A stretch of 64,000 bases of DNA from NCBI GenBank assembly GCA_039030075.1, contig JBCCEW010000018.1:1-64000 (forward strand), written 5' to 3'. The notes under the pieces are model-generated. The model did no database searches. It was not told the DNA's origin and saw nothing but the letters and a program-made list of their open reading frames with translations. Positions 1-64,000 of the stretch are shown here, piece after piece. The DNA is from Myxococcota bacterium. Its GTDB lineage: Bacteria > Myxococcota_A > UBA9160 > SMWR01. The first letter of the stretch is position 1. Each line of letters starts with the position of its first letter. The translations under genes and the position numbers were made by a program.

Positions 1-666
1 GGGGGGGGGTCGCGGGGGGCGGCCGGTTTGTTTCCCGGCGTGGGGCTTGGGGTGGCGGATTCCCACCCCCCCCGGCGCGCCCCCGGGGGGGGCCCCCGCG
101 CCCGGGGCCTCTCCATCCGGCGTTTCGCCTTCTCGCCAGAAACGGAACGAGTCGAAGAAGCGCAGGATGGTGGGGTGGTCGTCCGGCGGCGCGTCCGCCG
201 CGCGACCGGTCAAGACGTAGAGACGGCTGTCGACCAGGATCGCGAGGGCGCGCTCGACGCGCAGGTTCGGCAGCCGGAAGGTGAAGTCGATCGCCGGCTC
301 GCCCTGGTGCACCGACTCCTGGCTCTGGAGCTCGACGGCGCTGCTGTCCTCGAGGATGCCCGAGCGCACCTGATCGAGGATGGATCGGCTCGGCACCAGG
401 CGCGTGGCGAGCCAGGGCATGTCGTGGACTTCGATGGCGACGTGGGTTTCGTCGGCGAGGTCGACGATGTGCTTCGTCTCGCGGACGGCGCCGAGGGGCG
501 TACCCCGCTCGCGTTCCCGGAGCTTCGGATGCTCGGGAAACTCGACCTCGAAGCGGCCCGCCTGTGACGCGAAGACGCGCCAACCGGCGTTCGCCGGCAG
601 CGCCGCGAGGATCACGGCGGCTGCAAAGGTGATCGCCCACCCGCGCCGGCGTCCGAATCGTTCCAC
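1..666 (-). CDS. exported protein of unknown function, 3' end cut by window edge
   Basis: An open minus-strand frame starts at GTG 666 and runs off the window, so the stop is not seen. The N-terminus is arginine-rich, followed by a hydrophobic segment ending in an ANA-type cleavage site, so a Sec signal peptide is likely. The mature part begins WRVFASQAGRFEVEFPEHPK and continues with good coding character for about 180 residues. The last ~35 residues, read from bases 1-110, turn into Gly/Ala/Pro-rich low complexity that matches the G/C runs at the window start; this tail is probably not real. I do not recognise the family. It lies 23 bases downstream of the UGSC selenoprotein gene and could be in the same operon. 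Confidence 0.6.
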   Translation of the reverse strand, partial: MERFGRRRGWAITFAAAVILAALPANAGWRVFASQAGRFEVEFPEHPKLRERERGTPLGAVRETKHIVDLADETHVAIEVHDMPWLATRLVPSRSILDQVRSGILEDSSAVELQSQESVHQGEPAIDFTFRLPNLRVERALAILVDSRLYVLTGRAADAPPDDHPTILRFFDSFRFWREGETPDGEAPGAGAPPGGAPGGVGIRHPKPHAGKQTGRPPRPPP

Positions 667-689
667 TCTCCGCGGACCCCGCAGTCGGT

Positions 690-1211
690 TCAGGCCGACG
701 CGACCAGGTTCTCGAGAATCGCCTCCACCGCCTTGTCGGCGATCTGGCTCATCTCGGCGTCGGTGCGGTCCTGGATCGGATGCTCGACGAACACCGCCGC
801 CGGGTCGGCACCCAGCGCCTTTGCCTGCACTTCCGCTGCGTCCACGAACTCGGTCGTGGCGATGAAGACACTCGGTACACCGCGGGCCTCGAGATCCACC
901 GTGTCGTGCACACTGCACGACGTGCAGCTGCCTCAATCGGCCAGCGCCTCGACGACCGCGTCGCATTGCACCGCGATCTCCTGGCGCAGGTCGGGCGGGG
1001 CGGGCTTCGTGAAGGTGGGCTTCGAGTAGCGGGCGACGTCGGCGCCGTGCTCGCGCAGGCGCTCTTCGATGCGATCGAGGAAGAGGTTTCCCCGCGCCTT
1101 CGAGATGTCCAGCAGACCCACTTTGCGACCCGAAAGGCTGTCGAGCCGCGGCAGGCGCTCGCGGTGGGCGGCTTCCTGCTCGTGGGTGGGGTCGAGGACG
1201 AGTCGGGTCAT
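690..1211 (-). CDS. UGSC-type selenoprotein (in-frame TGA read as selenocysteine)
   Basis: The frame from ATG 1211 to the stop at 690 contains one TGA, at 933-935. The residues around it read QCDAVVEALAD-U-GSCTSCSVHDT, which is the UGSC motif of the UGSC-containing selenoprotein family known from marine metagenome surveys and related to glycine/sarcosine/betaine-reductase-type proteins. Coding character is equally good on both sides of the TGA, and both halves are in the same frame. With selenocysteine the protein is 173 aa. A stable hairpin follows the TGA at the spacing expected for a bacterial SECIS. The start overlaps the stop of the upstream partner gene (ATGA), so the two are translationally coupled. 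Function is probably redox, with Sec and two nearby cysteines as the active centre; the substrate is unknown. Standard gene callers would split or truncate this gene. Confidence 0.88.
903..921 (-). promoter_or_regulatory. bacterial SECIS-like hairpin downstream of the UGA codon
   Basis: Eleven bases after the TGA, the minus strand can form a perfect 8-bp stem (GTCGTGCA at 921-914 with TGCACGAC at 910-903) closed by the loop GTG. Known bacterial SECIS elements lie inside the ORF, with an apical loop about 16-37 nt after the UGA and a G among the first two loop bases. Both conditions hold here. A competing 5-bp hairpin (CTGCA/TGCAG) uses part of the same sequence. Confidence 0.7.
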
Positions 1212-2653
1212 GATCGAATCTCCCGCATCACGGGCACGCTTCCGACGGCGCCCGAGGCCCAGCCACCAATCATGGCAGAGAAGAGTCCGGCGCCGCCACC
1301 GCAGTGCACGATCAGCAGCCCTCCGGGGCGAAACTTCGGCAGGGTCTTGTCGGCGACGCTCTCGGGCAGGCCCTCGGCGATACCGCCGGCGCCTTGCACG
1401 AGCTCGGCGCCGGGGATCAGGAGCAGCTCGTTCAAACGACCGAGCAAGTCCTGCTTGCTCCAGCCCGCTTCCCGGAAGATCCGCGAGTGCTCCGGTCCGA
1501 TCGCGAGCAGGCAGTCGAAGGCGAGCACGAGCTTCGGGTGGTGGAGCGAGCGCAGGTTGACGGCGAGGGTGCGCGCCAGGGATTCGGGTTCGCGCGAGAG
1601 CTGGTCCACGATGCAGCGCGGTCCTTCGCCCGTGTAGAGCGTGACCGTGTCGGTGCCTTCGTCGGCGCCGAAGTCCGTCGACAGCGGGGTCCACGGCGAC
1701 CCTTCTTCGTCTTCCGCAAAGCAGAAGCCGAGCTTCCCCGGGTTGCCGTGGGCAGCGCGGTCGACCTCGCCGGGGCGACCTCCGCCCACGTTGCGGATCA
1801 CGAGTTGTAGCGCGCGCCCGATCGTGGAATTCGCGCGGTTGCCCTGACCAAAGACGTTCTTGTCGCTGTTCATCCCGATCCGGCGTCGGATCGGTCCGTT
1901 CACCACCACGACCGGTCCGACGGGCATGGTGGTGGCGAGCACACCGTGGATGTTGAACTCGTCCGTGCAGACGGCCTCGACGGCGGCGATCACCACCGGC
2001 AGGTACTCGGGCAGGCAGCCGGCCATCACCGCGTTGATGGCGACCTTCTCGACGGTCACCGGCACGAGGTTCGGCGGTACCGTCGCGACCACTTCGTCTG
2101 CGGGCCGGGTGGTGCCCGCGAGCATGGCCAGCACCCGCTTCTCGGTGGGCGGTACCACCGGCAGTCCGTCGCTCCAGCCGCGGGCGTAGGCGGCCTCGAA
2201 CTCGTCTTCCATGCTGGCGAGCTCGATGCGGCGCGACGCCAGCTTGTGTCCCTCGAAGCGCACCGCCAGGTCCGGCGCGACGTCCGGATCAACGCTGCGG
2301 GAGCCACAGCCCGGGCGCCACTCGGGCAAGCCTTCTCCGAGCCCGCCGATGCCAGTGAGCTTCTCCCAGTCGCCGCGGTGCCAGCCGATGGCCCGATCGA
2401 CCTCGGCTCCGTTCTCGACGCGGATCAGCGTCGGCACGGTTTCGATCTGATGGTGGTAGGAAACGCCGAGGCCTGTGTCGTCGACGGGCGACACACCTTC
2501 CGGGAAGCCGAGGTCGTCCTGGGTGTAGACGGTGAGCGCGGTCTGCTCGGCGAGCTCGCGCAACACCGGGGCGACGGTCTCGCAGGTGGGGCAGGCCCGC
2601 TTCACCACGGCGACGAGGCCGGACGGAAGCGTGGGGATGGCGGTCTCGGACAT
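1208..2653 (-). CDS. UGSC-partner protein with N-terminal thioredoxin-like CPTC domain
   Basis: 481 aa from ATG 2653, preceded by GAGGAG five bases upstream. Residues ~8-100 look like a thioredoxin/glutaredoxin-like domain with the redox motif RACPTCETVAPVL and a cis-Pro-type segment (VPTLIRVENG). The remaining ~370 residues form a conserved globular domain (GWSDGLPVVPPTEKRV, GPVVVVNGPIRRRIGMNS, GNRANSTIGRALQL, LLIVHCGGGAG) of the kind found beside UGSC selenoproteins. Its 3' end overlaps the selenoprotein start by 4 nt, which points to stoichiometric production and a joint complex. I infer that the CPTC domain passes electrons to or from the Sec/Cys centre of its partner; no substrate can be assigned. 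Confidence 0.8.
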   Translation of the reverse strand: MSETAIPTLPSGLVAVVKRACPTCETVAPVLRELAEQTALTVYTQDDLGFPEGVSPVDDTGLGVSYHHQIETVPTLIRVENGAEVDRAIGWHRGDWEKLTGIGGLGEGLPEWRPGCGSRSVDPDVAPDLAVRFEGHKLASRRIELASMEDEFEAAYARGWSDGLPVVPPTEKRVLAMLAGTTRPADEVVATVPPNLVPVTVEKVAINAVMAGCLPEYLPVVIAAVEAVCTDEFNIHGVLATTMPVGPVVVVNGPIRRRIGMNSDKNVFGQGNRANSTIGRALQLVIRNVGGGRPGEVDRAAHGNPGKLGFCFAEDEEGSPWTPLSTDFGADEGTDTVTLYTGEGPRCIVDQLSREPESLARTLAVNLRSLHHPKLVLAFDCLLAIGPEHSRIFREAGWSKQDLLGRLNELLLIPGAELVQGAGGIAEGLPESVADKTLPKFRPGGLLIVHCGGGAGLFSAMIGGWASGAVGSVPVMREIRS

Positions 2654-2679
2654 ACGGGCTCCTCGCGCGGGGACGCGCA

Positions 2680-2700
2680 CCGAGCCAGCCTATCAGATGG
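2680..2700 (-). promoter_or_regulatory. probable extended -10 promoter of the UGSC operon
   Basis: Minus strand reads ATCTGATAGGCTGG, i.e. TGA-TAGGCT, an extended -10. A ~35-nt leader with a GAGGAG ribosome site follows before ATG 2653. It has the same form as the other promoters inferred in this window (TG-N-TANNNT). Confidence 0.4.
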
Positions 2701-3340
2701 CCGCCGCCGACGGCGTGGCCCCCCGGTTGCGCGTCGCCACCCACGCCATCCAGACGGCACCGACGCCCCACAGCGCGTTCGCGAGCAACTGGATCGCGAA
2801 GACGGGCACGGGGACGAGCAGGAAGCCGAGCAGCACGCAGAGGCCCGACGCGGTGGGCAGGCGATCCGAACGCGCAATCGCGACCGCGAAACACACGAGC
2901 CCGAGGAGCGTGAGGACACCGTTGAGAACGAACAGGAACTCCCCGCCCTGAACGGCGCCGAGCATGGCCGGGCCTTCGGTCTGGGCGACGGCGCCGATCC
3001 CGGGCAGCGCCACGTACAGCAGGGCGAAGCTCCCGGCCCCGAACAGATCGCCGAGGGTGGCGAGGAGGAAGCCCCAGAACGCCCAGGCCTCGCTGCGGGT
3101 GGGTGCGAGGTAGAGATAGAGCGCAAAGGCGCCCACCACCTCGAGTGCGATGCCGACCAGGCCGCGCCCGGCGAAGAAGGCGAAGTCGCGGCTGGTGACC
3201 ATGGCCACGAAGGCGTCGGGATCGCGGCTCGGGTCGATCAGAAGGGTCTCGTCGGCGAGGAAGAACTCACCGACGAAGAAGAAAACGGCGCCGAGCACAC
3301 CGAGCCAAAGGCCCGCGGCGATGCGCGCACCGAGGCTCAC
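2693..3340 (-). CDS. multi-pass membrane protein, unknown function
   Basis: 215 aa from GTG 3340, chosen because GTGA overlaps the stop of the upstream gene. Six hydrophobic segments are visible (AAGLWLGVLGAVFFFVGEFF first, last near the C-terminus ending MAWVATRNRG). A loop after the first segment carries the acidic stretch DETLLIDPSRDPDAFVAMV. It resembles uncharacterised DUF-type integral membrane proteins of proteobacteria. It is coupled with the DUF4760-like gene upstream. Confidence 0.7.
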   Translation of the reverse strand: MSLGARIAAGLWLGVLGAVFFFVGEFFLADETLLIDPSRDPDAFVAMVTSRDFAFFAGRGLVGIALEVVGAFALYLYLAPTRSEAWAFWGFLLATLGDLFGAGSFALLYVALPGIGAVAQTEGPAMLGAVQGGEFLFVLNGVLTLLGLVCFAVAIARSDRLPTASGLCVLLGFLLVPVPVFAIQLLANALWGVGAVWMAWVATRNRGATPSAAAI

Positions 3341-3867
3341 GGCCCGCTCGGACGCCAGTCGGCGTACCGCTCGTAGGCCGGATTGGCCTCCTTGTGCTCG
3401 CCGTCCTTCATCAGCTGCTCGGCGAGCCAGTGGTACCACTCGCCCCAGGAGGACTGATTCTGCTCGGCCCGGACCGTGTCCAACCAGCGGTCCAGTTTGC
3501 GGAACATCACGACCGCCAACCCGCCCGTGAGTTCTCGCACGATCTCATAGGACGCGACACGGCGAAACACCATGAAGCCGATGGTCTCGTAGTGGGTCGT
3601 GATCATGATGGCGAGCCGCTCGTACTCGGGGCCGCGCGCGCGCAGGTCTTCCGCGCTCACGTGATCGGGTAGGTCGCGGATGCGCTCGATGGCTTCGATG
3701 AGGGCGGGCGACTGAAAGGCGCGCGAAAGCTCGATGGTCACCGTCTCGCGGCGCTGGGCCCGCACTTCGCGGATCTGGATGATCGCGAAGATCGCACCGC
3801 CCAGGATCGTGACGGCTCCCAACACCTCGGCGAGGTTGGCGAGGGTGGGCAGGTGATCCATCAGCAT
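3337..3867 (-). CDS. DUF4760-like single-pass membrane protein
   Basis: 176 aa. One N-terminal membrane segment (LAEVLGAVTILGGAIFAIIQIREVRAQRRE) is followed by a helical cytosolic domain with conserved aromatic residues (WYHWLAEQL near the end). This layout, Asn/Leu-rich N-terminus, one TM helix, then a QxRExR turn and an all-helical domain, is shared with the proteins at 33268-33792 and 48745-49221 and with DUF4760-type families. Start is uncertain: ATG 3867 or ATG 3861, with no clear ribosome site. Function unknown. Confidence 0.65.
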   Translation of the reverse strand: MLMDHLPTLANLAEVLGAVTILGGAIFAIIQIREVRAQRRETVTIELSRAFQSPALIEAIERIRDLPDHVSAEDLRARGPEYERLAIMITTHYETIGFMVFRRVASYEIVRELTGGLAVVMFRKLDRWLDTVRAEQNQSSWGEWYHWLAEQLMKDGEHKEANPAYERYADWRPSGP

Positions 3868-3942
3868 GACGCGGACCGGACGCAGGAAACGGGTTGGCGC
3901 ATCGCGGCACCGTACCACGAAGGGGAAGGCCGCAGACAGTCG

Positions 3943-4323
3943 CTAGCGCTGTCGATCCGAGCGGACATGCGCCCAAAAGGCCAGGCCGAGAGCCGCGACC
4001 GCGAATACGTCGACACCGGCCACGCGGGCGAGTTCCGGGTTGGGCTCTCCCACCCATGCGACGAGGAAGAGATAGGAGAGCATGCTGGCGAAACCGGCGA
4101 CTGCGGCCGGAGGGCGCAACGACGGCCAACGCGCCGCCGCGAGCAGGAGCCCGCCGACGATCCCGAGCATCACCGCCCGGTGTCGCATCAGGATCTCGAG
4201 GTCGGAGCCTTCGAAGGGGATGCCGTAGAGGCCTTCCAGGCGCGAGACGCCACTGACCCCGACGACGGGCAGGGCGTTGATCAGACCGGCGAGGGCGAAG
4301 CCGATTCGGGCGACGGTTTCCAT
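3943..4323 (-). CDS. small four-helix membrane protein
   Basis: 126 aa from ATG 4323. Four hydrophobic helices; N-terminus METVARIGFALAGLINALPVVG, then a polar loop (RLEGLYGIPFEGSDLEILMRHRAVML) before helix 2. Proteins of this type are common in proteobacteria and are sometimes misnamed phosphopantetheine adenylyltransferase; nothing here supports an enzyme. Stand-alone gene between the DUF4760-like operon and a lipoprotein gene. Confidence 0.65.
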   Translation of the reverse strand: METVARIGFALAGLINALPVVGVSGVSRLEGLYGIPFEGSDLEILMRHRAVMLGIVGGLLLAAARWPSLRPPAAVAGFASMLSYLFLVAWVGEPNPELARVAGVDVFAVAALGLAFWAHVRSDRQR

Positions 4324-4425
4324 GCCGCAAGGCTGGTGCGAAGCGGCGCGTTCTCCCAGGTCCAATGCGACGCCCGCGGATGGGGCCACGCCGCTCCGAT
4401 CAGCGCGCCGGGAGTCGCGGGGAGC

Positions 4426-4863
4426 TCACTCGGGCGGAATGATCCCGAGCAGCTCGAACTCGGCCAGCGTCCCGACGCCCTGGCTGCCATCGTCGATCTG
4501 GAGGTACCCGATCATGTCCGTGCCGCCTGCGTTCTCTGCCTGGACGATGATCACCCGGATGCGGTCCGAGCCGCCGGCGTCGGTGAGGTAGGCGTACTGG
4601 GGAATCTGCAGATCGAGGGGAACGCCGATGATGCTCTCTCCGACCTGGGCGACGAACACCGCGTCTCCCGACTCGACGTCGGCCATGCTGGCAGCGCGGC
4701 CAACGATGAAGCCGCTGCTGGGAAGCACGGGCCAACCGGACGCCCCAGAGCCAGAGCCCGTGGTCTCCCCGGACGGCGTCTCGCTGCCACAGGCACCGAG
4801 ACCCGCCGCGCTGACCGCGGCCAGAACGACGAGCAGGAGTTGGTGGACGGGCGTCTTCCTCAT
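4426..4863 (-). CDS. lipoprotein, unknown function
   Basis: 145 aa. Signal peptide with lipobox LGAC (Cys at residue 25), then a Ser/Gly-rich linker and a compact beta-rich domain (FIVGRAASMADVESGDAVFVAQ). Probably anchored to the outer membrane. A -10-like TCTGGTAGCGT ends seven bases before ATG 4863, so the mRNA is probably leaderless. Confidence 0.65.
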   Translation of the reverse strand: MRKTPVHQLLLVVLAAVSAAGLGACGSETPSGETTGSGSGASGWPVLPSSGFIVGRAASMADVESGDAVFVAQVGESIIGVPLDLQIPQYAYLTDAGGSDRIRVIIVQAENAGGTDMIGYLQIDDGSQGVGTLAEFELLGIIPPE

Positions 4864-4921
4864 CCCGCGGACGCTACCAGATCGACGGCGAAGCGTGTCG
4901 CACCGCGCGCAGACCCAGTCG

Positions 4922-5386
4922 CTAGCGGTTGAGCCACCAAAGACCTGCGTTCAGATACGACGCGTATCCGACCCAGGCGAGGTAGGGGAGGAGCAGCAGA
5001 CCCGCGCTCGGGACGAGCGCATGGAAGCGCCGCGCGGTCCACGCGACCAGCACCCCGAGCACCGCGATCTCGAGGAGCGCGACACCCATCCAGTGGAGCC
5101 CGAAGAAGAGGTAGGACCAAAGGGCATTCAGGGCGAGCTGCGTTCCCCAGAGTGCCAGCGCGGGACGCGCGGCCTCACGTTCGTGGCGAACCCGCCAGAT
5201 CCACCACGCCGCGACGGCGATCGCGAGGTACAAGACTGTCCACACCGGTCCGAACACCGCGTTCGGAGGGGTCCCGGGCGGCTTCCGCAGCGCGGCGTAC
5301 CACTCGCCTGGCGTGAACTGCGCGCCGAACCCCCCTGCGGCGAAGACGAGCGCGAGGAAGACGAGGAGGGCTCCGATGTGTTGCAC
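4922..5386 (-). CDS. tspO: TspO/MBR family membrane protein
   Basis: 154 aa with five membrane helices, the normal size of bacterial TspO. Family landmarks are present: the W-Y-x-L-KPPxTPPNAVFGPVWTVLY motif in the loop after helix 1 and in helix 2, the central ALNALWSYLFFG segment and the C-terminal LPYLAWVGYASYLN. TspO proteins bind porphyrins and affect tetrapyrrole and stress responses. The gene stands alone between lipoprotein genes. Confidence 0.9.
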   Translation of the reverse strand: MQHIGALLVFLALVFAAGGFGAQFTPGEWYAALRKPPGTPPNAVFGPVWTVLYLAIAVAAWWIWRVRHEREAARPALALWGTQLALNALWSYLFFGLHWMGVALLEIAVLGVLVAWTARRFHALVPSAGLLLLPYLAWVGYASYLNAGLWWLNR

Positions 5387-5463
5387 GCCTCGACCCTAGC
5401 GGCAGCAGGCCGGCCCGCCGACGCGCGTACCCATGAGCTCGTGGACGGTCGGCTCGAACCCGC

Positions 5464-5847
5464 TCAGCTCGCGGGCTGGAAGGTCAGCTCGAGCGGGGCA
5501 CCGCCGCGCTCGACGCCGAGTTGGGCGGCGGTGGCGCCTCCGAGTACACACAGGAGATAGGTCGACCCCTCGGTGCTCTTCACCGGGTCGCCGTTCACCG
5601 ACACGATCGTGTCTCCCGACTGGAAGCCGAGGTTCGCGAAGTGGCTGCCCGGCTCCAGCCGCACCAGCTGCTGGCCGTAGATCTGACCGTCGGCGAACAC
5701 CGGGATCAGCTTCGCCCCGTCGAGGAGCGCGCCCAACCGATCCTGGTGCTCGGCCGTGACGAAGCAGCGGTTGCCGTCGGTGCCGCTCCCGGTCGCGCAG
5801 GCGAGGGCGGTGACGGTGAAGGCGATGGCGACGAGACGTTCGAACAT
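5464..5847 (-). CDS. PDZ-domain lipoprotein (GspC-like PDZ)
   Basis: 127 aa. Signal peptide with a Cys at residue 17 (TALAC) that fits a lipobox. The rest is one PDZ domain: LVRLEPGSHFANLGFQSGDT, IVSVNGDPVKS and a C-terminal strand pair, similar to the PDZ domain of type II secretion GspC. No membrane anchor other than the lipid and no secretion genes nearby. Leader contains GGAGG eight bases before ATG 5847; upstream TCTGGTAGCGT looks like its -10 region. Confidence 0.7.
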   Translation of the reverse strand: MFERLVAIAFTVTALACATGSGTDGNRCFVTAEHQDRLGALLDGAKLIPVFADGQIYGQQLVRLEPGSHFANLGFQSGDTIVSVNGDPVKSTEGSTYLLCVLGGATAAQLGVERGGAPLELTFQPAS

Positions 5848-5970
5848 GGAGACCTCCGAAACCCCACGCTACCAGAAGCGGCCGCGTGCCCCTCGAGCCA
5901 CGGCGCGTTCTTCTTCCGCCCGGGCCTGAATTCTCCCCGGACGGCGAACCCGCGCGGCTACTCTGCCCGC

Positions 5971-6915
5971 ATGAGCCGCTACGCGTACGACCCCGACCTG
6001 GTGCCCGCTCTCGACCTCTTGCCCACGGTCAGCGACCTCTCGAGTCTCGACTCGATCCGCGAGATCCGCGCCGCGCGGGCGGCCTTGCCGAAGCCTCCCG
6101 ATCGTGACGACGTGACCCTCGAGGACCGCACGGTTCCCGGTTGCGACGGCGATCCGCCGGTGCCGGTCCGCATCTATCGGCCCAAGGCACCGGCGGACGG
6201 GCTGCGCCCCGGCGTGTTCGAGATCCATGGCGGTGGCTTTCTGATGGGCAGCATCGAGATGATGGACCCGTGGTGCCAGCTGGTCGCTTCCGTCCTCGAC
6301 GCCGTCATCGTATCGGTCGAGTATCGACTCGCGCCGGAGCATCCCTTCCCGGCCGGCATCGAGGACTGCTACGCGGCCCTGTCCTGGATGTCCGAGAACG
6401 CCTCCGAACTGGGCGTCGATCCAGCACGCATCGCGATCGCCGGTCAGAGCGCGGGCGGCGGGCTCGCCGCGGGCACGGCGCTGATGGCCCGCGACCGCGG
6501 GGGGCCGGCCCTGTGCTTTCAGCTCCTCGAGATCCCCGAACTCGACGATCGACTCGATACACCGTCGATGCGCGCCTTCGAGGACACGCCGATGTGGAAT
6601 CGCCCGAACGCGGTGTGGAGCTGGCGCCACTATCTGGGCCCGGACCACGCGGGGACCCCATCGCCCTATGCGGCGCCGTCTCGGGCGACGGATCTGCGCG
6701 GCCTCCCGCCGGCCTACGTCTCGACGATGGAGTTCGACCCGCTGCGCGACGAGGGCATCCGCTATGCACAGGCGCTGCTCGAAGCAGGCGTCTCGGTCGA
6801 GCTGCATTCGTACCCGGGAACGTTCCACGGGTCGGTGCTCGTCGCCGAGGCACCCGTGTCGAAACGCAGCGCGCGGGAGGCGATCGAGACGCTGCAGCGG
6901 CGTCTCCAGGCCTAG
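5971..6915 (+). CDS. alpha/beta hydrolase fold-3 (HSL family) esterase
   Basis: 314 aa. The HSL-family oxyanion motif HGGG (EIHGGGFLMGS) is followed by the EYRLAPEHPFPAG block and the nucleophile elbow GQSAGG. The acid is probably in MEFDPLRDEG and the histidine in GTFHGS. Predicted soluble carboxylesterase or lipase-like enzyme on short-chain esters. ATG 5971 lies six bases after a -10-like TACTCT (5959-5964), so translation is probably leaderless. First clear plus-strand gene in the window, flanked by minus-strand genes. Confidence 0.88.
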   Translation: MSRYAYDPDLVPALDLLPTVSDLSSLDSIREIRAARAALPKPPDRDDVTLEDRTVPGCDGDPPVPVRIYRPKAPADGLRPGVFEIHGGGFLMGSIEMMDPWCQLVASVLDAVIVSVEYRLAPEHPFPAGIEDCYAALSWMSENASELGVDPARIAIAGQSAGGGLAAGTALMARDRGGPALCFQLLEIPELDDRLDTPSMRAFEDTPMWNRPNAVWSWRHYLGPDHAGTPSPYAAPSRATDLRGLPPAYVSTMEFDPLRDEGIRYAQALLEAGVSVELHSYPGTFHGSVLVAEAPVSKRSAREAIETLQRRLQA

Positions 6916-6939
6916 CGCGGGCTCCCTGCCTGTCGCCGG

Positions 6940-7227
6940 CTAGAGCGTGGCGGCGAAGGCGTTCCAGGTATCGATCGCCGCGTCGGCCGCCTGCGTATGG
7001 CGGCGGGCGGCCAGGCGTTCGGCGTCGATGTAGTCCTCGAGACAGCTTCCGTAGGCATTCGCAGCTTCCACGAAGGCCGCGACTGCCTCGCGATCGCGCA
7101 TGTCCGCCGGGCGCTCGGGTTCGACGCAGTCGTGGCCGGCGGGTTCGGCATCGGCGGAGGCCAACTCCACGCACACCGCTCCCGTGGCCAGTCCGCAGAC
7201 GCCGAGCCAGAGCCAGAATCGTCGCAT
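6940..7227 (-). CDS. small exported protein, unknown function
   Basis: 95 aa. N-terminal signal peptide (MRRFWLWLGVCGLATGAVC), mature part short, helical and with two cysteines (GHDCVEP, GSCLEDY). No recognised family. Convergent with the esterase gene. Confidence 0.55.
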   Translation of the reverse strand: MRRFWLWLGVCGLATGAVCVELASADAEPAGHDCVEPERPADMRDREAVAAFVEAANAYGSCLEDYIDAERLAARRHTQAADAAIDTWNAFAATL

Positions 7228-7317
7228 CGCATCCCCCGCGTTCCGCTGCGTGGCCTGCAGCGTCGGCGGGAGTCTATCGCGACCCGCCGTGTCGGCGGGG
7301 ACATCGCGCGGGCAGCC

Positions 7318-7554
7318 TCAGTCGTCGAGGGACCACTTCAGCTGGAACTCGACCTCTTCTTCCCCGGACCCGCGCTCGTGCTCGAGGTTGATCGTGGCGT
7401 CGGGCGGCACCGAGATCCGCTCCCCCGCGATCTGGATGCGGAAGCGTTTCCCGTCTTCGATGCAGTCCGCGAGGCGCCGCAGCTTCGCGACGAACTGCTT
7501 CGACGGATAGTCCTTTTCCACGTCGCGCTTGGCGCGGCGCTTGTGCTGGGCCAT
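7318..7554 (-). CDS. amphi-Trp domain protein
   Basis: 78 aa from ATG 7554, preceded by GGAAG. Lysine/arginine-rich N-terminus, then the amphi-Trp pattern: FVAKLRRLADCIEDGKRFRI, an acidic beta strand and the closing EVEFQLKWSL. The family is a small soluble domain of unknown role. Start at 7554 preferred over the upstream in-frame ATG 7587 because of the ribosome site. Confidence 0.75.
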   Translation of the reverse strand: MAQHKRRAKRDVEKDYPSKQFVAKLRRLADCIEDGKRFRIQIAGERISVPPDATINLEHERGSGEEEVEFQLKWSLDD

Positions 7555-7600
7555 GTCTTCCTTCTCCGTGGGTGCGCGGGCGCGCATCGGTGGTTCGTGG

Positions 7601-7897
7601 CTAGGTCTCGATGCTCGGCGAACCCGAGCCCTTCTCGCGTCGTCGCCACCACGAGCGCGCGCGTCGGGCGGCCTCGGGGCCGGCGAGCAACGCGCCGCCC
7701 CAGAAAGCCACTTCGGCAGAGACGGCGAGCCCGCCGCCCAACAGCGCTTTGTCGGTGGTCGCCATCGACAGGAAGGGAATCGCGGGCAGGGGAACCCACA
7801 ACAAGAAGGACAGCATGATCAAGCCACCCCCCAAGCGCGACCACGGGGATGCCTTGCGGGGTTCGGGTGCGGCGGATTCCGCCTCGGGTTCGTTCAC
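7601..7897 (-). CDS. transporter suffix domain protein
   Basis: About 98 aa. Short acidic N-terminus, then two membrane helices (LIMLSFLLWVPLPAIPFLS and GGLAVSAEVAFWGGALLAG) and a basic C-terminus (RRARSWWRRREKG), which matches the small transporter-suffix-domain proteins. GTG 7897 is the best start; a weak TTG at 7933 is in frame. Function unknown. Confidence 0.6.
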   Translation of the reverse strand: MNEPEAESAAPEPRKASPWSRLGGGLIMLSFLLWVPLPAIPFLSMATTDKALLGGGLAVSAEVAFWGGALLAGPEAARRARSWWRRREKGSGSPSIET

Positions 7898-7992
7898 GAC
7901 CGGGAGGATTCCCCGTCGCTCCCGGTTCCACAACCGGAATTCACCTCGGCCGCTCTGCTACGGCGAGACGAATTGCTGGCGCGGATGTGCAG

Positions 7993-8655
7993 CTAGACGC
8001 CCGAGGGGCCGGTCTCTGCAGCGAAGAGTTCCGGGAGGAAGCCCGCGAGCGTCGTCATCTCTTCGTGGCAATGCACCTGGAGCGCGCGCCCCGCCTGGTC
8101 GCTCGCGGCGATCTTGCGCAGCCAGGAACGGTTCGCGATGCGATCGACGACGGAACCCATGCGACCGGTGCCGTGGACCATCCCCAACCAGAAGCGGCTG
8201 TGGAGTTCGCAGCCCCAGCTCGTGGGAAGCGCCAGATGTACGAGGCGACCGAGTTCGATCGGGTGACCGAGGAGCCCCGGGCGCGCACATACCGCGACGG
8301 CTTCCGGGTGGGCTGCCAGTGCGTCCCCGAAGAACTCCTCGGGCGCTTCGAAGGCGATGCGCAACTTCTGGAGTTTGCCGCCGATCAATTCGTGCACGAG
8401 ATGCTTCGCGCCGATGTGGCTTTCGGGACTCTTGTCTTCCCAGTCCATCCAGAGGTGGTCGCGCGGATGCCAGCGACGGTAGTGCTCGGTGGTTTGCAAG
8501 TAGCGCGCGAACCACCACTCGAACATGGCGGGTGTGACGCCGGGCATGCGGGTGAGGACGGCCACGTGCAGCACGCCGTCGGGCAGACGCTCGATGCCGC
8601 TCGTGTAGGGAAGGCGCGCGGGATCGAGGAGCGGGGTGAGGTCGGAGAAATGCAT
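7993..8655 (-). CDS. DAPG hydrolase (PhlG-like) family protein
   Basis: 220 aa from ATG 8655. The block VAVLTRMPGVTPAMFEWWFARYLQ...RRWHPRDHLWMDWEDKS and later VHELIGGKL and CHEEMTTLAGFLPELF fit the DAPG-hydrolase fold, whose founding member PhlG cleaves a C-C bond in 2,4-diacetylphloroglucinol. Candidate metal ligands are the His/Glu residues of WHPRDH, KHLVHE and CHEE. Real substrate unknown. It follows the frameshifted gene at 8673 by 17 bases and is probably co-transcribed with it. Confidence 0.72.
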   Translation of the reverse strand: MHFSDLTPLLDPARLPYTSGIERLPDGVLHVAVLTRMPGVTPAMFEWWFARYLQTTEHYRRWHPRDHLWMDWEDKSPESHIGAKHLVHELIGGKLQKLRIAFEAPEEFFGDALAAHPEAVAVCARPGLLGHPIELGRLVHLALPTSWGCELHSRFWLGMVHGTGRMGSVVDRIANRSWLRKIAASDQAGRALQVHCHEEMTTLAGFLPELFAAETGPSGV

Positions 8656-8672
8656 CGAGGAAGACTCGGGGA

Positions 8673-9085
8673 TCAGGGCCGGATCAGCCACATCATCCCG
8701 ATCACCTGAAGGGCTGCGATCCAGACGAGGGCGAGGCGAGCGACGTGGAGGCGACTGGCGTAGCGCCGAGCCTTCGGCGCTGGCGGTAGCCCCTCGCGCA
8801 GGTCGAGCTCCCAACGACGCAGAGTTGGATCAGCGCCGAGTAGAGGGCCGCAGCGACCAGATTGCCTGCTGCGATGAAGAACGCCGCGCTGGTGAAGGAC
8901 TCGCGGATGTCCGGATCGGCGATTGCCACGCCCACACCCGAAGCTCCGACGACGGCGAGGGCTACCACCGCGTCCGCGTAGTTCACGAGGCGGTCGGCGA
9001 GGGCGCGTTCCTCCGGATCGTTCGGCTCGGCTCCCACCGCGTCGGCGGGACGTTCGTCGGAAGCGGAGTCGGGCGGCGAGGACAT
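8673..9085 (-). pseudogene. small two- or three-helix membrane protein, interrupted by a -1 frameshift
   Basis: The ATG 9085 frame encodes an acidic N-terminus and two hydrophobic segments (ADAVVALAVVGASGVGVAIA, SAAFFIAAGNLVAAALYSAL). Coding character then shifts to the -1 frame near 8818-8822, continuing LRRWELDLREGLPPAPKARR and a third membrane segment to a stop at 8673. In the unshifted frame the protein ends in a Ser/Arg-rich tail at 8702. Either a sequencing indel or a real mutation. The shifted frame ends 17 bases before the next start, as expected of an intact operon gene. Confidence 0.6.
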
Positions 9086-9209
9086 GGGATCTCCGGAGTG
9101 ATCACACGGGGAGTCGGTTCCAATCGCAGTGAAACCGTAACGTGTCCTTGCGCCGCGTATCAGGGGCATCGCCGGGCTGGGGTACCGCGCTCGACGTCGG
9201 GCTGGAGCT

Positions 9210-10091
9210 TCAGCCTACGAGATCGAGCGGTTCGCGGTGCTGGCGCCACGCGTCGAGCGCAACCGCAGCGTCGGAGCGCAACGCCACCAGGCCGCCCACG
9301 ATCGCGCAGGTGGTGTCGGTGTCTCCGCCGGCCTCCGCAGTGGACCAGAGCGCGCGTTCGAAGTCGGGCGCGTGCGCCGCCTGCCACAGGGCGAAGGGCA
9401 CGGTGTCGAGGGCCGTGACGCGCGCTCCGTTGCCGAGCCGCGCGGCCGCTTCCGAAGGCGCGCACTCGGACAGCGTCGCGGCCTGCTCGAGGGCATCCCG
9501 GACCGGGCTCGGCGCAAGCGCCTGGGCCACGGCCGCGAGTCGCTCCCCCGGAACCATCGACGCATGAACCAGCGCGCCAGCGACGGCCACCGCCTGGGCG
9601 CCTGCCACGCCATCGGGGTGGGCGTGAGTCACGCGCGCCGAAAGCGCGGCTTCCTGCGCCGCACGTTCGGGGTCGCCCGCATAGTAGGCGCCGATCGGTG
9701 CGGCGCGCATGGCGGCTCCGTTGCCGAGCGAGCCCTCCCCGCGGAAGGCCGCACGCGCGAGGTCGCGCCAGTCGCCGCCCTCGGCGAGCTGCCGAAGCAG
9801 ACGCTGCGCTCCGCGTCCGTAGCCGCGGTTCGGATCGGCGACGAAGCGCGCCGCGAACGCCTGTGCGAGGGCGTCGGGCTCGATGCTCTCGTGGGTCTCG
9901 AGGTTCTCGACGATCGAGAGGGCCATCACCGTGTCGTCGGTCGTTCGCCACGGTCCGGGTGGCAGCCTGCGGGCGGGCGACGTCTGCGCCCCCGCAAGGG
10001 TCGCAGCGAAGGTCTCACCGAAGGCATCGCCGATCGAGAGACCGTCGAGCGAACGCCGGGCTCGCGCGCGAGGCGAGGCGTCGGCGCTCAA
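9210..10091 (-). CDS. ADP-ribosylglycohydrolase family protein
   Basis: 293 aa from TTG 10091, whose TTGA overlaps the stop of the GNAT gene. Family motifs: GLSIGDAFGE at the N-terminus, RTTDDTVMAL (metal-binding Thr-Asp-Asp), GNGAAMRAAPIG in the middle and GGDTDTTCAIVGGLVA at the C-terminus, which supply the two-magnesium site. The family removes ADP-ribose from arginine, e.g. DraG, or acts on O-acetyl-ADP-ribose. There is no nitrogenase or ART gene nearby. Last gene of a three-gene translationally coupled operon. Confidence 0.88.
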   Translation of the reverse strand: MSADASPRARARRSLDGLSIGDAFGETFAATLAGAQTSPARRLPPGPWRTTDDTVMALSIVENLETHESIEPDALAQAFAARFVADPNRGYGRGAQRLLRQLAEGGDWRDLARAAFRGEGSLGNGAAMRAAPIGAYYAGDPERAAQEAALSARVTHAHPDGVAGAQAVAVAGALVHASMVPGERLAAVAQALAPSPVRDALEQAATLSECAPSEAAARLGNGARVTALDTVPFALWQAAHAPDFERALWSTAEAGGDTDTTCAIVGGLVALRSDAAVALDAWRQHREPLDLVG

Positions 10092-10609
10092 CGCGATACC
10101 TCTTCTCGGAACAGCAGGTGGGGAAGCCCGGTGTGGGTGATGGTTCCCGCGGACGCGAACGCGAGCTTCTCGAGGACCCGACGCGAGCCCGCGTTGCTGG
10201 GGAGCGTGTAGGCAACGACGGTCTCGCACCCCGGCGGTCGGGGCGCGACGTGCAGCACCCAGTGTCCCATCTCGGAGGCGTAGCCCTGCCGCCACAGCGC
10301 GGGGCGCACGGCGTAGAGGAGCTCGACGCTTCCGGGCTCGACCGCGTCGGCAGGCGCGAGGCCCGCGTATCCGACGAAGCTTCCAGATCCAGACCCAGAT
10401 GCGGAGACGGTCTCGCGAAACACCCACGGGCCGAAGCCCCGATCCTTCCACTGGGTTCGCCAGCGCCGGAGCACGGCTTCGCTCTCGTCTGGCGAGCGCT
10501 GGCCACCGAGGGTGGCTCCCACGCGCGGGTCCGCGAAGAGCGCGATGAGGTCAGGGAGATCGTCGCTCATCGGAGCGCTCGCGCGGATGCGCGGCTGGCG
10601 GTCGCTCAC
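10088..10609 (-). CDS. GNAT acetyltransferase, RimJ-like
   Basis: 173 aa. Start GTG 10609 overlaps the upstream stop (GTGA). RimJ/RimL-type landmarks: WRTQWKDRGFGPWVF, the beta-4 strand VELLYAVRPALWRQGYASEM containing the acetyl-CoA pyrophosphate loop, then NAGSRRVLEKLAF. Acceptor substrate unknown. Middle gene of the YdjM/GNAT/ADP-ribosylglycohydrolase operon. Confidence 0.82.
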   Translation of the reverse strand: MSDRQPRIRASAPMSDDLPDLIALFADPRVGATLGGQRSPDESEAVLRRWRTQWKDRGFGPWVFRETVSASGSGSGSFVGYAGLAPADAVEPGSVELLYAVRPALWRQGYASEMGHWVLHVAPRPPGCETVVAYTLPSNAGSRRVLEKLAFASAGTITHTGLPHLLFREEVSR

Positions 10610-11142
10610 GCGGAGCCATCGCGTCGGGCGCGTCGGCGAAACGAGACTCCGGCGACGGCGATCGCGGTTGCGGGCAACCCGACCCAGAAGGCTTCGTTCG
10701 TGACGATGGCCAGCCCGGTCGTCGAGAAGAACGCCCGGACCGACAGCGGTGAGGTCGAGATCGGACGCCACTCGGCGAAGTGGCGCGCAGCGTCGAAGGG
10801 AATCCACAAGCCGACGCCCAGCCCGGCGTTGGTGAACGTATCGAGCAGGCCGTGGGACGCGACGGCCAAGCCGCAGAGAACGGCGATGCGACCCGCGAAC
10901 GGCCGCCCACGCAGGAGTGCGTAGATCGCGCCTGCCACCGCGGCCGCGAACGGGAGGGAATGGGTCAAGCCCCGGTGACCCAAAGGGTGGCCGTAGGGGA
11001 TGCCCCACCAGAAACCGATGACATCGAGGTCGGGCGCGGCGGAGAGCGCGGGCAGGCACCAAGGCAGCCAGCGGGGTCCGCCGCGCGGCCCCCAGGTCGA
11101 CAGTGCGCCGCCGATGGCAGCATGGGCGAAGGCACTCGGCAC
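10606..11142 (-). CDS. YdjM/LexA-binding-type metal-dependent membrane hydrolase
   Basis: 178 aa. Conserved residues of the YdjM (PF04307) family: FAHAAIGG, SAAPDLDVIG, HRGLTHSL and HGLLDTFTN, with four membrane helices; the His/Asp residues form a predicted metal site. GTG 11142 is chosen because it begins nine bases after the promoter hexamer CATACT and no ribosome site is seen, so the mRNA is probably leaderless. First gene of a three-gene operon. Confidence 0.82.
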   Translation of the reverse strand: MPSAFAHAAIGGALSTWGPRGGPRWLPWCLPALSAAPDLDVIGFWWGIPYGHPLGHRGLTHSLPFAAAVAGAIYALLRGRPFAGRIAVLCGLAVASHGLLDTFTNAGLGVGLWIPFDAARHFAEWRPISTSPLSVRAFFSTTGLAIVTNEAFWVGLPATAIAVAGVSFRRRARRDGSA

Positions 11143-11150
11143 GTGGCCCC

Positions 11151-11163
11151 AGTATGCCAGAGG
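11151..11163 (-). promoter_or_regulatory. array promoter motif, copy 1 (leaderless type)
   Basis: Minus strand CTCTGGCATACTGG; hexamer CATACT at 11156-11151. GTG 11142 follows after 8 nt. No dyad. Confidence 0.6.
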
Positions 11164-11189
11164 GGCGCGCGTCTCCGATGTGACGCCGC

Positions 11190-11624
11190 CTACAGCAGAC
11201 CGAGCGACGCAGCCAGGCACGCGACCGCCAACTGCAACTGATCCTGACGTCGCGCGCACCAGTCTTCGTTGAAGGCGCACCGGTACTGCCAGTGGAAGTG
11301 CTCCATCCTGCTGAGTTCGGCGGCGAGCTCGCCGTGGAGCCTCGAGGTGCCACCCGGGTGCTGGGCGACACGCTCGCTGGCCAGATAGCGCTGACAGGCG
11401 TCCCGGTAGGCCTGATCGAGGGAGCCGCCCGGCGCCTCGGGGAACTCCGGCGCCCCTGGCGGCGGAAGCGCGGCCTGTCGGAACGGCGCCCGGAGGTGCC
11501 AACCGCCGTCAGGCTCGATCGGAGCCCCGGGAGGCGGACCCAGGTTGTGCCACCAATGCCCGCAGAACCCGAGGGCGCTCAAGACGAGCGAGCACGAGAC
11601 GAGGGCGGAAAGGACCAATTGCAT
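11190..11624 (-). CDS. exported protein, unknown function
   Basis: 144 aa. Hydrophobic N-terminus (LVLSALVSCSLVLSALGFCGHWWHN) is a signal peptide or anchor. Then a Pro/Gly-rich segment and a helical domain rich in Gln/Arg with paired cysteines (DACQRYL, YRCAFNEDWCARRQ). Family not recognised. Preceded by a long-form array element. Confidence 0.55.
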   Translation of the reverse strand: MQLVLSALVSCSLVLSALGFCGHWWHNLGPPPGAPIEPDGGWHLRAPFRQAALPPPGAPEFPEAPGGSLDQAYRDACQRYLASERVAQHPGGTSRLHGELAAELSRMEHFHWQYRCAFNEDWCARRQDQLQLAVACLAASLGLL

Positions 11625-11720
11625 GGAGCGGATCCCGTGGACGGGCGATCGGCCCCCGGAGCGCCTTGCCGCGATGGCCGAGCGCATCCCTCTCTGCAGT
11701 ATGCCAGAGCGAAGCGCTGG
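11625..11720 (-). repeat. array element, long form (copy 2)
   Basis: Motif TCTGGCATACTG (hexamer 11703-11698), then GCGCTCGGCC...CGCGGCAAGGCGC...GGGGCCGATCGCCC, the same order as the copies 40 kb away, ending with a GGATCC-type spacer just before ATG 11624. Confidence 0.6.
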
Positions 11721-11802
11721 TTGGGAAGGCGGGCACCCGGCGCGCGTTCACGCCGCCGCGCGCTCGGGCTGGGACCGCTGAATCGCGCTGCGGTGAACGC
11801 CA

Positions 11803-12273
11803 TCACGGCGACGTGTTCGGCAAGCGCGGATCTTCGATCGCTTCGCCCGCTGCGAGGACCTTCCCCATACTGATGCGCGGCTCGACCGCGTAGCCGAGGC
11901 GTTCGTAGAAGCGGACGACCTCGGGGCTCGACGCGCGCACCTGCAGGTTGAGTTTCGGGCAGCCCAGTGCGGCGAGTCGCCGTTCCGCCTCGCGCAAGAG
12001 CCCGGCGCCGATCCCTTCGCGTCTCCGTTCTGGATCGACGGCCACGAGATGTAGCCAGCCGCGGTGTCCGTCGAAGCCGGCCATCGTCGTGCCGACGACG
12101 CCCCTTCCCACCCGCGCTACCAGGAAGAGCTCGGGTTGCACGTCGAGCTTGCGACGGATGTCGAGCACCGGGTCGTTGCGCGCGGGGGCATCGGGAAACA
12201 CCGCGCGCCAGAGCGCGACGACCCCTTCGTGGTCGTCGGGGGCGTACGGTGCGACGATCGGTCGCGAGGCCAT
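11803..12273 (-). CDS. GNAT acetyltransferase, YpeA-like
   Basis: 156 aa. The GNAT core is complete: WLHLVAVDPERRREGIGAGLLREAERRL carries the acetyl-CoA loop R-R-x-G-I-G-A, followed by LNLQVRASSPEVVRFYERLGY. Strong similarity in pattern to the YpeA (YjaB-like) branch. Start ATG 12273 with AAGGAG ten bases upstream. Substrate unknown. Confidence 0.85.
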   Translation of the reverse strand: MASRPIVAPYAPDDHEGVVALWRAVFPDAPARNDPVLDIRRKLDVQPELFLVARVGRGVVGTTMAGFDGHRGWLHLVAVDPERRREGIGAGLLREAERRLAALGCPKLNLQVRASSPEVVRFYERLGYAVEPRISMGKVLAAGEAIEDPRLPNTSP

Positions 12274-12353
12274 GGGACACTCCTTGGGTTCGTCCGAACC
12301 GAAGACGCCCCACGACGCAGGGGGCGCCGCGGCCGGAACGGGCTCGTGCGGCG

Positions 12354-12530
12354 CTAACGCTCTCGCTTCGGACGACGGACCCGCTCACCGCCGCAGCTCT
12401 GGCAGCGCGCGACCATGAGGGTCGTGCCATCCGAGCAGAAGGTGCAGTCGAAGCCGCAGAGGCACGCCTCGGCGCGCATCGGCAGGGCACCGTCGCACTT
12501 CTCGCAGGCGCTCTTCCTATCGAGAGCCAT
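12354..12530 (-). CDS. DUF1272 zinc-ribbon-like protein
   Basis: 58 aa from ATG 12530. Cysteine pattern CEKCDGALP, CLCGFDCTFCSDG, CQSCGGERVRRP fits the DUF1272 family, small proteins that probably bind zinc. The upstream in-frame codons to 12641 lack support. Confidence 0.78.
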   Translation of the reverse strand: MALDRKSACEKCDGALPMRAEACLCGFDCTFCSDGTTLMVARCQSCGGERVRRPKRER

Positions 12531-12639
12531 GGCACGACTCGTCCGGGAAATCGTTGGGATGAAGGTGCGAAGGCTATCACGGAAACCGGAGAGCGTCGGG
12601 CATCCGCGGTACCCTCGCCGGAGAGGAGGGAGCCATGCC

Positions 12640-13044
12640 ATGACCGGTGGCTGTCAATGCGGCGCGGTTCGTTATCGCATCGAAGGCCCTCCGAAGGCCG
12701 TCACCGCGTGCCACTGCCGCGAGTGTCAGCGCCAATCGGGCAGTGCCTTCGGGATGAGCCTGATCGTCGCGCGCGACGGGTTTCATCTCGACCAGGGCGA
12801 CGTGCAGGTGTACTCGCGCGTGGGAGAAAGCGGGCTCGAGGTGGCCGGAGCGTTCTGCGGCATCTGCGGGACGCGTCTGTACCACGATCTGGAGCGGAAC
12901 CCGACGACGCGCAACGTCAAGGCGGGCACCCTGGACGATCCGTCGGAGTGTGCGCCCATCCTTCACGTGTGGACGGACAGCCGCCAGCGCTGGTTCACCC
13001 TGCCCGAGGCCGTACCTCACTTCGGGCGCAATCCGGGCGAGTGA
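12640..13044 (+). CDS. GFA-family (glutathione-dependent formaldehyde-activating-like) zinc protein
   Basis: 134 aa. Zinc-binding pattern GGCQCGAVRY, CHCRECQRQSGSAFG, FCGICGTRLYH, and the late GTLDDP motif are the GFA (CENP-V) fold. Most members are uncharacterised; true glutathione S-hydroxymethyl-lyase activity is not implied. ATG 12640 with GGAGGGAG upstream. One of four GFA genes in the window and the only one on the plus strand. Confidence 0.85.
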   Translation: MTGGCQCGAVRYRIEGPPKAVTACHCRECQRQSGSAFGMSLIVARDGFHLDQGDVQVYSRVGESGLEVAGAFCGICGTRLYHDLERNPTTRNVKAGTLDDPSECAPILHVWTDSRQRWFTLPEAVPHFGRNPGE

Positions 13045-13072
13045 CGAACGCCCGCAGGCCGCTGGTCTGCGA

Positions 13073-13749
13073 TCAGGCCGGAAGCCAGGCGTAGCCGCTG
13101 CGCAGGGCCTCGCGTCCCCCGGATTCGAGGACGTCGCCGTGGGACACCACGACGCGTTCGAAGGGCCAGGCCAGCACGCGATCGAGGGAACGACGGAACG
13201 CGAGGCGGTCTCGGATCATCACCCGCTCGATCAGAGACGGCGCGAGCTGGTCGAAGGAGCCGAGCAACCGGAAGGCCCACCGCGTCAGCCACGGGTGACG
13301 ATCGCGCACGTAGAAGGCGATGTCGGTGGCGATGAGCGTCGCGCTCGGTGCGTGGAAGAAGACGACCTCGTTCGCGAACGGGTATCCCGCGAAGAACACC
13401 TGGTCCAGTGCGTCGCCCCATTCTGCAGGCGCCACGTCGCCGAGAACCGCGGTGATCTTCAGGTCGGGCCGCTTCGTTTCGAGGCCCGGAGCCACATGAA
13501 GCGTGGCGTCGGGGAAGGCGGCTTGCCAGTCACCGACGTAGAGATGATGCAGGCGGTTCGGCGCCAACAGGGCGCGCACGGGCCCGAGAGCTTCTACTTC
13601 GCGGCACAGGGCGTCGTCGAGCGGGATCGGCGAGTGGACCCAGAGGCTCTCGTCGGGCAGACGCGCCACCGTCATGCGGCAGCCGACTTCGAGTCCACCG
13701 AAACGGAGCGGGGCCTCCGCAGTGAAGAGGTCCGGCGCGAGCTGTTGCA
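13073..13749 (-). CDS. DUF4336 metallo-hydrolase-like protein
   Basis: 225 aa. DUF4336 pattern: LWVHSPIPLDDAL, a loop LLAPNRLHHLYVGDWQAAFP that replaces the HxHxDH metal motif of beta-lactamase-fold enzymes, FFAGYPFANEVVFFH, and C-terminal RVVVSHGDVLES. Distant metallo-beta-lactamase relative of unknown function. ATG 13749 chosen as the first Met after the promoter motif at 13817. Confidence 0.78.
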
Positions 13750-13778
13750 TCGAAGCTCCGTGGAAGGGAAGCAGGCTC

Positions 13779-14042
13779 CTAGGAGTCGCTTCCGTCCCCT
13801 TTGGGCGCGCCGCTCGAGTATGCCGGAGATGCATCCGCCTCGCCGGACGTCTCATGAGCGTCGAGGCACGCTGCACAGATACACGCGGTGGGCGCGGCCT
13901 GGGCGAGCAGGTCGGGAGGGAAGGAGCGCGCCGCGCACCAGCAAGGCGCAGCGTCTCCGGCCTCGGCGCGGGCCAGCGCGCACGCGTTCGGCTGGCTGCA
14001 GAGCGGGCAGACGCCGGTTTTCGGCTGGGCCGGATCGCTCAC
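13779..14042 (-). CDS. cysteine-rich CWC family protein
   Basis: 87 aa. CPLCSQPNACALA and APCWCAARSFPPDLL...CICAACL match the CWC family (PF14375), small proteins with a C-W-C centre likely to bind metal. GTG 14042 overlaps the stop of the DsbA-family gene. The last ~18 codons (SPAYSSGAPKG) are read from the array promoter motif, so the motif is embedded in coding sequence. Confidence 0.78.
   Translation of the reverse strand: MSDPAQPKTGVCPLCSQPNACALARAEAGDAAPCWCAARSFPPDLLAQAAPTACICAACLDAHETSGEADASPAYSSGAPKGDGSDS
13817..13829 (-). promoter_or_regulatory. array promoter motif, copy 3, inside the 3' end of the CWC gene
   Basis: Minus strand TCCGGCATACTCG; hexamer 13822-13817. It lies within the coding sequence of the upstream gene and drives the DUF4336 gene 68 nt downstream. 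Confidence 0.5.
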
Positions 14043-14629
14043 GCCTGCGTCGCCCAATTCAAGGCGGCTTCGAGGCGATCGTTGCCCCAGAAGAGCTCGT
14101 CGCCCACGAGGAACGACGGCGCGCCGAAGAGGCCGCGCTCCGCTGCCTCTTCGCTCTGTGTGCGCAGCGCCTGCTTCGAGTCCGGGCTCACGGCCGCGGC
14201 GAGGACGGTCTCGGCGTCGGCACCCGCTGCGTTCAGGCAGTCGGTCAACACTTCGGGCGATGCGATGTTCCGGTCGTCCGCGAAGTTCGCGTGGTAGACG
14301 CGTCGAACGAACTCGGGCACCCAGGGCTCCTCCGCGTGGTGGCAGGTGACACGGGCGGCGGTCAGGCCGTTGCGCGGGAACTCGGACGGCTTTCGAAAGT
14401 CGACGCCCTGCGCCGCGCAGATCCGCTCCATGTCGCGCCACATGTAGCGCCCCTTCACCGGATAGAGATTGAACGGGGAGTCGTTCCAGCCCTGCGTGTG
14501 GAAGATCGGTCCGAGCAGGAACGCCCGCCACACGACATCGACACCACGCTCCCGGGCCAACGCTTCGACGCGTTGCGAGGCTGGGTAGGAGTAGGTGCTC
14601 GCAAACTCGAACCAGAACTCGATCGGCAT
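14039..14629 (-). CDS. DsbA-family 2-hydroxychromene-2-carboxylate isomerase-like protein
   Basis: 196 aa. N-terminal IEFWFEFASTYSYPASQRVE, with the Ser of the S-x-Y-S/Y active site typical of HCCA isomerases, middle FLLGPIFHTQGWND, and C-terminal GLFGAPSFLVGDELFWGNDRLE. The kappa-class GST/HCCA isomerase branch uses glutathione. No naphthalene-pathway genes nearby, so the substrate is open. First gene of a coupled pair with the CWC protein. -10-like TACGCT lies upstream. Confidence 0.85.
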   Translation of the reverse strand: MPIEFWFEFASTYSYPASQRVEALARERGVDVVWRAFLLGPIFHTQGWNDSPFNLYPVKGRYMWRDMERICAAQGVDFRKPSEFPRNGLTAARVTCHHAEEPWVPEFVRRVYHANFADDRNIASPEVLTDCLNAAGADAETVLAAAVSPDSKQALRTQSEEAAERGLFGAPSFLVGDELFWGNDRLEAALNWATQA

Positions 14630-14677
14630 GGGAGGCTCCGGCGACAGCGCTGTGCGAAGCGTACCCGACTCGACCGG

Positions 14678-15073
14678 CTAGGAGTCGCCGGGTCGCAGTC
14701 GGTTCTCGAGAACCCGGACGTGAACGGGCTTCCAGAAGGGGAACCAGCGCAGACTCTGGCGGCTGTGTTCCCTCCAATCGCCCTGCCGCTCCTCTTCGAG
14801 CGCCCAGCGATGGGCGGTCTCGCCGCGGTACCAGACGCGGAGTCTGCACGCGCCGAACAGGCCGTACGACACACAATCGAGGGCTTCGCGCGCCGAGTCG
14901 AAGCGCTCGTACCAGCCCGCGAAGTGCACGAGGAAGCGGTTGCCTTCGCGAAGGAGGGCCACGGGAAACGTGGAATCGCCCTCGGGAAAGACCTCGATGG
15001 CGTCCTCGCGTGCGTCGACGCGCAGCGCAGGGTGGCGCGCCACGCGCCGCTTCAGCTCAGCGAAGACGTCCAT
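14678..15073 (-). CDS. hypothetical soluble protein
   Basis: 131 aa from ATG 15073, overlapping the TonB-C-like gene by 17 bases. Alternating strands and helices (IEVFPEGDSTFPVALLREGN, FLVHFAGWYERFDSAREALD). Family not recognised. Confidence 0.6.
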   Translation of the reverse strand: MDVFAELKRRVARHPALRVDAREDAIEVFPEGDSTFPVALLREGNRFLVHFAGWYERFDSAREALDCVSYGLFGACRLRVWYRGETAHRWALEEERQGDWREHSRQSLRWFPFWKPVHVRVLENRLRPGDS

Positions 15074-15374
15074 GGGAGCCGAGTCTCTGGCCGCGCTCGT
15101 CGAAGTCGAGTGTGACCTGTTGGTCGTGGACCCAGACGGCCCGGCGCTCGCGGAGTTGCGGCGTGAATCGCCACCGCCGCACGATCCGGAGTGCCATCGC
15201 GTCGTGCACGCCCGCTGGCTCCGAACGGACGACACGCACGTTCCGGGTCGCGCCGCTCGGCGCGATGTCGTAGGCGACGTCGACGAAGCCCGGTTCGACG
15301 ACGCGGCTCGGCGGAGCCGGGGATGCGCACCCGAGTGCGATCGCGAGCCACACCAGCGCCGCCGGCCGAGTCAC
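15057..15374 (-). CDS. TonB C-terminal-like lipoprotein
   Basis: 105 aa. GTG 15374 overlaps the upstream GFA stop. Short signal with lipobox LGCA, then a TonB-C-type fold: GFVDVAYDIAPSGATRNVRV, ...MALRIVRRWRFTP... and a final strand. TonB C-terminal domains contact outer-membrane receptors, but no TM/proline spacer is present, so it is more like the small TonB-C lipoproteins of unknown role. Confidence 0.65.
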   Translation of the reverse strand: MTRPAALVWLAIALGCASPAPPSRVVEPGFVDVAYDIAPSGATRNVRVVRSEPAGVHDAMALRIVRRWRFTPQLRERRAVWVHDQQVTLDFDERGQRLGSHGRLR

Positions 15375-15862
15375 GTCTGAACGAGTCCCAGGCGTTCGTG
15401 CCACGCGGCAATCGACTCTTTCGGGTAGCCGTCGAATTCCTGGTCGCCGGAATCGGCGCGGACCACGACCCAGTCGGCCTTCGAACCAAGGAGCAGGTGT
15501 GTGCGCTCGGGCGGAACCGGCAGGGGAGTGTCGATGGCCGAGGCGAGCGGGTGGACCAGTTCGGGCCAGCGCGGGTCCCACAGCCAGAGGGGGCTCCCGC
15601 AGTTGCCGCAGAAGTGTCGCTGTCCCGGGCTCTGCTCGGGAGCATGATCGCCTTCGCGCTGAATCATCGCCTGGTAGACACGCAGCTGCTCGCGACCCTC
15701 GACCTCGAGGGTCGCGTAGTCGCCGCTCAAGTTGATCGCATACCCGCCGCTCCCCGCGGTCTTGCGACAGATCGAGCAGTAGCAGAGGTTGAACGGGTAG
15801 GGGTGCGGCGAGTCCAGTCGGAACCGCACGGCCCGGCAGTGGCACGAACCCTCGAGTCGCAC
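15371..15862 (-). CDS. GFA-family zinc protein
   Basis: 163 aa, longer than the other GFA proteins here. GSCHCRAVRF, CYCSICRKTAGSGGYAINL, HFCGNCGSPLWLWDPRWPEL and PERTHLLLGSKADW define the DUF636/GFA branch with a YAINL active-site region. GTG 15862 start. First of a tandem with another GFA gene upstream and two coupled genes downstream. Confidence 0.82.
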   Translation of the reverse strand: MRLEGSCHCRAVRFRLDSPHPYPFNLCYCSICRKTAGSGGYAINLSGDYATLEVEGREQLRVYQAMIQREGDHAPEQSPGQRHFCGNCGSPLWLWDPRWPELVHPLASAIDTPLPVPPERTHLLLGSKADWVVVRADSGDQEFDGYPKESIAAWHERLGLVQT

Positions 15863-15904
15863 GCGTCGGTCCTCGCTGCTGGGGAGAGGTGAAGAACGGT
15901 CGGG

Positions 15905-16264
15905 TCAGGATAGCTTCTGGGCTTCGTACCGTTGCTGTGTCGGGGCGAAGCCCGACGGGTCGTCGAGGCTACCAAGCGTGACCGCGATGGAGGTGTCGCG
16001 CGCGTCGCGGAAAGCCAGCTGGGTGCCACATCCGCGGCAGAAGACGCGGGTGACGTCGGGCGAGGACTCGCGCGAGGCCGGCGTTCCCTTGCGGAAGACC
16101 AACGCGCCGAGCGGCAGCAGCAACCAGGTCACCGCCGTCGCGCCCGTCGCGTGTCGGCAGTCTTCGCAGTGGCAGAGCACGACCTCCTGCGGCTCCGCGG
16201 TGAGCGTGTACCGCACCGAGCCACAGGCGCAGCGGCCCGTGCGTTCGCCCGCCGCTCCCGTCAT
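15905..16264 (-). CDS. GFA-family zinc protein
   Basis: 119 aa. GRCACGSVRYTLTAEP, CHCEDCRHATGATAVTW, VFCRGCGTQLAFRDA and LGSLDDPSGFAPTQ. Close in layout to 20575-21030 but not to its direct neighbour 15371, so the tandem is not a recent duplication. Confidence 0.82.
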   Translation of the reverse strand: MTGAAGERTGRCACGSVRYTLTAEPQEVVLCHCEDCRHATGATAVTWLLLPLGALVFRKGTPASRESSPDVTRVFCRGCGTQLAFRDARDTSIAVTLGSLDDPSGFAPTQQRYEAQKLS

Positions 16265-16280
16265 GGGCGCACCACGGCGC

Positions 16281-16670
16281 TCAACCGCCGCTGGGTTCAC
16301 CGCCATCCACGAGCAGGCGCTCTTCGCCGATCCAGAGGGGCGAGTTGGCGAGGTCGATGAAGCGTTTCTCGTCTTCGAGCAGCGCCTGGCCGGCCGCCTG
16401 TCCTTCCGGCGTTTGTGTCGCGGCACCGAGATCGTCGAGGCTGGTCCACCAGAGTTCGGCCACACCGTCGTAGGGCTCGGGGCCACCCCGGCCCGCACGG
16501 AAGCCCTCGTTGATCGGGTGCTCGAGTCCGTGGGTCTGCACGTAGCGATGGATGCGGAGCGCCTTGGCGTGACTCTGAACCAGGGGGCCGTGGGTCTCGA
16601 ACCAGTAGGTCGAGAACTCGGCGTGGGTGAGATGCGGGAGCCGTCGGAGCGCGAAGCTGAGTTTGACCAT
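16281..16670 (-). CDS. EthD-domain (dimeric alpha-beta barrel) protein
   Basis: 129 aa. EthD pattern: MVKLSFALRRLPHLTHAEFS, YWFETHGPLVQSHAKALRIH, and C-terminal DLANSPLWIGEERLLVDGG. The fold is the same as antibiotic-biosynthesis monooxygenases; role unknown. -10-like TACCTT ends six bases before ATG 16670, so leaderless. 16 bases upstream of the GFA gene and probably co-transcribed. Confidence 0.78.
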   Translation of the reverse strand: MVKLSFALRRLPHLTHAEFSTYWFETHGPLVQSHAKALRIHRYVQTHGLEHPINEGFRAGRGGPEPYDGVAELWWTSLDDLGAATQTPEGQAAGQALLEDEKRFIDLANSPLWIGEERLLVDGGEPSGG

Positions 16671-16757
16671 GCCGCCAAGGTAGCAGCGGCGTTGCCCTTG
16701 GTTTCCGAACGCGATTCGGGCGATGATGAACCCGGAGCCAGCGAGGAGACCGTCGCG

Positions 16758-18137
16758 ATGAGCGAGTTCGGGGACGCGATCTACGCGAAGTACCAGGATT
16801 GGGCCCGGATCTCGGGCCAGTTGATCGCCGAGGCCCGCGCGGTCTTCCCGGGTGGGGACACCCGGGCAAGCGCGCACTTCGCGCCCTATCCGGTCTTCGT
16901 CGAACGCGCGGCGGGGCAGCACCTCTACGACGCCGATGGCCATCAAATCCTGGACTTCATGAACAACTTCACGTCCTTGATCCACGGCCACGCGGATCCG
17001 CGGGTGGTGGACGCGCTGAAGTCACAAGCCGAGCTCGGTTCGGCCTACGCCGCACCGACGACCTCCCAGGTGTCGCTCGGTGCCCTCATCCGGGAGCGCG
17101 TCCCGAGCGTCGAACAGCTGCGTTTCACCAGCTCGGGGACCGAAGCCACGCAGATGGCGCTGCGCTGCGCGCGGGCGGTCACCGGGCGCCAGAAGGTCAT
17201 GAAGATGGAGGGGGGCTACCACGGCAGCTACGAGATGGCCGAGGTGAGCATGGTGCCGCTCCCCGGCCAGTGCGGACCGATCGAAGCGCCCCACGCCGTG
17301 CCCGTCGACAAGAGCGTGCCGGAAAGCGTGCTCCGGGACACCGTCGTGTGTCCGTACAACCGTCCCGAGCATGCCCGCTCGCTGATCCGCGAGCATGCCC
17401 ACGAGTTGGCGGCGGTGATCGTCGAACCCGTGCTCGGGTCGCTGGGCATGATTCCCGCTTCGGCCGATTTTCTGCGGGCCCTGCGGGAGGAGACCGCTCA
17501 GCATGGGGTGATTCTGATCTTCGACGAGGTCATCACCCTGCGTGTCCATCTGGGCGGGGCGCAGGCACACCACGGCATCACGCCGGACCTGACTGCCATG
17601 GGGAAGATCATCGGGGGCGGACTTCCGATCGGAGCCGTCGGTGGGCGCGCCGATCTGATGCAGGTCTTCCACCCGGACGAATCGCCGCCGGTAATGCACT
17701 CCAGCACCTTCAGCGGGAACCCGCTGTCGATGGCAGCCGGCTTCGCGGCGATGCGACCGCTCGATGCGGCAGAGATCGATCGCATCAACCAGCTCGGAGA
17801 GGCGTTCCGACAGGGCGCGAACGACGCCTTCGCACGCCACGGCATTCGCGGACAGGCCGTCGGGATGGGATCGCTCTCGAACCTGCACTTCTCGGACACA
17901 CCCCTGCAGGATTCGCGAGACAGCCTGCACGCGATGATCGGCGCGGGCGAAGTCGGCACCTGGTTGCATCTGTCGATGCTGCAGCGCGGAGTGATGAGCG
18001 CGAGCCGGCTGATGTACGCGGTCTCGACCCCGATGGGCGACGCCGACGTCGCGTTCGCCCTCGCGGCGCTCGACGACGTGCTCACCGAGCTGCGGCCCGG
18101 GATCGAGCGCGAGCGCCCGTCGCTGCGGCGCGACTGA
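16758..18137 (+). CDS. class III PLP-dependent aminotransferase / GSA aminomutase-like
   Basis: 459 aa. PGGDTRASAHFAPYPVFVERA near the N-terminus matches glutamate-1-semialdehyde-aminomutase-type enzymes. FTSSGTEATQMALRCAR binds the PLP phosphate, LIFDEVITLR carries the PLP-pyridine Asp, and TAMGKIIGGGLPIGAVGG holds the catalytic Lys. No hem genes nearby, so it is more likely an amino-acid mutase/transaminase of secondary metabolism than HemL. GAGGAG before ATG 16758. Followed after 15 bases by a DUF6624 gene. Confidence 0.88.
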   Translation: MSEFGDAIYAKYQDWARISGQLIAEARAVFPGGDTRASAHFAPYPVFVERAAGQHLYDADGHQILDFMNNFTSLIHGHADPRVVDALKSQAELGSAYAAPTTSQVSLGALIRERVPSVEQLRFTSSGTEATQMALRCARAVTGRQKVMKMEGGYHGSYEMAEVSMVPLPGQCGPIEAPHAVPVDKSVPESVLRDTVVCPYNRPEHARSLIREHAHELAAVIVEPVLGSLGMIPASADFLRALREETAQHGVILIFDEVITLRVHLGGAQAHHGITPDLTAMGKIIGGGLPIGAVGGRADLMQVFHPDESPPVMHSSTFSGNPLSMAAGFAAMRPLDAAEIDRINQLGEAFRQGANDAFARHGIRGQAVGMGSLSNLHFSDTPLQDSRDSLHAMIGAGEVGTWLHLSMLQRGVMSASRLMYAVSTPMGDADVAFALAALDDVLTELRPGIERERPSLRRD

Positions 18138-18152
18138 CCCCGGATCGCGGCG

Positions 18153-18767
18153 GTGCACCCTTCGAACCCGGAGCTTCGCGCGAAGCTGTTGGCACTGATC
18201 ACGCGCGATACCGAGAAGCGTCAAGAGCTCGTCGATCGCGGCGAGCTCTACGAGACCTACCACCCGGAGATGGAGGCCGTGCATCGCGAGAACGCCCAGA
18301 CGCTCGACGCCCTCCTCGACGACGAGGGCTGGCCCCTGCCCAGTCACGTGGGCGAAGACGGCGTCGAAGCGGCGTGGATCGTGGCCGTCCATGCGATCGG
18401 CGAGCCGGAATTCCAGCGCCGTTGCCGCGCGCTCCTCGAGGCAGCCGTCCAGGAAGGGGAGGCGCCTGCGAGGCTTCACGCGGTCCTCTTCGATCGCATT
18501 CGCTTCAACGAGCGGCGACCCCAGCGCTACGGAACGCAGATCGATTGGGACGCGGCGGGAGAGATGAGCCCCTGGGAGATCGAGAACCCCGACGAGGTCG
18601 ATGCGCGGCGTCGGGAGGTGGGGCTGCCGCCGCTCGCCGAGAGCGTTCGTGAGGTACGCGAGCAGGTTCGCCAGGAAGGCGGTCGCGCTCCGAAGCCCTA
18701 CGCAGATCGCCAGGCCGAGATCCTGGCGTGGGCCCGGCGCGTGGGGTGGCTCGACGCGCGCGCCTGA
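18153..18767 (+). CDS. DUF6624 domain protein
   Basis: 204 aa from GTG 18153. Helical protein with LITRDTEKRQELVD, DDEGWPLPSHVGEDGVEAAWIVAVHA and VLFDRIRFNERRPQRYGTQI, as in DUF6624 proteins. Function unknown. Same transcript as the aminotransferase; convergent with the short coiled-coil gene 8 bases away. Confidence 0.75.
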   Translation: MHPSNPELRAKLLALITRDTEKRQELVDRGELYETYHPEMEAVHRENAQTLDALLDDEGWPLPSHVGEDGVEAAWIVAVHAIGEPEFQRRCRALLEAAVQEGEAPARLHAVLFDRIRFNERRPQRYGTQIDWDAAGEMSPWEIENPDEVDARRREVGLPPLAESVREVREQVRQEGGRAPKPYADRQAEILAWARRVGWLDARA

Positions 18768-18774
18768 ACCCGCG

Positions 18775-18963
18775 CTAGAGCGCGCGTTGCATCGCGGCGT
18801 ACACCGCGGCCCCCACCGCGAGACTCGCGAGGAGCGAGCGCCAGAGCGCGGCGCGGCGCCACGCGGGCTGGCGCAGGCGCCGCACTTCGATCTCCAGCTT
18901 CTCGGCTTCGAGCCGGAGCTTCGCGACCTCGGCCTCCAGCCGGTCCTGTTCGGTTGCCGCCAC
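18775..18963 (-). CDS. short coiled-coil/membrane protein
   Basis: 62 aa from GTG 18963. A charged heptad stretch (QDRLEAEVAKLRLEAEKLEI) is followed by one C-terminal membrane segment (SLLASLAVGAAVYAAMQRAL). Tail-anchored layout. Start inferred from the onset of the heptads; weakly supported. Confidence 0.45.
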   Translation of the reverse strand: MAATEQDRLEAEVAKLRLEAEKLEIEVRRLRQPAWRRAALWRSLLASLAVGAAVYAAMQRAL

Positions 18964-19073
18964 GAGCCGCTTGTCCGCAAGGCGCGTGCCATCGGTGCGT
19001 CGCGCTCCGCACGGCCCGCGCGACGCGGTCGCAGCAGAATGCCTGCGCCCTGAAGCACCCCAGCTGCGTTCGG

Positions 19074-19466
19074 CTAGGCGAATACGCCCACGCCTACCAG
19101 CGCCGCGAGCGCGAGCACCGAGAGACCGAAGCACACCGACCGCAGCAGCTGCCAGTTCGCGTAGTAGCAGACGGCGTACAGACACCGGAACGCGAGGTAC
19201 GCCCACGCGGCCCAGGCGGTGAGCTCGGGCGAGGCGCCTCCCAGGACGCAGAAGAGCCACGCGCACACGAAGACGGCGATGCTCTCGTTCGCGTTCGCGA
19301 CGGTGCGCGACACGCGAAACAAGAGTTCGCTGTGATTTCCCTCGACTGCTGTACCGGGCGTGTGCCTCCGCAGGATGCCGACGACGTCGGCCACCAGGAC
19401 CTGCAGCAGGAGCAGGCCGGCGACGGCGCCGAGGGCGGCGATCGAACTGGCGTAGGTCTCGAACAT
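19074..19466 (-). CDS. MAPEG family membrane protein
   Basis: 130 aa, four membrane helices. MAPEG signature: ANANESIAVFVCAWLF after helix 1 and FRCLYAVCYYANWQLLRS in helix 3. MAPEG proteins include microsomal glutathione transferases; bacterial members of this subgroup are uncharacterised. Operon with the next two minus-strand genes is possible. Confidence 0.82.
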   Translation of the reverse strand: MFETYASSIAALGAVAGLLLLQVLVADVVGILRRHTPGTAVEGNHSELLFRVSRTVANANESIAVFVCAWLFCVLGGASPELTAWAAWAYLAFRCLYAVCYYANWQLLRSVCFGLSVLALAALVGVGVFA

Positions 19467-19491
19467 GGACTCCTCGGGTGGGGGCGGGCGC

Positions 19492-19767
19492 TCAGGAATC
19501 GGCTCCTCGGTACGCATCGAGGGTGATCAACAGGTCGACCGTCAAGACGCTCGCCACGACCAGAATCACGGTGAGAGCGGTCCGGGCGACGGGTACCAGC
19601 CACAGCAGTGCAACGAGCAACGCGCTGACCGCAACGACCGGCCAGAAGGAGGTGAGAATCACGACGACGGCTTCGCCGGTTCCCTCTGCGGGAACCTTCG
19701 CGGCCTTGACCGCGACGTTGCCGAGGAACAGCGCCCAGGCCAACCAGAACGAAACGCGTTCGAGCAC
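19492..19767 (-). CDS. small membrane protein
   Basis: 91 aa from GTG 19767. Three hydrophobic helices (VSFWLAWALFLGNVAVKAA, VVVILTSFWPVVAVSALLVALLWL, ALTVILVVASVLTVDLLITL). Family not recognised. 25 bases upstream of the MAPEG gene. Confidence 0.55.
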   Translation of the reverse strand: MLERVSFWLAWALFLGNVAVKAAKVPAEGTGEAVVVILTSFWPVVAVSALLVALLWLVPVARTALTVILVVASVLTVDLLITLDAYRGADS

Positions 19768-19808
19768 GGCCCCTTCCTTCGATCCCTGCGCCCGACGCCT
19801 CGCGCGCT

Positions 19809-20534
19809 TCAGGCCACCAGCAGACGGTAGCCGACGTCGAGTTCGCTTCGGCCACGCACCCAGCCGTACTGCTGCTCCCAGGCTCCGGACGCCAGGTCGT
19901 CGCGGAGTCGCGCGAGACCCGCCTCCGGCTCGTCGAGGCTCGCAAACACCGAGATCCCGGCCCGTACCTCGGGGCGCAGGTAGGCCTCCGGTCGGCACCA
20001 GTAGGCGCCGAGGAATCCGTCGGTGCAATCAACGGGAACGGGAACGTCGAACACCTCCGCGCGTCCCAGCTGTTTCCGGATCCGCTCGATCGAGGGCATC
20101 GAGACTGCGTCGAGAGCGCGAATCTGTGGGAAGTACTCGGTGAGCCAGAATCCCTCGGCGTCGTTGTCGTAGGTCAGAATCACCGTGCGCTTTCGGGCCG
20201 CCCGGGACAGCTCCTGGAGCCCCCGATCGAGGTCGGTCCAGTGGTGGAGGGTGAGGATCGCGAGGGATCCGTCGAAAGCCGCGTCGCGGAACGGCAGATG
20301 GCTCGCCGCGGCCTGCACGACGGGCGCCGCGCTGGGAGCGCGCTGGCGAATCATCACGGGCGATGGTTCGACGGCCAAGACGGACCGGTCGACAGGTTCG
20401 TAGGAGCCCGTCCCCGCGCCGACGTTCACCACGCTCCGACAGTCGCCGAGGGCGGCGAGGATGCGCGCTGCGAGGCGGGGATCCGAGCGTCGCGCCTGCG
20501 CGTAGCCCTGTCCGATCGTGTCGTAGCGGGCCAT
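19809..20534 (-). CDS. SAM-dependent methyltransferase (class I)
   Basis: 241 aa. Motif I VVNVGAGTGSYEP, acidic strand LAVEPSPVMI, and post-motif LAILTLHHWTDLDRGLQEL are the Methyltransf_11 pattern. Substrate unknown. ATG 20534 begins nine bases after promoter hexamer CATACT; leaderless. Confidence 0.85.
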   Translation of the reverse strand: MARYDTIGQGYAQARRSDPRLAARILAALGDCRSVVNVGAGTGSYEPVDRSVLAVEPSPVMIRQRAPSAAPVVQAAASHLPFRDAAFDGSLAILTLHHWTDLDRGLQELSRAARKRTVILTYDNDAEGFWLTEYFPQIRALDAVSMPSIERIRKQLGRAEVFDVPVPVDCTDGFLGAYWCRPEAYLRPEVRAGISVFASLDEPEAGLARLRDDLASGAWEQQYGWVRGRSELDVGYRLLVA

Positions 20535-20542
20535 GGCGCCCG

Positions 20543-20554
20543 AGTATGCCCAAG
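20543..20554 (-). promoter_or_regulatory. array promoter motif, copy 4 (leaderless type)
   Basis: Minus strand TTGGGCATACTCGG; hexamer 20548-20543, eight bases before ATG 20534. Confidence 0.55.
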
Positions 20555-20574
20555 CTGCGACGCCGACGCGTCGG

Positions 20575-21030
20575 CTAGCGCCGCGGCCGCCCTTGCCACG
20601 CATGCACCATCGCCAGCGGGTCTTCGGGTTGCCCTTCGAACTGGGGCCCTGCGGTGCGCGCCGTCCAAGGGTGCGCGCGGCGGGTCCAGATGTCGCCGAA
20701 GGGTGCCTCGGGCACCGGCTCGTCGAAGGTGCCCGGCCGCAGGACCAGCACCTGAGGAACCTGGACGGGCTCGCCCCACAAGCGCGCGGTGCACGCTCGG
20801 CAGTAGCGGCCGCGGAGCTTGCGGCCGTCCTCCATGTCGATTCCGAACGCGTCGGGCGCCGTGGCGAGAGACGTCACGTCCTCCCGGCGCACGATCATCG
20901 AGAGGCCGAAAGCGGAACCGGTCTGTCGTTGGCAGTCGCGACAGTGGCACTGGTAGTACGCGATCGGTTCGCCCGCGAAGCGGTACCGAACCGCGCCACA
21001 CACACAGCCTCCCTCGGCGTCGATCCGCAT
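20575..21030 (-). CDS. GFA-family zinc protein
   Basis: 151 aa. GGCVCGAVRYRFAGEP, CHCRDCQRQTGSAFGLSMIV, YCRACTARLWGEP and LVLRPGTFDEP. The third zinc Cys pair is YCRAC instead of FCxxCG, and the C-terminus is longer (DIWTRRAHPWTA). 12 bases downstream of a small lipoprotein gene. Confidence 0.82.
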   Translation of the reverse strand: MRIDAEGGCVCGAVRYRFAGEPIAYYQCHCRDCQRQTGSAFGLSMIVRREDVTSLATAPDAFGIDMEDGRKLRGRYCRACTARLWGEPVQVPQVLVLRPGTFDEPVPEAPFGDIWTRRAHPWTARTAGPQFEGQPEDPLAMVHAWQGRPRR

Positions 21031-21042
21031 GCCGCTAGTCCC

Positions 21043-21210
21043 TCACGTCGGACCGTCGAAGGGGCCCAGGAGTTCCCGGCTGGCCGGGTAGCACTCGGCG
21101 TCGAGTTCGGCGTCGTGCTCGCCTTCGCAGGTCGCCGGCTCCGCGCTCTCGGCCGGCAGGTACGCGCAGCCGAACGCGAGGAGCAGGAGGGGGAACAGGA
21201 GTCGAGGCAT
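21043..21210 (-). CDS. small lipoprotein (55 aa)
   Basis: ATG 21210 to TGA 21043. MPRLLFPLLLLAFGC is a signal peptide with lipobox AFGC; the mature part is 40 residues, acidic, with two Cys (ATCEGEHD, DAECYPASRE). Minus strand GGCTATCT about 60 bases upstream may be its -10. Function unknown. Confidence 0.5.
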   Translation of the reverse strand: MPRLLFPLLLLAFGCAYLPAESAEPATCEGEHDAELDAECYPASRELLGPFDGPT

Positions 21211-21305
21211 CGCTTACCTACCCGGACACGGTCGCTCAGCAGACAGGCGGGTCGGCCGTGTTCCCGAGATAGCCTAGCCCACGCGCGGCTTCGGCCGTCC
21301 GAGCG

Positions 21306-21764
21306 CTACCGCACCTCGAACTGGGACTCGATGACAACGGGGAGATTCGCGCGGAGCGAGATCGCGCCCAGCACCGAGCGCGCGTGCACTCCGCGGTCGC
21401 CGAAGACCTCGACCATGAGGTCCGAGCAGCCGTTCAAGACCTGGGGGTGTTGCTCGTAGTCGGCGGTGGCATTGACGAAGCCCTGCAGGCGGACCACGCG
21501 CTCGACCCGGTCGAGATCACCGAGCTCCAGCTTGACGGCGGCGAGGATGTCGAGACCCGTCGATCGCGCGAAGGCGTAGCCTTGTTCCGTCGTGAACTCC
21601 GCCCCGAGCTTCCCTTTCGGCGGCGATCCCTCTTCGGGGAGCGGCCCCTTCCCGGAGACGAAGAGCAGGTTTCCCGTGCGCACGCAGTTCGTGTAGTTCG
21701 CTGCGGGATTGCTTGCGGTGGGGAGCGTGATCCCCAGCTCCTTCAAGTGTGCTTCGATGCGCAT
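21306..21764 (-). CDS. RidA (YjgF/YER057c/UK114) family protein
   Basis: 152 aa. The YjgF-like pattern is NPAANYTNCVRTGNLLFVSGKGPLP, VVRLQGFVNATADYEQHPQVLNGCSDL and ARSVLGAISLRANLPVVIES; the subgroup with VLGAISLRANLPV differs from canonical RidA with its R-x-C/V-E-I. Likely an enamine/imine deaminase relative. ATG 21764 with AAGAG upstream. Confidence 0.85.
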   Translation of the reverse strand: MRIEAHLKELGITLPTASNPAANYTNCVRTGNLLFVSGKGPLPEEGSPPKGKLGAEFTTEQGYAFARSTGLDILAAVKLELGDLDRVERVVRLQGFVNATADYEQHPQVLNGCSDLMVEVFGDRGVHARSVLGAISLRANLPVVIESQFEVR

Positions 21765-21802
21765 GGTTCTCTTCCCTGGCTGCCCCCGACGAGGGGCGGG
21801 CT

Positions 21803-21895
21803 TCAACCCGTGAACCGGGAGATGTACCAGGTGTTGCCGCCAGCGTCCCGGAACGCGGCGCTGCGCTCGGCGTGACGGAGGTACGGCTGGCTCAT
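21803..21895 (-). pseudogene. 3' remnant of a VOC/glyoxalase gene
   Basis: The last ~30 codons read PYLRHAERSAAFRDAGGNTWYI, the C-terminal strand block of VOC proteins (AGFxDPxGNxWY). No N-terminal half is found upstream; the DUF6463 gene ends 30 bases away. A broken or replaced gene. Confidence 0.55.
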
Positions 21896-21924
21896 CGGTT
21901 GGCTCCGGTTTCGTGTGCGGCGTC

Positions 21925-22278
21925 TCACGCTTCTTCTGGCATGCCGCGAACGGCGAGGACTCCGGGCAGCAAGAGCAGCCAGAAGCCCGAGACGGGTTTC
22001 ACCACCACACCGAGGACCGCGACCGCGAGGAGCCCCCACCCCAGCGACCGCGGCAACGCCAGCTCCGCCTCTTCGAGACGCCGGGTGCTCACGCCGAAGA
22101 GCATGAAGAGCGGGCCGGCGATCAAGAACCAGAACGCTTGGCCCCGCTCGGCGCCCTCCGCCGCCTGGAACACACCGTCGGCGACGATCTCGCCGAGGAG
22201 TGTCCCGAAGGGCACGAACGCGAACAGCGTGTGCAGGGTTCCGATGACCAGGAGAGAGGTGCCGACAGGTGCCTTCAC
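21925..22278 (-). CDS. DUF6463 membrane protein
   Basis: 117 aa from GTG 22278. Four helices; VIGTLHTLFAFVPFGTLLGEIV and GQAFWFLIAGPLFMLFGVSTRRLE follow the DUF6463 pattern. 22 bases downstream of marC. Confidence 0.75.
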   Translation of the reverse strand: MKAPVGTSLLVIGTLHTLFAFVPFGTLLGEIVADGVFQAAEGAERGQAFWFLIAGPLFMLFGVSTRRLEEAELALPRSLGWGLLAVAVLGVVVKPVSGFWLLLLPGVLAVRGMPEEA

Positions 22279-22300
22279 GAAAAACGCCGCGATGCGCGCC

Positions 22301-22936
22301 TCAAGAGGCGGCGACAGCCCCGCGGATTCCGACGATCAGCATCTGGACGCCGATCACGGCCAGGATCAAACCCATCAGGCGGCTGACCACCTTGATCGCG
22401 TTCTGGCCGAGGAACCGCACGAGCGTGTCCCCGGCCCAGAAGGCGAGGAGCGTGAGCCCGCACACGCTGCCGAGCGCGGCGAGTACGCGGGTCACCTCCG
22501 GCAGGGTCGAACCCGCGGCAAAGTTCATGGCCGTTGCGATCGTCCCCGGGCCGGCGAGGATAGGCAACGCGAGCGGTGTGATCGCGATACCGAGCGCCGA
22601 GTCGCGGCTCCGGGCATTGTCGTCGGCGGAAGGGGTGTGCACGCTCGACTCCTGCCCCTGCAGCAGGTGGTAGCCCACGAGCCCGACCAGGATGCCGCCC
22701 GCGATGCGAAACGCGGGCAAGGTGATGCCGAAGAGATCGAAGATCTGACGACCGAGCACCGTGAACACCGCCACGATGCCGAACGCCAGCAACACTGCGC
22801 GCAGCGCGATGCGGCGACGGGTCGCGGGGTCGACCCCCTCGGTCAAGCCCAGAAACAGGGGCACGTTCGCGATCGGGTTCAAGATCGCGAAGAACGCCAT
22901 GAAGACGGTCGAAAAATGGACGGCCGGCTCGTTCAC
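22301..22936 (-). CDS. MarC family integral membrane protein
   Basis: 211 aa. Six helices with the two MarC repeats: FFAILNPIANVPLFLGLTEG, ILVGLVGYHLLQG, PLALPILAGPGTIATAMNF and AIKVVSRLMGLILAVIGVQML. MarC proteins are transporter-like with unknown substrate (the name comes from the mar locus; no role in resistance shown). GTG 22936 overlaps the stop of the upstream gene. Confidence 0.87.
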   Translation of the reverse strand: MNEPAVHFSTVFMAFFAILNPIANVPLFLGLTEGVDPATRRRIALRAVLLAFGIVAVFTVLGRQIFDLFGITLPAFRIAGGILVGLVGYHLLQGQESSVHTPSADDNARSRDSALGIAITPLALPILAGPGTIATAMNFAAGSTLPEVTRVLAALGSVCGLTLLAFWAGDTLVRFLGQNAIKVVSRLMGLILAVIGVQMLIVGIRGAVAAS

Positions 22937-23874
22937 GTGCCGATCGAGTCCGCGGCCTCGGGGGCGTCGAGCCAGCCCGAGCAATGTTCGGAAACGGTCG
23001 TGTACACCGAGAAGCAGGTGAGCTCTGGGAAGTCCCCCCGCTCGCACATCGCATCGATCCAGTCGTCGACGCTGGGATCGTTGGCCTTCGGCACCTCGAG
23101 GCAGAAGGCTTCGGTGGCGCTCGCCGTACCGAGGCAACCCTCGAGCCAGGTGGCCTCACGCGGGAGTTCCCAACTGTCGACCGTGCCCTCCGCTTCCCGC
23201 GCGGCCTGCTCCAAGCAGACGGCGTCGGTTCTGGAGTGTCCATACGCGGCGCCTTCTTCGAGCGTGGCTTCATAGCGTTCCAGGGCGCGATGGCCAATCA
23301 CGAACAGGCTGAAGACGCCGACCGCGATGAGGGCCATCGTCACGACGCCGAAAACGCCCGCTCCGATGACGACGCGCTTCAAGAGGTTGGCGGGTCTCGC
23401 CTCGCCGGTTCGGGCGGGCTGGAGAGTCGCGGCCCAGCCGCCGAGCATGCCTGCCGGTATCATTCCCGCCGTCGAGATCGCGGTGTACCAGTGCGGCGCG
23501 AGCGGTTCTTCCATCGCGCCCGGGATCAAGAAGTAGACGAGCGAGATCACCAGCGAGAGGGCCGCGGTGAAACCGCCGTGACGCACATGCGCGACGCCGG
23601 CTCTCCGGGCCGCCCAATACGCGGCGAACACCGTCGTCGCGAGCCCCAGGACCAGCGACCAGACGAGGTACTCGGGGGCTAGCAGAGCGCCTTCGATCAC
23701 TTCCTCAGGGTTGTCGTCGAGTGCGCCGATCGCTTCGGTGGCGAGCATGTAGAGCGTGAGCGGAAGCAACACCGCGAGTGTGATCGCGTTGTCGAGCAAT
23801 GCCCCCAGGACGATCGCGCGCCACTTCAAGCCGTCGAGGAGGCCTTCGGGTTCGATCGGAGGCGGCGGTTGCAT
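22933..23874 (-). CDS. multi-pass membrane protein with C-terminal soluble domain
   Basis: 313 aa. About five helices in residues 15-205 (WRAIVLGALLDNAITLAVLLPL first), then a ~100-residue extracytoplasmic domain with six cysteines (AVCLEQAAREAEG, LEGCLGTASATEAFCLEVP, MCERGDFPELTCF, EHCSGW). Regular Cys spacing suggests disulfides. Family not recognised. Coupled to marC by a GTGA overlap. Confidence 0.65.
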   Translation of the reverse strand: MQPPPPIEPEGLLDGLKWRAIVLGALLDNAITLAVLLPLTLYMLATEAIGALDDNPEEVIEGALLAPEYLVWSLVLGLATTVFAAYWAARRAGVAHVRHGGFTAALSLVISLVYFLIPGAMEEPLAPHWYTAISTAGMIPAGMLGGWAATLQPARTGEARPANLLKRVVIGAGVFGVVTMALIAVGVFSLFVIGHRALERYEATLEEGAAYGHSRTDAVCLEQAAREAEGTVDSWELPREATWLEGCLGTASATEAFCLEVPKANDPSVDDWIDAMCERGDFPELTCFSVYTTVSEHCSGWLDAPEAADSIGT

Positions 23875-23949
23875 GGAGCACGACTCGGCGGGGGTGAATC
23901 TGCGCGGTGTCTCGGGGCCTGGTCCACGAGGCACGAAGCGAACCGCCCG

Positions 23950-23962
23950 AGTATGGCAGACG
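23950..23962 (-). promoter_or_regulatory. array promoter motif, copy 5 (variant CTGCCATACT)
   Basis: Minus strand GTCTGCCATACTCGG; hexamer 23955-23950, 75 nt before ATG 23874. Confidence 0.5.
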
Positions 23963-23982
23963 GGGCGCCGCGCGGGCTGGCG

Positions 23983-24513
23983 CTAGGCGCGCACGGGCAG
24001 GGTCGGTTCAGCGGAGAGGGTCCGGAAGGCCGGCCGGGAGATGCGATACTCGACACCCGCGCCGGCCGGGTAGACCACATCGCGGAAGCGCTCCATCCCC
24101 AGCCGCTGCATCACCGCCACCGAGCGGCTGTTCGGGACGTCCGTTCCGGCCAGTACCGAGCTGCACGAGGCTTCCCCGAACGCCCTTGTCAGGACCGTGC
24201 GGCTCATCGCGGTGGCGACTCCCTTTCCCCACTGGGATGGGTGCAGGACGTAGGTGAGCTCCGCCGAAGCGGCAGCATCCTCGGGTTCCGAAAGGCGTAC
24301 GCACCCGAGCAGTGACGCCGCTTCGTCTTCGAGCAACCAGAGCCCGAGGGGTGGCTCGGCGGCGAGCGCTTCGACCACCCAGGCTTCGGCGGCTTCGCGC
24401 GGGGGCGGTGCGCCATCGCAGAGAAACTCGTACACCGGCGGAAGAGAGAGCAACCCGAGCAGCGCCGAGGTGTCCCCCGATCTGACGGGGCGTAGCGAGA
24501 GGTTCAGCGTCAT
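23983..24513 (-). CDS. GNAT acetyltransferase, RimJ-like
   Basis: 176 aa. N-terminal LSLRPVRSGDTSALLGLL, LWLLEDEAASLLGCVRL, acetyl-CoA loop region AELTYVLHPSQWGKGVATAMSRTV, and NSRSVAVMQRLGMERF. Substrate unknown. Confidence 0.82.
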   Translation of the reverse strand: MTLNLSLRPVRSGDTSALLGLLSLPPVYEFLCDGAPPPREAAEAWVVEALAAEPPLGLWLLEDEAASLLGCVRLSEPEDAAASAELTYVLHPSQWGKGVATAMSRTVLTRAFGEASCSSVLAGTDVPNSRSVAVMQRLGMERFRDVVYPAGAGVEYRISRPAFRTLSAEPTLPVRA

Positions 24514-24605
24514 CGCGCCTCCAGCGGCGGGCAGGGCTCGACTCGATCGATGGCGCGATCGGTCGAGCGGTCCCCCGCACGAGATCTGTCACGTCGACGC
24601 TCGAC

Positions 24606-25049
24606 TCAACTTGCACTCGAAGCGAGCCAGGCCGCGGCCGCCCCCCAGACGAAGATCGCCATGCCCACGAACTGGCCGACGATCGTGACGTTGAAACAGG
24701 CAAAGGCGGTGAGGTTCGTGAGCGGGGGGTTGGGAAGCAGCCCGGAATGGCCCGTGAGCGGGCGTATCAGCCACGCCAGCATGTCGGTGTAGGCCGCGAC
24801 GACCAGGCTGGCGACCATCCATGCGGTTGCCGTGGTTCCGAGCGACAGATGCGGCGCGCACAGACCTGCGAAGAGCAGCAGGAAGCCATTCTGCAGGTTT
24901 TGAGCGTGGGAGATCCGCCAGTCGTCGAGGTCTTCGGCGGGGGTTCCCCGTGCGCGGAGCACTCCATAGGGAACGCCGACGAGCATCCCGATGAAGAACA
25001 CGATCCCGCCGTGGAGCAGCAGGGCGGCGAGGGCTCGGTCTTCCGACAT
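24606..25049 (-). CDS. four-helix membrane protein, unknown function
   Basis: 147 aa. Helices at LLLHGGIVFFIGMLVGVPYG, NGFLLLFAGLCAP, ASLVVAAYTDMLAWL and NVTIVGQFVGMAIFVWGAA. The HAQNLQNGFLLL segment between helix 1 and 2 carries a conserved-looking His/Asn pair as in styrene-oxide-isomerase-like membrane proteins; similarity is only suggestive. Confidence 0.6.
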   Translation of the reverse strand: MSEDRALAALLLHGGIVFFIGMLVGVPYGVLRARGTPAEDLDDWRISHAQNLQNGFLLLFAGLCAPHLSLGTTATAWMVASLVVAAYTDMLAWLIRPLTGHSGLLPNPPLTNLTAFACFNVTIVGQFVGMAIFVWGAAAAWLASSAS

Positions 25050-25083
25050 GGGAGGCTCCTGTGCGGGAAGGGGGTGGGTTTGC

Positions 25084-25671
25084 TCAAGCCGAGCGTTTCG
25101 CTCGCGGCCAGCCGAGGTAGCGGGGCGTCTGACGCAAGTAGGCGTCGAACGGACCTCCGAGGGTCGAGCGCAACCAGTTCTCCTCGGCGAAGGGCGCCAA
25201 CGCGAACCAGGCCCCCATCGGCGCGGCGGCGATGGCCGTCCACGCCGACCCGGAAGCCACGACCGCTCCCGCCAATACGAACAGGGTGCCCAGGTACTGG
25301 GGGTTTCGGGAGTAGCGGTAGATCCCCGAAGCCACGAGGGGCACCTGGGCGCCGTGGGAACCCGCCGTGCCGAGCGCGAAGTAGCCCGCGAGGGCGAAGA
25401 GGCCACCGCCGAAGAACAGCACGAGGCCCACCGACCGCTGCCAGCCCGACATGGGTTGAAGCGTGGCGCAGGCCACGCCGACGATCGCGAGCAGCAAGAC
25501 GCTGGACGAGATTCCGAGTGCGCGGTTCAACGCTCGGCGTGTTCGAAGTGCGGGGCCCGCACCTTCGGGCAGCGGCCAGATCGCGAGCTCCGGTCGCAGG
25601 ATCGACCACAGCAGCCCTGCCACTCCAAGTGTGCCCACGGCGGCTGTGGTGACGGAGATCGCTTGGATCAT
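25084..25671 (-). CDS. isoprenylcysteine carboxyl methyltransferase-like membrane enzyme
   Basis: 195 aa. Five helices and the ICMT/PEMT SAM-binding C-terminus: GIYRYSRNPQYLGTLFVL, then FAEENWLRSTLGGPFDAYLRQTPRYL (E-E-x-x-L...Y...R-Y motif). Bacterial members methylate unknown lipids or small molecules. Confidence 0.85.
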   Translation of the reverse strand: MIQAISVTTAAVGTLGVAGLLWSILRPELAIWPLPEGAGPALRTRRALNRALGISSSVLLLAIVGVACATLQPMSGWQRSVGLVLFFGGGLFALAGYFALGTAGSHGAQVPLVASGIYRYSRNPQYLGTLFVLAGAVVASGSAWTAIAAAPMGAWFALAPFAEENWLRSTLGGPFDAYLRQTPRYLGWPRAKRSA

Positions 25672-25725
25672 GGATTCGCCCTCCTGGCTCGCTGCGCGGA
25701 GTCATGGCGGTCGCGTCGTGGGTGC

Positions 25726-25989
25726 CTATTCGTCGACCGGCTCGTAGAACTCCCCTTCGAGGTCGTCGAGCTTCTCTTGGAGTGCGCCCCGCGCATCTTG
25801 AATCGCCTGGTTGTAGACGTGGGCGCCCAGGTTCTTGACGAAGAAGTCGATCAAGAGGCCGGACTGAAACTCACTGATCTCCCGGTCGAATTCGCCGCGA
25901 AAGAAGCCCTGGAGCCGGTCGACGAGGTCTTCGCGCCGGGATTCCGAAAGGCGGATGCGCATCGGCTTCTCGAGCTGTCGTTCGCTCAT
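25726..25989 (-). CDS. DUF2164 protein
   Basis: 87 aa. LSESRREDLVDRLQGFFRGEFDREISEFQSGLLIDFF and LGAHVYNQAIQDA fit DUF2164. ATG 25989 or ATG 25962. Function unknown. Confidence 0.8.
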   Translation of the reverse strand: MSERQLEKPMRIRLSESRREDLVDRLQGFFRGEFDREISEFQSGLLIDFFVKNLGAHVYNQAIQDARGALQEKLDDLEGEFYEPVDE

Positions 25990-26033
25990 CGGCGTGTTCC
26001 GCAGTGGTCGTGGTGAACTCGGCGCGGCAACGA

Positions 26034-26516
26034 TCAGGCTCCCGGCGCCTTGAACGGAAGCGCGTTGAAGATGCCGGGCGTGGAATGGTCGATCATCTGC
26101 GCCCCGACGACCTTCGCGTAGTAGTCCGCGGGCCCGACGCCCCCGATGATCGCATAGGCGTAGCCTTGCGCGCGTTGTGCATGCAGCGCGGCCAGGAGCA
26201 GGACACGACCGATGCCCTGTCCTCGAAGCTCGGGCACTACGCCGGTAGGTCCAAAGAAGTTGGGACACACCGCATCGTAGGCAGAGAACCCGAGGATCTT
26301 CTCGTCACGAACTGCCAGGAAACAGGAGATGGGTAGCCGTTGGAACACCACCTCGACCTCGGGAGCCCAGAACCCGAAGTTCGCCCATGCCCAGTCGACC
26401 ACCTGGGGCTTCTCGGGTGCCAGCGCGCGCCGGACCTGGAAGCCCGCCGCTGTTGCATCGGCGTGCGCCGCTTCCAGGCTGGGCAGATCGTAGAGTCGCA
26501 CGATCATGTCGGGCAT
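26034..26516 (-). CDS. GNAT acetyltransferase
   Basis: 160 aa. FNG-rich middle strand (ILGFSAYDAVCPNFFGPTGV) then VPELRGQGIGRVLLLAALHAQRAQG with the acetyl-CoA loop R-G-Q-G-I-G and C-terminal GPADYYAKVVGA. Belongs to the branch annotated as GNAT with a C-terminal AxxFY-like motif. Confidence 0.82.
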   Translation of the reverse strand: MPDMIVRLYDLPSLEAAHADATAAGFQVRRALAPEKPQVVDWAWANFGFWAPEVEVVFQRLPISCFLAVRDEKILGFSAYDAVCPNFFGPTGVVPELRGQGIGRVLLLAALHAQRAQGYAYAIIGGVGPADYYAKVVGAQMIDHSTPGIFNALPFKAPGA

Positions 26517-26622
26517 CGTGTGGCCTCCTCGCGACCGTCCAGGTCGTGCGAACGAGTCGGCGCTCCGGTCGAAGTGCCGACCGATGTTGCCAGAACGCCC
26601 CGCGCCAGGAGCGCCCCACGGC

Positions 26623-26971
26623 TCACGGAGCGTCGGGCTCGAACTGTCGAAGCATCGCGCGGGCTTCGTAGGCGAACGGTGTGTCGGGGTGTTGTTCGCT
26701 GACGTAGGAGAAGGCGGCCTTCGCTTCCTCGGTGCGTTCCATGCGCGACAAACACTTTCCCTTGTAGAGGTAGACTTCGGCGAGCTCCGTGGGGTGGTCG
26801 GTCAGAAACGGGAGGTATTCGTCCACCAGTTCCAACACGCGCGCACACTCGCCTGCCCGATATTGGTCTCCGACGTCGGTCACCGCTCCCATCGCGATGA
26901 CGCCGCCGCACCCCGCAGCGAAGAGTCCACACAGCAGTACGGCGCTCCGGTTTCGAGGCTTCAAGACCATC
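26623..26971 (-). CDS. TPR-like lipoprotein
   Basis: 115 aa. Signal peptide with lipobox AAGC, then a helical repeat pair: YRAGECARVLELVDEYLPFL / ELAEVYLYKGKCLSRMERTEEAKAAFSYV, a TPR-type fold as in YfiO-like lipoproteins but shorter. Promoter motif 56 nt upstream. Confidence 0.65.
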
Positions 26972-27026
26972 CTCACGCGTGCGTGTCGTTTTCGGGTCGA
27001 CGTACTCTGCGTCGATCGCGGCGCAC

Positions 27027-27039
27027 AGTATGCCAGAGC
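27027..27039 (-). promoter_or_regulatory. array promoter motif, copy 6
   Basis: CTCTGGCATACTG; hexamer 27032-27027; 55 nt before ATG 26971. No dyad. Confidence 0.55.
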
Positions 27040-27073
27040 CCACGGGGATGGGCGTCGCGACGGACCAGCGCCG

Positions 27074-27457
27074 TCAGGCAGCCGCCTGCGCTCCCTGGCG
27101 CTTGAGCAGCCAGAGCGCCAAGCCTGCGGAGACCAGCTCGAACCCGAGCGCCTGTCCGGTGTAGGCCGACCAGCCGGAATCGAGTGCTGCACCCGACAGG
27201 CGCGCGACGAAGAGTCCACTGCAGAGGAAGGCGATGGCGAACAGGGCAGGACGTCGCAGGTCGTCTCGCAGGAAGGCGGCACCCGTCAGCGCTCCCAAGG
27301 CGGCCTGGAGCCCGCCGTACATCGCGCGAATCTCGGTCGTGCCCGTGGCCGAGTCGGCCGCCACACCCGCGGCGCCCGATAGGTATGCGGGATCGAAGAA
27401 GCAGAAGAGTCCGTAGCCCGACCAGAGCAACGCCGAAAAGCCGAGGAACCATCGCAT
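27074..27457 (-). CDS. DUF4345 membrane protein
   Basis: 127 aa, four helices. LWSGYGLFCFFDPAYLSGAAG and TEIRAMYGGLQAALGALTGAA are the DUF4345 pattern. ATG 27457 with GAGGTG at good spacing is preferred over GTG 27466. Confidence 0.8.
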   Translation of the reverse strand: MRWFLGFSALLWSGYGLFCFFDPAYLSGAAGVAADSATGTTEIRAMYGGLQAALGALTGAAFLRDDLRRPALFAIAFLCSGLFVARLSGAALDSGWSAYTGQALGFELVSAGLALWLLKRQGAQAAA

Positions 27458-27491
27458 CAGCCACACCTCATGTTTCTCTCGAAGTCGCGCC

Positions 27492-27504
27492 CAGTATGCC
27501 AGGG
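27492..27504 (-). promoter_or_regulatory. array promoter motif, copy 7
   Basis: CCCTGGCATACTGG; hexamer 27497-27492; 34 nt before ATG 27457. No dyad. Confidence 0.55.
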
Positions 27505-27542
27505 CCGTCGCGCCGCAAGGGGTTCGTCTCGCGCACGGCCGG

Positions 27543-28040
27543 CTACTTGACCAGGCGGAAGTCAGGGTGCGACATCCACGCCTCGAGGAACTCGGTGTCC
27601 GAGTAGTGGCACGAGTCGAGGGCCACGCAGCGACCGGCGAGCGTACTTGGGTCGGAAGGAAGCCGGGGCAGGAGGCCGCCGTAGTCCACCACGCCAGTTG
27701 CGCCCGTCGCGAGGTGGAGACACAGCTCGGCCAGGACCCGATGGTCGTCCACGTCGTTGCACATCGCGGCGACGGTCACGGCCGTCTGGAACCCTCGTCC
27801 GAAAGCTGCGGCGACGCCCTCGAGTTCGTCCGCCTCGAGATCGTAGAAGGGCAGGGCGTGCAGCTCGAAGAAGAACGGGCGTCCCTCACCTTGGTAGCGC
27901 CCCCCGATGCCCGTCGTGTCGGAGATCCAGAAGTCATCTCCGCTTTCGCTGGACGAGACGGACCGAAACGTTTCGACCACCGACAGGCGAAGAGCCTCGA
28001 CGGGTTGGGGGAACAGAACGCTCGCGGACGGCCCTGCCAC
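27543..28040 (-). CDS. DUF6368 protein
   Basis: 165 aa from GTG 28040. AGPSASVLFPQPVEALR, DDFWISDTTGIGGRYQG, and GVVDYGGLLPRL follow DUF6368. Proteins of this size and fold are often found among immunity-type or accessory genes. Six bases downstream of a VOC gene; same transcript. Confidence 0.72.
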   Translation of the reverse strand: MAGPSASVLFPQPVEALRLSVVETFRSVSSSESGDDFWISDTTGIGGRYQGEGRPFFFELHALPFYDLEADELEGVAAAFGRGFQTAVTVAAMCNDVDDHRVLAELCLHLATGATGVVDYGGLLPRLPSDPSTLAGRCVALDSCHYSDTEFLEAWMSHPDFRLVK

Positions 28041-28046
28041 TCGTGG

Positions 28047-28418
28047 CTAGCCGGCGGCTCCCAATAGAGTGATCACGTTGCCGTCGGGGTCGCGCAGATG
28101 AGCGAGCACGCCACCCCAAGGCTGCTTTTCGGGTGGGGCGGCGAACTCGACGCCGCGTTCGGCGAGCGTCCGGTGGGTGGCGGCGATGTCCGGCACCTCC
28201 AGCGAGACGCCCGCGAAGCGCCCGACGAGGCCTGCGGCCTCGGGGTCGCCCGGGTCGAGCCGCTCGAGCGCGAGCTGGGTTTCGCCGGTGGCGAGCTGTG
28301 CCCAGCCGAGATCGTCGTCTCGGAAGGCGGCGGGTATCCCCAGGGTCTCAGTGTAGAACTCGATCGCGCGTTCCCAGTTCGAAACGAAGATCCGCACGAC
28401 GTTGAGCTTGAACTGCAT
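28047..28418 (-). CDS. VOC/glyoxalase family protein
   Basis: 123 aa. Complete VOC pattern: VVRIFVSNWERAIEFYTETLG, LALERLDPGD, FAGVSLEVPDIAATHRTLAERGVEF, and HLRDPDGNVITLLG. The metal/substrate site is not specific enough to name a substrate. Confidence 0.85.
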   Translation of the reverse strand: MQFKLNVVRIFVSNWERAIEFYTETLGIPAAFRDDDLGWAQLATGETQLALERLDPGDPEAAGLVGRFAGVSLEVPDIAATHRTLAERGVEFAAPPEKQPWGGVLAHLRDPDGNVITLLGAAG

Positions 28419-28477
28419 TCCGAACTCCTCGCAGCGCCTGGGGGTCCGCCGTTCGGGCGAACGGTTGTGCGCGTCCC

Positions 28478-28490
28478 AGTATGCCAGAGC
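28478..28490 (-). promoter_or_regulatory. array promoter motif, copy 8
   Basis: GGCTCTGGCATACTGG; hexamer 28483-28478; 59 nt before ATG 28418. The leader holds a different short hairpin (CCGTTCG/CGAACGG). Confidence 0.55.
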
Positions 28491-28606
28491 CGCGTTCGGG
28501 GGGAGAAGAGGCCTCGGATTCCGCGGAGCGCAGTGAACCTCTCGAGTGTGGGCGGGGTCACAACCAGAGGCGCACAGGGAGGCCCGCGGACCCCAGCACA
28601 GAAGGG

Positions 28607-28948
28607 ATGTCAGCAGTCGTGCCCTCGAGACAACCCGTCGGCCTCCTGGGGGCCTTCGCTCTGCTCGGCTGTGCCCACCTGGAGCCTCGCTGCTCCGAGT
28701 ACAGGCAGGTGCTGGCAGAGGCATCGGCCGAGGTGGCGATCACCGATCAGGTCCGCGCGGGCGGGGCGTTCGCGGAGGCCCCGGCGATCGACGTGAGCGA
28801 AGAAGCCGCGCTCTTGTCGAAGCGTCTCAAGACGCTTTGCGAGCTCCGCTGGGAGGGGGAGTTGTCGCACGACGCATACCGACTGGAGGTGCGTCAGGCG
28901 TACGACGACTACATCCGAACGCGCTTCGGAGACTCGCACCGGTACTGA
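28607..28948 (+). CDS. small lipoprotein
   Basis: 113 aa from ATG 28607 (GTG 28619 fits the upstream AAGGGA better). Signal peptide VGLLGAFALLGC with lipobox. Mature part helical, with LSKRLKTLCELRWEGELSHDAYRLEV, an SHOCT-like short helical hairpin. Plus strand, without the array motif. Confidence 0.6.
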   Translation: MSAVVPSRQPVGLLGAFALLGCAHLEPRCSEYRQVLAEASAEVAITDQVRAGGAFAEAPAIDVSEEAALLSKRLKTLCELRWEGELSHDAYRLEVRQAYDDYIRTRFGDSHRY

Positions 28949-28979
28949 GATCGTGTGGCGAGCTCTCGCATCAGGGAGT

Positions 28980-29393
28980 CTAGGGGCCGCCGGGGATCTC
29001 TGCGCAGAAGGTGGCCTCGTACCCGTTGCAGTCGCGAATCGAGAACTGGCGGAGGCCCCAGGGGCGATCGCTCGGCTCCTCCAGCACCTGGACGCCACGG
29101 TCGCGGTAGCGCTCGAACAGGTCGTCGAGGTTCACACCCACGTACAACCACAGCGAGAGAGAGGGGTTCACCTCGGCACCCGCCGGTAGCGGCTCGAAGC
29201 GGATATGGACGGTGGGAGCCGAGTAGCTGGGATCCGCACAGACGCGCGCGTGCACGGGCGGGTCCCCCTCGACGAAGTCGATGTGGAAGTCGAGCTTGTC
29301 GCGATAGAAGGCCACCGTCTCGTGCACGTCGGGCACGGCGAGCACCGGCTGCATGCCGTGGAGCTGAAACGGAGTGAGCGGTCCGGGTTCCAA
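28980..29393 (-). CDS. VOC/glyoxalase family protein
   Basis: 137 aa from TTG 29393 (ATG 29354 possible but would remove strand 1). VPDVHETVAFYRDKLDFHIDF, WLYVGVNLDDLFERYRDRGV and SIRDCNGYEATFC: note DCNGYEATF where most members have DPDGNxxxF. Substrate unknown. Confidence 0.78.
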   Translation of the reverse strand: MEPGPLTPFQLHGMQPVLAVPDVHETVAFYRDKLDFHIDFVEGDPPVHARVCADPSYSAPTVHIRFEPLPAGAEVNPSLSLWLYVGVNLDDLFERYRDRGVQVLEEPSDRPWGLRQFSIRDCNGYEATFCAEIPGGP

Positions 29394-29412
29394 GGTCGAC
29401 CTCCGGCCGACG

Positions 29413-29832
29413 CTAGGACGCGCGGCGCTTGTCTCGGTGGTAGGTGAGCGCGGCTGCGACGCAGACGGCCAGCGCCTGGCGGGGCACGGCGTCCCCCTCG
29501 TCGAAGACGAGCCGGCGATTTCCATCGAACTGGAACTCACCGGGAAACCAGTCCCGGAAGCGCTGGACGAGATCGGTCTGGCAGTGGAAACACATCGCGT
29601 ACTCGCGCGGCGCCGACTCGTTCCAGTGCACGCGAATCGTGGTTCCGACTCGGGCCTTCTTCGGGAGGTAGGCGGGTTCGCCCCACTTCAGCGTCTCGTC
29701 GAGCGCGCCCACGCCTTCCGTCTTCGCCGCGGTGTCGAAGATGAGCTTCCGCAGGGCGAGGAGCTTCCGCCGGATCCTGGGCGGGTACGCGCCGAACGCG
29801 GCGGCGACTTCCGGGCTTTCGATCGGTTTCAC
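29413..29832 (-). CDS. DUF1801 protein
   Basis: 139 aa from GTG 29832. ESPEVAAAFGAYPPRIRRKLLALRKLIF, DETLKWGEPAYL and C-terminal GNRRLVFDEGDAVPRQALAV: DUF1801/YdhG type, a frataxin-like-sized domain of unknown role. Nineteen bases upstream of a VOC gene. Confidence 0.82.
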   Translation of the reverse strand: MKPIESPEVAAAFGAYPPRIRRKLLALRKLIFDTAAKTEGVGALDETLKWGEPAYLPKKARVGTTIRVHWNESAPREYAMCFHCQTDLVQRFRDWFPGEFQFDGNRRLVFDEGDAVPRQALAVCVAAALTYHRDKRRAS

Positions 29833-29871
29833 GGGGAAGCTCCAAGCGGCTCGGGCGGGGCGACGCGCGGG

Positions 29872-30390
29872 CTAGCTGGCGCGGCTCGCCGCCTCGGCCT
29901 TGAGCTCGCGCCACTTCTCCGTATTCACCGGCTCGAGGTACGACTCACCCGGAACGCTCTTCACGGTGTAGGAGAACTCGAGCTGCACGCCGTTCGGGTC
30001 GCGGAAGTAGATCGAGTGCAACCAGTCGAGGTCGAGAGGTCCGATCACATCGACGCCCGCGGCCTCTAGCTTCGACTTCCGCGCTTCCAGCTCTTCGAGG
30101 GAGTCGACGTCGAAGGCGAAATGGATCATACCGACCCCGGTCCGAACTCCCAGGCCCGCGTTGATGCCCGCATCGAACGTGTCGGCGATGTCTGCGATGC
30201 CGTGGCTCTGAGCGAACTCGAGGCTCTGACTGTTGCCGAGGTCGAAGAAGACCTGCCGCAGGTGGCCTTCGCCCACCTCGCGGAGGTAGTACGCGATCGG
30301 CTCGAAGCCCAGCACCTTCTGGTAGAACTCGATCGTCGTGTCGATGTCGTGGGTCATCAGACCGAAGTGGTTCATGCCTCTGGGCTGCAT
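29872..30390 (-). CDS. VOC/glyoxalase family protein, dioxygenase-like
   Basis: 172 aa. Metal-ligand pattern MNHFGLMTHDIDTTIEFYQKVLG, MIHFAFDVDSLEELEARKSKL, SIYFRDPNGVQLEFSY: the His, His and Glu spacing is that of ring-cleaving type I extradiol-like VOC proteins. GGAGGAG precedes ATG 30390. Confidence 0.83.
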   Translation of the reverse strand: MQPRGMNHFGLMTHDIDTTIEFYQKVLGFEPIAYYLREVGEGHLRQVFFDLGNSQSLEFAQSHGIADIADTFDAGINAGLGVRTGVGMIHFAFDVDSLEELEARKSKLEAAGVDVIGPLDLDWLHSIYFRDPNGVQLEFSYTVKSVPGESYLEPVNTEKWRELKAEAASRAS

Positions 30391-30435
30391 GGCGTGCTCC
30401 TCCGTGTGGGTCCGACCGGGCCCGTTCATCCTACG

Positions 30436-30774
30436 CTATTCGAAGCTCCACGAGGTCCGAACCTCGGCCAGCCGATCCCTTGCGTCGAACCGCAGGCCGA
30501 TCGCATCGACCCAGACATGGCCATCCTTCTCGAACACCCGGTCCGGGTCGCCGGCTCCGAGGGCCGCTTCGAGCACCGACGCGCGATCGTGTTCCGGGCG
30601 GGCGGCCACGGGAACGACGGCGAGGAGCTGATGCAGGGCCCGATTCTCATCGGCGCACTGCACATCGCGGTAGGTCATGGTGAGCGCGTTGTCGATCGTC
30701 AGGAAGAGCCAGAAGCCGTTCGAGATGACGAGCAGCGAGCTCAAGACGCCGATGGCGACGGTGGTGCGGCGCAA
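30436..30774 (-). CDS. single-pass membrane protein, unknown function
   Basis: 112 aa. TTG 30774 fits the GAGAGGAG ribosome site. One N-terminal membrane anchor (TTVAIGVLSSLLVISNGFWLFL), then an extracytoplasmic domain (MTYRDVQCADENRALHQLLAVVP). Confidence 0.55.
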   Translation of the reverse strand: MRRTTVAIGVLSSLLVISNGFWLFLTIDNALTMTYRDVQCADENRALHQLLAVVPVAARPEHDRASVLEAALGAGDPDRVFEKDGHVWVDAIGLRFDARDRLAEVRTSWSFE

Positions 30775-30799
30775 GGGAACTCCTCTCGATGAGACGCGT

Positions 30800-31204
30800 T
30801 CATGTGGCCGGGTAGGCCTCGAGGTCTTTGGTCGACGCCTCCGATCGAAGCAACTCGAGCACACGTACGCAGAGTGGGTCGTCGGTTGCGAGCTGATTGT
30901 GGCCACGGATCCGCTCCCACAACGATCGCTGCTTCTCGATCTGGACGACCCATGCGACCGGCTCCGCGGAAGCCGATTCCTCGACTTCGGCCGAAGCTCC
31001 GACGAGGTACGACGCGCCGAACGCGGAGACGTCGACGTACCAACCCCAGTCCTCGTAGTCCGGCGCGGGCACCTCGATTCCAGTCGTAGCGAGTTGCGGG
31101 CCCAGCCAGGTCAGCAACGAGTGGCCGAAGATCGGATTGACCGGATTCTCGGGTTCCCGCGAGACGTCGAAGGCCGTCGACCGAAACTCGATGACGAGAG
31201 CCAT
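30800..31204 (-). CDS. hypothetical soluble protein
   Basis: 134 aa. IEFRSTAFDVSREPENPVNPIFG, EDWGWYVDVSAFGASYLVGA, PVAWVVQIEKQRSLWERIRG: alternating strands and helices. Family not recognised. Confidence 0.6.
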   Translation of the reverse strand: MALVIEFRSTAFDVSREPENPVNPIFGHSLLTWLGPQLATTGIEVPAPDYEDWGWYVDVSAFGASYLVGASAEVEESASAEPVAWVVQIEKQRSLWERIRGHNQLATDDPLCVRVLELLRSEASTKDLEAYPAT

Positions 31205-31281
31205 GGAGGGAGCCTCGTGTTCGGCGTTCAGCCAACCGGAGCGCCAATGCTGGAGCGGAAGCAGCGGGGAACTCCGCCGCT

Positions 31282-31719
31282 CTACTTCCGCGGCGACAGG
31301 ATCGCGAACGCCCAGCCCAAGCGGGTGTAGGAAGAGAGAACTCGCGCGACTGCTTGGATCGGTGCCGGCAGCGAGCGCGGCGTCCGGAACCGCTTCCCGT
31401 CGTGGATGACGAAAGCACGCGCCGGTCGCGGTTTCCCAGCCAGCCAGAAGCGCGTGCGCGGCTCGGCCGCCAGGTTCAGCACCCACTGAGAGCGGTTGCC
31501 ACGGTAGGTACCGACCAGCACGTAGCTCCCGAAGCGGCTGGCCACGAGCGGCGTGCGGTAGCGACGCCCCGACTTGCGTCCGCGCGTCTCCAGAACCACC
31601 AACCCACCGGGCGCGAGCCGGGGAGATCCGAGGCCCGCCCGGACGAGCGGTTCGACGAAGCGGTTGAGCGTGCGGAAGAACTGCGCTTCTACGGACTCGG
31701 AGGCAGGTCGATCGGCCAT
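31282..31719 (-). CDS. deazaflavin (F420)-dependent nitroreductase-like protein
   Basis: 145 aa. VVLETRGRKSGRRYRTPLVA is the DDN family signature, followed by YVLVGTYRGNRSQWVLNLAAEP. Mycobacterial DDN uses F420H2; whether this organism makes F420 cannot be told from the window. Confidence 0.85.
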   Translation of the reverse strand: MADRPASESVEAQFFRTLNRFVEPLVRAGLGSPRLAPGGLVVLETRGRKSGRRYRTPLVASRFGSYVLVGTYRGNRSQWVLNLAAEPRTRFWLAGKPRPARAFVIHDGKRFRTPRSLPAPIQAVARVLSSYTRLGWAFAILSPRK

Positions 31720-31748
31720 CTCACGACTCCTGGGTTACCCGGCCGCGG

Positions 31749-32213
31749 CTAGGCAGCGGGGCCGGTCTCTCGCGAGGTCAACTCGAACGTCCACCAACCC
31801 TCGGGCCGAGGGTCGGGGTCGTCGTTCTCGAGCTTCTTCGCGCGTGCGCGCCAAACGGCATCGAGCTCGTCGGCGGAGGTCACGCGCCGAAGCTCCACCG
31901 GGTAGATCGCCTCCCCGATCTGGATGCGTCCACTCGACTGCTCGAGCGCCAGCCCCGACCAGCGCTTCCCCTCACACACGGAGCAGCTCACGAACAGACG
32001 CTGTTGCCAAGACATGCAGTTCACCGTGACCGAGTGGGGTCCCGCAACCTCCACGGCACACCGCGGTACCGCGTTGGCGAAGCTCCAGTCGGATACGGTG
32101 TCCGTGTGCTCCGGTCCGCGAAGCGCACCGCCGGCGATCGGTCCGCAAGGGCCGATCCCCAGCGCGACGATCGTCCAGGAGAAGAGCCAGAGCGAAAGCG
32201 TACGTCGGGTCAT
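31749..32213 (-). CDS. exported protein, unknown function
   Basis: 154 aa. N-terminal hydrophobic stretch LSLWLFSWTIVALGIGPCG is a signal or anchor. Domain SVTVNCMSWQQRLFVSC...WSGLALEQSSGRIQIGEAIYP resembles, in plan, the protein at 33823-34293 (VVGG...WVERI...VELRLGDDTYAL). Possible distant paralogues. Confidence 0.6.
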   Translation of the reverse strand: MTRRTLSLWLFSWTIVALGIGPCGPIAGGALRGPEHTDTVSDWSFANAVPRCAVEVAGPHSVTVNCMSWQQRLFVSCSVCEGKRWSGLALEQSSGRIQIGEAIYPVELRRVTSADELDAVWRARAKKLENDDPDPRPEGWWTFELTSRETGPAA

Positions 32214-32255
32214 GTGCGGGCATTCCCTCGGGCGCGTCGGGTCCGGTGGGCCCTC

Positions 32256-32268
32256 AGTATGCCAGAAG
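32256..32268 (-). promoter_or_regulatory. array promoter motif, copy 9
   Basis: GCTTCTGGCATACTGAG; hexamer 32261-32256; 42 nt before ATG 32213. No dyad. Confidence 0.55.
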
Positions 32269-32281
32269 CCTGACTACGGCT

Positions 32282-32809
32282 TCAGCTGGTGCTACGCCTC
32301 GCTGACCACTCGTCGCGGAGCAACGCCCAACGCTCGTGATCTCGCCAGCGGCCTCCCACCTTCACGTACTTCGGCGAAAGGCCTTCCTTGCGAAAGCCGA
32401 GGCGCCGAACCAGGCGGATCGAGCGATGATTCTGGGGCTGGATGTTCGCTTCGAGCCGGTGCAGCCGCAGCTCCCGGAAGGCGCGCGTGATCGCAGCGGC
32501 CACCCCAGCACGCATGAAGCCCATGCCCTCGAAGGGCGCGAACGCGTAGTAGCCCAGGTACGCCGACTGGAAGGAGCCCCGCACGATCTCGTTCAGGTTG
32601 ACCACTCCGACGATCGCGTCCGACTGCGGGTCGACGACGAGTCGGCATTCGTACTGCGCGTCACGCGCGCGCTCGAGGAACGCCCGAAACGCGGCCGATG
32701 TGGCGGGTGGGTGTGCGAGGCCGCGATGCAGTGCGCGACTTCGGCGCGCCGCCGCCAGGAACGCCTCTTCGTCACGAGGGGACGGCGCTCGCAACCGAAC
32801 CCGCACCAC
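32282..32809 (-). CDS. GNAT acetyltransferase, RimJ/RimL-like
   Basis: 175 aa from GTG 32809. VRLRAPSPRDEEAFLAA, IVGVVNLNEIVRGSFQSAYLGYYAFAPFEGMGFMRAGV, and ANIQPQNHRSIRLVRRLGFRKEG with the final YVKVGGRWRDHERWAL define the ribosomal-protein-S5-alanine acetyltransferase branch. Confidence 0.87.
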   Translation of the reverse strand: MVRVRLRAPSPRDEEAFLAAARRSRALHRGLAHPPATSAAFRAFLERARDAQYECRLVVDPQSDAIVGVVNLNEIVRGSFQSAYLGYYAFAPFEGMGFMRAGVAAAITRAFRELRLHRLEANIQPQNHRSIRLVRRLGFRKEGLSPKYVKVGGRWRDHERWALLRDEWSARRSTS

Positions 32810-32859
32810 GAAACCTCCGCATCACGCGACCCGCGAACGGATCGCTCCGGGAAACGCCC

Positions 32860-32872
32860 AGTATGCCAGAGC
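32860..32872 (-). promoter_or_regulatory. array promoter motif, copy 10
   Basis: GGCTCTGGCATACTGGG; hexamer 32865-32860; 50 nt before GTG 32809. No dyad. Confidence 0.55.
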
Positions 32873-32898
32873 CGGGCGCTTCCACGGACGCGCGAGTG

Positions 32899-33267
32899 TC
32901 ACTGCAGGACGTAGCCCCGGGGAAGCACGAAGAAGAGCGAGGCGAGTAGCGCGGTCCACCCGACGACGGCGAGTGGGGAGGCCACGCGAAGATGGCGGTA
33001 GAAGCGACGGATCAGGCGAGTCGAGCCAACGATGGCGTAGCCCCAAACGAAGAGGAACGCGAGGCCCGCTCCGATCCCCAACAAGGGGAACGCCGCGTGC
33101 TCGAACCAGTTCGTCTTCAGGTAGGCGACCAGGGCCGCGCCCGAGACGACGATCAGCAGAACGAACCAGACGAGGAGGTGGTAGCCGGCGATGACGCTGA
33201 GGAGCGCCGCCAGCCAGGACGGGTTCTCGCTCTGCGATTCGGGTTCCCGGTCGGAGGCCGGGGCCAT
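32899..33267 (-). CDS. three-helix membrane protein
   Basis: 122 aa. Acidic N-terminus, then LVWFVLLIVVSGAALVAYL, FPLLGIGAGLAFLFVWGYAI and ASPLAVVGWTALLASLFFVL. Directly abuts the stop of 33268-33792, so probably one operon. Confidence 0.6.
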   Translation of the reverse strand: MAPASDREPESQSENPSWLAALLSVIAGYHLLVWFVLLIVVSGAALVAYLKTNWFEHAAFPLLGIGAGLAFLFVWGYAIVGSTRLIRRFYRHLRVASPLAVVGWTALLASLFFVLPRGYVLQ

Positions 33268-33792
33268 CTAGCCGTGCGTCTGTGCCCGCGTCAGGAAATC
33301 CTGCCAACGGGCGTCTCGCGCCGGATCCCGCTCGGCCCTCGGGAGTTCGCTCTCGACGAATGCCGTGAACGAATCAGAGAACACGGTGGGGTTCGCCTGC
33401 CACCAATCGCGCACTCCGGGGTACGACAGCCACCAGCGAATCGTCGAAGCCCAGCGTGCCCAGATCTCTTCGGAGAGCGCGCCGGACTCGGCTTGATGGA
33501 AGATGAACTCGAAGGCGCCGAAGGCCTCTACGAACCACCAGGTGAATCGGATCCGCTCCTCGGGAGTGAGCAACCCGACGTCGATGACCCCTCGCGCATG
33601 CAGGTTCGACAGCTCCGGGTCACGGCTGAGCGCGGATTGGGTGGCCGAGATGCGATCGAGCACCCGAGCGAAGTTCTCCGCGCGGATCGACTCCGTGTTC
33701 TGACGTACCTGAACGGCGAGGTAGACGAGCGAGACCACGACCACGACGCCGCCGATGAACTCGCCGAGGTTGGCCAGGTCTCCTAGGTCCAG
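33268..33792 (-). CDS. DUF4760-like single-pass membrane protein, possible CTG start
   Basis: 174 aa if translation starts at CTG 33792, which lies seven bases after GGAGG. This restores the expected N-terminus DLANLGEFIGGVVVVVSLVYLAVQVRQNTESIRAEN, matching the paralogue at 48745 (ALAESIGAIGVVASLIYLAAQIRQNT). The first in-frame GTG would cut the membrane segment. Helical domain with WFVEAFGAFEFIFHQAESG and VRDWWQANPTVFSDSF. Confidence 0.65.
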   Translation of the reverse strand: MDLGDLANLGEFIGGVVVVVSLVYLAVQVRQNTESIRAENFARVLDRISATQSALSRDPELSNLHARGVIDVGLLTPEERIRFTWWFVEAFGAFEFIFHQAESGALSEEIWARWASTIRWWLSYPGVRDWWQANPTVFSDSFTAFVESELPRAERDPARDARWQDFLTRAQTHG

Positions 33793-33822
33793 GGCTTCGC
33801 CTCCGTCACGCGCCGCTCCGTT

Positions 33823-34293
33823 TCAGCTGCGGTTCAGGTGGAAGACCGAGACCGCGCCGGGGGCATCTTCGATCGAGGGGAAGCCCGCGACGATGTCGGG
33901 GTAGTTCGGCTCGTACTTCGCGACCCACGCCTCGAGCACCGGGCGCCATTTGGGCCCGCTGAGCAGCGACGCGTTCAAGGCATAGGTGTCGTCGCCGAGG
34001 CGCAACTCAACGGGACCCCCGTTTCCGATCCGCTCGACCCACCCGCTATCGCTGCCGCCCACGACGTACAGCTCGCCTTCGTGGTCGATCACCCAGATGA
34101 TCACGACGCGCGGCGGGAAGCCCGGAACCTTGAGCCGGATCTCGTCGATGCCCGAGGTGTCGCGCCACTCCTGGGGAGCGTCGACGGGCGTACCCCCGAT
34201 GAAAAGGCCGGGTACCGGGCCGATCGGGGCGGCGATCAGCGTGATGAGGCCGAGCACGAGGACGATCGGCAAACCGATCTTGAGAATCTTCAC
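33823..34293 (-). CDS. exported/anchored protein, unknown function
   Basis: 156 aa. GTG 34293 with AAGGAGGGG at proper spacing. Membrane segment LPIVLVLGLITLIAAPIGPVPGLFIGG, then a compact beta-rich domain (RVVIIWVIDHEGELYVVGG, PVELRLGDDTYALNASL). Confidence 0.65.
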   Translation of the reverse strand: MKILKIGLPIVLVLGLITLIAAPIGPVPGLFIGGTPVDAPQEWRDTSGIDEIRLKVPGFPPRVVIIWVIDHEGELYVVGGSDSGWVERIGNGGPVELRLGDDTYALNASLLSGPKWRPVLEAWVAKYEPNYPDIVAGFPSIEDAPGAVSVFHLNRS

Positions 34294-34395
34294 GTTCCCC
34301 TCCTTGCCGTGACCGCCGCACGTGTCGCCGCGGCGGGTCGGGCATGTGGTTGGATGGCGGCTTTCGAAGACGCCGCCAGCCAGGCGCGCCGCGCC

Positions 34396-34408
34396 AGTAT
34401 GCCAGAGT
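34396..34408 (-). promoter_or_regulatory. array promoter motif, copy 11
   Basis: GACTCTGGCATACTGGCG; hexamer 34401-34396; 102 nt before GTG 34293. The leader has a different hairpin (GGCGGCGTCTTCGAAAGCCGCC). Confidence 0.5.
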
Positions 34409-34431
34409 CCATTCACCCGTGGGTGTCGGCG

Positions 34432-34863
34432 CTAGAGATCGAGAGCCGCTGCGAACGCCGCGAACGAGACGAACTTTTCGGTCCACGCGCAGGTGCCGTC
34501 CTGGTCGGATGGCGGCCAGCCGCTCACGACGACGCGGGGGTCCGAGGGCGAAGTTCGGTAGTCGAGGGCGATGGCGACGTCATCGCCCGGGTGACGATTG
34601 ACGGCGAGGAAGAGCGACTGCTCGGTATCGAGCCACGGGAGGTCGCGTCTTCCATCGTTGGAGCCTCGGCAGAGTCGCAGGATCTCGATTGCATCCCGTG
34701 GACGGGACTCGCGCCCCATGTCTTCGAAGGAAAGGAAGTCGACCGGGTCGCCCCGAAGCTCGGGAAAGGCGGCGGCGAGCGCGTCATCGCCCGGGTGGAC
34801 CCAGCGTCCGGCGGACTCCAACGCGATGAGGAGCGGCGGCAGTTCGAGGCCGTGGATCGTCAT
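34432..34863 (-). CDS. SMI1/KNR4 family protein
   Basis: 143 aa. WVHPGDDALAAAFPELRGDPVDFLSFEDM is the family core, followed by VNRHPGDDVAIALDYRTSPSDPRVVVSG and a C-terminal helix pair SFAAFAAALD. SMI1/KNR4 proteins often act as immunity proteins in polymorphic toxin systems; no toxin is seen in the window. Confidence 0.75.
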   Translation of the reverse strand: MTIHGLELPPLLIALESAGRWVHPGDDALAAAFPELRGDPVDFLSFEDMGRESRPRDAIEILRLCRGSNDGRRDLPWLDTEQSLFLAVNRHPGDDVAIALDYRTSPSDPRVVVSGWPPSDQDGTCAWTEKFVSFAAFAAALDL

Positions 34864-34906
34864 CTCGATCGGTGGTCTCGTTCGACTCGGAGCGCGGTGA
34901 CCGAGG

Positions 34907-35194
34907 CTACGCGGAGGCGCTGGGATCGCGGCCGAAGCGCTTTGCCGCGCGTTCCCGCGCCTTCGCGGCCTCCACCTCGCGATCGCGAGGCGGTGCCTGG
35001 GTGGAAAGAGAGGTGAGCAGGTCACGCGCGACAACGGCGACTCCGGCAACCGCCTTGTCGAACGCCTCTTCGTTCGCGCGAGAAGGCTTGTTGTAGCCGC
35101 TCAGCTTGCGGACGAACTGGAGTGACGCCGCCTGGATCTCGTCCTCGGTCGCCGGAGGCTCGAAGTTGAAGAGCGTCTTGATGTTTCGACACAT
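34907..35194 (-). CDS. DUF2277 protein
   Basis: 95 aa. MCRNIKTLFNFEPPATEDEI, AASLQFVRKLSGYNKPSRANEEAF and the basic tail KARERAAKRFG: a clear DUF2277 protein, found widely in actinobacteria and proteobacteria. Function unknown. Confidence 0.85.
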   Translation of the reverse strand: MCRNIKTLFNFEPPATEDEIQAASLQFVRKLSGYNKPSRANEEAFDKAVAGVAVVARDLLTSLSTQAPPRDREVEAAKARERAAKRFGRDPSASA

Positions 35195-35223
35195 GGCGAG
35201 CTCCTGTCGGGTGCGAGTCCCTG

Positions 35224-35568
35224 CTACGAGTTCGTTGCGCGCTTCCCGAGGAGCACCGATCTCGGGTCGCCCTTCGCCGCGAAGGTGGCGTACAGGACGT
35301 AGGGGAACCCGAACATCCCACCCATCGGAAAACTGAGGAGGGCGAGGGCGTAGCCCCTGGGGGTGCCACCCTCTCGCCACGCGACCCAGACCGCGAACAA
35401 GATCAGATAGACGACGAAGTCGAGATCGAACTGGGCCCGCCAGCCGAGCGCCATCAGGTCGCCGATCGCGACCGCGGGCCAGTTCGGCCCCTCCGATGTC
35501 GTAGCCACGACGGTGAGCATGTAGATCGAGGTGGTCGCCAAGACCAGGAAGATCCGAAGGGCGGTCAC
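35224..35568 (-). CDS. DUF2834-like small membrane protein
   Basis: 114 aa from GTG 35568, GAGGAG 9 bases upstream. Three helices: IFLVLATTSIYMLTVVATTS, LDFVVYLILFAVWVAWREGGTP, GYALALLSFPMGGMFGFPYVLYA. The layout fits DUF2834-type proteins; weak. Confidence 0.55.
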   Translation of the reverse strand: MTALRIFLVLATTSIYMLTVVATTSEGPNWPAVAIGDLMALGWRAQFDLDFVVYLILFAVWVAWREGGTPRGYALALLSFPMGGMFGFPYVLYATFAAKGDPRSVLLGKRATNS

Positions 35569-35587
35569 GAATGCATCTCCTCGCCGC

Positions 35588-35860
35588 TCAGTCGATACCG
35601 GCTTCTTCCCGAAGCCGCGCTTTCTGCTTTGCCCCGATGGCGTCCCAGTGGCGATCGCGTAGCGCACCTTCGAGCGAATACAGGTAGTAACAGACCGAGA
35701 TCGTCTCTCGCGGGTACTCCGCGCAAACCCGCTGGAAGACCTTCGCCGGACCGACGCGGTCGAGATCGCCGCGGGTCTCGATCCCCACCTTGCGCAGCCG
35801 GCGGGCGATGGTCGGGCCGATATTCGTGAGTTCGGCGACGGGACGGTCGCGCTTCGGCAT
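35588..35860 (-). CDS. TfoX C-terminal-domain (helix-hairpin-helix-like) protein
   Basis: 90 aa. ELTNIGPTIARRLRKVGIETRGDLDRVGPAKVF...SVCYYLYSLEGALRDRHWDAI is the TfoX/Sxy C-terminal domain, here alone without the N-terminal TfoX domain. TAGGAT ends five bases before ATG 35860, so leaderless. Confidence 0.85.
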   Translation of the reverse strand: MPKRDRPVAELTNIGPTIARRLRKVGIETRGDLDRVGPAKVFQRVCAEYPRETISVCYYLYSLEGALRDRHWDAIGAKQKARLREEAGID

Positions 35861-35924
35861 GCCCGATCCTACTCCTTTCCCGCGTCGTAGGCGGCTCTGC
35901 GACACCGCGATCGGTTGGCGCAGC

Positions 35925-36560
35925 TCATGATCCCGTCGCTGGGTCGCGCGGTGTCTCGTTCAGGAGGGCCACCATCAACACGCTGGCCACCCAGACATAG
36001 CCCCACGCCAGGAACACCCGTTGGATCGCGCCCTTCAGCGGGGCGAAGGTCTCGACACCGACGCCCGCGGCGATCTGCGCGCCGAAGAGACCGGCTAGAA
36101 CGAGCAGCAAGAGTGCCGAGACGCGGGGGCCGAGCAAGCGCACGCTCGATAGCGGCGCGAGCAGAAGCACGACGCTTCCGGCGAGGCCGAGTACTTCATG
36201 GAGCTGGCCTGCTCGCGAGACGGCGACGCACCCCGGATCGCAGGGGAACACGCCGGTTCCGACTCCGAGCAGCAAGCCGACGAGGCCCAGCGCCCAGGTC
36301 GGTGGGAAGGTCACCGGGCGACGCCCCAGCTCGAGTGCAAGGGCGAAGCTCGCAGCGACGAGGGCGCACCCATAGAAGACCCACCACGCCGACGTCACCG
36401 TCGCGAAGGGAGTTCCCGGTACACCCAGCTCGCTCATGAACTGCGAGACGTGTCGGTAGCCCTCGTGATGAACGGAAACCGCGTACGTCACCACGAAGTC
36501 GAGGGGGAGCACCGCCAATCCCAGCCAGAGAGCGGTTCGCTGTACTCGAGGTGTGGGCAT
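35925..36560 (-). CDS. DUF998 membrane protein
   Basis: 211 aa, six helices. SELGVPGTPFATVTSAWWVFYG, GTGVFPCDPGCVAVSRAGQLHEVLGLAG fit DUF998 (F-P-C-D-x-G-C loop). Function unknown. Confidence 0.8.
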   Translation of the reverse strand: MPTPRVQRTALWLGLAVLPLDFVVTYAVSVHHEGYRHVSQFMSELGVPGTPFATVTSAWWVFYGCALVAASFALALELGRRPVTFPPTWALGLVGLLLGVGTGVFPCDPGCVAVSRAGQLHEVLGLAGSVVLLLAPLSSVRLLGPRVSALLLLVLAGLFGAQIAAGVGVETFAPLKGAIQRVFLAWGYVWVASVLMVALLNETPRDPATGS

Positions 36561-36598
36561 TCCGATACCGGAGACCCGCGTCGCGAAGCGAGGCCGCG

Positions 36599-37081
36599 CT
36601 ACGCGGGCGCCGCCTCGAGATCTTTGCCGAGGAACACGCGCAGCCCCAGGGCCATCGGCGCGAGCAGCCAGGGCAGGTTGAAGACCAGGTAGTAGGCCGT
36701 GTTGGGCGGCGGATGGGGGCCCAAGAAGGTCTGGGCGAAGTAGAAGAACATGTTGGTCGTGGCCGCCCCCGCATACACGAGGCCCAGCGGGCGCAGCCAG
36801 GGCCGAAGCCAGATGAGACCGACGATCACCGCGAGCAGCACGGGCGCCTGGAAGAACCCATCGAAGAGGCACGCGGCAATGAGGTTCGGCGGTGGGTCGA
36901 GGTGGGCCGGTTCTTCCGCCACCGCCCAGTCATGGAGCGCACGCAATGGGGGCCAGGGGCTATCGGGCGAGACGGGAACGCCGAGGCCTTCGGGAAGGCT
37001 GAACAGGAAGCCGTAGAGAACGGCCAGCGAGAAGAAGACGATGAAGAAGAGATCGAGGGGACGTCGGTAGATCGGGTTCAT
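36599..37081 (-). CDS. EXPERA-domain membrane protein (TMEM97/emopamil-binding-like)
   Basis: 160 aa, four helices. RRPLDLFFIVFFSLAVLYGF, LFDGFFQAPVLLAVIVGLIWLRPWL, YAGAATTNMFFYFAQTFLG: the EXPERA fold shared by sigma-2 receptor/TMEM97 and sterol isomerases. Bacterial role unknown. Confidence 0.65.
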   Translation of the reverse strand: MNPIYRRPLDLFFIVFFSLAVLYGFLFSLPEGLGVPVSPDSPWPPLRALHDWAVAEEPAHLDPPPNLIAACLFDGFFQAPVLLAVIVGLIWLRPWLRPLGLVYAGAATTNMFFYFAQTFLGPHPPPNTAYYLVFNLPWLLAPMALGLRVFLGKDLEAAPA

Positions 37082-37154
37082 GCTCGTTCGAGTGCCACGC
37101 TTCGGTGTGAGTCGTCAGCCGTCGAGTGATCACTCGAGCGGGCTGGGCGCGGCC

Positions 37155-37167
37155 AGTATGCCAGACG
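37155..37167 (-). promoter_or_regulatory. array promoter motif, copy 12
   Basis: GTCTGGCATACTGGCC; hexamer 37160-37155; 73 nt before ATG 37081. The leader keeps GCCCAGCCCG...ACGGCTGACG, a diverged dyad, around a TCGAGTGATCACTCGA palindrome. Confidence 0.55.
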
Positions 37168-37213
37168 ACAACTCGGAAGGGCCGGACTTCCCGAGGGCGG
37201 GATCGCTTCCGGC

Positions 37214-37767
37214 CTACGCGCTATACGGGTCGGAATCCGCGAGGTAGCGGAGCATCGCTTCGCGCTCCGGGTGCTCGTCGAGCCATTGCCGCACGCGTCG
37301 AAGCTCGGTGTAGCCGCGTCGCCAAACTTCCCCTTGTAGAACTCGGCGAAGAACTCGCGCGATTCCTCTCGCCGGATTTCACGCTGCCATGCCGTCGTGA
37401 ACACCTGATGCACGTCCCGGTGCAACCCGTGCTCTCGCAGCAGCTCCCACTCGGCGGCGTCGAACCAGATGCCTCCGCAGTGTCCACAGCGATCCAGCGA
37501 GAACGGGATGGATCGAGCCACCCGAAACCGCGCGAGGATCCGGCTGCACTCGGGACAGAGCATCGCTTGTTCCGACTCCGAGGTCGGGACTGGCTCGGCG
37601 TCAGCCGGAGGGCCTGGGGGCAGCGGATCACGGAGCGCGTCGCGCCATCGCCAGTACTGGAACGAGCTGATCCAGTGGCCACCGCACTGCTTGCAGCGAT
37701 CCGCGACCAGGTTGGGTTCGAGCCTCTCGGCGCCTTGGGTCTCAGCGCGACACTTCGGACACTTCAT
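37214..37767 (-). pseudogene. zf-TFIIB zinc-ribbon protein with a -1 frameshift near its 3' end
   Basis: From ATG 37767 the frame gives two zinc ribbons (CPKCRAETQG...CKQCGG, CPECSRIL...CGHCGGIWFDAAEWELL) typical of zf-TFIIB proteins, then FAEFYKGKFGDA. At about 37317 coding moves to the -1 frame, GYTELRRVRQWLDEHPEREAM, ending ADSDPYSA at the stop 37214. Unshifted, the frame runs on for ~240 bases through low-quality sequence. Sequencing indel or true mutation. Confidence 0.7.
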
Positions 37768-37841
37768 GTCACACACCCGCCATAGGGAAGCCTGTCGCCC
37801 AACCGACCGGACCTTTTGGTGCCGGGACACTGCGCTGCGCC

Positions 37842-37854
37842 AGTATGCCAGACC
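37842..37854 (-). promoter_or_regulatory. array promoter motif, copy 13
   Basis: GTCTGGCATACTGGCG; hexamer 37847-37842; 74 nt before ATG 37767. Confidence 0.55.
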
Positions 37855-37877
37855 CTTTGACGTGGCCGCGTGTCGTC

Positions 37878-38174
37878 TCAGATCGAGATGCGTTCCGCTT
37901 CGAAGACGGACATGGAGGTCGGCTCGGCGGCCAGCGCGCGGAGGGCGCGCACGAACTCCCGTGACGCGGGCACCTGGAAGTGTTGTGCCAACGCCGCTCG
38001 ATCCGACCACTGCTCGACGAAGACGAGTCGCCGCGGGTCGTCCGGGTCCTGATAGACATCATGGGTGAGGCAGCCGGGCTCGGCTCTCGAGCGCGCCACA
38101 TGCGCCCGCGATTCCTCGAGCGCTGCGGGCATCTGCCCCTCCTGCACCACGACACTCCCCAAGACCAGAATCAT
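37878..38174 (-). CDS. antibiotic biosynthesis monooxygenase-type (ABM) protein
   Basis: 98 aa. SRAEPGCLTHDVYQDPDDPRRLVFVEQWSDRAALAQHFQ is the ABM dimeric alpha-beta barrel. ATG 38174. Quinol monooxygenase-like; substrate unknown. Behind the TauD gene by 80 bases. Confidence 0.87.
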   Translation of the reverse strand: MILVLGSVVVQEGQMPAALEESRAHVARSRAEPGCLTHDVYQDPDDPRRLVFVEQWSDRAALAQHFQVPASREFVRALRALAAEPTSMSVFEAERISI

Positions 38175-38254
38175 CGGGCTCCCCTCGCGGCGTCGAAGAG
38201 CGCGGGCGCCTCAATCAAGTGAGCACCACTGGGTTCTGCTGCAGGCACGCTGAA

Positions 38255-39079
38255 TCACTGCGGTCGCTCGCCAGCAATGGTGCATCGGCGGAGCACACGA
38301 TCCGAACCCGCGTGGTCGGCGACGCCCGCGTGTTGCGTCGCTCGCTCGTCCCACACGACGACAGCGCCCTTCGACCAGCGAAAGCGGCACTGGATGCTGA
38401 TGTCGTTCGCGCGGCTCGAGAGGAATTCGTGCATCGAACGGCTCTCGTCCTTCCCGAGGCCCTCGATGTGGGTCATGAACGAGCGGTCCACGAAGAGGGC
38501 CTTGCGCCCCGTTTCCGGGTGGGTGCGGACGAGCGGGTGCGAGACGCCGTTGCCCACCGCCGTCATGATCTTCGCGCACGCCTCCTCCGGGAGGTGCTCT
38601 CGGATGTAGGCCCGGAAGGACGCGTCCGTCGCGTGGAACCCGCGCAAGCCTTCGAGGTAGGTCTTCATGCGGTCGCTCAGTTTCTCGTACGCCAGATACA
38701 TGTTCGCCCACATGGTGTCACCCCCGTACGCGGGCGTGACCTCGCAGCGCAGCACCGCGGCCGACGGCGGCTGCTCCATGTAGGTGACATCCGTATGCCA
38801 TCCGTCGCGATCCGGCGGAGAATCCGGACCGTCGACGATGTCATGGAGTTTCGAGGGGTCTCCGAGGGCCCCCCGGATCGGGTGGACCTCCGGCTCCCCG
38901 AAACACGCAGCCAGGGCGAGCTGGTGCTCGTCGTCGAGATGTTGCTCGGGGAAGAAGAGCACGAGGTGTTCGAGCAACGCGCTACGCAGCCTCGAGCGCG
39001 TCTCCTCGGTGATGGGAGCGTAGAGGTCGACGTTCTCGACGACCGCGCCCAGCGCGGCCGTGACCGGGTGGATCTGCAT
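38255..39079 (-). CDS. TauD/TfdA family Fe(II)/2-oxoglutarate dioxygenase
   Basis: 274 aa. Iron ligands WHTDVTY (His, Asp) and the distal His of TQHAGVAD; 2OG-binding Arg in DRVLRRCTIAG. Strong TauD pattern including LFFPEQHLDDEHQLALAACFG. Substrate may be a sulfonate or other carboxylate. ATG 39079 follows GGAGGGCATG. Confidence 0.9.
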   Translation of the reverse strand: MQIHPVTAALGAVVENVDLYAPITEETRSRLRSALLEHLVLFFPEQHLDDEHQLALAACFGEPEVHPIRGALGDPSKLHDIVDGPDSPPDRDGWHTDVTYMEQPPSAAVLRCEVTPAYGGDTMWANMYLAYEKLSDRMKTYLEGLRGFHATDASFRAYIREHLPEEACAKIMTAVGNGVSHPLVRTHPETGRKALFVDRSFMTHIEGLGKDESRSMHEFLSSRANDISIQCRFRWSKGAVVVWDERATQHAGVADHAGSDRVLRRCTIAGERPQ

Positions 39080-39109
39080 CTCGACATGCCCTCCTGGGCG
39101 CGCTTCGCC

Positions 39110-39122
39110 AGTATGCCAGAAG
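39110..39122 (-). promoter_or_regulatory. array promoter motif, copy 14
   Basis: GCTTCTGGCATACTGGCG; hexamer 39115-39110; 30 nt before ATG 39079. No dyad. Confidence 0.55.
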
Positions 39123-39151
39123 CCGAGATGAGAGCGGGCGACAACGCCCTG

Positions 39152-40090
39152 CTACGAGGCGCGCGAGAACAAGTCGGCGAGCGCACCCGGCAGGCTCGGG
39201 AACTCGAAGGCGAAGCCTTCCTCCTGCAAGCGCTTCGACACACAGAAACGACCATAGAGCGCGAGCTCCGGGTCGGTCTTCATCACGAGGGGTGCGGCGA
39301 GGCGCACTTGCCAAGCCGCGGTGGGAAGACCGAAGGGCATGCCGACCGCGCGACGCAGCTCGTGCATGAACTCCGCGTTGCCCACGGGCTCGGGGGCCGT
39401 GGCGATGTAGGCGCCTCGCATCTCCGCGTCTTCGATGGCGCGCTGGAAGAGTCGGTTCATGTCGCGCTCGTGGATCCAGCTGAAGCCCTGGCGGCCGTGT
39501 CCGACCTTTCCGCCGAGTCCAAACCGCGCGAGGGTGGCCAGCCGCGGAAGCGCGCCCGCGCTTCGGCCCAGCACGAAGCTCGTGCGCAGCACCACCGAGC
39601 GGGTCTCGGACGGCACGGCACGCGCGAACTCTTCTTCCCAGGCTCGCCCCACCGTCGGGGCGAGCCCGAAACCAAAGGCCGAGCCTTCGTCGCAGACCGC
39701 TTCTGGCGGGTCGCCGTAGATGTGGGCCGTGGACATCTGGACCCAGACCGGCGGCGTCTCGCCGCGCTCGCGCAGCGCTTTCCCGAGCACGGCCGTCGCT
39801 TCGACGCGCGAGCGCAGGATCTCGTCGCAGTGATCGGGCGTCTTCACGCAGTCGACCGTCCGGCCTGCGAGGTTCACCACCGCGGTGGCGCCTTCCAGCG
39901 TGTCGGCCCAAGCGCCCACCGAACGACCGTCCCACGTGGCGTGCGGAAAGCTCACCGTCGACGGCGGCGCCGTACGAGAGAGCAGCACGACCGAGTAACC
40001 GAGTGCCTCGAGGTGGTGGGCGAGGCTGAGCCCGAGGAAGCCCGTGCCCCCGGCGATCACGACCTTGCGTCCCGACGCCTCTTCGCTCAC
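39152..40090 (-). CDS. TIGR01777-family NAD(P)-dependent epimerase/SDR
   Basis: 312 aa from GTG 40090. [18 protein letters not shown] binds [42 protein letters not shown] and the C-terminal DUF1731-like end ([14 protein letters not shown]) are the YfcH/TIGR01777 pattern. YfcH-like role unknown. Confidence 0.88.
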
Positions 40091-40149
40091 GCGTGTTCCC
40101 TCTTGGATTCGGCGCTCCTTCGCTCGGAGCGGCCTGCTGCCGCACATGC

Positions 40150-40162
40150 AGTATGCCAGAGC
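40150..40162 (-). promoter_or_regulatory. array promoter motif, copy 15
   Basis: AGCTCTGGCATACTGC; hexamer 40155-40150; 59 nt before GTG 40090. Leader hairpin GCTCC/GGAGC. Confidence 0.55.
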
Positions 40163-40186
40163 TGCGCGTCGCGGCTCCGGCTGCCG

Positions 40187-40750
40187 CTACTCCAGCGCGG
40201 GGGTGACGGTCCCGATGAACGCGACCTGGAGGAGCGCGAGAAGGACCAGACCGGCCCAATGCACGGACGTGTTGCTGGTCAACCGCAGAGCGAGCAAGAG
40301 CACGATCGCGAGGCCGCGCACGAGCTGCCCGAAATGGAGATCGGGGCCCGCGAGGAAGAGCTCGGCGACGACCCCCAACGCGACCCACGTGGCCAGCAGC
40401 GTGAAGATCGCGCGGAACACCGAGTGGTAGTGGGTCTCCGGGTCTGCAGGCTGGCCCGAAGACCCCGTCGCGGGTGGCGTGATCAGATGCGCGGCGGCCA
40501 CGACCGGGAGTAGTGGGGAGAGCGCGAGGAGGAACCCGCCGAAGTTCCAAGCCACGTCTCGGAACCCCCAGTAGCCCCAGATGCTCTGCAGCAGCGCGAG
40601 CAGCAAGAGTGCCGAGGCCGCGAGCTGAAGCGGAAACATCGCGACGCTCGCCCGGTGGAGGTAGAGGCGCCCCCAGCCCGAGAGCAGGTCGGAGACGCCC
40701 ACCGCAACGACGAACGACGTGAGAACGGTGACGTACTCGAACTGGGACAA
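40187..40750 (-). CDS. multi-helix membrane protein, paralogue of 56119-56718
   Basis: 187 aa from TTG 40750. Five to six helices: YVTVLTSFVVAVGVSDLLSGWGRL at the N-terminus, WGYWGFRDVAWNFGGFLLAL, and an HYHSVFRAIFTLLATWVALG segment. The S-x-x-L-S-x-W-G-R-L turn and the H-Y-x-S-V/S-x-x-x-F-R motif recur in the gene at 56119. Function unknown. Confidence 0.62.
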   Translation of the reverse strand: MSQFEYVTVLTSFVVAVGVSDLLSGWGRLYLHRASVAMFPLQLAASALLLLALLQSIWGYWGFRDVAWNFGGFLLALSPLLPVVAAAHLITPPATGSSGQPADPETHYHSVFRAIFTLLATWVALGVVAELFLAGPDLHFGQLVRGLAIVLLLALRLTSNTSVHWAGLVLLALLQVAFIGTVTPALE

Positions 40751-40797
40751 ACGGCTTCACTCCCGATGGGCGACGACTGCGGAAGCAACGACGGGGC

Positions 40798-40810
40798 AGT
40801 ATGGCAGACC
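40798..40810 (-). promoter_or_regulatory. array promoter motif, copy 16 (variant CTGCCATACT)
   Basis: GTCTGCCATACTGCCC; hexamer 40803-40798; 47 nt before TTG 40750. Confidence 0.5.
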
Positions 40811-40814
40811 TGCG

Positions 40815-41357
40815 CTACGGGCCCGTGACGAGGACCTCCCAACCGGGGGCGTCGCTCCCGATCCAACTGAGGGTCACCAGTCGACCCGAGAGATCCCAGA
40901 TCAGAAAGCGCTCCACGCGCTCGTCGAAGAGTTCGCTGGTCTGCAAGCGCTCCGCCTCTCCAAGGTCCTTGTTCGGCGGCCCGAGGTCGGCTGTGAGCTC
41001 TCGCTCGACCGTCTGAAAAGTGACCCGCGCGGCTTCTCTTGCCTGCCTGTCGAACGTCACCATCTGGCTCCTGATCGAACCGGCTTCACAGGTGTAGTAG
41101 TGCAGGGCAGCCGCTCCGAAGAGCAGCCCCTCGAAGACGAGCTGCGGGCTCGCACCCTCATCCGGCCCAGGGAAGCTCCCGACGAACGCCGATCCCCGCT
41201 TCGCTTCCACCGTGATCACGGCATCGCACGAATCTCCGGGATTCACGCCGAACACCGCGAGGGATGGCCCGGACACGAGGATGATGGCGATCGAAAGAAC
41301 GATCGCCCGCACACGACCTCGCCTCGGGCGACGAATGTCTTCGGGCCCCGAAGTCAC
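40815..41357 (-). CDS. single-pass membrane protein, unknown function
   Basis: 180 aa. Basic N-terminus, one membrane anchor (RAIVLSIAIILVSGPSLAVFG), extracytoplasmic domain with a single disulfide-type Cys pair (GDSCDAVITVEA, YYTCEAGS) and the final strand SGRLVTLSWIGSDAPGWEVL. GTG 41357 starts six bases after promoter hexamer CATACT: leaderless. Confidence 0.65.
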   Translation of the reverse strand: MTSGPEDIRRPRRGRVRAIVLSIAIILVSGPSLAVFGVNPGDSCDAVITVEAKRGSAFVGSFPGPDEGASPQLVFEGLLFGAAALHYYTCEAGSIRSQMVTFDRQAREAARVTFQTVERELTADLGPPNKDLGEAERLQTSELFDERVERFLIWDLSGRLVTLSWIGSDAPGWEVLVTGP

Positions 41358-41363
41358 GGCCCC

Positions 41364-41376
41364 AGTATGCCTGAGG
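41364..41376 (-). promoter_or_regulatory. array promoter motif, copy 17 (leaderless type)
   Basis: CCTCAGGCATACTGGGG; hexamer 41369-41364; GTG 41357 six bases on, where the first base of the mRNA would be. Confidence 0.6.
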
Positions 41377-41409
41377 ATACGCGCCGGTTCGGAGGCGCCT
41401 TTCGAGCTC

Positions 41410-41484
41410 CTAGAGCTTGGCGGTCAGCTGCACTCCCGTGTCAGGGGACGGGTGGGTCCATCCGCTCAGGATCGCGAGTCGCAT
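41410..41484 (-). CDS. 24-codon mini-ORF forming its own cassette-like unit
   Basis: ATG 41484 to TAG 41410: a short ORF ending SPDTGVQLTAKL between array element copies 17 and 18. It could be a tiny peptide gene or the shrunken tail of a lost cassette gene. No ribosome site. Confidence 0.25.
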   Translation of the reverse strand: MRLAILSGWTHPSPDTGVQLTAKL

Positions 41485-41489
41485 CGCGG

Positions 41490-41570
41490 CGCTGCCTGGC
41501 ACGGGAGGCGCTCGGCCGTCGGAGCGACCTGTCGCCATAGGCCAAACGCACCGTTTCAGTATGCCAGAGC
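41490..41570 (-). repeat. array element, long form (copy 18)
   Basis: CTCTGGCATACTG (hexamer 41563-41558), then GTGCGTTTGGCC...GGCGACAGGTCGC...ACGGCCGAGCGCC and a GCCAGGCAGC end before the mini-ORF. Confidence 0.55.
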
Positions 41571-41644
41571 GGAACCCGTCTGCTTCGTCTTGGCGAACGT
41601 CGCGTTCCGCGGACGCCGCGGGTCCACGGATCGGGGACGCACAC

Positions 41645-41932
41645 TCAGCGGCCGGGCGACCACTCGACCGACTGCTCGGGCAGCCAGAAGGAAGGGGCCG
41701 TCAGGAATGCCTCGCGATACGCAGCGGTGGCGAGCAGCACCCAGAACAGCACGACGGCGAAGATGGTGAGAAGAGAGCGAAGGGCTTCACGGCGAATCGC
41801 ATCGCCCAGGGGCGAGTGGTCGGCTCTCGCAAGGATGAAGAGACGGAAGTGCCCCGAGGTCACGCCCATGGAAACGAAGAGCAACACCGCCACGAGCAGG
41901 CCTACCGCAGCGGGTGAGTTGTAGAGGACCAT
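41645..41932 (-). CDS. two-helix membrane protein
   Basis: 95 aa from ATG 41932. SPAAVGLLVAVLLFVSMGV and SLLTIFAVVLFWVLLATAA helices with a charged loop between. Family not recognised. Confidence 0.55.
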   Translation of the reverse strand: MVLYNSPAAVGLLVAVLLFVSMGVTSGHFRLFILARADHSPLGDAIRREALRSLLTIFAVVLFWVLLATAAYREAFLTAPSFWLPEQSVEWSPGR

Positions 41933-42164
41933 GCGCCGATCGAACCGCAAGCATCGTGCCGATCTATCGAGAGGGAACGACGTTAGGCGCGCCCGAAGTG
42001 CAGCCCTGGTTGGCATCTGCAGCCACCGGGTGCGGTGCCGACGCGGCGGTTGGATGCCCGAGTCTGCCGCGTTGCGTCATCGGGTTTTCGGCACCTACCT
42101 CTGCGCCGCGCACCCGTGCCCCCAGGCGACGTATCCTTTCGGGGACCCCATCCGTCTTTCTTGC

Positions 42165-43145
42165 ATGAGCGAAGATACTCCGGCCCTTTCTCCCGATCTG
42201 AGTCGAGCGTTGCTCGTCGCCTGGCACCGGTTCATCGAGACCTTCGAACCGTTGCGGCCCGATCTCTACCGGTACTGCCGCGGCCTGACGCGAAGCCCGT
42301 GGGACGCGGAAGACCTGGTGCAGGACACGTTGATGCGAGGCTTCTCGTCGCTGGGAGGGATCAGCCCGTCGCCGAGGAACCCGAAGGCGTGGCTGTTTCG
42401 CGTCGCTTCGAACCTCTGGATCGACCGACAGCGCCGCCAACGCGACGCGCTGGTGGAAGAGCTGCCGGAGCGCGCGGGCGATCCGGTGCCGACTGGCACG
42501 CGGGATGCGGCAGCGGCCTTGATCGGCGGACTGGGGCCGCAGGAACGCGCGGCCGTGCTCCTGAAGGACGTCTTCGACTTCACCGGCCCCGAGATCGCAG
42601 AGATTCTCGGCACCACTCCGGGTGCCATCAAGTCGGCGTTGAATCGTGGCCGGGCGAAACTTGCAGACCCGGTCCCGAAGGAGATGCGCCCGGTGATCCC
42701 CGAAGTGCTCGACGCGTTCTGTGATGCTTTCAACGCGCGGGACGTCGAGCGGCTGACGCGCCTCGTGCTCGACAACGCCAGCGCCGGCATCTCCGGTATG
42801 GCCGCCGAGTTCAGCCGCGACGCCATGCTCGACGAGGAGTCGGGCAGCCTGTTCCACACCCTATTCTCACCGCTCGATCATGCGGTCAACGAAAAGCTCC
42901 TCGCGGGCAACCGCGATGCGCCGAGGGCCGAGATGCGGGTCATCCACGGTGAGCCCGTCATGCTCATCTGGTACGAACATCACGACGGGGCCGTCGTGCG
43001 CGACTTGGTGCGCTTCCGCATCGAAGACGGCGGCGTGGCCGACATCTACTATCACTTCTTCAGCCCCGAAGTCCTGCAAGACGTCTGCGAAGAGCTGGGC
43101 CTCCCCTGGCGGAGCAACGGCTACCGCTACGTGCTGGGCGATTGA
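42165..43145 (+). CDS. ECF41-like RNA polymerase sigma factor with C-terminal SnoaL-type extension
   Basis: 326 aa. Sigma-70 region 2 (LYRYCRGLTRSPWDAEDLVQDTLMRGF, NPKAWLFRVASNLWID) and region 4 (LGPQERAAVLLKDVFDFTGPEIAEILGTTPGAIKSALNRGR). A ~140-residue C-terminal domain starting EVLDAFCDAFNARDVERLTRLVLDNA is a SnoaL/NTF2-type fold, the hallmark of ECF41, where it regulates the sigma factor in place of an anti-sigma. ECF41 is usually linked to a carboxymuconolactone decarboxylase-type gene; none is adjacent. TATCCT 27 bases upstream may be the -10. Confidence 0.87.
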   Translation: MSEDTPALSPDLSRALLVAWHRFIETFEPLRPDLYRYCRGLTRSPWDAEDLVQDTLMRGFSSLGGISPSPRNPKAWLFRVASNLWIDRQRRQRDALVEELPERAGDPVPTGTRDAAAALIGGLGPQERAAVLLKDVFDFTGPEIAEILGTTPGAIKSALNRGRAKLADPVPKEMRPVIPEVLDAFCDAFNARDVERLTRLVLDNASAGISGMAAEFSRDAMLDEESGSLFHTLFSPLDHAVNEKLLAGNRDAPRAEMRVIHGEPVMLIWYEHHDGAVVRDLVRFRIEDGGVADIYYHFFSPEVLQDVCEELGLPWRSNGYRYVLGD

Positions 43146-43220
43146 CGACCCGTGCGAGACGTGGGTCGCCAGGGAGGGCGTTCACGACTCCCTTCGAACG
43201 CGGAGGCGCGCATCGACGGC

Positions 43221-43505
43221 CTAATGAAGTCTCAAGGATGGTTCGGACTCCACGCAGAGCCAGATCTCGGTGCCCGTCGGCACGGCTTCGGGAATCAGGT
43301 CGTGTAGCCGCGCGGAGTAGACCAGCGAGTAGCGGTAGTGCCGAAGCTCCAGCCTGGCTGGGAGTCGCGTCCCGTCGGGTCGTCTCAGCTCGACGCTGAC
43401 GAGACAAGGGCCTTTGATGTCTTTCAGGGTTGGCGTCGGAAAGGCCAGCGTGCCGCCGATGCGGGCCTTCTTGGTCTCGGAAACGGTCAGGAGTCTTCGT
43501 TTCAC
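43221..43505 (-). CDS. hypothetical soluble beta-rich protein
   Basis: 94 aa from GTG 43505. VELRRPDGTRLPARLELRHY, LHDLIPEAVPTGTEIWLCVE. Probably a single beta-barrel domain. Family not recognised; convergent with the sigma factor gene. Confidence 0.55.
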   Translation of the reverse strand: MKRRLLTVSETKKARIGGTLAFPTPTLKDIKGPCLVSVELRRPDGTRLPARLELRHYRYSLVYSARLHDLIPEAVPTGTEIWLCVESEPSLRLH

Positions 43506-43692
43506 CTCATCGCGGGATCGGTGTCGCCGCCTGTGATTCGAACTCGGCGGCCAGCCCCGATGAGGGGTTCGCCGGGCTCGAGTGTGGGAGTGCGCAGGGT
43601 ACACGATCGATCGCCCCGACCTGGCGGTTGCGGCCCGGATGCGGCTTGTTGCCCTGCGACCTCCTACGCAAGAATGCCTCCAGGAGGTCGGG

Positions 43693-44310
43693 ATGCTCTG
43701 GCTCGATCACGTGGTACGGATCGTGAGCGACTTCGCGTCGACCGAGGCGTGGTTGCATGAGCACTACGGTCTGGTGGCGACACGTTGGGAAGTCTTCGCC
43801 GACTCCGGCGTGGCGAGTCGACTCTTCGTGCTCGGAGGCACCGGAATCGAGCTCATGGGAATCCAGGAGCATGCGAAGGCGGCGCATCACCCTTTCGGTC
43901 AGGCGGTGCTGAAGGCCTTGGCCGGAGGAGAGCGCTGGCTGGGGACCGCCATCGGAACGGACGAGCTCGATGTGCACGCAGCCCGTCTAGGTCTCTCGCC
44001 GACGCCGATTTCGTCCGTCAGTTCAGAGGGAGTGCTCTCGGAGTTTCGTCTCCTAGGCAATCCGCTCTCGAACCCACCTTCGCTTCCCTTCCTGATCGAG
44101 TGGAGCGAGGGCACGGATCCGTGGCCCCAAGCCGAAGCCGCCCGCAACCCGGATTTCTCGGGGGTCGCTTCCGTAGCGCTTTCGGGTGATACGAAAGCCC
44201 TCTCCCATCACCTCGGGGAAGACTGCGACTTCCTCGTCGTTTCCGAGGGGGCTCCGCGGATCTCGGCGGTCACGGTGTCCGCGGGTGCGGGCGATGTGCG
44301 GATCGAGTAG
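43693..44310 (+). CDS. glyoxalase-like (VOC_3 type) protein
   Basis: 205 aa. MLWLDHVVRIVSDFASTEAWL starts a VOC fold; LFVLGGTGIELMGIQEH and LGTAIGTDELDVHAARLGL follow, then LPFLIEWSEGTDPWPQAEA and a second half-domain. Glyoxalase-like_domain proteins of this length occur across proteobacteria. AGGAGG precedes ATG 43693. Confidence 0.8.
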   Translation: MLWLDHVVRIVSDFASTEAWLHEHYGLVATRWEVFADSGVASRLFVLGGTGIELMGIQEHAKAAHHPFGQAVLKALAGGERWLGTAIGTDELDVHAARLGLSPTPISSVSSEGVLSEFRLLGNPLSNPPSLPFLIEWSEGTDPWPQAEAARNPDFSGVASVALSGDTKALSHHLGEDCDFLVVSEGAPRISAVTVSAGAGDVRIE

Positions 44311-44364
44311 GCGCGGTCCAGCGAATCCGGCCCACGCGGTCGCATCGGGGCCTGCTTCCGAGGG

Positions 44365-44955
44365 CTACCGAGTTCGGGCGGGCTTGCAGGCGCCCTCTGG
44401 CGCGGGAAGGAGTTTCCGCAACATCTGCGACGAACTCCATCGGGCGAACCCCGGCGATCGTGACGCGAGCTTGTCGAACGTCTCCCTGCGACACCAGGGG
44501 CTGATTGGCGATCGGGTGAGGAGCACCAAGGCCGCAACCTCCTCCGGCGAGAGCATCTCAGCGGGCCGTCCGAAGTAGCCTCGAGCCGCACTCTCCACGC
44601 CCACGAAGTCGTGGCCGAAGTATCCCCGATGCGCCACTTCTGCGACTCGCTCCGCGGGTGACCAGAACGCTCTGATCCAGAGATGTGCGGTGGTGCCGGC
44701 GACGTTGTGAGCTGAGTTCGAGAGCGCGCGCTCGTCTCGGTAGAGGAAGAGTCGCGCCGCGTACCAATCTCGGCCGGCATCCAGATGCCGCTCGAACCCA
44801 TCGAGAACGATCTCCGGGACGCTGGACGGGTCGGGAGGGCTCGTGTTCGCCGGGAACTGCGCATAACCCCACGTGAGAAAGCCGAGGACGAGGAGAGCGA
44901 AGAGCAAGCCGGGGACGAGCGCGATTCCGAGTATCAGCTTTGCCGATCGAGACAC
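44365..44955 (-). CDS. GT51 (peptidoglycan transglycosylase)-like protein, incomplete domain
   Basis: 196 aa from GTG 44955. One membrane anchor (KLILGIALVPGLLFALLVLGFL), then IRAFWSPAERVAEVAHRGYFGHDFVGVESAARGYFGRPAEMLSPEEVAALVLLTRSP, which matches the C-terminal half of GT51 domains (YFG.. G.E.AA..YFGK....L...E.A.LA.L...P). The catalytic N-terminal EDxxFxxHxG motif is missing, so it is not expected to polymerise glycan. Start chosen just after the TAGGCGGC end of an array element remnant. Confidence 0.6.
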   Translation of the reverse strand: MSRSAKLILGIALVPGLLFALLVLGFLTWGYAQFPANTSPPDPSSVPEIVLDGFERHLDAGRDWYAARLFLYRDERALSNSAHNVAGTTAHLWIRAFWSPAERVAEVAHRGYFGHDFVGVESAARGYFGRPAEMLSPEEVAALVLLTRSPISPWCRRETFDKLASRSPGFARWSSSQMLRKLLPAPEGACKPARTR

Positions 44956-45045
44956 TCTGCCGCCTACCGGATCAGGCACTCAGTTGCGGTTGCCACCGCC
45001 GGATGCGCGCGCCAGCGCAGCGGTGGCGCCGGATACGAGATCCGA
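44953..45045 (-). repeat. array element absorbed into a coding sequence (degenerate)
   Basis: GCCTGATCCGGTAGGCGGC (44978-44960 region) is the exact 3' end of the long element. The preceding bases, GGCGGTGGCAACCGCAACTGAGTGCC, align with the dyad part and a TCTCGTATCCGG with the motif, but are read as the last ~20 codons and the stop of the nitronate monooxygenase gene. Confidence 0.5.
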
Positions 45046-45957
45046 GACGATCGACGCCGCGGGCTCCACGCTGCGGACGTTGGTCACCGACTCGCCCGCA
45101 TAGAGCGCCATCGCCTCGATGTGGCCCGTGGTTTCCTTGGAGGGGCAGATGACGGACAGGCGCTGGACCGGAAGGGTCTGGTCGCTCAACTGCACCTCCC
45201 CGATGATGTCCTCGGACAGCGCCTCTGCCGCAGTGATCGAACTCCGGAGCACGCGGTGCGGTGCGTTGGGCCACATCACCGAGAAGGCTTCGGTGAGACA
45301 GGTATCGGCGGCATGCGCGTCGATCAGCGCCTTCACGTAAGAGGGGTGGGCTCCAGACTCTGCTGCAGCAACGAAGCGTGTCCCCACGCGCGCGCCGGCC
45401 GCTCCACAGACCAGGACGGCGGCGAGGTCTCGCGCAGTGGCGATGCCGCCCGCGGCAATCACCGGAACCCGAAGGGCTCCCAGGACTTCGGAGAGCAGCG
45501 GGAAGAGGCTCGTGCGCCCCCGGACGTGCCCGCCGCCCTCGGTCCCCTGGGCCACCACGAGATCACACCCAGCGCTTTCGGCCGCCACGGCTTCCGCGAG
45601 TGATCCCACCTGCCAGCTCACGAGGGCCCCGAAGGCGTGCGCCTGTTCGACGATGTCGGGGTCCGGGTCGCCGTAGAAGAACTCGACGAGCTTCGACTTC
45701 TGCGCAGCGACCGCCACGCAGTCGCGATCCAGGAAGGGCATCAGGAAGTTCACGCCGAAGGTGCCCGCGGTCTTCGCTCCCAGCTCCTCCAGCACCTGCT
45801 CGAGCGCGCCGGGTGTCATGAAGGGGGCGGGGAGCATGCCAAGGGCCCCTGCATCCGCGACCGCGGACACCAGCTCGGGCGTCGATATGCCGGGCATCGA
45901 CGCGAGCTGCACAGGCGCCGTTACCCCGAGCAGCCGCGTGAAGGGTGTCTCGATCAT
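44980..45957 (-). CDS. nitronate monooxygenase / 2-nitropropane dioxygenase family
   Basis: 325 aa. FMN enzyme: TPFTRLLGVTAPVQLASMPGI, LMPFLDRD, CDLVVAQGTEGGGHVRG, VPVIAAGGIATARDLAAVLVCGAAGARVGTRFVA. Nitronate monooxygenases oxidise toxic nitronates such as propionate-3-nitronate. The C-terminal ~20 residues look encoded by an array element remnant. Confidence 0.87.
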   Translation of the reverse strand: MIETPFTRLLGVTAPVQLASMPGISTPELVSAVADAGALGMLPAPFMTPGALEQVLEELGAKTAGTFGVNFLMPFLDRDCVAVAAQKSKLVEFFYGDPDPDIVEQAHAFGALVSWQVGSLAEAVAAESAGCDLVVAQGTEGGGHVRGRTSLFPLLSEVLGALRVPVIAAGGIATARDLAAVLVCGAAGARVGTRFVAAAESGAHPSYVKALIDAHAADTCLTEAFSVMWPNAPHRVLRSSITAAEALSEDIIGEVQLSDQTLPVQRLSVICPSKETTGHIEAMALYAGESVTNVRSVEPAASIVSDLVSGATAALARASGGGNRN

Positions 45958-46102
45958 CGGGCTCCTCCTCGCGGCTGTCCGACGACACCGGGAACTGCTC
46001 GTCCTACCACGCCGTTGGCTCGTGCTCGATGCGCTTGCGGTGCCATGGCGTGCGGGCGGAACGTGGATCGACCACCCCGATCAGTCGGCGGGGAACCCGG
46101 AC

Positions 46103-46115
46103 AGTATGCCGAAAG
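46103..46115 (-). promoter_or_regulatory. array promoter motif, copy 19
   Basis: TTTCGGCATACTGTCC; hexamer 46108-46103; 145 nt before ATG 45957, with GAGGAGG in the leader. Confidence 0.45.
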
Positions 46116-46166
46116 CAGGATTCGAGCCGCGTTGGTTTTCGGCCGATGGTTCATCGCCGAGCCTGC

Positions 46167-46967
46167 CTATCTATCGGGGGGCTTGAACGGAGTCTGATGG
46201 ACTCGCCCATCTTCGATCCGGAACAGCTCCTCGGTCTGCATCACGATCACGCTGAGGGGGATGTCGTGAATGAGACTGAGGTAGACGTGGCTCTCGATCG
46301 GAGCACCGCTGACGATGTGAGACATGCTCATCATGGCCATGGTTTCGTCGTATCGGGCGGTCATGCACGATTTCGTCATGGGGAAGCGCTCGATGATTCG
46401 GGTTCCCAGAGGGTCTACGCGATAGCGGTGGTGCCCGCCGAGCATGATCAAGTTCGGTTCGACGGTGGCCGCCAGCAGGTAGACGAACCAGTCCGAGCCC
46501 GGTTCCGAAGACGCGGGGACGACGACCGTGTTGTAGCGGTCGGAGCACGCCCGGAATTCCTGGCTCGATGCCAGTTGGCGAGCACGCCACATGGCGGTTT
46601 CTCGCTCGCCGAGTGGCTCCGGGGGATACCTGCGCGTGACACGCGGGTAGGTGTTGCTGAACGGGTCCGTGAACACGTCGACGACCGAGCGAGAGGATCC
46701 ATCGATGAAACGCGTGACATATTGATCCCCCGTCTGGACGACGATCCAGCCGAGGGCTCCGGTCGAGCGCAGATCAACGGACGCCAACGCCGCGTCGGTG
46801 CTTCGGCTGGCCACGATGTCGCGGAGGTAGAGCCGGTAGCCGAGCGCTTCTACGGCGGACAGCGACTCAACGTCCACCGGTTGGGCGACCGTGCGGTACT
46901 CGAGCGGTGCGGGGGGAGGGGGCGACGCACAGCCGAGAGCCACGGCTACCACGAGAAGCCAACGCAT
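46167..46967 (-). CDS. lipoprotein, unknown function
   Basis: 266 aa. Lipobox VALGC. Long soluble domain, residues 30-260, with FTDPFSNTYPRVTRRYPPEP, YRVDPLGTRIIERFPMTKSC and PIESHVYLSLIHDIPLSVIV. Probably outer-membrane anchored. Family not recognised. Confidence 0.62.
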   Translation of the reverse strand: MRWLLVVAVALGCASPPPPAPLEYRTVAQPVDVESLSAVEALGYRLYLRDIVASRSTDAALASVDLRSTGALGWIVVQTGDQYVTRFIDGSSRSVVDVFTDPFSNTYPRVTRRYPPEPLGERETAMWRARQLASSQEFRACSDRYNTVVVPASSEPGSDWFVYLLAATVEPNLIMLGGHHRYRVDPLGTRIIERFPMTKSCMTARYDETMAMMSMSHIVSGAPIESHVYLSLIHDIPLSVIVMQTEELFRIEDGRVHQTPFKPPDR

Positions 46968-46969
46968 GC

Positions 46970-47060
46970 TCTGACCCCCTGTCCGATGCGGGCGCTCGGC
47001 CGCCAGGGAAGTTTGACGGCGCGCCGAGCGCAGCTTCGAGTATGCCTGTGAGCCCAGGGT
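46970..47060 (-). repeat. array element, long form (copy 20)
   Basis: CAGGCATACTCG (hexamer 47044-47039), GCGCTCGGCGCGCCGTC...GGCGGCCGAGCGCCC dyad, CGGACAGGGGG end, ATG 46967 soon after. Confidence 0.6.
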
Positions 47061-47084
47061 CGCGCATGGCAGAATCTGTCGGCG

Positions 47085-47546
47085 ATGCCTGTCGAGATCG
47101 TGGAGATGCGCGCGAGCCAATTGCTCGAGGCCGTCGACGTGTGGGTGCGATCCCGCTGGGACGCTGAACCCTGGCTCGAGGATCGCATGGGCTACTCGGA
47201 CGAGCAGAACGTCTCCTTCTTTCGAGACGTGATCTGCGAACGCAACCAGGTCTGGGTGGCCCTCGATGAGGAGCGCGTCGTGGGGGTGATCGCCTTCGAT
47301 GGCGATGAGGTCGACCAGCTGCACATCGCGCCCGGCCGACAGCGAGAGGGCATTGGCACGGCACTGCTCGAGAAGGCGAAAGGCCAGAGCTCGGGCCGCC
47401 TCCACCTGTACACACACCAGCGAAACGAGCGGGCACGACGCTTCTACGAGAAGAGCGGGTTCATCGCGGTGAAGTTCGGTGTGAGCCCCGAGCCGGAGCG
47501 GGAGCCCGACGTCCACTACGAGTGGCGTGCGAGCGCACCCCGGTAG
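47085..47546 (+). CDS. GNAT acetyltransferase
   Basis: 153 aa. VDQLHIAPGRQREGIGTALLEKAKG has the acetyl-CoA loop R-x-x-G-I-G-T-A; RLHLYTHQRNERARRFYEKSGF follows. Substrate unknown. Plus strand; a TGGCAGAAT sequence (47066-47074) just upstream resembles an extended -10. Confidence 0.83.
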   Translation: MPVEIVEMRASQLLEAVDVWVRSRWDAEPWLEDRMGYSDEQNVSFFRDVICERNQVWVALDEERVVGVIAFDGDEVDQLHIAPGRQREGIGTALLEKAKGQSSGRLHLYTHQRNERARRFYEKSGFIAVKFGVSPEPEREPDVHYEWRASAPR

Positions 47547-47586
47547 ATCAGAGCGGACTGTCTACCGCCCGCGCTAGCTTCCTCGC

Positions 47587-48321
47587 GTGCTCGTCACCAA
47601 GATCCCCTTCAATGCGCCGGCTTCTCGCGCGCGTTTGGAAGGCTTGCTCTCGAGACTCGGGCTGACGTCTGCCAGTCGCGTGCTCGACGTTGGATGTGGC
47701 CGAGGCGAAGCACTCTCGATGCTCGTCGAGTCGGCCGGGTGTCGCGGCTTCGGCGTGGATCCCAAGCCGGACGAGATCGCGCTGGCGCGCGAGCGATCGC
47801 GTGCCCTTGACGATCGTATCGAGTGGCACGCCCGGAAGATCGAAGAGGTCGACGTCGGCGGTGGCTTCGACGCGGCGATCTGCATCGGGGCGACGCATGC
47901 GTTCGGCCCGCCCGGGGCGGCTCTGGAGAAGACGCTCGAAGCACTACGAGCGTACGTGAAGCCGGGCGGCAGGCTTCTCATTGGCGAGGGGTATTGGAAG
48001 CAGGATCCGGCGGAGAGCTACCTGCGTGGCACCGGCTTCAGTCGGTCCGACCTCCGTACCCACGACGAGAATGGCCAGGCAGGCGAGCGACGCGGGTTTC
48101 GCCTGGTCCATCAAGAAACGAGCTCACTCGAGGAATGGGATCGCTTCGAGAATGCGTTCCTCGAGACGGCCGAAGCCTGTTTCCAAGGCGATCCGGACAA
48201 CACGGATGCGCGTCGCGACCGAGAGCACTGGCGCGCATGGAACGCGCGCTACTACGAGGAAGGGCGTTCCACGCTGGGCTTCGGGTTCTACGTGTTCGAA
48301 TGCCAGGGCCCCGCGGCCTGA
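47587..48321 (+). CDS. SAM-dependent methyltransferase (class I)
   Basis: 244 aa from GTG 47587. Motif I VLDVGCGRGEALSML, acidic end GFGVDPKPDEIALAR, IEWHARKIEEV and the post-motif IGATHAFGPPGAALEKTLEAL. The C-terminal tryptophan-rich insert (YEEGRSTLGFGFYVFE) suits a small-molecule methylase. TAGCTT ends six bases before the GTG: leaderless. Confidence 0.83.
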   Translation: MLVTKIPFNAPASRARLEGLLSRLGLTSASRVLDVGCGRGEALSMLVESAGCRGFGVDPKPDEIALARERSRALDDRIEWHARKIEEVDVGGGFDAAICIGATHAFGPPGAALEKTLEALRAYVKPGGRLLIGEGYWKQDPAESYLRGTGFSRSDLRTHDENGQAGERRGFRLVHQETSSLEEWDRFENAFLETAEACFQGDPDNTDARRDREHWRAWNARYYEEGRSTLGFGFYVFECQGPAA

Positions 48322-48328
48322 CCGCTCG

Positions 48329-48694
48329 CTAGGACGCGGGCCGCGAAGGCCATCGCACCGTCAGTACGAGGGACTCCTCGACCGACCGGAACGAGTGGGC
48401 AATGTCGGGCCCGAAGAAGACGAAGTCGCCTTCGCTTCGCAAGGGGACCTCCTCGTCGGGAAACCGCAGCACGAAGTGGCCGCGAATCAGGATGTTGAGG
48501 GTGCTGACGCCCGTGGGAGGTGCCCACGCATCGCGCACCTCGCCCTCGGCGTGCGTATACCACTTCACCTCTACGTCCCCGGTCCGCAGTGGGTTGTTCT
48601 CGCCGGGCATGAAATGCCCGAGGAGCCAGCCCCGGGTGTCTCGCGCCGCCAGGGCAGCGTTTCCGTGGATCGGAGAGGTCGCGTTCGGTTTCAC
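48329..48694 (-). CDS. cupin-like signal protein
   Basis: 121 aa from GTG 48694. Double-stranded beta-helix signs: GHFMPGENNPLRTGDVEVKWYTHAEGE, ILIRGHFVLRFPDEEVPL, GDFVFFGPDIAHSFRSVE. Metal His pattern partial. Function unknown. Confidence 0.7.
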   Translation of the reverse strand: MKPNATSPIHGNAALAARDTRGWLLGHFMPGENNPLRTGDVEVKWYTHAEGEVRDAWAPPTGVSTLNILIRGHFVLRFPDEEVPLRSEGDFVFFGPDIAHSFRSVEESLVLTVRWPSRPAS

Positions 48695-48744
48695 TTGGTC
48701 TCTGTGGTCACGAGGACGGTCGGATCAGTGTCGCCTTGCACGCC

Positions 48745-49221
48745 CTAGTCACCGGTCGGCGCAGAGCCGGGCTGAAGCGAGTCGATATACCTCGCGAAGT
48801 CTTCCCTGAAGAGGTGCCGATTCTGTTCCCACCATCGAGCGAATCCGGGCGGCGAGACGCTCGCCTGGATCGTCCGAGAGTGGGCTTCCCAGCTCTCGGG
48901 ATCGAGCATGCTCTGCTGCGACTGGTAGAAGTAGTCTTCGTAGCCCTTGAGGTTTGCACGCATCCACACGTCGAACTGGAACCTTCGCGCTCCAGAAAGC
49001 GAGTCCGGATCGACCAGGCCCGCCACGAAGCGATCGGCGAGTTCGTCGTTCTGCGCGAGAACCAAGAGCCGTTCGATGGACGCATGGTGAAGAGAGTGGA
49101 AGGTATTCGCTTCGAGCGATCGGGTGTTCTGACGGATCTGAGCCGCGAGATAGATCAGGGAAGCGACAACACCGATCGCTCCAATCGACTCGGCCAGCGC
49201 GCCGACTGCATCCCAGTTCAC
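48745..49221 (-). CDS. DUF4760-like single-pass membrane protein
   Basis: 158 aa from GTG 49221. SIGAIGVVASLIYLAAQIRQN TM-and-turn, then helical domain WMRANLKGYEDYFYQSQQSM and FARWWEQNRHLFREDFARYID. Paralogue of 33268-33792 and 3337-3867. Confidence 0.7.
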   Translation of the reverse strand: MNWDAVGALAESIGAIGVVASLIYLAAQIRQNTRSLEANTFHSLHHASIERLLVLAQNDELADRFVAGLVDPDSLSGARRFQFDVWMRANLKGYEDYFYQSQQSMLDPESWEAHSRTIQASVSPPGFARWWEQNRHLFREDFARYIDSLQPGSAPTGD

Positions 49222-49243
49222 GTCGGAGGATCCTCCAGCCGCC

Positions 49244-49325
49244 GCCTTGCGGATCAGGCGTCCAGCCACCGGGCGGCTCGCCGCCGCGGGCTTTCCATAC
49301 ATGCTCAGTATGCAAGAGCGAGAAA
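49244..49325 (-). repeat. array element, long form (copy 21)
   Basis: CTTGCATACTGAG (hexamer 49312-49307), AGCCCGCGGCGGCGAGCCGCC...GGTGGCTGGACGCCTGATCCG, GCAAGGCGGC end; start GTG 49221 follows 22 bases on. Confidence 0.6.
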
Positions 49326-49400
49326 CGCACAGTGTTCCTTGTCCGTCAGCTGCACGATTCGACAAAAAACTAGCCCAGGGGCGGGCGCCGACGCGGGGCG

Positions 49401-49778
49401 TCAGTCGATCAGCTTCCCCGTGCGCGTGTACTGCTCACGTTCGTCCGGGGACGTGTTGAAGAAGATGCGATTTCCATCGGGGTCCGCGACCTCTGCGAAC
49501 CAAGAGCCGTCCGGATGGACCTGGGCCGGCTTGATCAGCGCAAGCCCGCGGGCTTCGAGCTCCTGCGCGATCTCCTCGATGTTCCCGCCGCGAAAGTTGA
49601 TCAGGTTCCGCTCGATGTGTCCCTGGTAGAGAGAGAGGGCGGTGCGGTTGTGCTGCAGCACGGCCCATCCCTCTTTGCGGTGATCCGCGACGATCTCGAA
49701 GTCGAGCTTCAGATAGAACTCGATCGACGCCTCGAGGTCGCGGACGTTCAGGCACGGATAGTGTTCGCCGAGATCCAC
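49401..49778 (-). CDS. VOC/glyoxalase family protein
   Basis: 125 aa from GTG 49778 (AGGAG 5 nt upstream). YPCLNVRDLEASIEFYLKLDF, AVLQHNRTALSLYQGHIERNLINFRGG, FAEVADPDGNRIFFN. VOC type; the ERNLINF loop is common in uncharacterised members. Confidence 0.82.
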   Translation of the reverse strand: MDLGEHYPCLNVRDLEASIEFYLKLDFEIVADHRKEGWAVLQHNRTALSLYQGHIERNLINFRGGNIEEIAQELEARGLALIKPAQVHPDGSWFAEVADPDGNRIFFNTSPDEREQYTRTGKLID

Positions 49779-49799
49779 ATCATCTCCTTCACTCTGCGC

Positions 49800-49886
49800 G
49801 TCGGGCCGACGGATCAGGCGTTGGACTGCTGGATCACCGTCCAGTGTTGGCGGCGCGCCGGTCCAGTATGCCAGAGCCAGACTGGG
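49800..49886 (-). repeat. array element, long form (copy 22)
   Basis: GGCTCTGGCATACTGG (hexamer 49870-49865), GCGCCGCCAACACTGGA / TCCAGCAGTCCAACGCC dyad variant, TGATCCGTCGGCC end (49816-49804). Confidence 0.6.
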
Positions 49887-49992
49887 GCAGCGCTTCTTCC
49901 GGCCCGCTGGAACGAAGCGCGAGTGAGTGGCCGCACGGTCGGGGTCTTCCTGATCGAGTTCAGACCACCCTGCTCGGACGCCAACGGTCGAT

Positions 49993-50844
49993 TCACCTCT
50001 GGCCGGAGATCTCGCGCCCCACCTCGTCATAGGAACGGATGAGGGTGCGCTCCCCGTTCGCATCGACTGCGTATACCTCGCGCAGCACGCCCTCGATGTA
50101 GACCTCCTCGCGCTCCAAGGGTCCCTCGTTCGGATGAAAACGCGAGGACACTGGGACTCCGAACTCGAAGGTCGTGGTGAGATCCCGCGCCCCGTTGTGG
50201 TCCGCGTCGAATGAAGCCTCTGATAGGTTGCCGGCCTGGAACGACATCCATCCATCGGCGTCGCCGTCGAAATCGTCGTCGATTTCGCTCCGCGTGACCG
50301 AGCCACCCCGATAGAAGTCCCATCGATCCGGCTTCCCGTCGAAGTTTCGATCCGTGCGCGAGTACACGGGCTCCGTGCCCTGGTAGACGTGCCACTGATC
50401 GACCTGACCATCCTGATTCCGATCCAGCTCGAGAGTGTCGGTGCGGACGCCCGCGTGGTGGTTCGCTTCGAAGGTCCGGGACGCGCCGATGGCGAATCCC
50501 AGCGCTCCGCCCAACAGCAGCAAGACGAGCGCTTCGACCCAGAAGGATCGGAGGAGGCGCGGCCGTGGCCTATTCAAGTCACGAACTCGCTCCTGCGCAG
50601 CGCTCGTATCGCCCGGGGCGTCTTCGGGCGCCTCCTCGGGTTGCGACAGGATCTCGCTCGCGCGTTCCGCATCATCTCCGGAAACGGAGAGATAAACCCC
50701 GTCGGCTTGGAGCTGCGGATACGCTCCACCCACGTCGTCCGTCGAGACACGGGCTTCGATTCCCCAAGACTCGAGCCTCGCGCGGGCGATCTCGGCCTCG
50801 GCTCGCGAGGAGAACTCGGCGATCCGAACGTCTCGTTCACTCAC
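49993..50844 (-). CDS. DUF2007-type protein with membrane anchor and EF-hand-like repeats
   Basis: 283 aa from GTG 50844. Residues 1-75 are a DUF2007-like (putative signal-transducing) domain: EFSSRAEAEIARARLESWGIEARV. One membrane helix follows (ALVLLLLGGALGFAIGA), then calcium-type repeats outside: DRNQDGQVDQWHVYQG, DRNFDGKPDRWDFYRGG, DDDFDGDADGWMSFQ, DADHNGARDLTTTF. The acidic loops probably bind Ca2+. Confidence 0.75.
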   Translation of the reverse strand: MSERDVRIAEFSSRAEAEIARARLESWGIEARVSTDDVGGAYPQLQADGVYLSVSGDDAERASEILSQPEEAPEDAPGDTSAAQERVRDLNRPRPRLLRSFWVEALVLLLLGGALGFAIGASRTFEANHHAGVRTDTLELDRNQDGQVDQWHVYQGTEPVYSRTDRNFDGKPDRWDFYRGGSVTRSEIDDDFDGDADGWMSFQAGNLSEASFDADHNGARDLTTTFEFGVPVSSRFHPNEGPLEREEVYIEGVLREVYAVDANGERTLIRSYDEVGREISGQR

Positions 50845-50870
50845 GGTGTTTCCTGCTTCGCCGCCGCCTG

Positions 50871-51548
50871 CTAGGCGACAGGTCCTCGAGGCGCGTGGCC
50901 AAGGAGTGGGCTCTGGAGCTCGGTGACGCTGCGGACGAGTGATACGGCGACGAGGGCTGCCGCGAGGTCGACGGCGTCGACGGCCACGGTGGCCCAGGTC
51001 GCGTATACCGTTTCCTGCGCAGACGATGCCCGCACGCCCGCCCGAGCCACCGCGTTTCCGAGGAGGCTCGTACCGAGGAAGAAGCCCCACCAGAGGTTCA
51101 CGCGATCGACGGGACGAGCGACACCCACCACCCGTGACGGTTCCCGCTCCCAGGCGTTGCTCGTGATGCTCCAGACCTCTCGCATCAGTTGATGCGGACG
51201 AATCAGGTTCAGAAACGGGATGATGAAGCCCCAGATCGTCCAACGCGTGTGGTGGGTGGGGGGCTCGTCGGACAACGAGCTCAGGTTCCCGTGAACGAGG
51301 TAGAACCAGCGGATGAAGAAGATCGCTGCCACGATGAGTGCGACCAACTGCGCCAGCCCGATGACCGCGTATGCCATCTCCGATGGGACGAACTCCAGCT
51401 CTTCGACCACGGCGTTCGGGTCGAGCGATTGGAGGTACGCCGCGTAGACGAGTCCGGCAGGGACCGCAGCGGCATCCGACAACGCAACACTCCAGAGTCC
51501 CACCTTCGCCGCCAGCGAACGCCGGTCCAGCTGCTCAGGAGCGGACAC
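50871..51548 (-). CDS. DUF4328 membrane protein
   Basis: 225 aa from GTG 51548, four to five helices. IFFIRWFYLVHGNLSSL, RWTIWGFIIPFLNLIRPHQLMREVW, NLWWGFFLGTSL are the DUF4328 signatures. 26 bases upstream of the DUF2007-type gene; same transcript. Confidence 0.8.
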   Translation of the reverse strand: MSAPEQLDRRSLAAKVGLWSVALSDAAAVPAGLVYAAYLQSLDPNAVVEELEFVPSEMAYAVIGLAQLVALIVAAIFFIRWFYLVHGNLSSLSDEPPTHHTRWTIWGFIIPFLNLIRPHQLMREVWSITSNAWEREPSRVVGVARPVDRVNLWWGFFLGTSLLGNAVARAGVRASSAQETVYATWATVAVDAVDLAAALVAVSLVRSVTELQSPLLGHAPRGPVA

Positions 51549-51599
51549 GAGGTCTGCTCCTGCTGCTCGACGGATCCGGCGCTCCGCTGTCTGCTGTCA

Positions 51600-51932
51600 T
51601 CAGAAGCCTTCCTGCCACCGAGTCGGGGGCGGTGCCGGGCGGAACTTCCGGGGAAGCTCCGAGAAACGCCGGGTGCAGCAGCACGTCGTCCTCGTTCGCT
51701 GGAGCCGAACCTTTTCCGAGCGATCCTTGAAGCGCAGGACCACGGGCCCGGGGAACTCGGGTTCGCCCCGCAGCCACCCTCGGTACGGAGAGCCGCTGCG
51801 CATGAACTCGAAGGTCCCCGCGTTTCGACGCACGACATGGCCGCTCTCGACGGTGACGCAGGCTGCCATCGCGGGGAGCGACAGAAGAAGCGCCATCAGG
51901 AAGGAGAAGACGGGGGCCATCGGCTTTCGCAT
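51600..51932 (-). CDS. small secreted protein
   Basis: 110 aa from ATG 51932. Signal peptide VFSFLMALLLSLPAMAA. Mature part FEFMRSGSPYRGWLRGEPEFPGPVVLRFKD and a three-Cys run (TTCCCTRRF). Family not recognised. Confidence 0.55.
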   Translation of the reverse strand: MRKPMAPVFSFLMALLLSLPAMAACVTVESGHVVRRNAGTFEFMRSGSPYRGWLRGEPEFPGPVVLRFKDRSEKVRLQRTRTTCCCTRRFSELPRKFRPAPPPTRWQEGF

Positions 51933-51939
51933 GCGTTCG

Positions 51940-52020
51940 CCCAATGGATCTGCTGCTCGGCTGCCGTGGGCAGCGTGCCACCGGGGGCCGAGCGCACTTC
52001 TTCAGTATGCCAGACGCTGG
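51940..52020 (-). repeat. array element, long form (copy 23)
   Basis: GTCTGGCATACTGAAG (hexamer 52009-52004), GTGCGCTCGGCCCCC...GGCACGCTGCCC...GGCAGCCGAGCAGCAGATCCATTGGGC end directly before ATG 51932. Confidence 0.6.
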
Positions 52021-52059
52021 CAACGAAACGCGCGCCTTACCGGTCGGCCGCAACGACCT

Positions 52060-52272
52060 TCACACAGCGGTGAGTCGGCGTCGTTGGCGTGCGAGCAGCC
52101 ACCGCGAGACCCCCCGGATGGTCACCAGACCAAGAACGGAACACGCGAACCAGGCCGCGATGAGCACGGCGCCGGAAGCGGGTTCCTGACGAGCAGTCTC
52201 TACGACGAAGGGCAGGGCGACGTAGGAGAGCAGCACCCAGGAGAGGACCAGCGGAGCCAGCCAGCGCCTCAT
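52060..52272 (-). CDS. two-helix membrane protein
   Basis: 70 aa from ATG 52272. LAPLVLSWVLLSYVALPFVV and GAVLIAAWFACSVLGLVTI. Overlaps the upstream gene by 4 nt (ATGA). Function unknown. Confidence 0.5.
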   Translation of the reverse strand: MRRWLAPLVLSWVLLSYVALPFVVETARQEPASGAVLIAAWFACSVLGLVTIRGVSRWLLARQRRRLTAV

Positions 52273-52493
52273 CGGTCGAGCTTGGGCCCGGGTGCGGGGC
52301 TGCTCCCACCGATCAGGTACCACCATGTCCGGATCGATGCGGCGCTCGCGCACGAGAGTGCCACGACCTGAACGGCTCCTTCGCCGTGAACTCCATGCGG
52401 GAGGACGGCCGTCCCCAAACCGTAGATTGCCCACAACAACACGACGAAAACGATGGACGATCCGGCGACGATCCCGACGTCTCGCATCTCCAC
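52269..52493 (-). CDS. two-helix membrane protein
   Basis: 74 aa from GTG 52493. VGIVAGSSIVFVVLLWAIYGL and GAVQVVALSCASAASIR. Coupled to 52060-52272 and 3 bases after the cupin gene; three-gene operon. Confidence 0.5.
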   Translation of the reverse strand: MEMRDVGIVAGSSIVFVVLLWAIYGLGTAVLPHGVHGEGAVQVVALSCASAASIRTWWYLIGGSSPAPGPKLDR

Positions 52494-52496
52494 GCC

Positions 52497-52838
52497 CTAC
52501 TGGCCGGACGGTCCGCCGGACGCAAAGAACACCAGCAGCGTGATGTCTTCGGAGATCTCGAAGAACGAGTGCTCCGAGCTGGCCTTCACATAGAGAATCG
52601 TGCCCGGCGTGACGGCGCGATCCACACCGTCCACCCGCGCGCGGCCGCGTCCCTTGACTACGTAGTAGACCTCATCCTCGTCATGGGGTGCCTGAAGGTC
52701 GCTGGCGCCGGCGGGGAGGAAGTAGATGCCGCAGCTGAGGTTCGGCACCCGGAGGAACTCGTGATACGGGCGGTCTGACTTCTCGCGTTCCGCGATCTCA
52801 CTCGCGAGATCGAATGCTCTCCAGAGATCATCTGCCAC
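52497..52838 (-). CDS. cupin protein
   Basis: 113 aa from GTG 52838. GIYFLPAGASDLQAPHDEDEVYYVVKGRGRARVDG carries metal ligands H-x-(E/D)-E and the glycine turn; ILYVKASSEHSFFEIS supplies the last His. Small mono-cupin, substrate unknown. Confidence 0.83.
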   Translation of the reverse strand: MADDLWRAFDLASEIAEREKSDRPYHEFLRVPNLSCGIYFLPAGASDLQAPHDEDEVYYVVKGRGRARVDGVDRAVTPGTILYVKASSEHSFFEISEDITLLVFFASGGPSGQ

Positions 52839-52854
52839 GGCAACGCTCCCTTGA

Positions 52855-52920
52855 TGCGCCGGCCGCCGGATCAAGCCGCGTCGGCGCGAGTCCACGTCTC
52901 CAGTATGCCAGAAGCCGCAA
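52855..52920 (-). repeat. array element, partly conserved (copy 24)
   Basis: GCTTCTGGCATACTGG (hexamer 52907-52902), CGACGCGGCTTGATCCGGCGGCCGGCGC end; dyad collapsed. Confidence 0.45.
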
Positions 52921-52946
52921 GCGGAGCGGCGGGCGGCAAGCTCCGG

Positions 52947-53095
52947 CTAGTCCGCGCGCGCGCCTGCAACGCGTAGTCGCGAACGGCCATTCCGCCGAGG
53001 CGATGGAAACCGAGGGGTTCGTAGAAGGCGCGCGGGTCCGGGTCGCAGTGCAGGCTGATCGAGTAGAGGCGGCCGAGGTCGCCGCGAGTTCTATC
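52947..53095 (-). pseudogene. GNAT C-terminal remnant
   Basis: Minus-strand codons read RLYSISLHCDPDPRAFYEPL followed by GFHRLGGMAVRDYALQARA and a TAG at 52947. The F-Y-E-x-L-G-F-x-R-L-G-G block is the end of a GNAT protein. The acetyl-CoA-binding half is gone. Confidence 0.55.
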
Positions 53096-53109
53096 GGTTC
53101 GCAGAGGCG

Positions 53110-53484
53110 GCGAACGGTCCCCCGCCTCTCACGACCTTGCACAGACCGGGAGACGCCACGAAATCGAGCTCGCCATCTCCGAGGCCAAAGCGCTGCACGT
53201 ACTTGGCCCACCAATCGGAGGAGACGGCGGCGCGGAAACTCGATTCCGACTCCTATACGGCGATCGTGTAGAGCGAGACCCTGTCCCGAAGGAGCGAACG
53301 CCGGCCAAGCCGACGTAGTCCCCCTGGATGTCCGGAAGGCGCGGGTTGAAGAAGTGCCAGACTACGTCTTCGCGAAAGACGCCCGACGTTCCGGCGAAAT
53401 CGGCCGGCTCGAAGCGATTCAGTAGAGCGATGTTCGGGTCTCGTGGGCCACGAGTGCTCTCGCGCGATGAGCGAATCGGGTCGA
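53110..53484 (-). pseudogene. decayed gene fragments (SnoaL/NTF2-like and unknown)
   Basis: Between 53287 and 53436 the minus strand reads FEPADFAGTSGVFREDVVWH and PDIQGDYVGLAGVRSF, an NTF2/SnoaL-like pattern, then loses frame. A separate piece, SDWWAKYVQRFGLGDGELDF, lies at about 53130-53230 in another frame. No intact ORF with coding character covers this ~375 bp, and no promoter motif is present. Confidence 0.5.
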
Positions 53485-54114
53485 CTAGAACTCGATCGAT
53501 TGCACCAGCTCACCGAGTTCGCGGTCCAGCCGATCCAGAGAAGCCATCGAGGAGGTGCCGGTGACGATGAGCGTGACGCTGCGGGACTTCTGGATGTGAT
53601 ACTGCATCATCTTGGTACTCGGAACGGCCCCGTCGGCCTGGATGTACAGGGCCTGTGCATCTGCCAGGGGGCGGAGTTCGCATGCCGAGACCTCGACGGG
53701 CCTTCCGAACATCTTGCCGAGTTCGGTCGACAAGTGCAGGCAGATCTCGGCGAGCTGGCTCTCGTTCTGTGGGACACGACTCGCCGATTTCTGCACGCTG
53801 ACGTTGTCGCGGAATCCGAACCCGTCATCGTAGTCGGGGTAGTAGAACTCGACGGCCCCGGCCTCGATCTGAGCGCGGACCGCCGAGAGCACGTTCTGAT
53901 CGACGGCCTGCAAGTCGTCCCCAGCAAAGGCTCCCGCGAAGAGATCCGGGTTCTCGCTGACCTGCTTGCCATCGAGGATCAGCCAGGACTCGGGTACCGC
54001 GATCGCAAAGCCCATCGCACTCGAGTGCTTGCCGTCGACCCTCGGACCTTCGGATGAATCGACACATGCGAAGAACAGCAGCCCGATCACGAAGATTCGC
54101 CAGTTCACCGTCAC
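53485..54114 (-). CDS. lipoprotein, unknown function
   Basis: 209 aa from GTG 54114. Signal peptide RIFVIGLLFFACVDS with lipobox FFAC. Mature domain AMGFAIAVPESWLILDGKQV, CLHLSTELGKMFGRPVEVS and C-terminal SVTLIVTGTSSMASLDRLDRELGELVQSIEF resemble PsbP/DUF1795-type folds. Outer-membrane anchored. Confidence 0.65.
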   Translation of the reverse strand: MTVNWRIFVIGLLFFACVDSSEGPRVDGKHSSAMGFAIAVPESWLILDGKQVSENPDLFAGAFAGDDLQAVDQNVLSAVRAQIEAGAVEFYYPDYDDGFGFRDNVSVQKSASRVPQNESQLAEICLHLSTELGKMFGRPVEVSACELRPLADAQALYIQADGAVPSTKMMQYHIQKSRSVTLIVTGTSSMASLDRLDRELGELVQSIEF

Positions 54115-54124
54115 CCCTCACCAC

Positions 54125-54205
54125 CTCGCGGTTAGCGATCAGCGACTCGGGCATCGTGCCGCCATCGGCTGAGCGCGCGGGCTCAGTATGCCAGAGCCGC
54201 ATGGG
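54125..54205 (-). repeat. array element, long form (copy 25)
   Basis: GGCTCTGGCATACTGAG (hexamer 54190-54185), GCGCTCAGCCGATGGCGGCACGATGCC...GAGTCGCTGATCGC, CTAACCGCG end. Confidence 0.6.
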
Positions 54206-54239
54206 AGGCGCGTCGCTAGCGGTCGCCTGCGAAGCCTGG

Positions 54240-54710
54240 CTAGGCAGCGAGCGACTTCCAGTAGATGACCTTGTCGTCTCCCGGAGCGTAGTAGTCGCGG
54301 ATTCGAGCCTCGGCGGTGTAGCCAAGCGAATCGTAGAACGTGCGTGTTCGCTCGAACGGCGGGGTTCCCGACGTCTCGATCAGTAGGATCCGGGCACCCG
54401 CCGCCGCGGTCGCAGCCTCGACGTGCTCCACGAGCGCTGCTCCGTGGCCCGTGCCGCGCTGGTCGGGAAGCACCGCCAGCATGTAGAGGTTCCAGACGCC
54501 GACGCCGAAGGCTTCCGGCGCGAAATAAGCAACGCCCGTGGGATCTCCAGCGTCGTGGACCACCCACCTGTGATCGTCGCCCAGACTTCCCGCGAGGTAC
54601 GCCGCGAGGGTCTGGCGCACCTCCTCCAGCTCGTCCGCGTCGAAGAGCCCGCTCGTTTCCGCGATCGACATGACCGTGGATGTATCGCCATTCGTCACCG
54701 GACGAATCAT
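54240..54710 (-). CDS. GNAT acetyltransferase
   Basis: 156 aa. NLYMLAVLPDQRGTGHGAALVEHVEAATAAAG with loop Q-R-G-T-G-H-G, then ILLIETSGTPPFERTRTFYDSLGY. The RDYYAPGDDKVIYWKSL end is seen in GNATs acting on small amines. ATG 54710. Confidence 0.83.
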   Translation of the reverse strand: MIRPVTNGDTSTVMSIAETSGLFDADELEEVRQTLAAYLAGSLGDDHRWVVHDAGDPTGVAYFAPEAFGVGVWNLYMLAVLPDQRGTGHGAALVEHVEAATAAAGARILLIETSGTPPFERTRTFYDSLGYTAEARIRDYYAPGDDKVIYWKSLAA

Positions 54711-54785
54711 TGGAATCCTCGCTGCGGAACGGGGCGGGGCGTGCGCACCCGGGCCACCATTTCGCGAGGGGCTGGGGCCGGCGGA

Positions 54786-54798
54786 GTATGCCAGAACC
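54786..54798 (-). promoter_or_regulatory. array promoter motif, copy 26
   Basis: GGTTCTGGCATACTCC; hexamer 54791-54786; 75 nt before ATG 54710. Dyad not recognisable. Confidence 0.5.
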
Positions 54799-54851
54799 CG
54801 ATTGAGACGACGTCGTTACCGACCAACGCCAACGTCTTGATCGGCACCGGC

Positions 54852-55103
54852 CTATCGTCGTTCCGTTCCGAGCTCGTAGGGTCGCCAAGGGCCAGAGCGG
54901 AGCTCGCTCCTTCGTTGCCCGTAGAACTCCGGGTTGAAGCCATCATGCTGGCGCAGCACCTCGAGTTCCGCGTCGTCGACCGGATCATTGGCTGTGCCGG
55001 CCGGCGCAGGCGCGTCCAGGGAGCAACCCAGAAGCCAAACGAGTGCGGCGCCCAAAGCGAGATCGGTTGCCATGAACGTGTTGCGGCCACCGAAGCGCCG
55101 CAT
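54852..55103 (-). CDS. small lipoprotein
   Basis: 83 aa from ATG 55103 (ATG 55073 possible). Lipobox LLGC within DLALGAALVWLLGCSL. Short acidic mature part ending PEFYGQRRSELRSGPWRPYE. ATG directly follows the TAG of the upstream gene. Confidence 0.55.
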   Translation of the reverse strand: MRRFGGRNTFMATDLALGAALVWLLGCSLDAPAPAGTANDPVDDAELEVLRQHDGFNPEFYGQRRSELRSGPWRPYELGTERR

Positions 55104-55586
55104 CTAGTGCGCCGTTTGCCGTCCGTGGAGGCTGAGATGCGCGAGGACCGAGGGAGGCTGTGCGACGAAGGGGCGGCTGGGAGACCGGCGCTGCCAACGG
55201 ACGACCTCGGGAACTCGATCCGAGGCTCGCGCGACCGGAGGGCGAGGCGGACCGATCATGCAAGAGCCTTCCGCGACCGGCGGGTTGCGGACGACCGACT
55301 CCCACCAGCACGAGGAAAGCAGAAGTAGGAGGAACACGGATCCGAACGACGCGCAGCTGGAGAGGGTGAGCCGGGCGATCGGTCTCCGCCCGAGACGTCG
55401 GCTGCTGAAGACCCGATGCACGCCGAGAAAGAAGGGCCCGAGGATCGGGACGAGCACGAGGGCCGACAGCGCGAATCGCCTTCGGGCCGCTTTGCGCTTC
55501 TGGGAAACGCAGAAGAGCGCCGTCAGCGAGGCCGTGGTCGCGAACCACCAGAACAGGATATGGATCGACTCTGTTTGCAGTTCCAC
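55104..55586 (-). CDS. membrane protein, unknown function
   Basis: 160 aa from GTG 55586, AGGAGG 9 bases upstream. Helices at IHILFWWFATTASLTALFCVS, LSALVLVPILGPFFLGVHRV and FGSVFLLLLLSSCWW; basic loops between. The LVPILGPFFLGVHRVF piece is common in small inner-membrane proteins (PLDc_N-like). Confidence 0.6.
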   Translation of the reverse strand: MELQTESIHILFWWFATTASLTALFCVSQKRKAARRRFALSALVLVPILGPFFLGVHRVFSSRRLGRRPIARLTLSSCASFGSVFLLLLLSSCWWESVVRNPPVAEGSCMIGPPRPPVARASDRVPEVVRWQRRSPSRPFVAQPPSVLAHLSLHGRQTAH

Positions 55587-55638
55587 GGATGTTCTCCTCC
55601 TACCCGTGTGTTTCTCGATGGGGTCTGCCGCCCACGCC

Positions 55639-56034
55639 TCAATGGGCAAGGGAGACGCTCTTGGCGCCGGCCAGCCGCGCTTTGTCGATCACCGTGGCGA
55701 GCACCCCGTTGGAGGAATCGGGGTGTGCCCGAACCACCACCGGAGCCTCGGGCGCCTCGGCCAGCTGAGACTCGAGAAGCGCCCGGACCGAACTCGCTTC
55801 GGTCTGGCGGCCTGCCACGGTGACGAGGTTGGACTCGGTGATCGCAACGAGAATCGCCGAGCTCTCCGACACGCTCTGGGGTCGGTGCGCTGGGTTGCCG
55901 AGATCGAGTCCGTACTCCTTCACGAACGAAGCCGTCACGATGAAGAAGATCAACATGATGAACACGACGTCGAGCATCGGCGTGAGATCGACGTCCGAGT
56001 CGGCCACCTGCTGGCGGTGGGTTCTGGCGGGCAT
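55639..56034 (-). CDS. ExbD/TolR-type protein
   Basis: 131 aa. VDLTPMLDVVFIMLIFFIVTASFV with the conserved Asp in the TM helix, and C-terminal periplasmic domain RAHPDSSNGVLATVIDKARLAG. Works with ExbB-type motor proteins, but no exbB gene is within the window. Confidence 0.88.
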   Translation of the reverse strand: MPARTHRQQVADSDVDLTPMLDVVFIMLIFFIVTASFVKEYGLDLGNPAHRPQSVSESSAILVAITESNLVTVAGRQTEASSVRALLESQLAEAPEAPVVVRAHPDSSNGVLATVIDKARLAGAKSVSLAH

Positions 56035-56118
56035 GGATCGCTCCCTGGCCCGCACCGCCATTTTGAGCGGCCCAGGGGGCAGAGGTCAAGCCCGGCTGCA
56101 GAGCCTGGCCGCGTGCGG

Positions 56119-56718
56119 CTATCGGCTGCCGAACACCACGTTGACGAGCAGCATGACGCCCAGGAAGGAGAGAGCCACCTGGTGGAGCCTGGTGCGCTCG
56201 GAGAAGCTCAGCAGAATCAGCACCGAAGTCAGCGCCAGGGAGACGAGAGACGGCGTCGTCTGCTGCTCGCGCACGAGGAGGTGGGACAAGCCTCCAAGCG
56301 CGGTGTAGGTCGCTGCCGTCCTGAACGCCCAGGGAGACACCGAGAAGTAGTGCTTCTCGAGATCGATCTCGCCTTCGCTGGACAGGGTGGGTGTGAGAAT
56401 GAACGCGGTAGCGGCCGCGAAGATCGATGGCAAGAAGAAGAGGAGGCTCTCGTAGTTGCGCTCGAACTCGAGGTCTCGGTACGCAGAGACGTTGAACCAG
56501 TGGATGATCAGGCTGAAGAAGAGCCAGCCCGTCGCACCCAGGTACAGCGAGGGCCTCCGAACGCGATTGCGAGATTCGACGAGGCGGCCCCAGGACGAGA
56601 GGATCTCGGAAAGCGCAAAGGCGATCAGGATCGAGACGATGACGGTGTTGAGTTCGAAGAGCGAGATCGTTCGGGCTCCGGTAACGGCCTCGTGGGCCCG
56701 GTGTTCAGCTGGTGGCAC
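56119..56718 (-). CDS. multi-helix membrane protein, paralogue of 40187-40750
   Basis: 199 aa from GTG 56718 (start uncertain; the core begins at ISLFELNTVIVSILIAFALS). EILSSWGRLVESR, WFNVSAYRDLEFERNYESLLFFL, HYFSVSPWAFRTAATYTALGG match the paralogue motif for motif. Function unknown. Confidence 0.62.
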   Translation of the reverse strand: MPPAEHRAHEAVTGARTISLFELNTVIVSILIAFALSEILSSWGRLVESRNRVRRPSLYLGATGWLFFSLIIHWFNVSAYRDLEFERNYESLLFFLPSIFAAATAFILTPTLSSEGEIDLEKHYFSVSPWAFRTAATYTALGGLSHLLVREQQTTPSLVSLALTSVLILLSFSERTRLHQVALSFLGVMLLVNVVFGSR

Positions 56719-56760
56719 CGTAGGCTGGGCGGCGCAGTATGCCAGAGGCAGATTCGGACC
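56690..56760 (-). repeat. array element, long form (copy 27, start inside)
   Basis: GGTCCGAATCTGCCTCTGGCATACTG (56757-56736), GCCCAGCCTACGGTGCC...AGCTGAACACC end. The possible GTG 56718 lies inside the dyad. Confidence 0.6.
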
Positions 56761-56782
56761 GCGCTACTCCATGGTCAGCCGT

Positions 56783-57070
56783 CTACTTCCAGGAGAAGCA
56801 CGCGTAGTCGAGGAGGAGTTCGACGGACCGATCGGTCAGGTCGGGATGGGCGTCGCGGATCAGAGGCTCGACCTGCGCGGCGGCCTCCGTCAGCGAACTC
56901 GCACGCGTCCAGATCTCCGAGGGTGAGCAGGCGAAAGCCATCAGATCGTTCACCCGCTCGATGGTCGCGCTGGAGAACTCGGCCTCGACGGTCGCACGAT
57001 GGTCTCGTGTGACCCAGGGGCTCGGCGCCAGCAGGCGGTCGATCGCGGTGTTGACGTCTTCGGTTGACAA
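56783..57070 (-). CDS. hypothetical helical protein
   Basis: 95 aa from TTG 57070. Helical: NTAIDRLLAPSPWVTRDHRA, ERVNDLMAFACSPSEIWTRA, SVELLLDYACFSW. Family not recognised. Confidence 0.5.
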   Translation of the reverse strand: MSTEDVNTAIDRLLAPSPWVTRDHRATVEAEFSSATIERVNDLMAFACSPSEIWTRASSLTEAAAQVEPLIRDAHPDLTDRSVELLLDYACFSWK

Positions 57071-57081
57071 GCGATGCCACT

Positions 57082-57168
57082 GCCCGACAGGTCAGGCACT
57101 CAGCTTCCGGGGCACCGTGCCGCCGTGGGCCGAGCGCCACCCGAGTATGACAGCCGGAGTGGGAGGGT
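57082..57168 (-). repeat. array element, long form (copy 28)
   Basis: GGCTGTCATACTCGG (hexamer 57150-57145), GCGCTCGGCCCACGGCGGCACGGTGCCCC...AAGCTGAGTGCCTGACCTGTCGGGC end (57106-57083). Confidence 0.62.
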
Positions 57169-57217
57169 GTTGCATCCCGTCACCTGCAATACCCCGCTGC
57201 GCAACAGCCGTGAATCC

Positions 57218-57580
57218 CTACGGAGCGCGCTCAACCACGAGGAGCAAGCCCTCTACCGCGACGACCCGCACGGGGTCGCCAGGCGTCATCTGTGCGTCGG
57301 AGCTGCAACGCGCTTTCCAGATCTCTCCGCCCAAGCGGACGCTTCCTCGGGCCTCACCGTCCGTGGAGCTGGGGCCCGGCATCTCGATGACCGTCCCGCG
57401 CTCTCCAATGAGGCCTTCGGGGCCGAGCCCCGTCTTGCGCCTGGGGACGAGCAGGTCGAAGAGCTTCTCCGCGGCGAGCCCCATGAGCTCGGCCATTCCC
57501 ACCCCGGCGATGATCGCCGCCAGCAGGAAGGCGACGAGGATCAGTAACACGATGCCGAGGAACGCGAGAACGAGGTCCAT
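57218..57580 (-). CDS. NfeD-type OB-fold membrane protein
   Basis: 120 aa. One membrane helix pair (LVLAFLGIVLLILVAFLLAAIIAG), then the NfeD C-terminal OB fold: GLIGERGTVIEM, GSVRLGGEIWKARC, GDPVRVVAVEGLLLVVE. NfeD partners with stomatins; no slipin gene is adjacent. Confidence 0.82.
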   Translation of the reverse strand: MDLVLAFLGIVLLILVAFLLAAIIAGVGMAELMGLAAEKLFDLLVPRRKTGLGPEGLIGERGTVIEMPGPSSTDGEARGSVRLGGEIWKARCSSDAQMTPGDPVRVVAVEGLLLVVERAP

Positions 57581-57602
57581 CGAGCGGTCCCGACTCCCTG
57601 CC

Positions 57603-57687
57603 GCCTAGTGGATCAGCGTTCAGCGGCTGGGGCGACTTGCCACCATCGGCTGAGCGCGCCGCCAGTATGCCAGAGACGGGTTCGGAC
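57603..57687 (-). repeat. array element, long form (copy 29)
   Basis: GAGTCCGAACCCGTCTCTGGCATACTGG (57687-57662), GCGCGCTCAGCCGATGGTGGCAAGTCGCCCC...AGCCGCTGAACGCTGATCC, ACTAGGCGGC end. Confidence 0.65.
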
Positions 57688-57693
57688 TCGTTG

Positions 57694-58182
57694 CTACCGG
57701 CTCGCTGGAACACCGGATCTCGTCGCGGGCGTGCCGGGCTCGGGGCCCAGCGAAGAACGCGGAATGCTCTCGCACGCGGCGGCGATCTCTCGCAGCTGGT
57801 CTTCGGAAAGCCGATGCTGCACGCGCTCGAACACCTCTCGCTCCTCGAAGCGAATATGAGAGCGGACGAGGTCTCCGAACCTCGAAAGGGCAGCGCTGCT
57901 TCGCTCGCTGGAGCCGGCTAGTTCACGGATCTCCTGGTGTTCTCGCTCGATCCGCGCCGCCAGTTCGGGCTCGCCAATCGAGACCAGGGCTGGCAAGAGG
58001 TGTTGCTCCTCGATCGAGAAGTGGGGTTCTAGGTGTCCTTGCAGGGTCTCCGTGACCTGGCTCCACATCTGCTCGATGAGTTCTGCGCTCGCAGACTGAG
58101 CGGTCGTTCGACACCGACGCGCGAGGACGAGACCCGTATGGTGATCATCCGAAAGGTCGCGAATCGCGGCAACGCGCTTCAA
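57694..58182 (-). CDS. hemerythrin-domain protein
   Basis: 162 aa from TTG 58182 (GGAGA upstream). Ligands H in LSDDHHTG, H/E in HLEPHFSIEEQHLLP, H in REHQEIREL and RSHIRFEEREVF: the hemerythrin HHE pattern binding a di-iron centre. O2, NO or iron-sensing role; substrate not known. Confidence 0.85.
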   Translation of the reverse strand: MKRVAAIRDLSDDHHTGLVLARRCRTTAQSASAELIEQMWSQVTETLQGHLEPHFSIEEQHLLPALVSIGEPELAARIEREHQEIRELAGSSERSSAALSRFGDLVRSHIRFEEREVFERVQHRLSEDQLREIAAACESIPRSSLGPEPGTPATRSGVPASR

Positions 58183-58324
58183 CCAATCATCTCCATTTCT
58201 CTGGCCGAACGAATCAAGCGGTCGGCTGCTCGCCTCGTTGAACGGGGCGGGTCCTATTCACCGGATGGCTCGCCGTCGAGGCCGGCTTCGACGGCGCGGT
58301 TCTCCCGTCCGCTGTGACACTCGG

Positions 58325-58828
58325 CTAGGCCGGGTTCTCCCGTGAAGCATGCGCCAGTGCCCACCAGCCAACGAACGGCGTCACTGCGAGCGCGAGCAAG
58401 GCTGCCCAGATCGCTTTGAACGCGATGAAGGATGGAACCGAGAAGGGCTGTGCCATGCCCAGATCGAGGGCCCAGATGATGGGAGCCGCTGCGAAGACCA
58501 TACTCGCGACGCCCAGGAACAAGCCGCGAACGGAAGTCGGACGGCGGAACCACTTGGACAGCGGGAGGTGCGCAGCCGGAAGCGGAGGCAGCTTTCCCGA
58601 ATGGACCTGTCGAGCGACAAGTTTGCTGACGATGACGCAGGTGAGAAACGGCAAGAGGAAGGCCGTCGCCATGAGGTCGATGCCGATGCTCGACTCGCCC
58701 CAGAGCGGCACGGACTTGGCGGTTCGGAACAGAGCCCAGGCGATGACTCCGTTGATCACCAGATTGAAGACGGTGGGGACAACGCCTTGCTCGACGAGAA
58801 GGAAGTGGCGGTGCTTGTCCGACAGCAT
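58325..58828 (-). CDS. four-helix membrane protein
   Basis: 167 aa from ATG 58828. VPTVFNLVINGVIAWALFRTA, GIDLMATAFLLPFLTCVIVSKL, VRGLFLGVASMVFAAAPIIWAL, AIWAALLALAVTPFVGWWALAH. The frame stays open upstream through the array element into the ankyrin gene, so an elongated fusion product is possible. Confidence 0.65.
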   Translation of the reverse strand: MLSDKHRHFLLVEQGVVPTVFNLVINGVIAWALFRTAKSVPLWGESSIGIDLMATAFLLPFLTCVIVSKLVARQVHSGKLPPLPAAHLPLSKWFRRPTSVRGLFLGVASMVFAAAPIIWALDLGMAQPFSVPSFIAFKAIWAALLALAVTPFVGWWALAHASRENPA

Positions 58829-58850
58829 TCTGCATCTCCGGTTGCATGCA

Positions 58851-58936
58851 GCCCAACGGATCAGGTGTTCGGCTGCCGCGACGGGTTCGCATTGGTTGAG
58901 CTCGTCGGTCCAGTATGCCAGAGCCCACTGCTGGAC
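58851..58936 (-). repeat. array element, long form (copy 30)
   Basis: GGGCTCTGGCATACTGG (hexamer 58917-58912), GAGCTCAACC...GCGAACCCGTCGCGGCAGCCGAACACCTGATCC, GTTGGGC (58857-58851), a canonical GTTRRRY box. Confidence 0.65.
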
Positions 58937-59368
58937 TGCGGCAGCTCGCCGAACGGCTCGCACACCCTTCTCAGGGTGAAGCGCCTCGACCGCCTCGTGC
59001 CGGTAGTCGCGCGCGATCTGGAGGGCCGAGCTCGAGCCTCCACGGACGGGGTCTGCGCCGGCATCGAGGAACGCGCGTACCACCGCTAGATCGATCGGCT
59101 CCTCAGTCTGGTGGGCGCCGTCGATCGCGGAGTCCACGGCGTGCGCGATCGGCGTGAGACCGTCATCGGCTTCGGCGTCGATGTCGGCACCATGCTCGAG
59201 GAGGAGCGAAACCATCTCGGGTCGGTCGTGCTCGGCGACCTGGTGAAGCGGGCGCCGACCGAATATCGGGCTTAGCCAGTTGGGATCGGCTCCAGCAGCG
59301 AGGAGCTCGCGGACGCGGCCGACGTCGGAATGGCCCACGGCGTCGAAGAGGTCCTCGTGGATCGTCAC
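58930..59368 (-). CDS. ankyrin-repeat protein without its own stop
   Basis: About 146 codons from ATG 59368 (3' limit estimated). Ankyrin repeats: GRVRELLAAGADPN, RPLHQVAEHDRPEMVSLLLEHGADID, VVRAFLDAGADPV and SSALQIARDYRHEAVEAL. No stop codon occurs before the element; the frame continues through it (LAYWTDELNQ) into 58325-58828. Either a tail frameshift or a recombination-made fusion. Confidence 0.7.
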
Positions 59369-59411
59369 GCTCGGTGGACACCAAACAGGTCAGGAGTTCG
59401 GTTGAAACGCC

Positions 59412-59774
59412 TCACTCGGTAGCGCGGTCTCTGCGCGCCACGAACTGCTCGCCCAACCACCGGCCGAAGTAGCCGAGGAAGGCTGCGCCAAAGACCACGC
59501 AGCAGACGAACGCCATGTAGTCCGGCGCGCTGGCGAGACCTTCTTCGAGGAACCAGAGGAGACCCGCGGCCCCAGCGAACGCGCCGAGCGCGATCCCGAA
59601 CCATGCCGCCCAGATCGGGAGGAAATCGAGGGAGAAGACGTCGCGGAAGGACAGCTTCCAGTTGCCGTGTTCCGCGATCGCCTCGAGCTGGTCCTCGTCG
59701 GGGTTGCAGGCCGGGACCTTCCTGCGCTTCTGCAGGACCTCTCGAAACCGGAGCCGGGTGTGGTCGTACGGCAT
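59412..59774 (-). CDS. small membrane protein
   Basis: 120 aa from ATG 59774. Basic N-terminus (RFREVLQKRRKVPACNPDED), then FLPIWAAWFGIALGAFAGAAGLLWFLEEGL and MAFVCCVVFGAAFLGYFGRWLG. 43 bases upstream of the ankyrin gene; one transcript. Confidence 0.62.
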   Translation of the reverse strand: MPYDHTRLRFREVLQKRRKVPACNPDEDQLEAIAEHGNWKLSFRDVFSLDFLPIWAAWFGIALGAFAGAAGLLWFLEEGLASAPDYMAFVCCVVFGAAFLGYFGRWLGEQFVARRDRATE

Positions 59775-59783
59775 AGGGGTGCG

Positions 59784-59871
59784 GCCTGCAGGATCAGACG
59801 CCCAGCCGCCGGAGCACCTTGCCGCCGTGGGCTGAGCGCACCTCCCGAGTATGCCAGAGCCAGATTCGGTC
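59784..59871 (-). repeat. array element, long form (copy 31)
   Basis: GACCGAATCTGGCTCTGGCATACTCGGG (59871-59845), GTGCGCTCAGCCCACGGCGGCAAGGTGC, CGGCGGCTGGGCGTCTGATCC, TGCAGGCCGC end, ATG 59774. Confidence 0.67.
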
Positions 59872-59901
59872 GCCTCGCTCGCCGGTCCGCTGCGAACGGT
59901 G

Positions 59902-60399
59902 TCAGGCCGAAGGCGCGAACACCCAATTGAACAGCACCCGCCAGAGATCTTGGCTGGCGAAGAGCAAGACACCCGCCGCGACGCCCCCGGCCAAGCGACT
60001 CCCAGGCAGGTTTCGGATTGCCCACGCACCGCCGAGCGCGGCGAGCGGTAGGAGCAGACCCAGCCCCGAGACGAGCCCGGGGCTCCACTCGCCGCGCCAT
60101 ATCGAGAATGGAGGGTGAACCAGCAGCCCGTGGATGGTGAACTGCGTTAGGACCGCAACGAGGAGGAACCGACAAGAGTGAACGCGGGTACCCAGGGCAA
60201 CTGCGATCACTATGAGTGAGACGATCATGATGTTGACGCCAAGGAACGATGCGGCGCCGAGCGGAACGAACTCGCCCACCCAGCGGTAGAAGCCGACTCC
60301 GACGAAGAACTCGTCGGCGATGTGGAGCGTGTAGGCGCCTGGCAAGAGCCACGCCCAAGAGGGCACTTGCGGTGCGTCGGAAGGTGAAGTGGCGGGCAA
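59902..60399 (-). CDS. HXXEE-type membrane protein
   Basis: 165 aa from TTG 60399, six helices. LLPGAYTLHIADEFFVGVGF is the H-x-x-E/D-E segment of the HXXEE family; FTIHGLLVHPP follows. Function unknown. Confidence 0.75.
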   Translation of the reverse strand: MPATSPSDAPQVPSWAWLLPGAYTLHIADEFFVGVGFYRWVGEFVPLGAASFLGVNIMIVSLIVIAVALGTRVHSCRFLLVAVLTQFTIHGLLVHPPFSIWRGEWSPGLVSGLGLLLPLAALGGAWAIRNLPGSRLAGGVAAGVLLFASQDLWRVLFNWVFAPSA

Positions 60400-60406
60400 G
60401 GCTGCT

Positions 60407-60482
60407 GCCTATGGATCAGTCGCTCAGCTGCCGGGCGATCTGCCGCCGTGGGCTGAGCGCGCTGATCCAGTATCGCGTTGCT
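60407..60482 (-). repeat. array element, long form (copy 32, motif degenerate)
   Basis: CAACGCGATACTGGATC (hexamer GATACT, 60474-60469), GCGCGCTCAGCCCACGGCGGCAGATCGCCCGGCAGCTGAGCGACTGATCC, ATAGGCAGC end, TTG 60399. Confidence 0.62.
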
Positions 60483-60496
60483 GCGTAGGAGTCTGC

Positions 60497-60811
60497 CTAC
60501 TGCTCCTGCCACCAACGGTAGGGGAAAGGCAGCCCGGGCATCGCGTCCAAGGCGGGAAGATACTCCGGATGAAACTGAAACCGTGAACGAAGCGGGGCCG
60601 GATCCGGGGTTTGTGGCGGAAGGTTGAGGTTGGGGACGTCGACGTACGGGAGCGTCGGGCCCCAAGGTAGACAGTTCTCGTCCGCCAACACTCGCTCGCC
60701 ACGCGCGTTGTGATCGTAGGTTGAGACAAGCAAGCTCTGGCATTCCGCGATGGCCGGGGTGCCGAGGAGCAAGCCGAGCAAGGGAACTATCGTTCGAACC
60801 CTGAGTGTCAT
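60497..60811 (-). CDS. small exported protein
   Basis: 104 aa from ATG 60811. Signal peptide TIVPLLGLLLGTPAIAE, mature part CQSLLVSTYDHNARGERVLADENCLPWGP and a proline-rich end. Family not recognised. Confidence 0.55.
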   Translation of the reverse strand: MTLRVRTIVPLLGLLLGTPAIAECQSLLVSTYDHNARGERVLADENCLPWGPTLPYVDVPNLNLPPQTPDPAPLRSRFQFHPEYLPALDAMPGLPFPYRWWQEQ

Positions 60812-60817
60812 GCCGCC

Positions 60818-60906
60818 GCCCAACGGATGAGGCGCTCAGCGGCGAGGGCGACCTGCCCCCGAGGGCTGAGCGCACCACCCAAGTATGCCAGAGCCGGAGT
60901 TGGACC
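60818..60906 (-). repeat. array element, best-preserved attC-like copy (33)
   Basis: GGTCCAACTCCGGCTCTGGCATACTTGG (60906-60880), GTGCGCTCAGCCCTCGG, GCCGCTGAGCGCCTCATCC and GTTGGGC (60824-60818), then GGC-ATG. GTCCAAC fits RYYYAAC and GTTGGGC fits GTTRRRY, the two outer boxes of integron attC sites. A further GCCTAAC occurs ~30 nt upstream. Confidence 0.65.
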
Positions 60907-60977
60907 GTGCCGCTCCTGGTACGCGGGAACATTCTGTTAGGCGGCGCGTGCTTACGCCGCGCCAGCCGAGAGGAATG

Positions 60978-61406
60978 CTAGATGGCGAACGCTGCGAGGC
61001 CGAATGCCAGATGTACGATCGGTGGCACGAGGTCCGGAGGCAGATCGTACTGGGACGGGTTCTCGGGGTTGACGAGGATCTCGTAGGAGTCGCCAACCGG
61101 CTCCGGGAACGTGAGATCCGCCGCGAACGCGGTGCCTTCAACGAAGTAGACCATCTCGGCGAAGTAGGAGATCTCGGGGTCATTCGCTGGATCGGAGACG
61201 ATGACCGTTTCCGAACCATCCGGCCGAACCACGAGTGTTTCGTGACGAGTGGGCCGTGAGACTTGCGAGCCGAACGGGCTCGCTTGATGCCAGTGAACGA
61301 CCTGCGCCTTGACTGGAGTCCAGCCGCGAACTCGGAAGGAGTCACGGATCTCTACCAAGCCCCAGAGGCAGAACACGAACCCGAGGAGAGCGGCGGGCGA
61401 GTCCAT
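60978..61406 (-). CDS. DUF3592-like membrane protein
   Basis: 142 aa from ATG 61406. TM helix ALLGFVFCLWGLVEI, then WTPVKAQVVHWHQASPFG, FAADLTFPEPVGDSYEILVNPENPSQY and a C-terminal TM: the DUF3592 layout (strand-rich domain between two helices with V-x-Y-x-P-x-x-P). Confidence 0.7.
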   Translation of the reverse strand: MDSPAALLGFVFCLWGLVEIRDSFRVRGWTPVKAQVVHWHQASPFGSQVSRPTRHETLVVRPDGSETVIVSDPANDPEISYFAEMVYFVEGTAFAADLTFPEPVGDSYEILVNPENPSQYDLPPDLVPPIVHLAFGLAAFAI

Positions 61407-61410
61407 GAGT

Positions 61411-61500
61411 CCGCCTAGCGGATCGGGCGCTCAGCCACCCGGGCAACCTGCACCGTGGGCTGAACGCGCCTGCCTGAGTATGCCAGAGTCGGATTTGGAC
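61411..61500 (-). repeat. array element, long form (copy 34)
   Basis: CCGTCCAAATCCGACTCTGGCATACTCAGG (61500-61474), GCGCGTTCAGCCCACGGTGCAGGTTGC, GGTGGCTGAGCGCCCGATCC, GCTAGGCGGA end, ATG 61406 four bases on. Confidence 0.67.
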
Positions 61501-61548
61501 GGAGCACCCAGCCAGCTGCAACGCGCCGTCGTGTGGCGAGCCCGCTTC

Positions 61549-61989
61549 CTAGGACCAGTCGCAGAAGACGACGGATTCGTCGATCCGCGCTCCGGATCTC
61601 GCGTTGGCTACCCAGATCTCGAACTCCCGGGATGACAGGGTATAGGGACCGGCCTTCTCGTACGTCTCCTTGCCGAGCGCGCCTCGAACGATCTCGTACT
61701 CCTGACCCGCTGCGACCCGAATATCAGTGACGCACCGAAGAGTTCGTCGATTCGGCCGATCGCCGATGAAATCGTCGAACCAGAACTTGAACCGAAGAGA
61801 ACGCCGGCCGGGCAGCACCTTGAACGCCCGGCCATCGCGTTTGATCCCATCGATCTCGAGGAACTGTCCCTTGCCGATGATTCGAATCACCCCAACTTCG
61901 GCATCGCTCCGAGGTGGGCCATCGTAGGCAGGCATCGCTGCTGAGCATGCGAGCTGCAAGAGCAGGGCTGTCGCGAGAGCGCGTGCCAT
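61549..61989 (-). CDS. lipoprotein, unknown function
   Basis: 146 aa from ATG 61989. Signal ALATALLLQLACSA with lipobox LACS. Beta-rich mature domain VIRIIGKGQFLEIDGIKRDG, VLPGRRSLRFKFWFDDF, DIRVAAGQEYEIVRG. Resembles PEGA-less cell-surface proteins. Follows 62033 by 45 bases without a promoter motif; same operon. Confidence 0.62.
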   Translation of the reverse strand: MARALATALLLQLACSAAMPAYDGPPRSDAEVGVIRIIGKGQFLEIDGIKRDGRAFKVLPGRRSLRFKFWFDDFIGDRPNRRTLRCVTDIRVAAGQEYEIVRGALGKETYEKAGPYTLSSREFEIWVANARSGARIDESVVFCDWS

Positions 61990-62032
61990 CACAATGACGT
62001 TCGAGTGGCTCCGAGTCGGCTGCATCGGCTCG

Positions 62033-62368
62033 CTAGGTGGCCAACCAGGACCGCACCCAGACATAGACCTCGAGGGCGCCGAGCCAGTAGAGACTTGCCA
62101 CGAGCCCAAGGAAGAAGGCGGCCACGGGGCGGGCTTGACTCTCTCCGACCCGGGTCGCCGCCGCCGAGACGACGAGGATGGCCAAGCTGAAGGCGAGACC
62201 ACCGATGGTGTACGAGCAGAGGGGCATCAGGGCACCATCGGGCCCGGCAAGAGGGCATCGATACAGGCCGAAAACGCTGAGCGCGATCCCGACGCTACTG
62301 GCGATGGCACCACCAAGCGAAAGAGTCTGGACGAGCTCATTCGCGTTCTCGGATCGCAACCAGGACAT
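62033..62368 (-). CDS. four-helix membrane protein
   Basis: 111 aa from ATG 62368 (TTG 62380 also in frame). ASSVGIALSVFGLYRC, TIGGLAFSLAILVVSAAATRV, PVAAFFLGLVASLYWLGALEVYVWV. Directly after the DUF1493 gene. Confidence 0.58.
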   Translation of the reverse strand: MSWLRSENANELVQTLSLGGAIASSVGIALSVFGLYRCPLAGPDGALMPLCSYTIGGLAFSLAILVVSAAATRVGESQARPVAAFFLGLVASLYWLGALEVYVWVRSWLAT

Positions 62369-62380
62369 GGGTGTCGTCAA

Positions 62381-62779
62381 CTACCGGACCATGCTCTCGG
62401 CTGTAGAGCCTCGCCAATCGGAATGCGGCGAATGCTCCCAGTGACCGATCTCTACACAACGAGCAAGTTGTCTGATGGTGAGGTCCTGATCAGGCCAGCC
62501 CGGTGGAATCGGGCCCAAGCCAAGGAGCGAACGAAGCAGGTTCCAGAAGGCGGAAGGTGGTAGACCTTCTTCGGAGAAGGACCGATGAAACGGGAACGTC
62601 TCCATGTCGCAGGTGAAGCGCGTCTCGAACTTCTCGAGGAGTTCGATGGCGTCATCTCCGTCGACGCCGAGTTCATCGGAGAGCGAGCTCCCGGGCCCAA
62701 TGTCTTGGCGAGGGACACCGATGGTGTCCGCGACGAACCAGGCAACGGAATCAACGGTGGCTTCGGCCGGTTCCTGCAT
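62381..62779 (-). CDS. DUF1493 acyl-carrier-like protein
   Basis: 132 aa. IGPGSSLSDELGVDGDDAIELLEKFETRFTCDM is an acyl-carrier-type helix pair, but the DSL serine that would carry phosphopantetheine is replaced (VDGDDA), as in DUF1493. First gene of a three-gene unit. Confidence 0.8.
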   Translation of the reverse strand: MQEPAEATVDSVAWFVADTIGVPRQDIGPGSSLSDELGVDGDDAIELLEKFETRFTCDMETFPFHRSFSEEGLPPSAFWNLLRSLLGLGPIPPGWPDQDLTIRQLARCVEIGHWEHSPHSDWRGSTAESMVR

Positions 62780-62780
62780 G

Positions 62781-62872
62781 CCGCCTGACGGATGAGGCGT
62801 TCAGCCGCAGAGGCACCTTGCCGCCGCGGGCTGAACGCGTTGGCCAAGTATGCCAGAGCCAGATTCGACCAA
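62781..62872 (-). repeat. array element, long form (copy 35)
   Basis: GGTCGAATCTGGCTCTGGCATACTTGG (62870-62845), GCGTTCAGCCCGCGGCGGCAAGGTGCC, GCGGCTGAACGCCTCATCC, GTCAGGCGGC end, ATG 62779 at once. Gene to gene it spans only 105 nt. Confidence 0.7.
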
Positions 62873-62884
62873 TGCGGTTTCTGG

Positions 62885-63886
62885 TCAGGCTGGGGCGGCC
62901 TGTTGGGACCCACAAGAGCCTCCGACGAGGCTCCTCAGCCGGACGATCTCGTCCTCTGCGTGTCCGAGCTGCCGCAGCGCATAGGAGAGGAATCCGCGGG
63001 GATTCGCGTCGAGGTGCTTGGTTGCCGGTCCGGGATCGATGTCATGCGTCAGGATGAAGAGCGCCAATGCGAATGAGAGTTCCTCTTCTCCGAGGTACCC
63101 CATTCCACCGTGCTCCCATCCGATCCAATCACCATCGGTGTACTGACGGAAGGAAAACGCTGCATTGCATGCGAAGATGCCGAAGCCCAGGAACACGGAA
63201 CCCAGGTCGGTGGCCGGCTCCTCGAGTGCTTCACCACCCGGCGGCGGATCTTCTGCCGTCAAGAGAAGGTAGTGAGCGAGTTCGTGAGCGAACGTGGCAA
63301 CGAGCTGGACGGGATTCGAGGCCAACGCCGGTGAGTACGTGATCTTCGCTCCGTCCTCCCACTTGCCGGGCACGGAGAATGTGCCGAGCGGATCTGGGCT
63401 CTCGGAAACGGCAACGATGCCCGGTGTGATTCTTCCCTGCAACGGTTGCCCTTGCGGCTCGAGTGAGCAGGGCCAAGTGTCCATCCCCGCGTAGCTTCGA
63501 ACCGCCTCGAAGACCGCACGGACGTCGTCATGATCGCGGGAAAGAGAGAAGGGGAAGAACTCCTCGCTGGGCTCGATGAGCACCATCTCGGCCGAGCTTT
63601 GCTCTTCGCCGAAGTGCGTGAGGAACCACGAGTACGTGTCGATGATCCACCCCGCGGTATCGACGTCCAGAAAGGGAGCTCGTCGAAACCACCGCTTCGC
63701 GAAACCCTTACGGCCTCGAAGTCGGTTCGCGGCGCCATCGTCCGGGTTGTAGGCGGGTTCATCCTTGGCGGATTCGTCCTCGACGAGATTGTCGCCGCAC
63801 TGAGGGCAGGTGCGGATTCCTGGCTGGTATTCGGGAATCGTTCCGAAGCGCACGCGTTCAGGGCAGTCGAGGTTCGTGCAGATCAA
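62885..63886 (-). CDS. zinc-ribbon plus zincin (HExxH) metallopeptidase-like protein
   Basis: 333 aa. N-terminal zinc ribbon CTNLDCPERV...CPQCGDNLVE, middle domain, then ATFAHELAHYLLLTAEDPP with HELAH (zinc site), EEPATDLGSVFLGFGIF as the third-ligand region, and a helical C-terminus. Intact active-site residues suggest a working peptidase; targets unknown. Confidence 0.75.
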   Translation of the reverse strand: MICTNLDCPERVRFGTIPEYQPGIRTCPQCGDNLVEDESAKDEPAYNPDDGAANRLRGRKGFAKRWFRRAPFLDVDTAGWIIDTYSWFLTHFGEEQSSAEMVLIEPSEEFFPFSLSRDHDDVRAVFEAVRSYAGMDTWPCSLEPQGQPLQGRITPGIVAVSESPDPLGTFSVPGKWEDGAKITYSPALASNPVQLVATFAHELAHYLLLTAEDPPPGGEALEEPATDLGSVFLGFGIFACNAAFSFRQYTDGDWIGWEHGGMGYLGEEELSFALALFILTHDIDPGPATKHLDANPRGFLSYALRQLGHAEDEIVRLRSLVGGSCGSQQAAPA

Positions 63887-63891
63887 GTCGC

Positions 63892-63985
63892 AGGCCCTGT
63901 GGATCGAGCGTTCAGCTCCTGGTGCACCCTGCCGCCGTGAGCTGCGCGTCGCGCCAGTATGCCAGAGGCGGATTCGGAGCGGAGT
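63892..63985 (-). repeat. array element, long form (copy 36)
   Basis: CTCCGAATCCGCCTCTGGCATACTGG (hexamer 63961-63956), CGCGCAGCTCACGGCGGCAGGGTGC, GGAGCTGAACGCTCGATCC, ACAGGGC end, ATG 63886 about 12 bases on. Confidence 0.62.
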
Positions 63986-64000
63986 CGCCCATGACTCCGC

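Follow-up and report, generated by a model that had tools for sequence, protein, structure and literature searches.

A UGSC Family Selenoprotein Gene and Its Overlapping Partner: Comparative Data Suggest a Two-Part, Thioredoxin-Driven Selenium Enzyme

The UGSC Locus

The window, i.e., the whole stretch of 64,000 nucleotides analyzed here, harbors on its minus strand two overlapping genes, the second of which is interrupted by a TGA in frame (Table 1). Positions 1-110 of the window form a very G/C-rich, low-complexity contig end that is possibly of poor sequence.

Table 1. Features of the UGSC locus in the window.
Feature	Position	Strand	Characteristics and evidence
UGSC family selenoprotein gene	690..1211	-	173 aa, Sec as residue 93; final stop TGA 690-692
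In-frame TGA as selenocysteine codon, the U of UGSCTSC	933..935	-	Family codon survey; selA/selB/selC/selD in the genome
Bacterial SECIS hairpin	903..921	-	8-bp stem 921-914/910-903, loop GUG 913-911; folding, synonymous constraint, covariation; mostly lost in Cys copies
Partner gene	1208..2653	-	481 aa; N-terminal thioredoxin domain and unnamed C-terminal domain
Thioredoxin domain of partner, residues 12-100	2354..2620	-	CPTC at 2582-2593; Pfam/NCBIfam/PDB sequence and fold matches; C21 and C24 invariant
UGSC-partner domain, residues 145-481	1211..2221	-	Invariant Cys213, near-invariant His236, R/N/G-rich motifs
ATGA overlap of partner stop and UGSC start	1208..1211	-	4 nt; translational coupling inferred

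The UGSC frame starts with an ATG at 1211-1209 and is translated from 1211 to 690 as MTRLVLDPTHEQEAAH...VVEALADUGSCTSCSVHDTVDLEARGVPSVFIATTEF...HPIQDRTDAEMSQIADKAVEAILENLVASA, U93 lying within the motif ALADUGSCTSCSVHD. A previous sequence-only reading had placed the TGA exactly on the U of U-G-S-C-T-S-C, in a frame that keeps its coding character on both sides, with a hairpin of 8 bp and a GTG loop 11 nt further on and a partner gene overlapping by 4 nt. All of its coordinates were found to be right. Regarding the coding character, differences from the nearest relative (L061) amount to 13/11/32 at the three codon positions before the TGA and 9/3/27 after it; as substitutions fall mostly at third positions on both sides, both sides evolve as coding sequence.

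The read-through product matches the Pfam family PF24696 "UGSC" over residues 5-170 (E 8e-48; 163.3 bits for a cut-off of 25) as well as NCBIfam NF041046 "UGSC family (seleno)protein" (160.3 bits for a cut-off of 125), in agreement with the family assignment made from the motif. Residue 93, encoded by TGA, is followed by GSC as in the [U/C]GSC feature of the family. Among 144 distinct UGSC copies with a readable codon, drawn from 159 hits, the aligned codon is TGA in 142 and Cys in two, both from one genome that also holds a Sec copy. Of ten annotated copies on plasmids, which stem from haloarchaea, actinobacteria, and proteobacteria, 2 have TGA and 8 have Cys. No residue other than Sec or Cys can be found at this position in the 144 family members and the 10 plasmid copies, so that the sense codon that would have spoken against the sequence-only reading did not turn up. 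A match to one family over most of the read-through product, together with a nearly uniform TGA, is more than chance. A PDB sequence search with the UGSC protein returned nothing significant, and the viral contigs searched yielded no relative.

With every testable membership feature present, the gene is, on comparative grounds, a UGSC family selenoprotein. Since the family is already known and named, this copy is a new member and not a new family. According to the Global Ocean Sampling selenoproteome study of 2008, a UGSC-containing family is among the major families of that data set (PMC2398784), and the family is still listed without function (PMC13188914).

Selenium Machinery and Annotation of UGSC Genes

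The host genome (5.76 Mb in 55 contigs, 95% complete) contains one SelA (E 4e-129), SelB and SelD, each above its cut-off, and a tRNA-Sec (69.7 bits for a gathering threshold of 47) to which ARAGORN assigns the anticodon UCA; the four sel genes proposed as a check are thus all present. Across 91 genomes of the class, SelA is present in 66 of the 67 genomes with UGSC above the Pfam cut-off, the remaining one being 85% complete, and UGSC is absent from six of the seven genomes lacking SelA.

The prediction that automated calling would report two fragments is borne out in public records. The homologue from Paracoccus ferrooxidans (CP038202) is deposited as two "hypothetical protein" pieces, and in Acidovorax sp. 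T1 the N-terminal fragment of a TGA-containing homologue is alone annotated. Splitting or truncation into such fragments concerns the loci L205 (CP038202.1) and L202 (NZ_CP021650.1); the Paracoccus record also has selB nearby.

The SECIS Hairpin

The hairpin, GUCGUGCA-GUG-UGCACGAC, starts 11 nt after the TGA, with a spacing of 19 nt from the TGA to the loop. The bacterial SECIS model requires a loop of 3-9 nt, a stem of 4-16 bp, 16-37 nt from the UGA to the loop and a minimum free energy of -7.5 kcal/mol or lower, one of the first two loop nucleotides being G, mostly as G[G/U] (PMC13188914). With its 3-nt GUG loop, 8 bp, 19 nt and -12.4 kcal/mol, the structure proposed at 921-903 falls within these rules. 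Folded alone, it is more stable than shuffled sequences (z = -2.3); a 51-nt fold including the TGA is no better than shuffles (z -0.95), and an Rfam scan of positions 1-6000 found no RNA family.

Synonymous diversity among 41 relatives of the window protein drops to 0.10 in codons 97-104, vs. 0.50 outside, the lowest value of 159 eight-codon windows. Ser98 is encoded by TCG in all 31 sequences with Ser there, and Ser100 by AGT in 39/39. In 129 distinct 48-nt Sec contexts, 91% of the stem cells are paired, vs. 84% in column shuffles (maximum 85%) and 10-57% in slid registers, and the loop starts with GU in 114. Compensatory changes can be found at three stem pairs, namely 17-29, 18-28, and 20-26 (the T of TGA being 0). 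At pair 20-26, the C-G of ...UGC AGU GUG... is replaced by G-C in ...UGG AGU GUC..., the change in codon 101 being synonymous. As pairing is partly tied to conserved amino acids, the weight rests on the synonymous test and on covariation. Cys copies retain a mean of 5.1 of the eight pairs, one haloarchaeal Cys copy still having all eight, and the two TGA plasmid copies have 8/8. On this comparative evidence, the hairpin is a SECIS element.

The Partner Gene

The partner was named as such from the 4-nt overlap alone; the ATGA is indeed present, and the partnership can now be considered strong. Partners were located with a model built on the C-terminal domain. In 135 of 144 copies, UGSC and a partner gene are same-strand neighbors: the partner lies upstream in 113, with the 4-nt overlap in 58 of these, and downstream in 22, four of the downstream partners being fused to UGSC in one frame. 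The remaining nine copies comprise four that are at contig ends or degenerate and five with clear flanks whose partner lies elsewhere in the genome (L129, L132, L135, L152, and L164). There are 67 genomes with both UGSC and the partner and two with the partner but not UGSC, each time at a contig end; no genome has UGSC without the partner (Fisher p 4e-19, uncorrected for relatedness). The pair recurs in haloarchaea, and no second universally conserved neighbor was found in the GTDB loci. That the pairing persists through changes of gene order and reappears in archaea argues strongly for joint function, and these genomic comparisons make it very probable that UGSC and the overlapping gene form an obligate pair.

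The C-terminal domain of the partner, of about 335 residues, matches no Pfam or NCBIfam model. A Foldseek search with the partner matched thioredoxins alone in the N-terminal domain and gave noise elsewhere, the C-terminal domain having no recognizable fold match. In the 2008 paper, UGSC is already reported fused to a domain called "Unknown_1" (PMC2398784), which may be the partner domain of the window gene.

The same genome has a second UGSC gene (L031/L088; G000:C37:28991-29494), with an in-frame TGA, a hairpin and a partner lacking a fused thioredoxin. It is surrounded by a molybdopterin oxidoreductase, an Amidohydro_2 gene and an acetoacetate decarboxylase-like gene. A degenerate copy in another genome (L107; G067:C28:16826-17242), with two TGA and one TAG, is probably a decaying paralogue.

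Association With Thioredoxin

Both cysteines of the CPTC motif in the partner are invariant in 23 sequences. The second-subfamily partners that were checked have no fused thioredoxin domain. In Arthrobacter sp. ERGS1:01 the gene order is trxB-trxA-partner-UGSC; in this genome, a gene of its own encodes the thioredoxin that is part of the partner in the window. A trxB gene follows the pair in Roseovarius sp. THAF8 and lies three genes upstream of it in Variovorax sp. SRS16; the trxB products of these three genomes exceed the NCBIfam thioredoxin reductase cut-off, below which the TrxB-like neighbors in Haloterrigena turkmenica and V. boronicumulans fall. Gene fusion and gene order thus link the pair to thioredoxin, the likely electron donor.

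Predicted Fold and Relation to GrdB

AlphaFold2 predicts UGSC with confidence (pLDDT 91, pTM 0.85), as alternating strands and helices in five beta/alpha units, Sec being located between strand 3 and the next helix. The PDB matches listed for this model are generic Rossmann/flavodoxin-like folds with low TM-scores, and no thioredoxin is among them. The predicted fold is therefore Rossmann/flavodoxin-like, as judged from the model. A thioredoxin-like fold for UGSC, proposed in the 2008 study (PMC2398784), was considered and set aside in view of the same model and matches.

Regarding sequence relatives, the GrdB model TIGR01917 is matched by 14 of 26 UGSC members, with a best E of 4e-5 and none near the cut-off. 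For the window protein, the match to GrdB is weak (E 5e-4) and covers the C-terminal half alone. By hhalign, UGSC aligns with GrdB-like sequences at 94% probability, Sec on Sec. Sec is residue 350 of 436 in GrdB from C. sticklandii (PMC3091704), and the profile alignment places UGSC residue 93 close to it. A UxxCxxC motif is ascribed to GrdB (PMC13188914), and to UGSCTSC in UGSC corresponds UGTCTRC in the C-terminal part of a GrdB copy of the same class (L188). The window protein remains below the curated cut-offs of the GrdB and PrdB families (TIGR01917, TIGR04483; 19 bits vs. 602), and no pyruvoyl protein of the GrdE/PrdA type was detected in the pair, the partner matching no such Pfam or NCBIfam model. 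For both reasons UGSC is not filed as GrdB or PrdB; by analogy, it may nevertheless work like them.

Short GrdB/PrdB-like proteins can also be found in the same class, namely L189, L196, and L199 (UPNC) and L198 (UPVC), whose DNA carries TGA in frame at the place of Sec, although the search table gave no internal stop for any of the four. They are possibly another selenoprotein group related to UGSC. The genome of the window itself has a weak GRDB-family match at G000:C23:51393-51743 (E 3e-4).

Proposed Mechanism and Alternatives

In the mechanism proposed from the comparative evidence, the UGA at 933-935 would be read as selenocysteine because SelB carrying Sec-tRNA would bind the hairpin at 903-921. 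The product would be a small domain of Rossmann-like fold, akin to the Sec domain of GrdB, in which a helix begins with the redox motif U-x-x-C-x-x-C. It would act jointly with the protein whose gene overlaps its own from upstream. The conserved C-terminal domain of that partner would form the substrate site; the selenolate would attack the substrate and then be bound to Cys96 in a selenenyl-sulfide. Thioredoxin reductase would supply the CPTC thioredoxin domain of the partner, and this domain would reset the U93-Cys96 bond.

In glycine reductase, electrons pass from NADPH to thioredoxin reductase, thioredoxin, and then GrdA and GrdB (PMC3091704); in D-proline reductase, Sec is proposed to attack the alpha-carbon (PMC3091704), and cleavage of a C-F bond has been proposed for a relative of GrdB (PMC10838667). 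With regard to substrates, catabolic neighbors recur beside the pair, i.e., family III CoA-transferases, P450, acyl-CoA dehydrogenases, amidohydrolases, and substrate transporters; CoA-transferases are found at 20 of 101 loci, P450 at 17, acyl-CoA dehydrogenases at 13 and Amidohydro_2 at 12, although such genes may just be common in these genomes.

Taken as a whole, the data are best explained, with a probability of roughly 0.6, by a Sec-decoded UGSC that forms with its partner a thioredoxin-recycled, GrdB-like two-component reductase. For the full thioredoxin-dependent reductase mechanism, GrdB- or PrdB-like in all its steps, the odds appear about even. Slightly short of even is the broader and more tentative proposal of a previously unrecognized two-component thioredoxin-dependent reductase that would bring selenolate chemistry of the GrdB type to aerobes and haloarchaea, with paralogous pairs serving different catabolic substrates.

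The main rival, rather unlikely, is that the pair acts as a reductase of peroxides or organic hydroperoxides. As in selenoproteins of the peroxiredoxin type, oxidation would turn Sec into a selenenic acid and the thioredoxin domain would reset it, while the partner domain would do no more than dock or stabilize the selenoprotein. A UxxC motif next to thioredoxin and thioredoxin reductase would suit any thiol peroxidase, and GrdB itself has been reported with peroxidase activity, judging from a title cited in PMC3091704. However, the modeled UGSC has neither a peroxiredoxin nor a thioredoxin fold, the partner domain has many strictly conserved Gly, Arg, Asn, His, and Cys positions, as in a catalytic or substrate-binding domain, and the neighbors are catabolic enzymes and substrate transporters, not stress genes. 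Much less probable still is a pair that detoxifies a metal or metalloid bound by Sec or Cys as a ligand: such roles are discussed for other selenoproteins without assigned function (PMC13188914), but no recurrent metal-resistance cassette lies beside the pair in the loci read, where thioredoxin and thioredoxin reductase are the telling neighbors.

That the TGA is a true stop, arising from a nonsense mutation, a sequencing error or regulated truncation and leaving the downstream part untranslated, has in its favor that translation table 11 ends the frame there. The same-codon TGA throughout the family, the intact coding on both sides, the constrained and covarying SECIS that follows, the complete Sec machinery of the genome and the Cys that replaces TGA in the remaining copies all argue against it, and error or true stop is rejected with a negligible residual probability. 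Conversely, these comparisons indicate that the apparent stop is almost certainly a selenocysteine codon.

Significance

In the comparative data, UGSC is accompanied by a single unnamed partner gene and by thioredoxin components, which suggests a two-part, thioredoxin-driven selenium enzyme. What is new for the family is the obligate partner, the predicted Rossmann-like fold, the relation to GrdB and the link to thioredoxin and thioredoxin reductase; no earlier description of the partner, the fold or the thioredoxin link was found in the open-access literature, the supplement of the 2008 paper excluded. Three findings make the function of UGSC directly testable and tell which proteins need joint expression: the strict genetic partner, for which there is no family model, the probable electron donor thioredoxin, with trxB/trxA as neighbors, and the kinship with GrdB. 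The locus also illustrates that such TGA-containing genes are broken into fragments in public records.

Comparison With Known Systems

Within the UGSC family (PF24696, NF041046; PMC2398784), the window protein shares the full-length match, the UGSC motif, the alternation of Sec and Cys and the occurrence in genomes with a Sec system. The N-terminal domain of the partner shares with thioredoxin the fold, the CxxC motif (CPTC) and weak family hits, but differs in being fused to an unnamed domain of 335 residues and in scoring below the curated thioredoxin cut-offs. GrdB and PrdB have in common with UGSC the U-x-x-C-x-x-C motif, the Sec-on-Sec alignment and a similar C-terminal domain. However, GrdB has about 436 aa, whereas UGSC has 173 and is without the N-terminal part of GrdB, and the partner of UGSC belongs to an unrelated, unnamed family, in contrast with the pyruvoyl subunit of GrdB/PrdB systems, the like of which was not detected here. 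With glycine reductase, the UGSC pair has a further proposed likeness, as that enzyme is reduced by a thioredoxin system.
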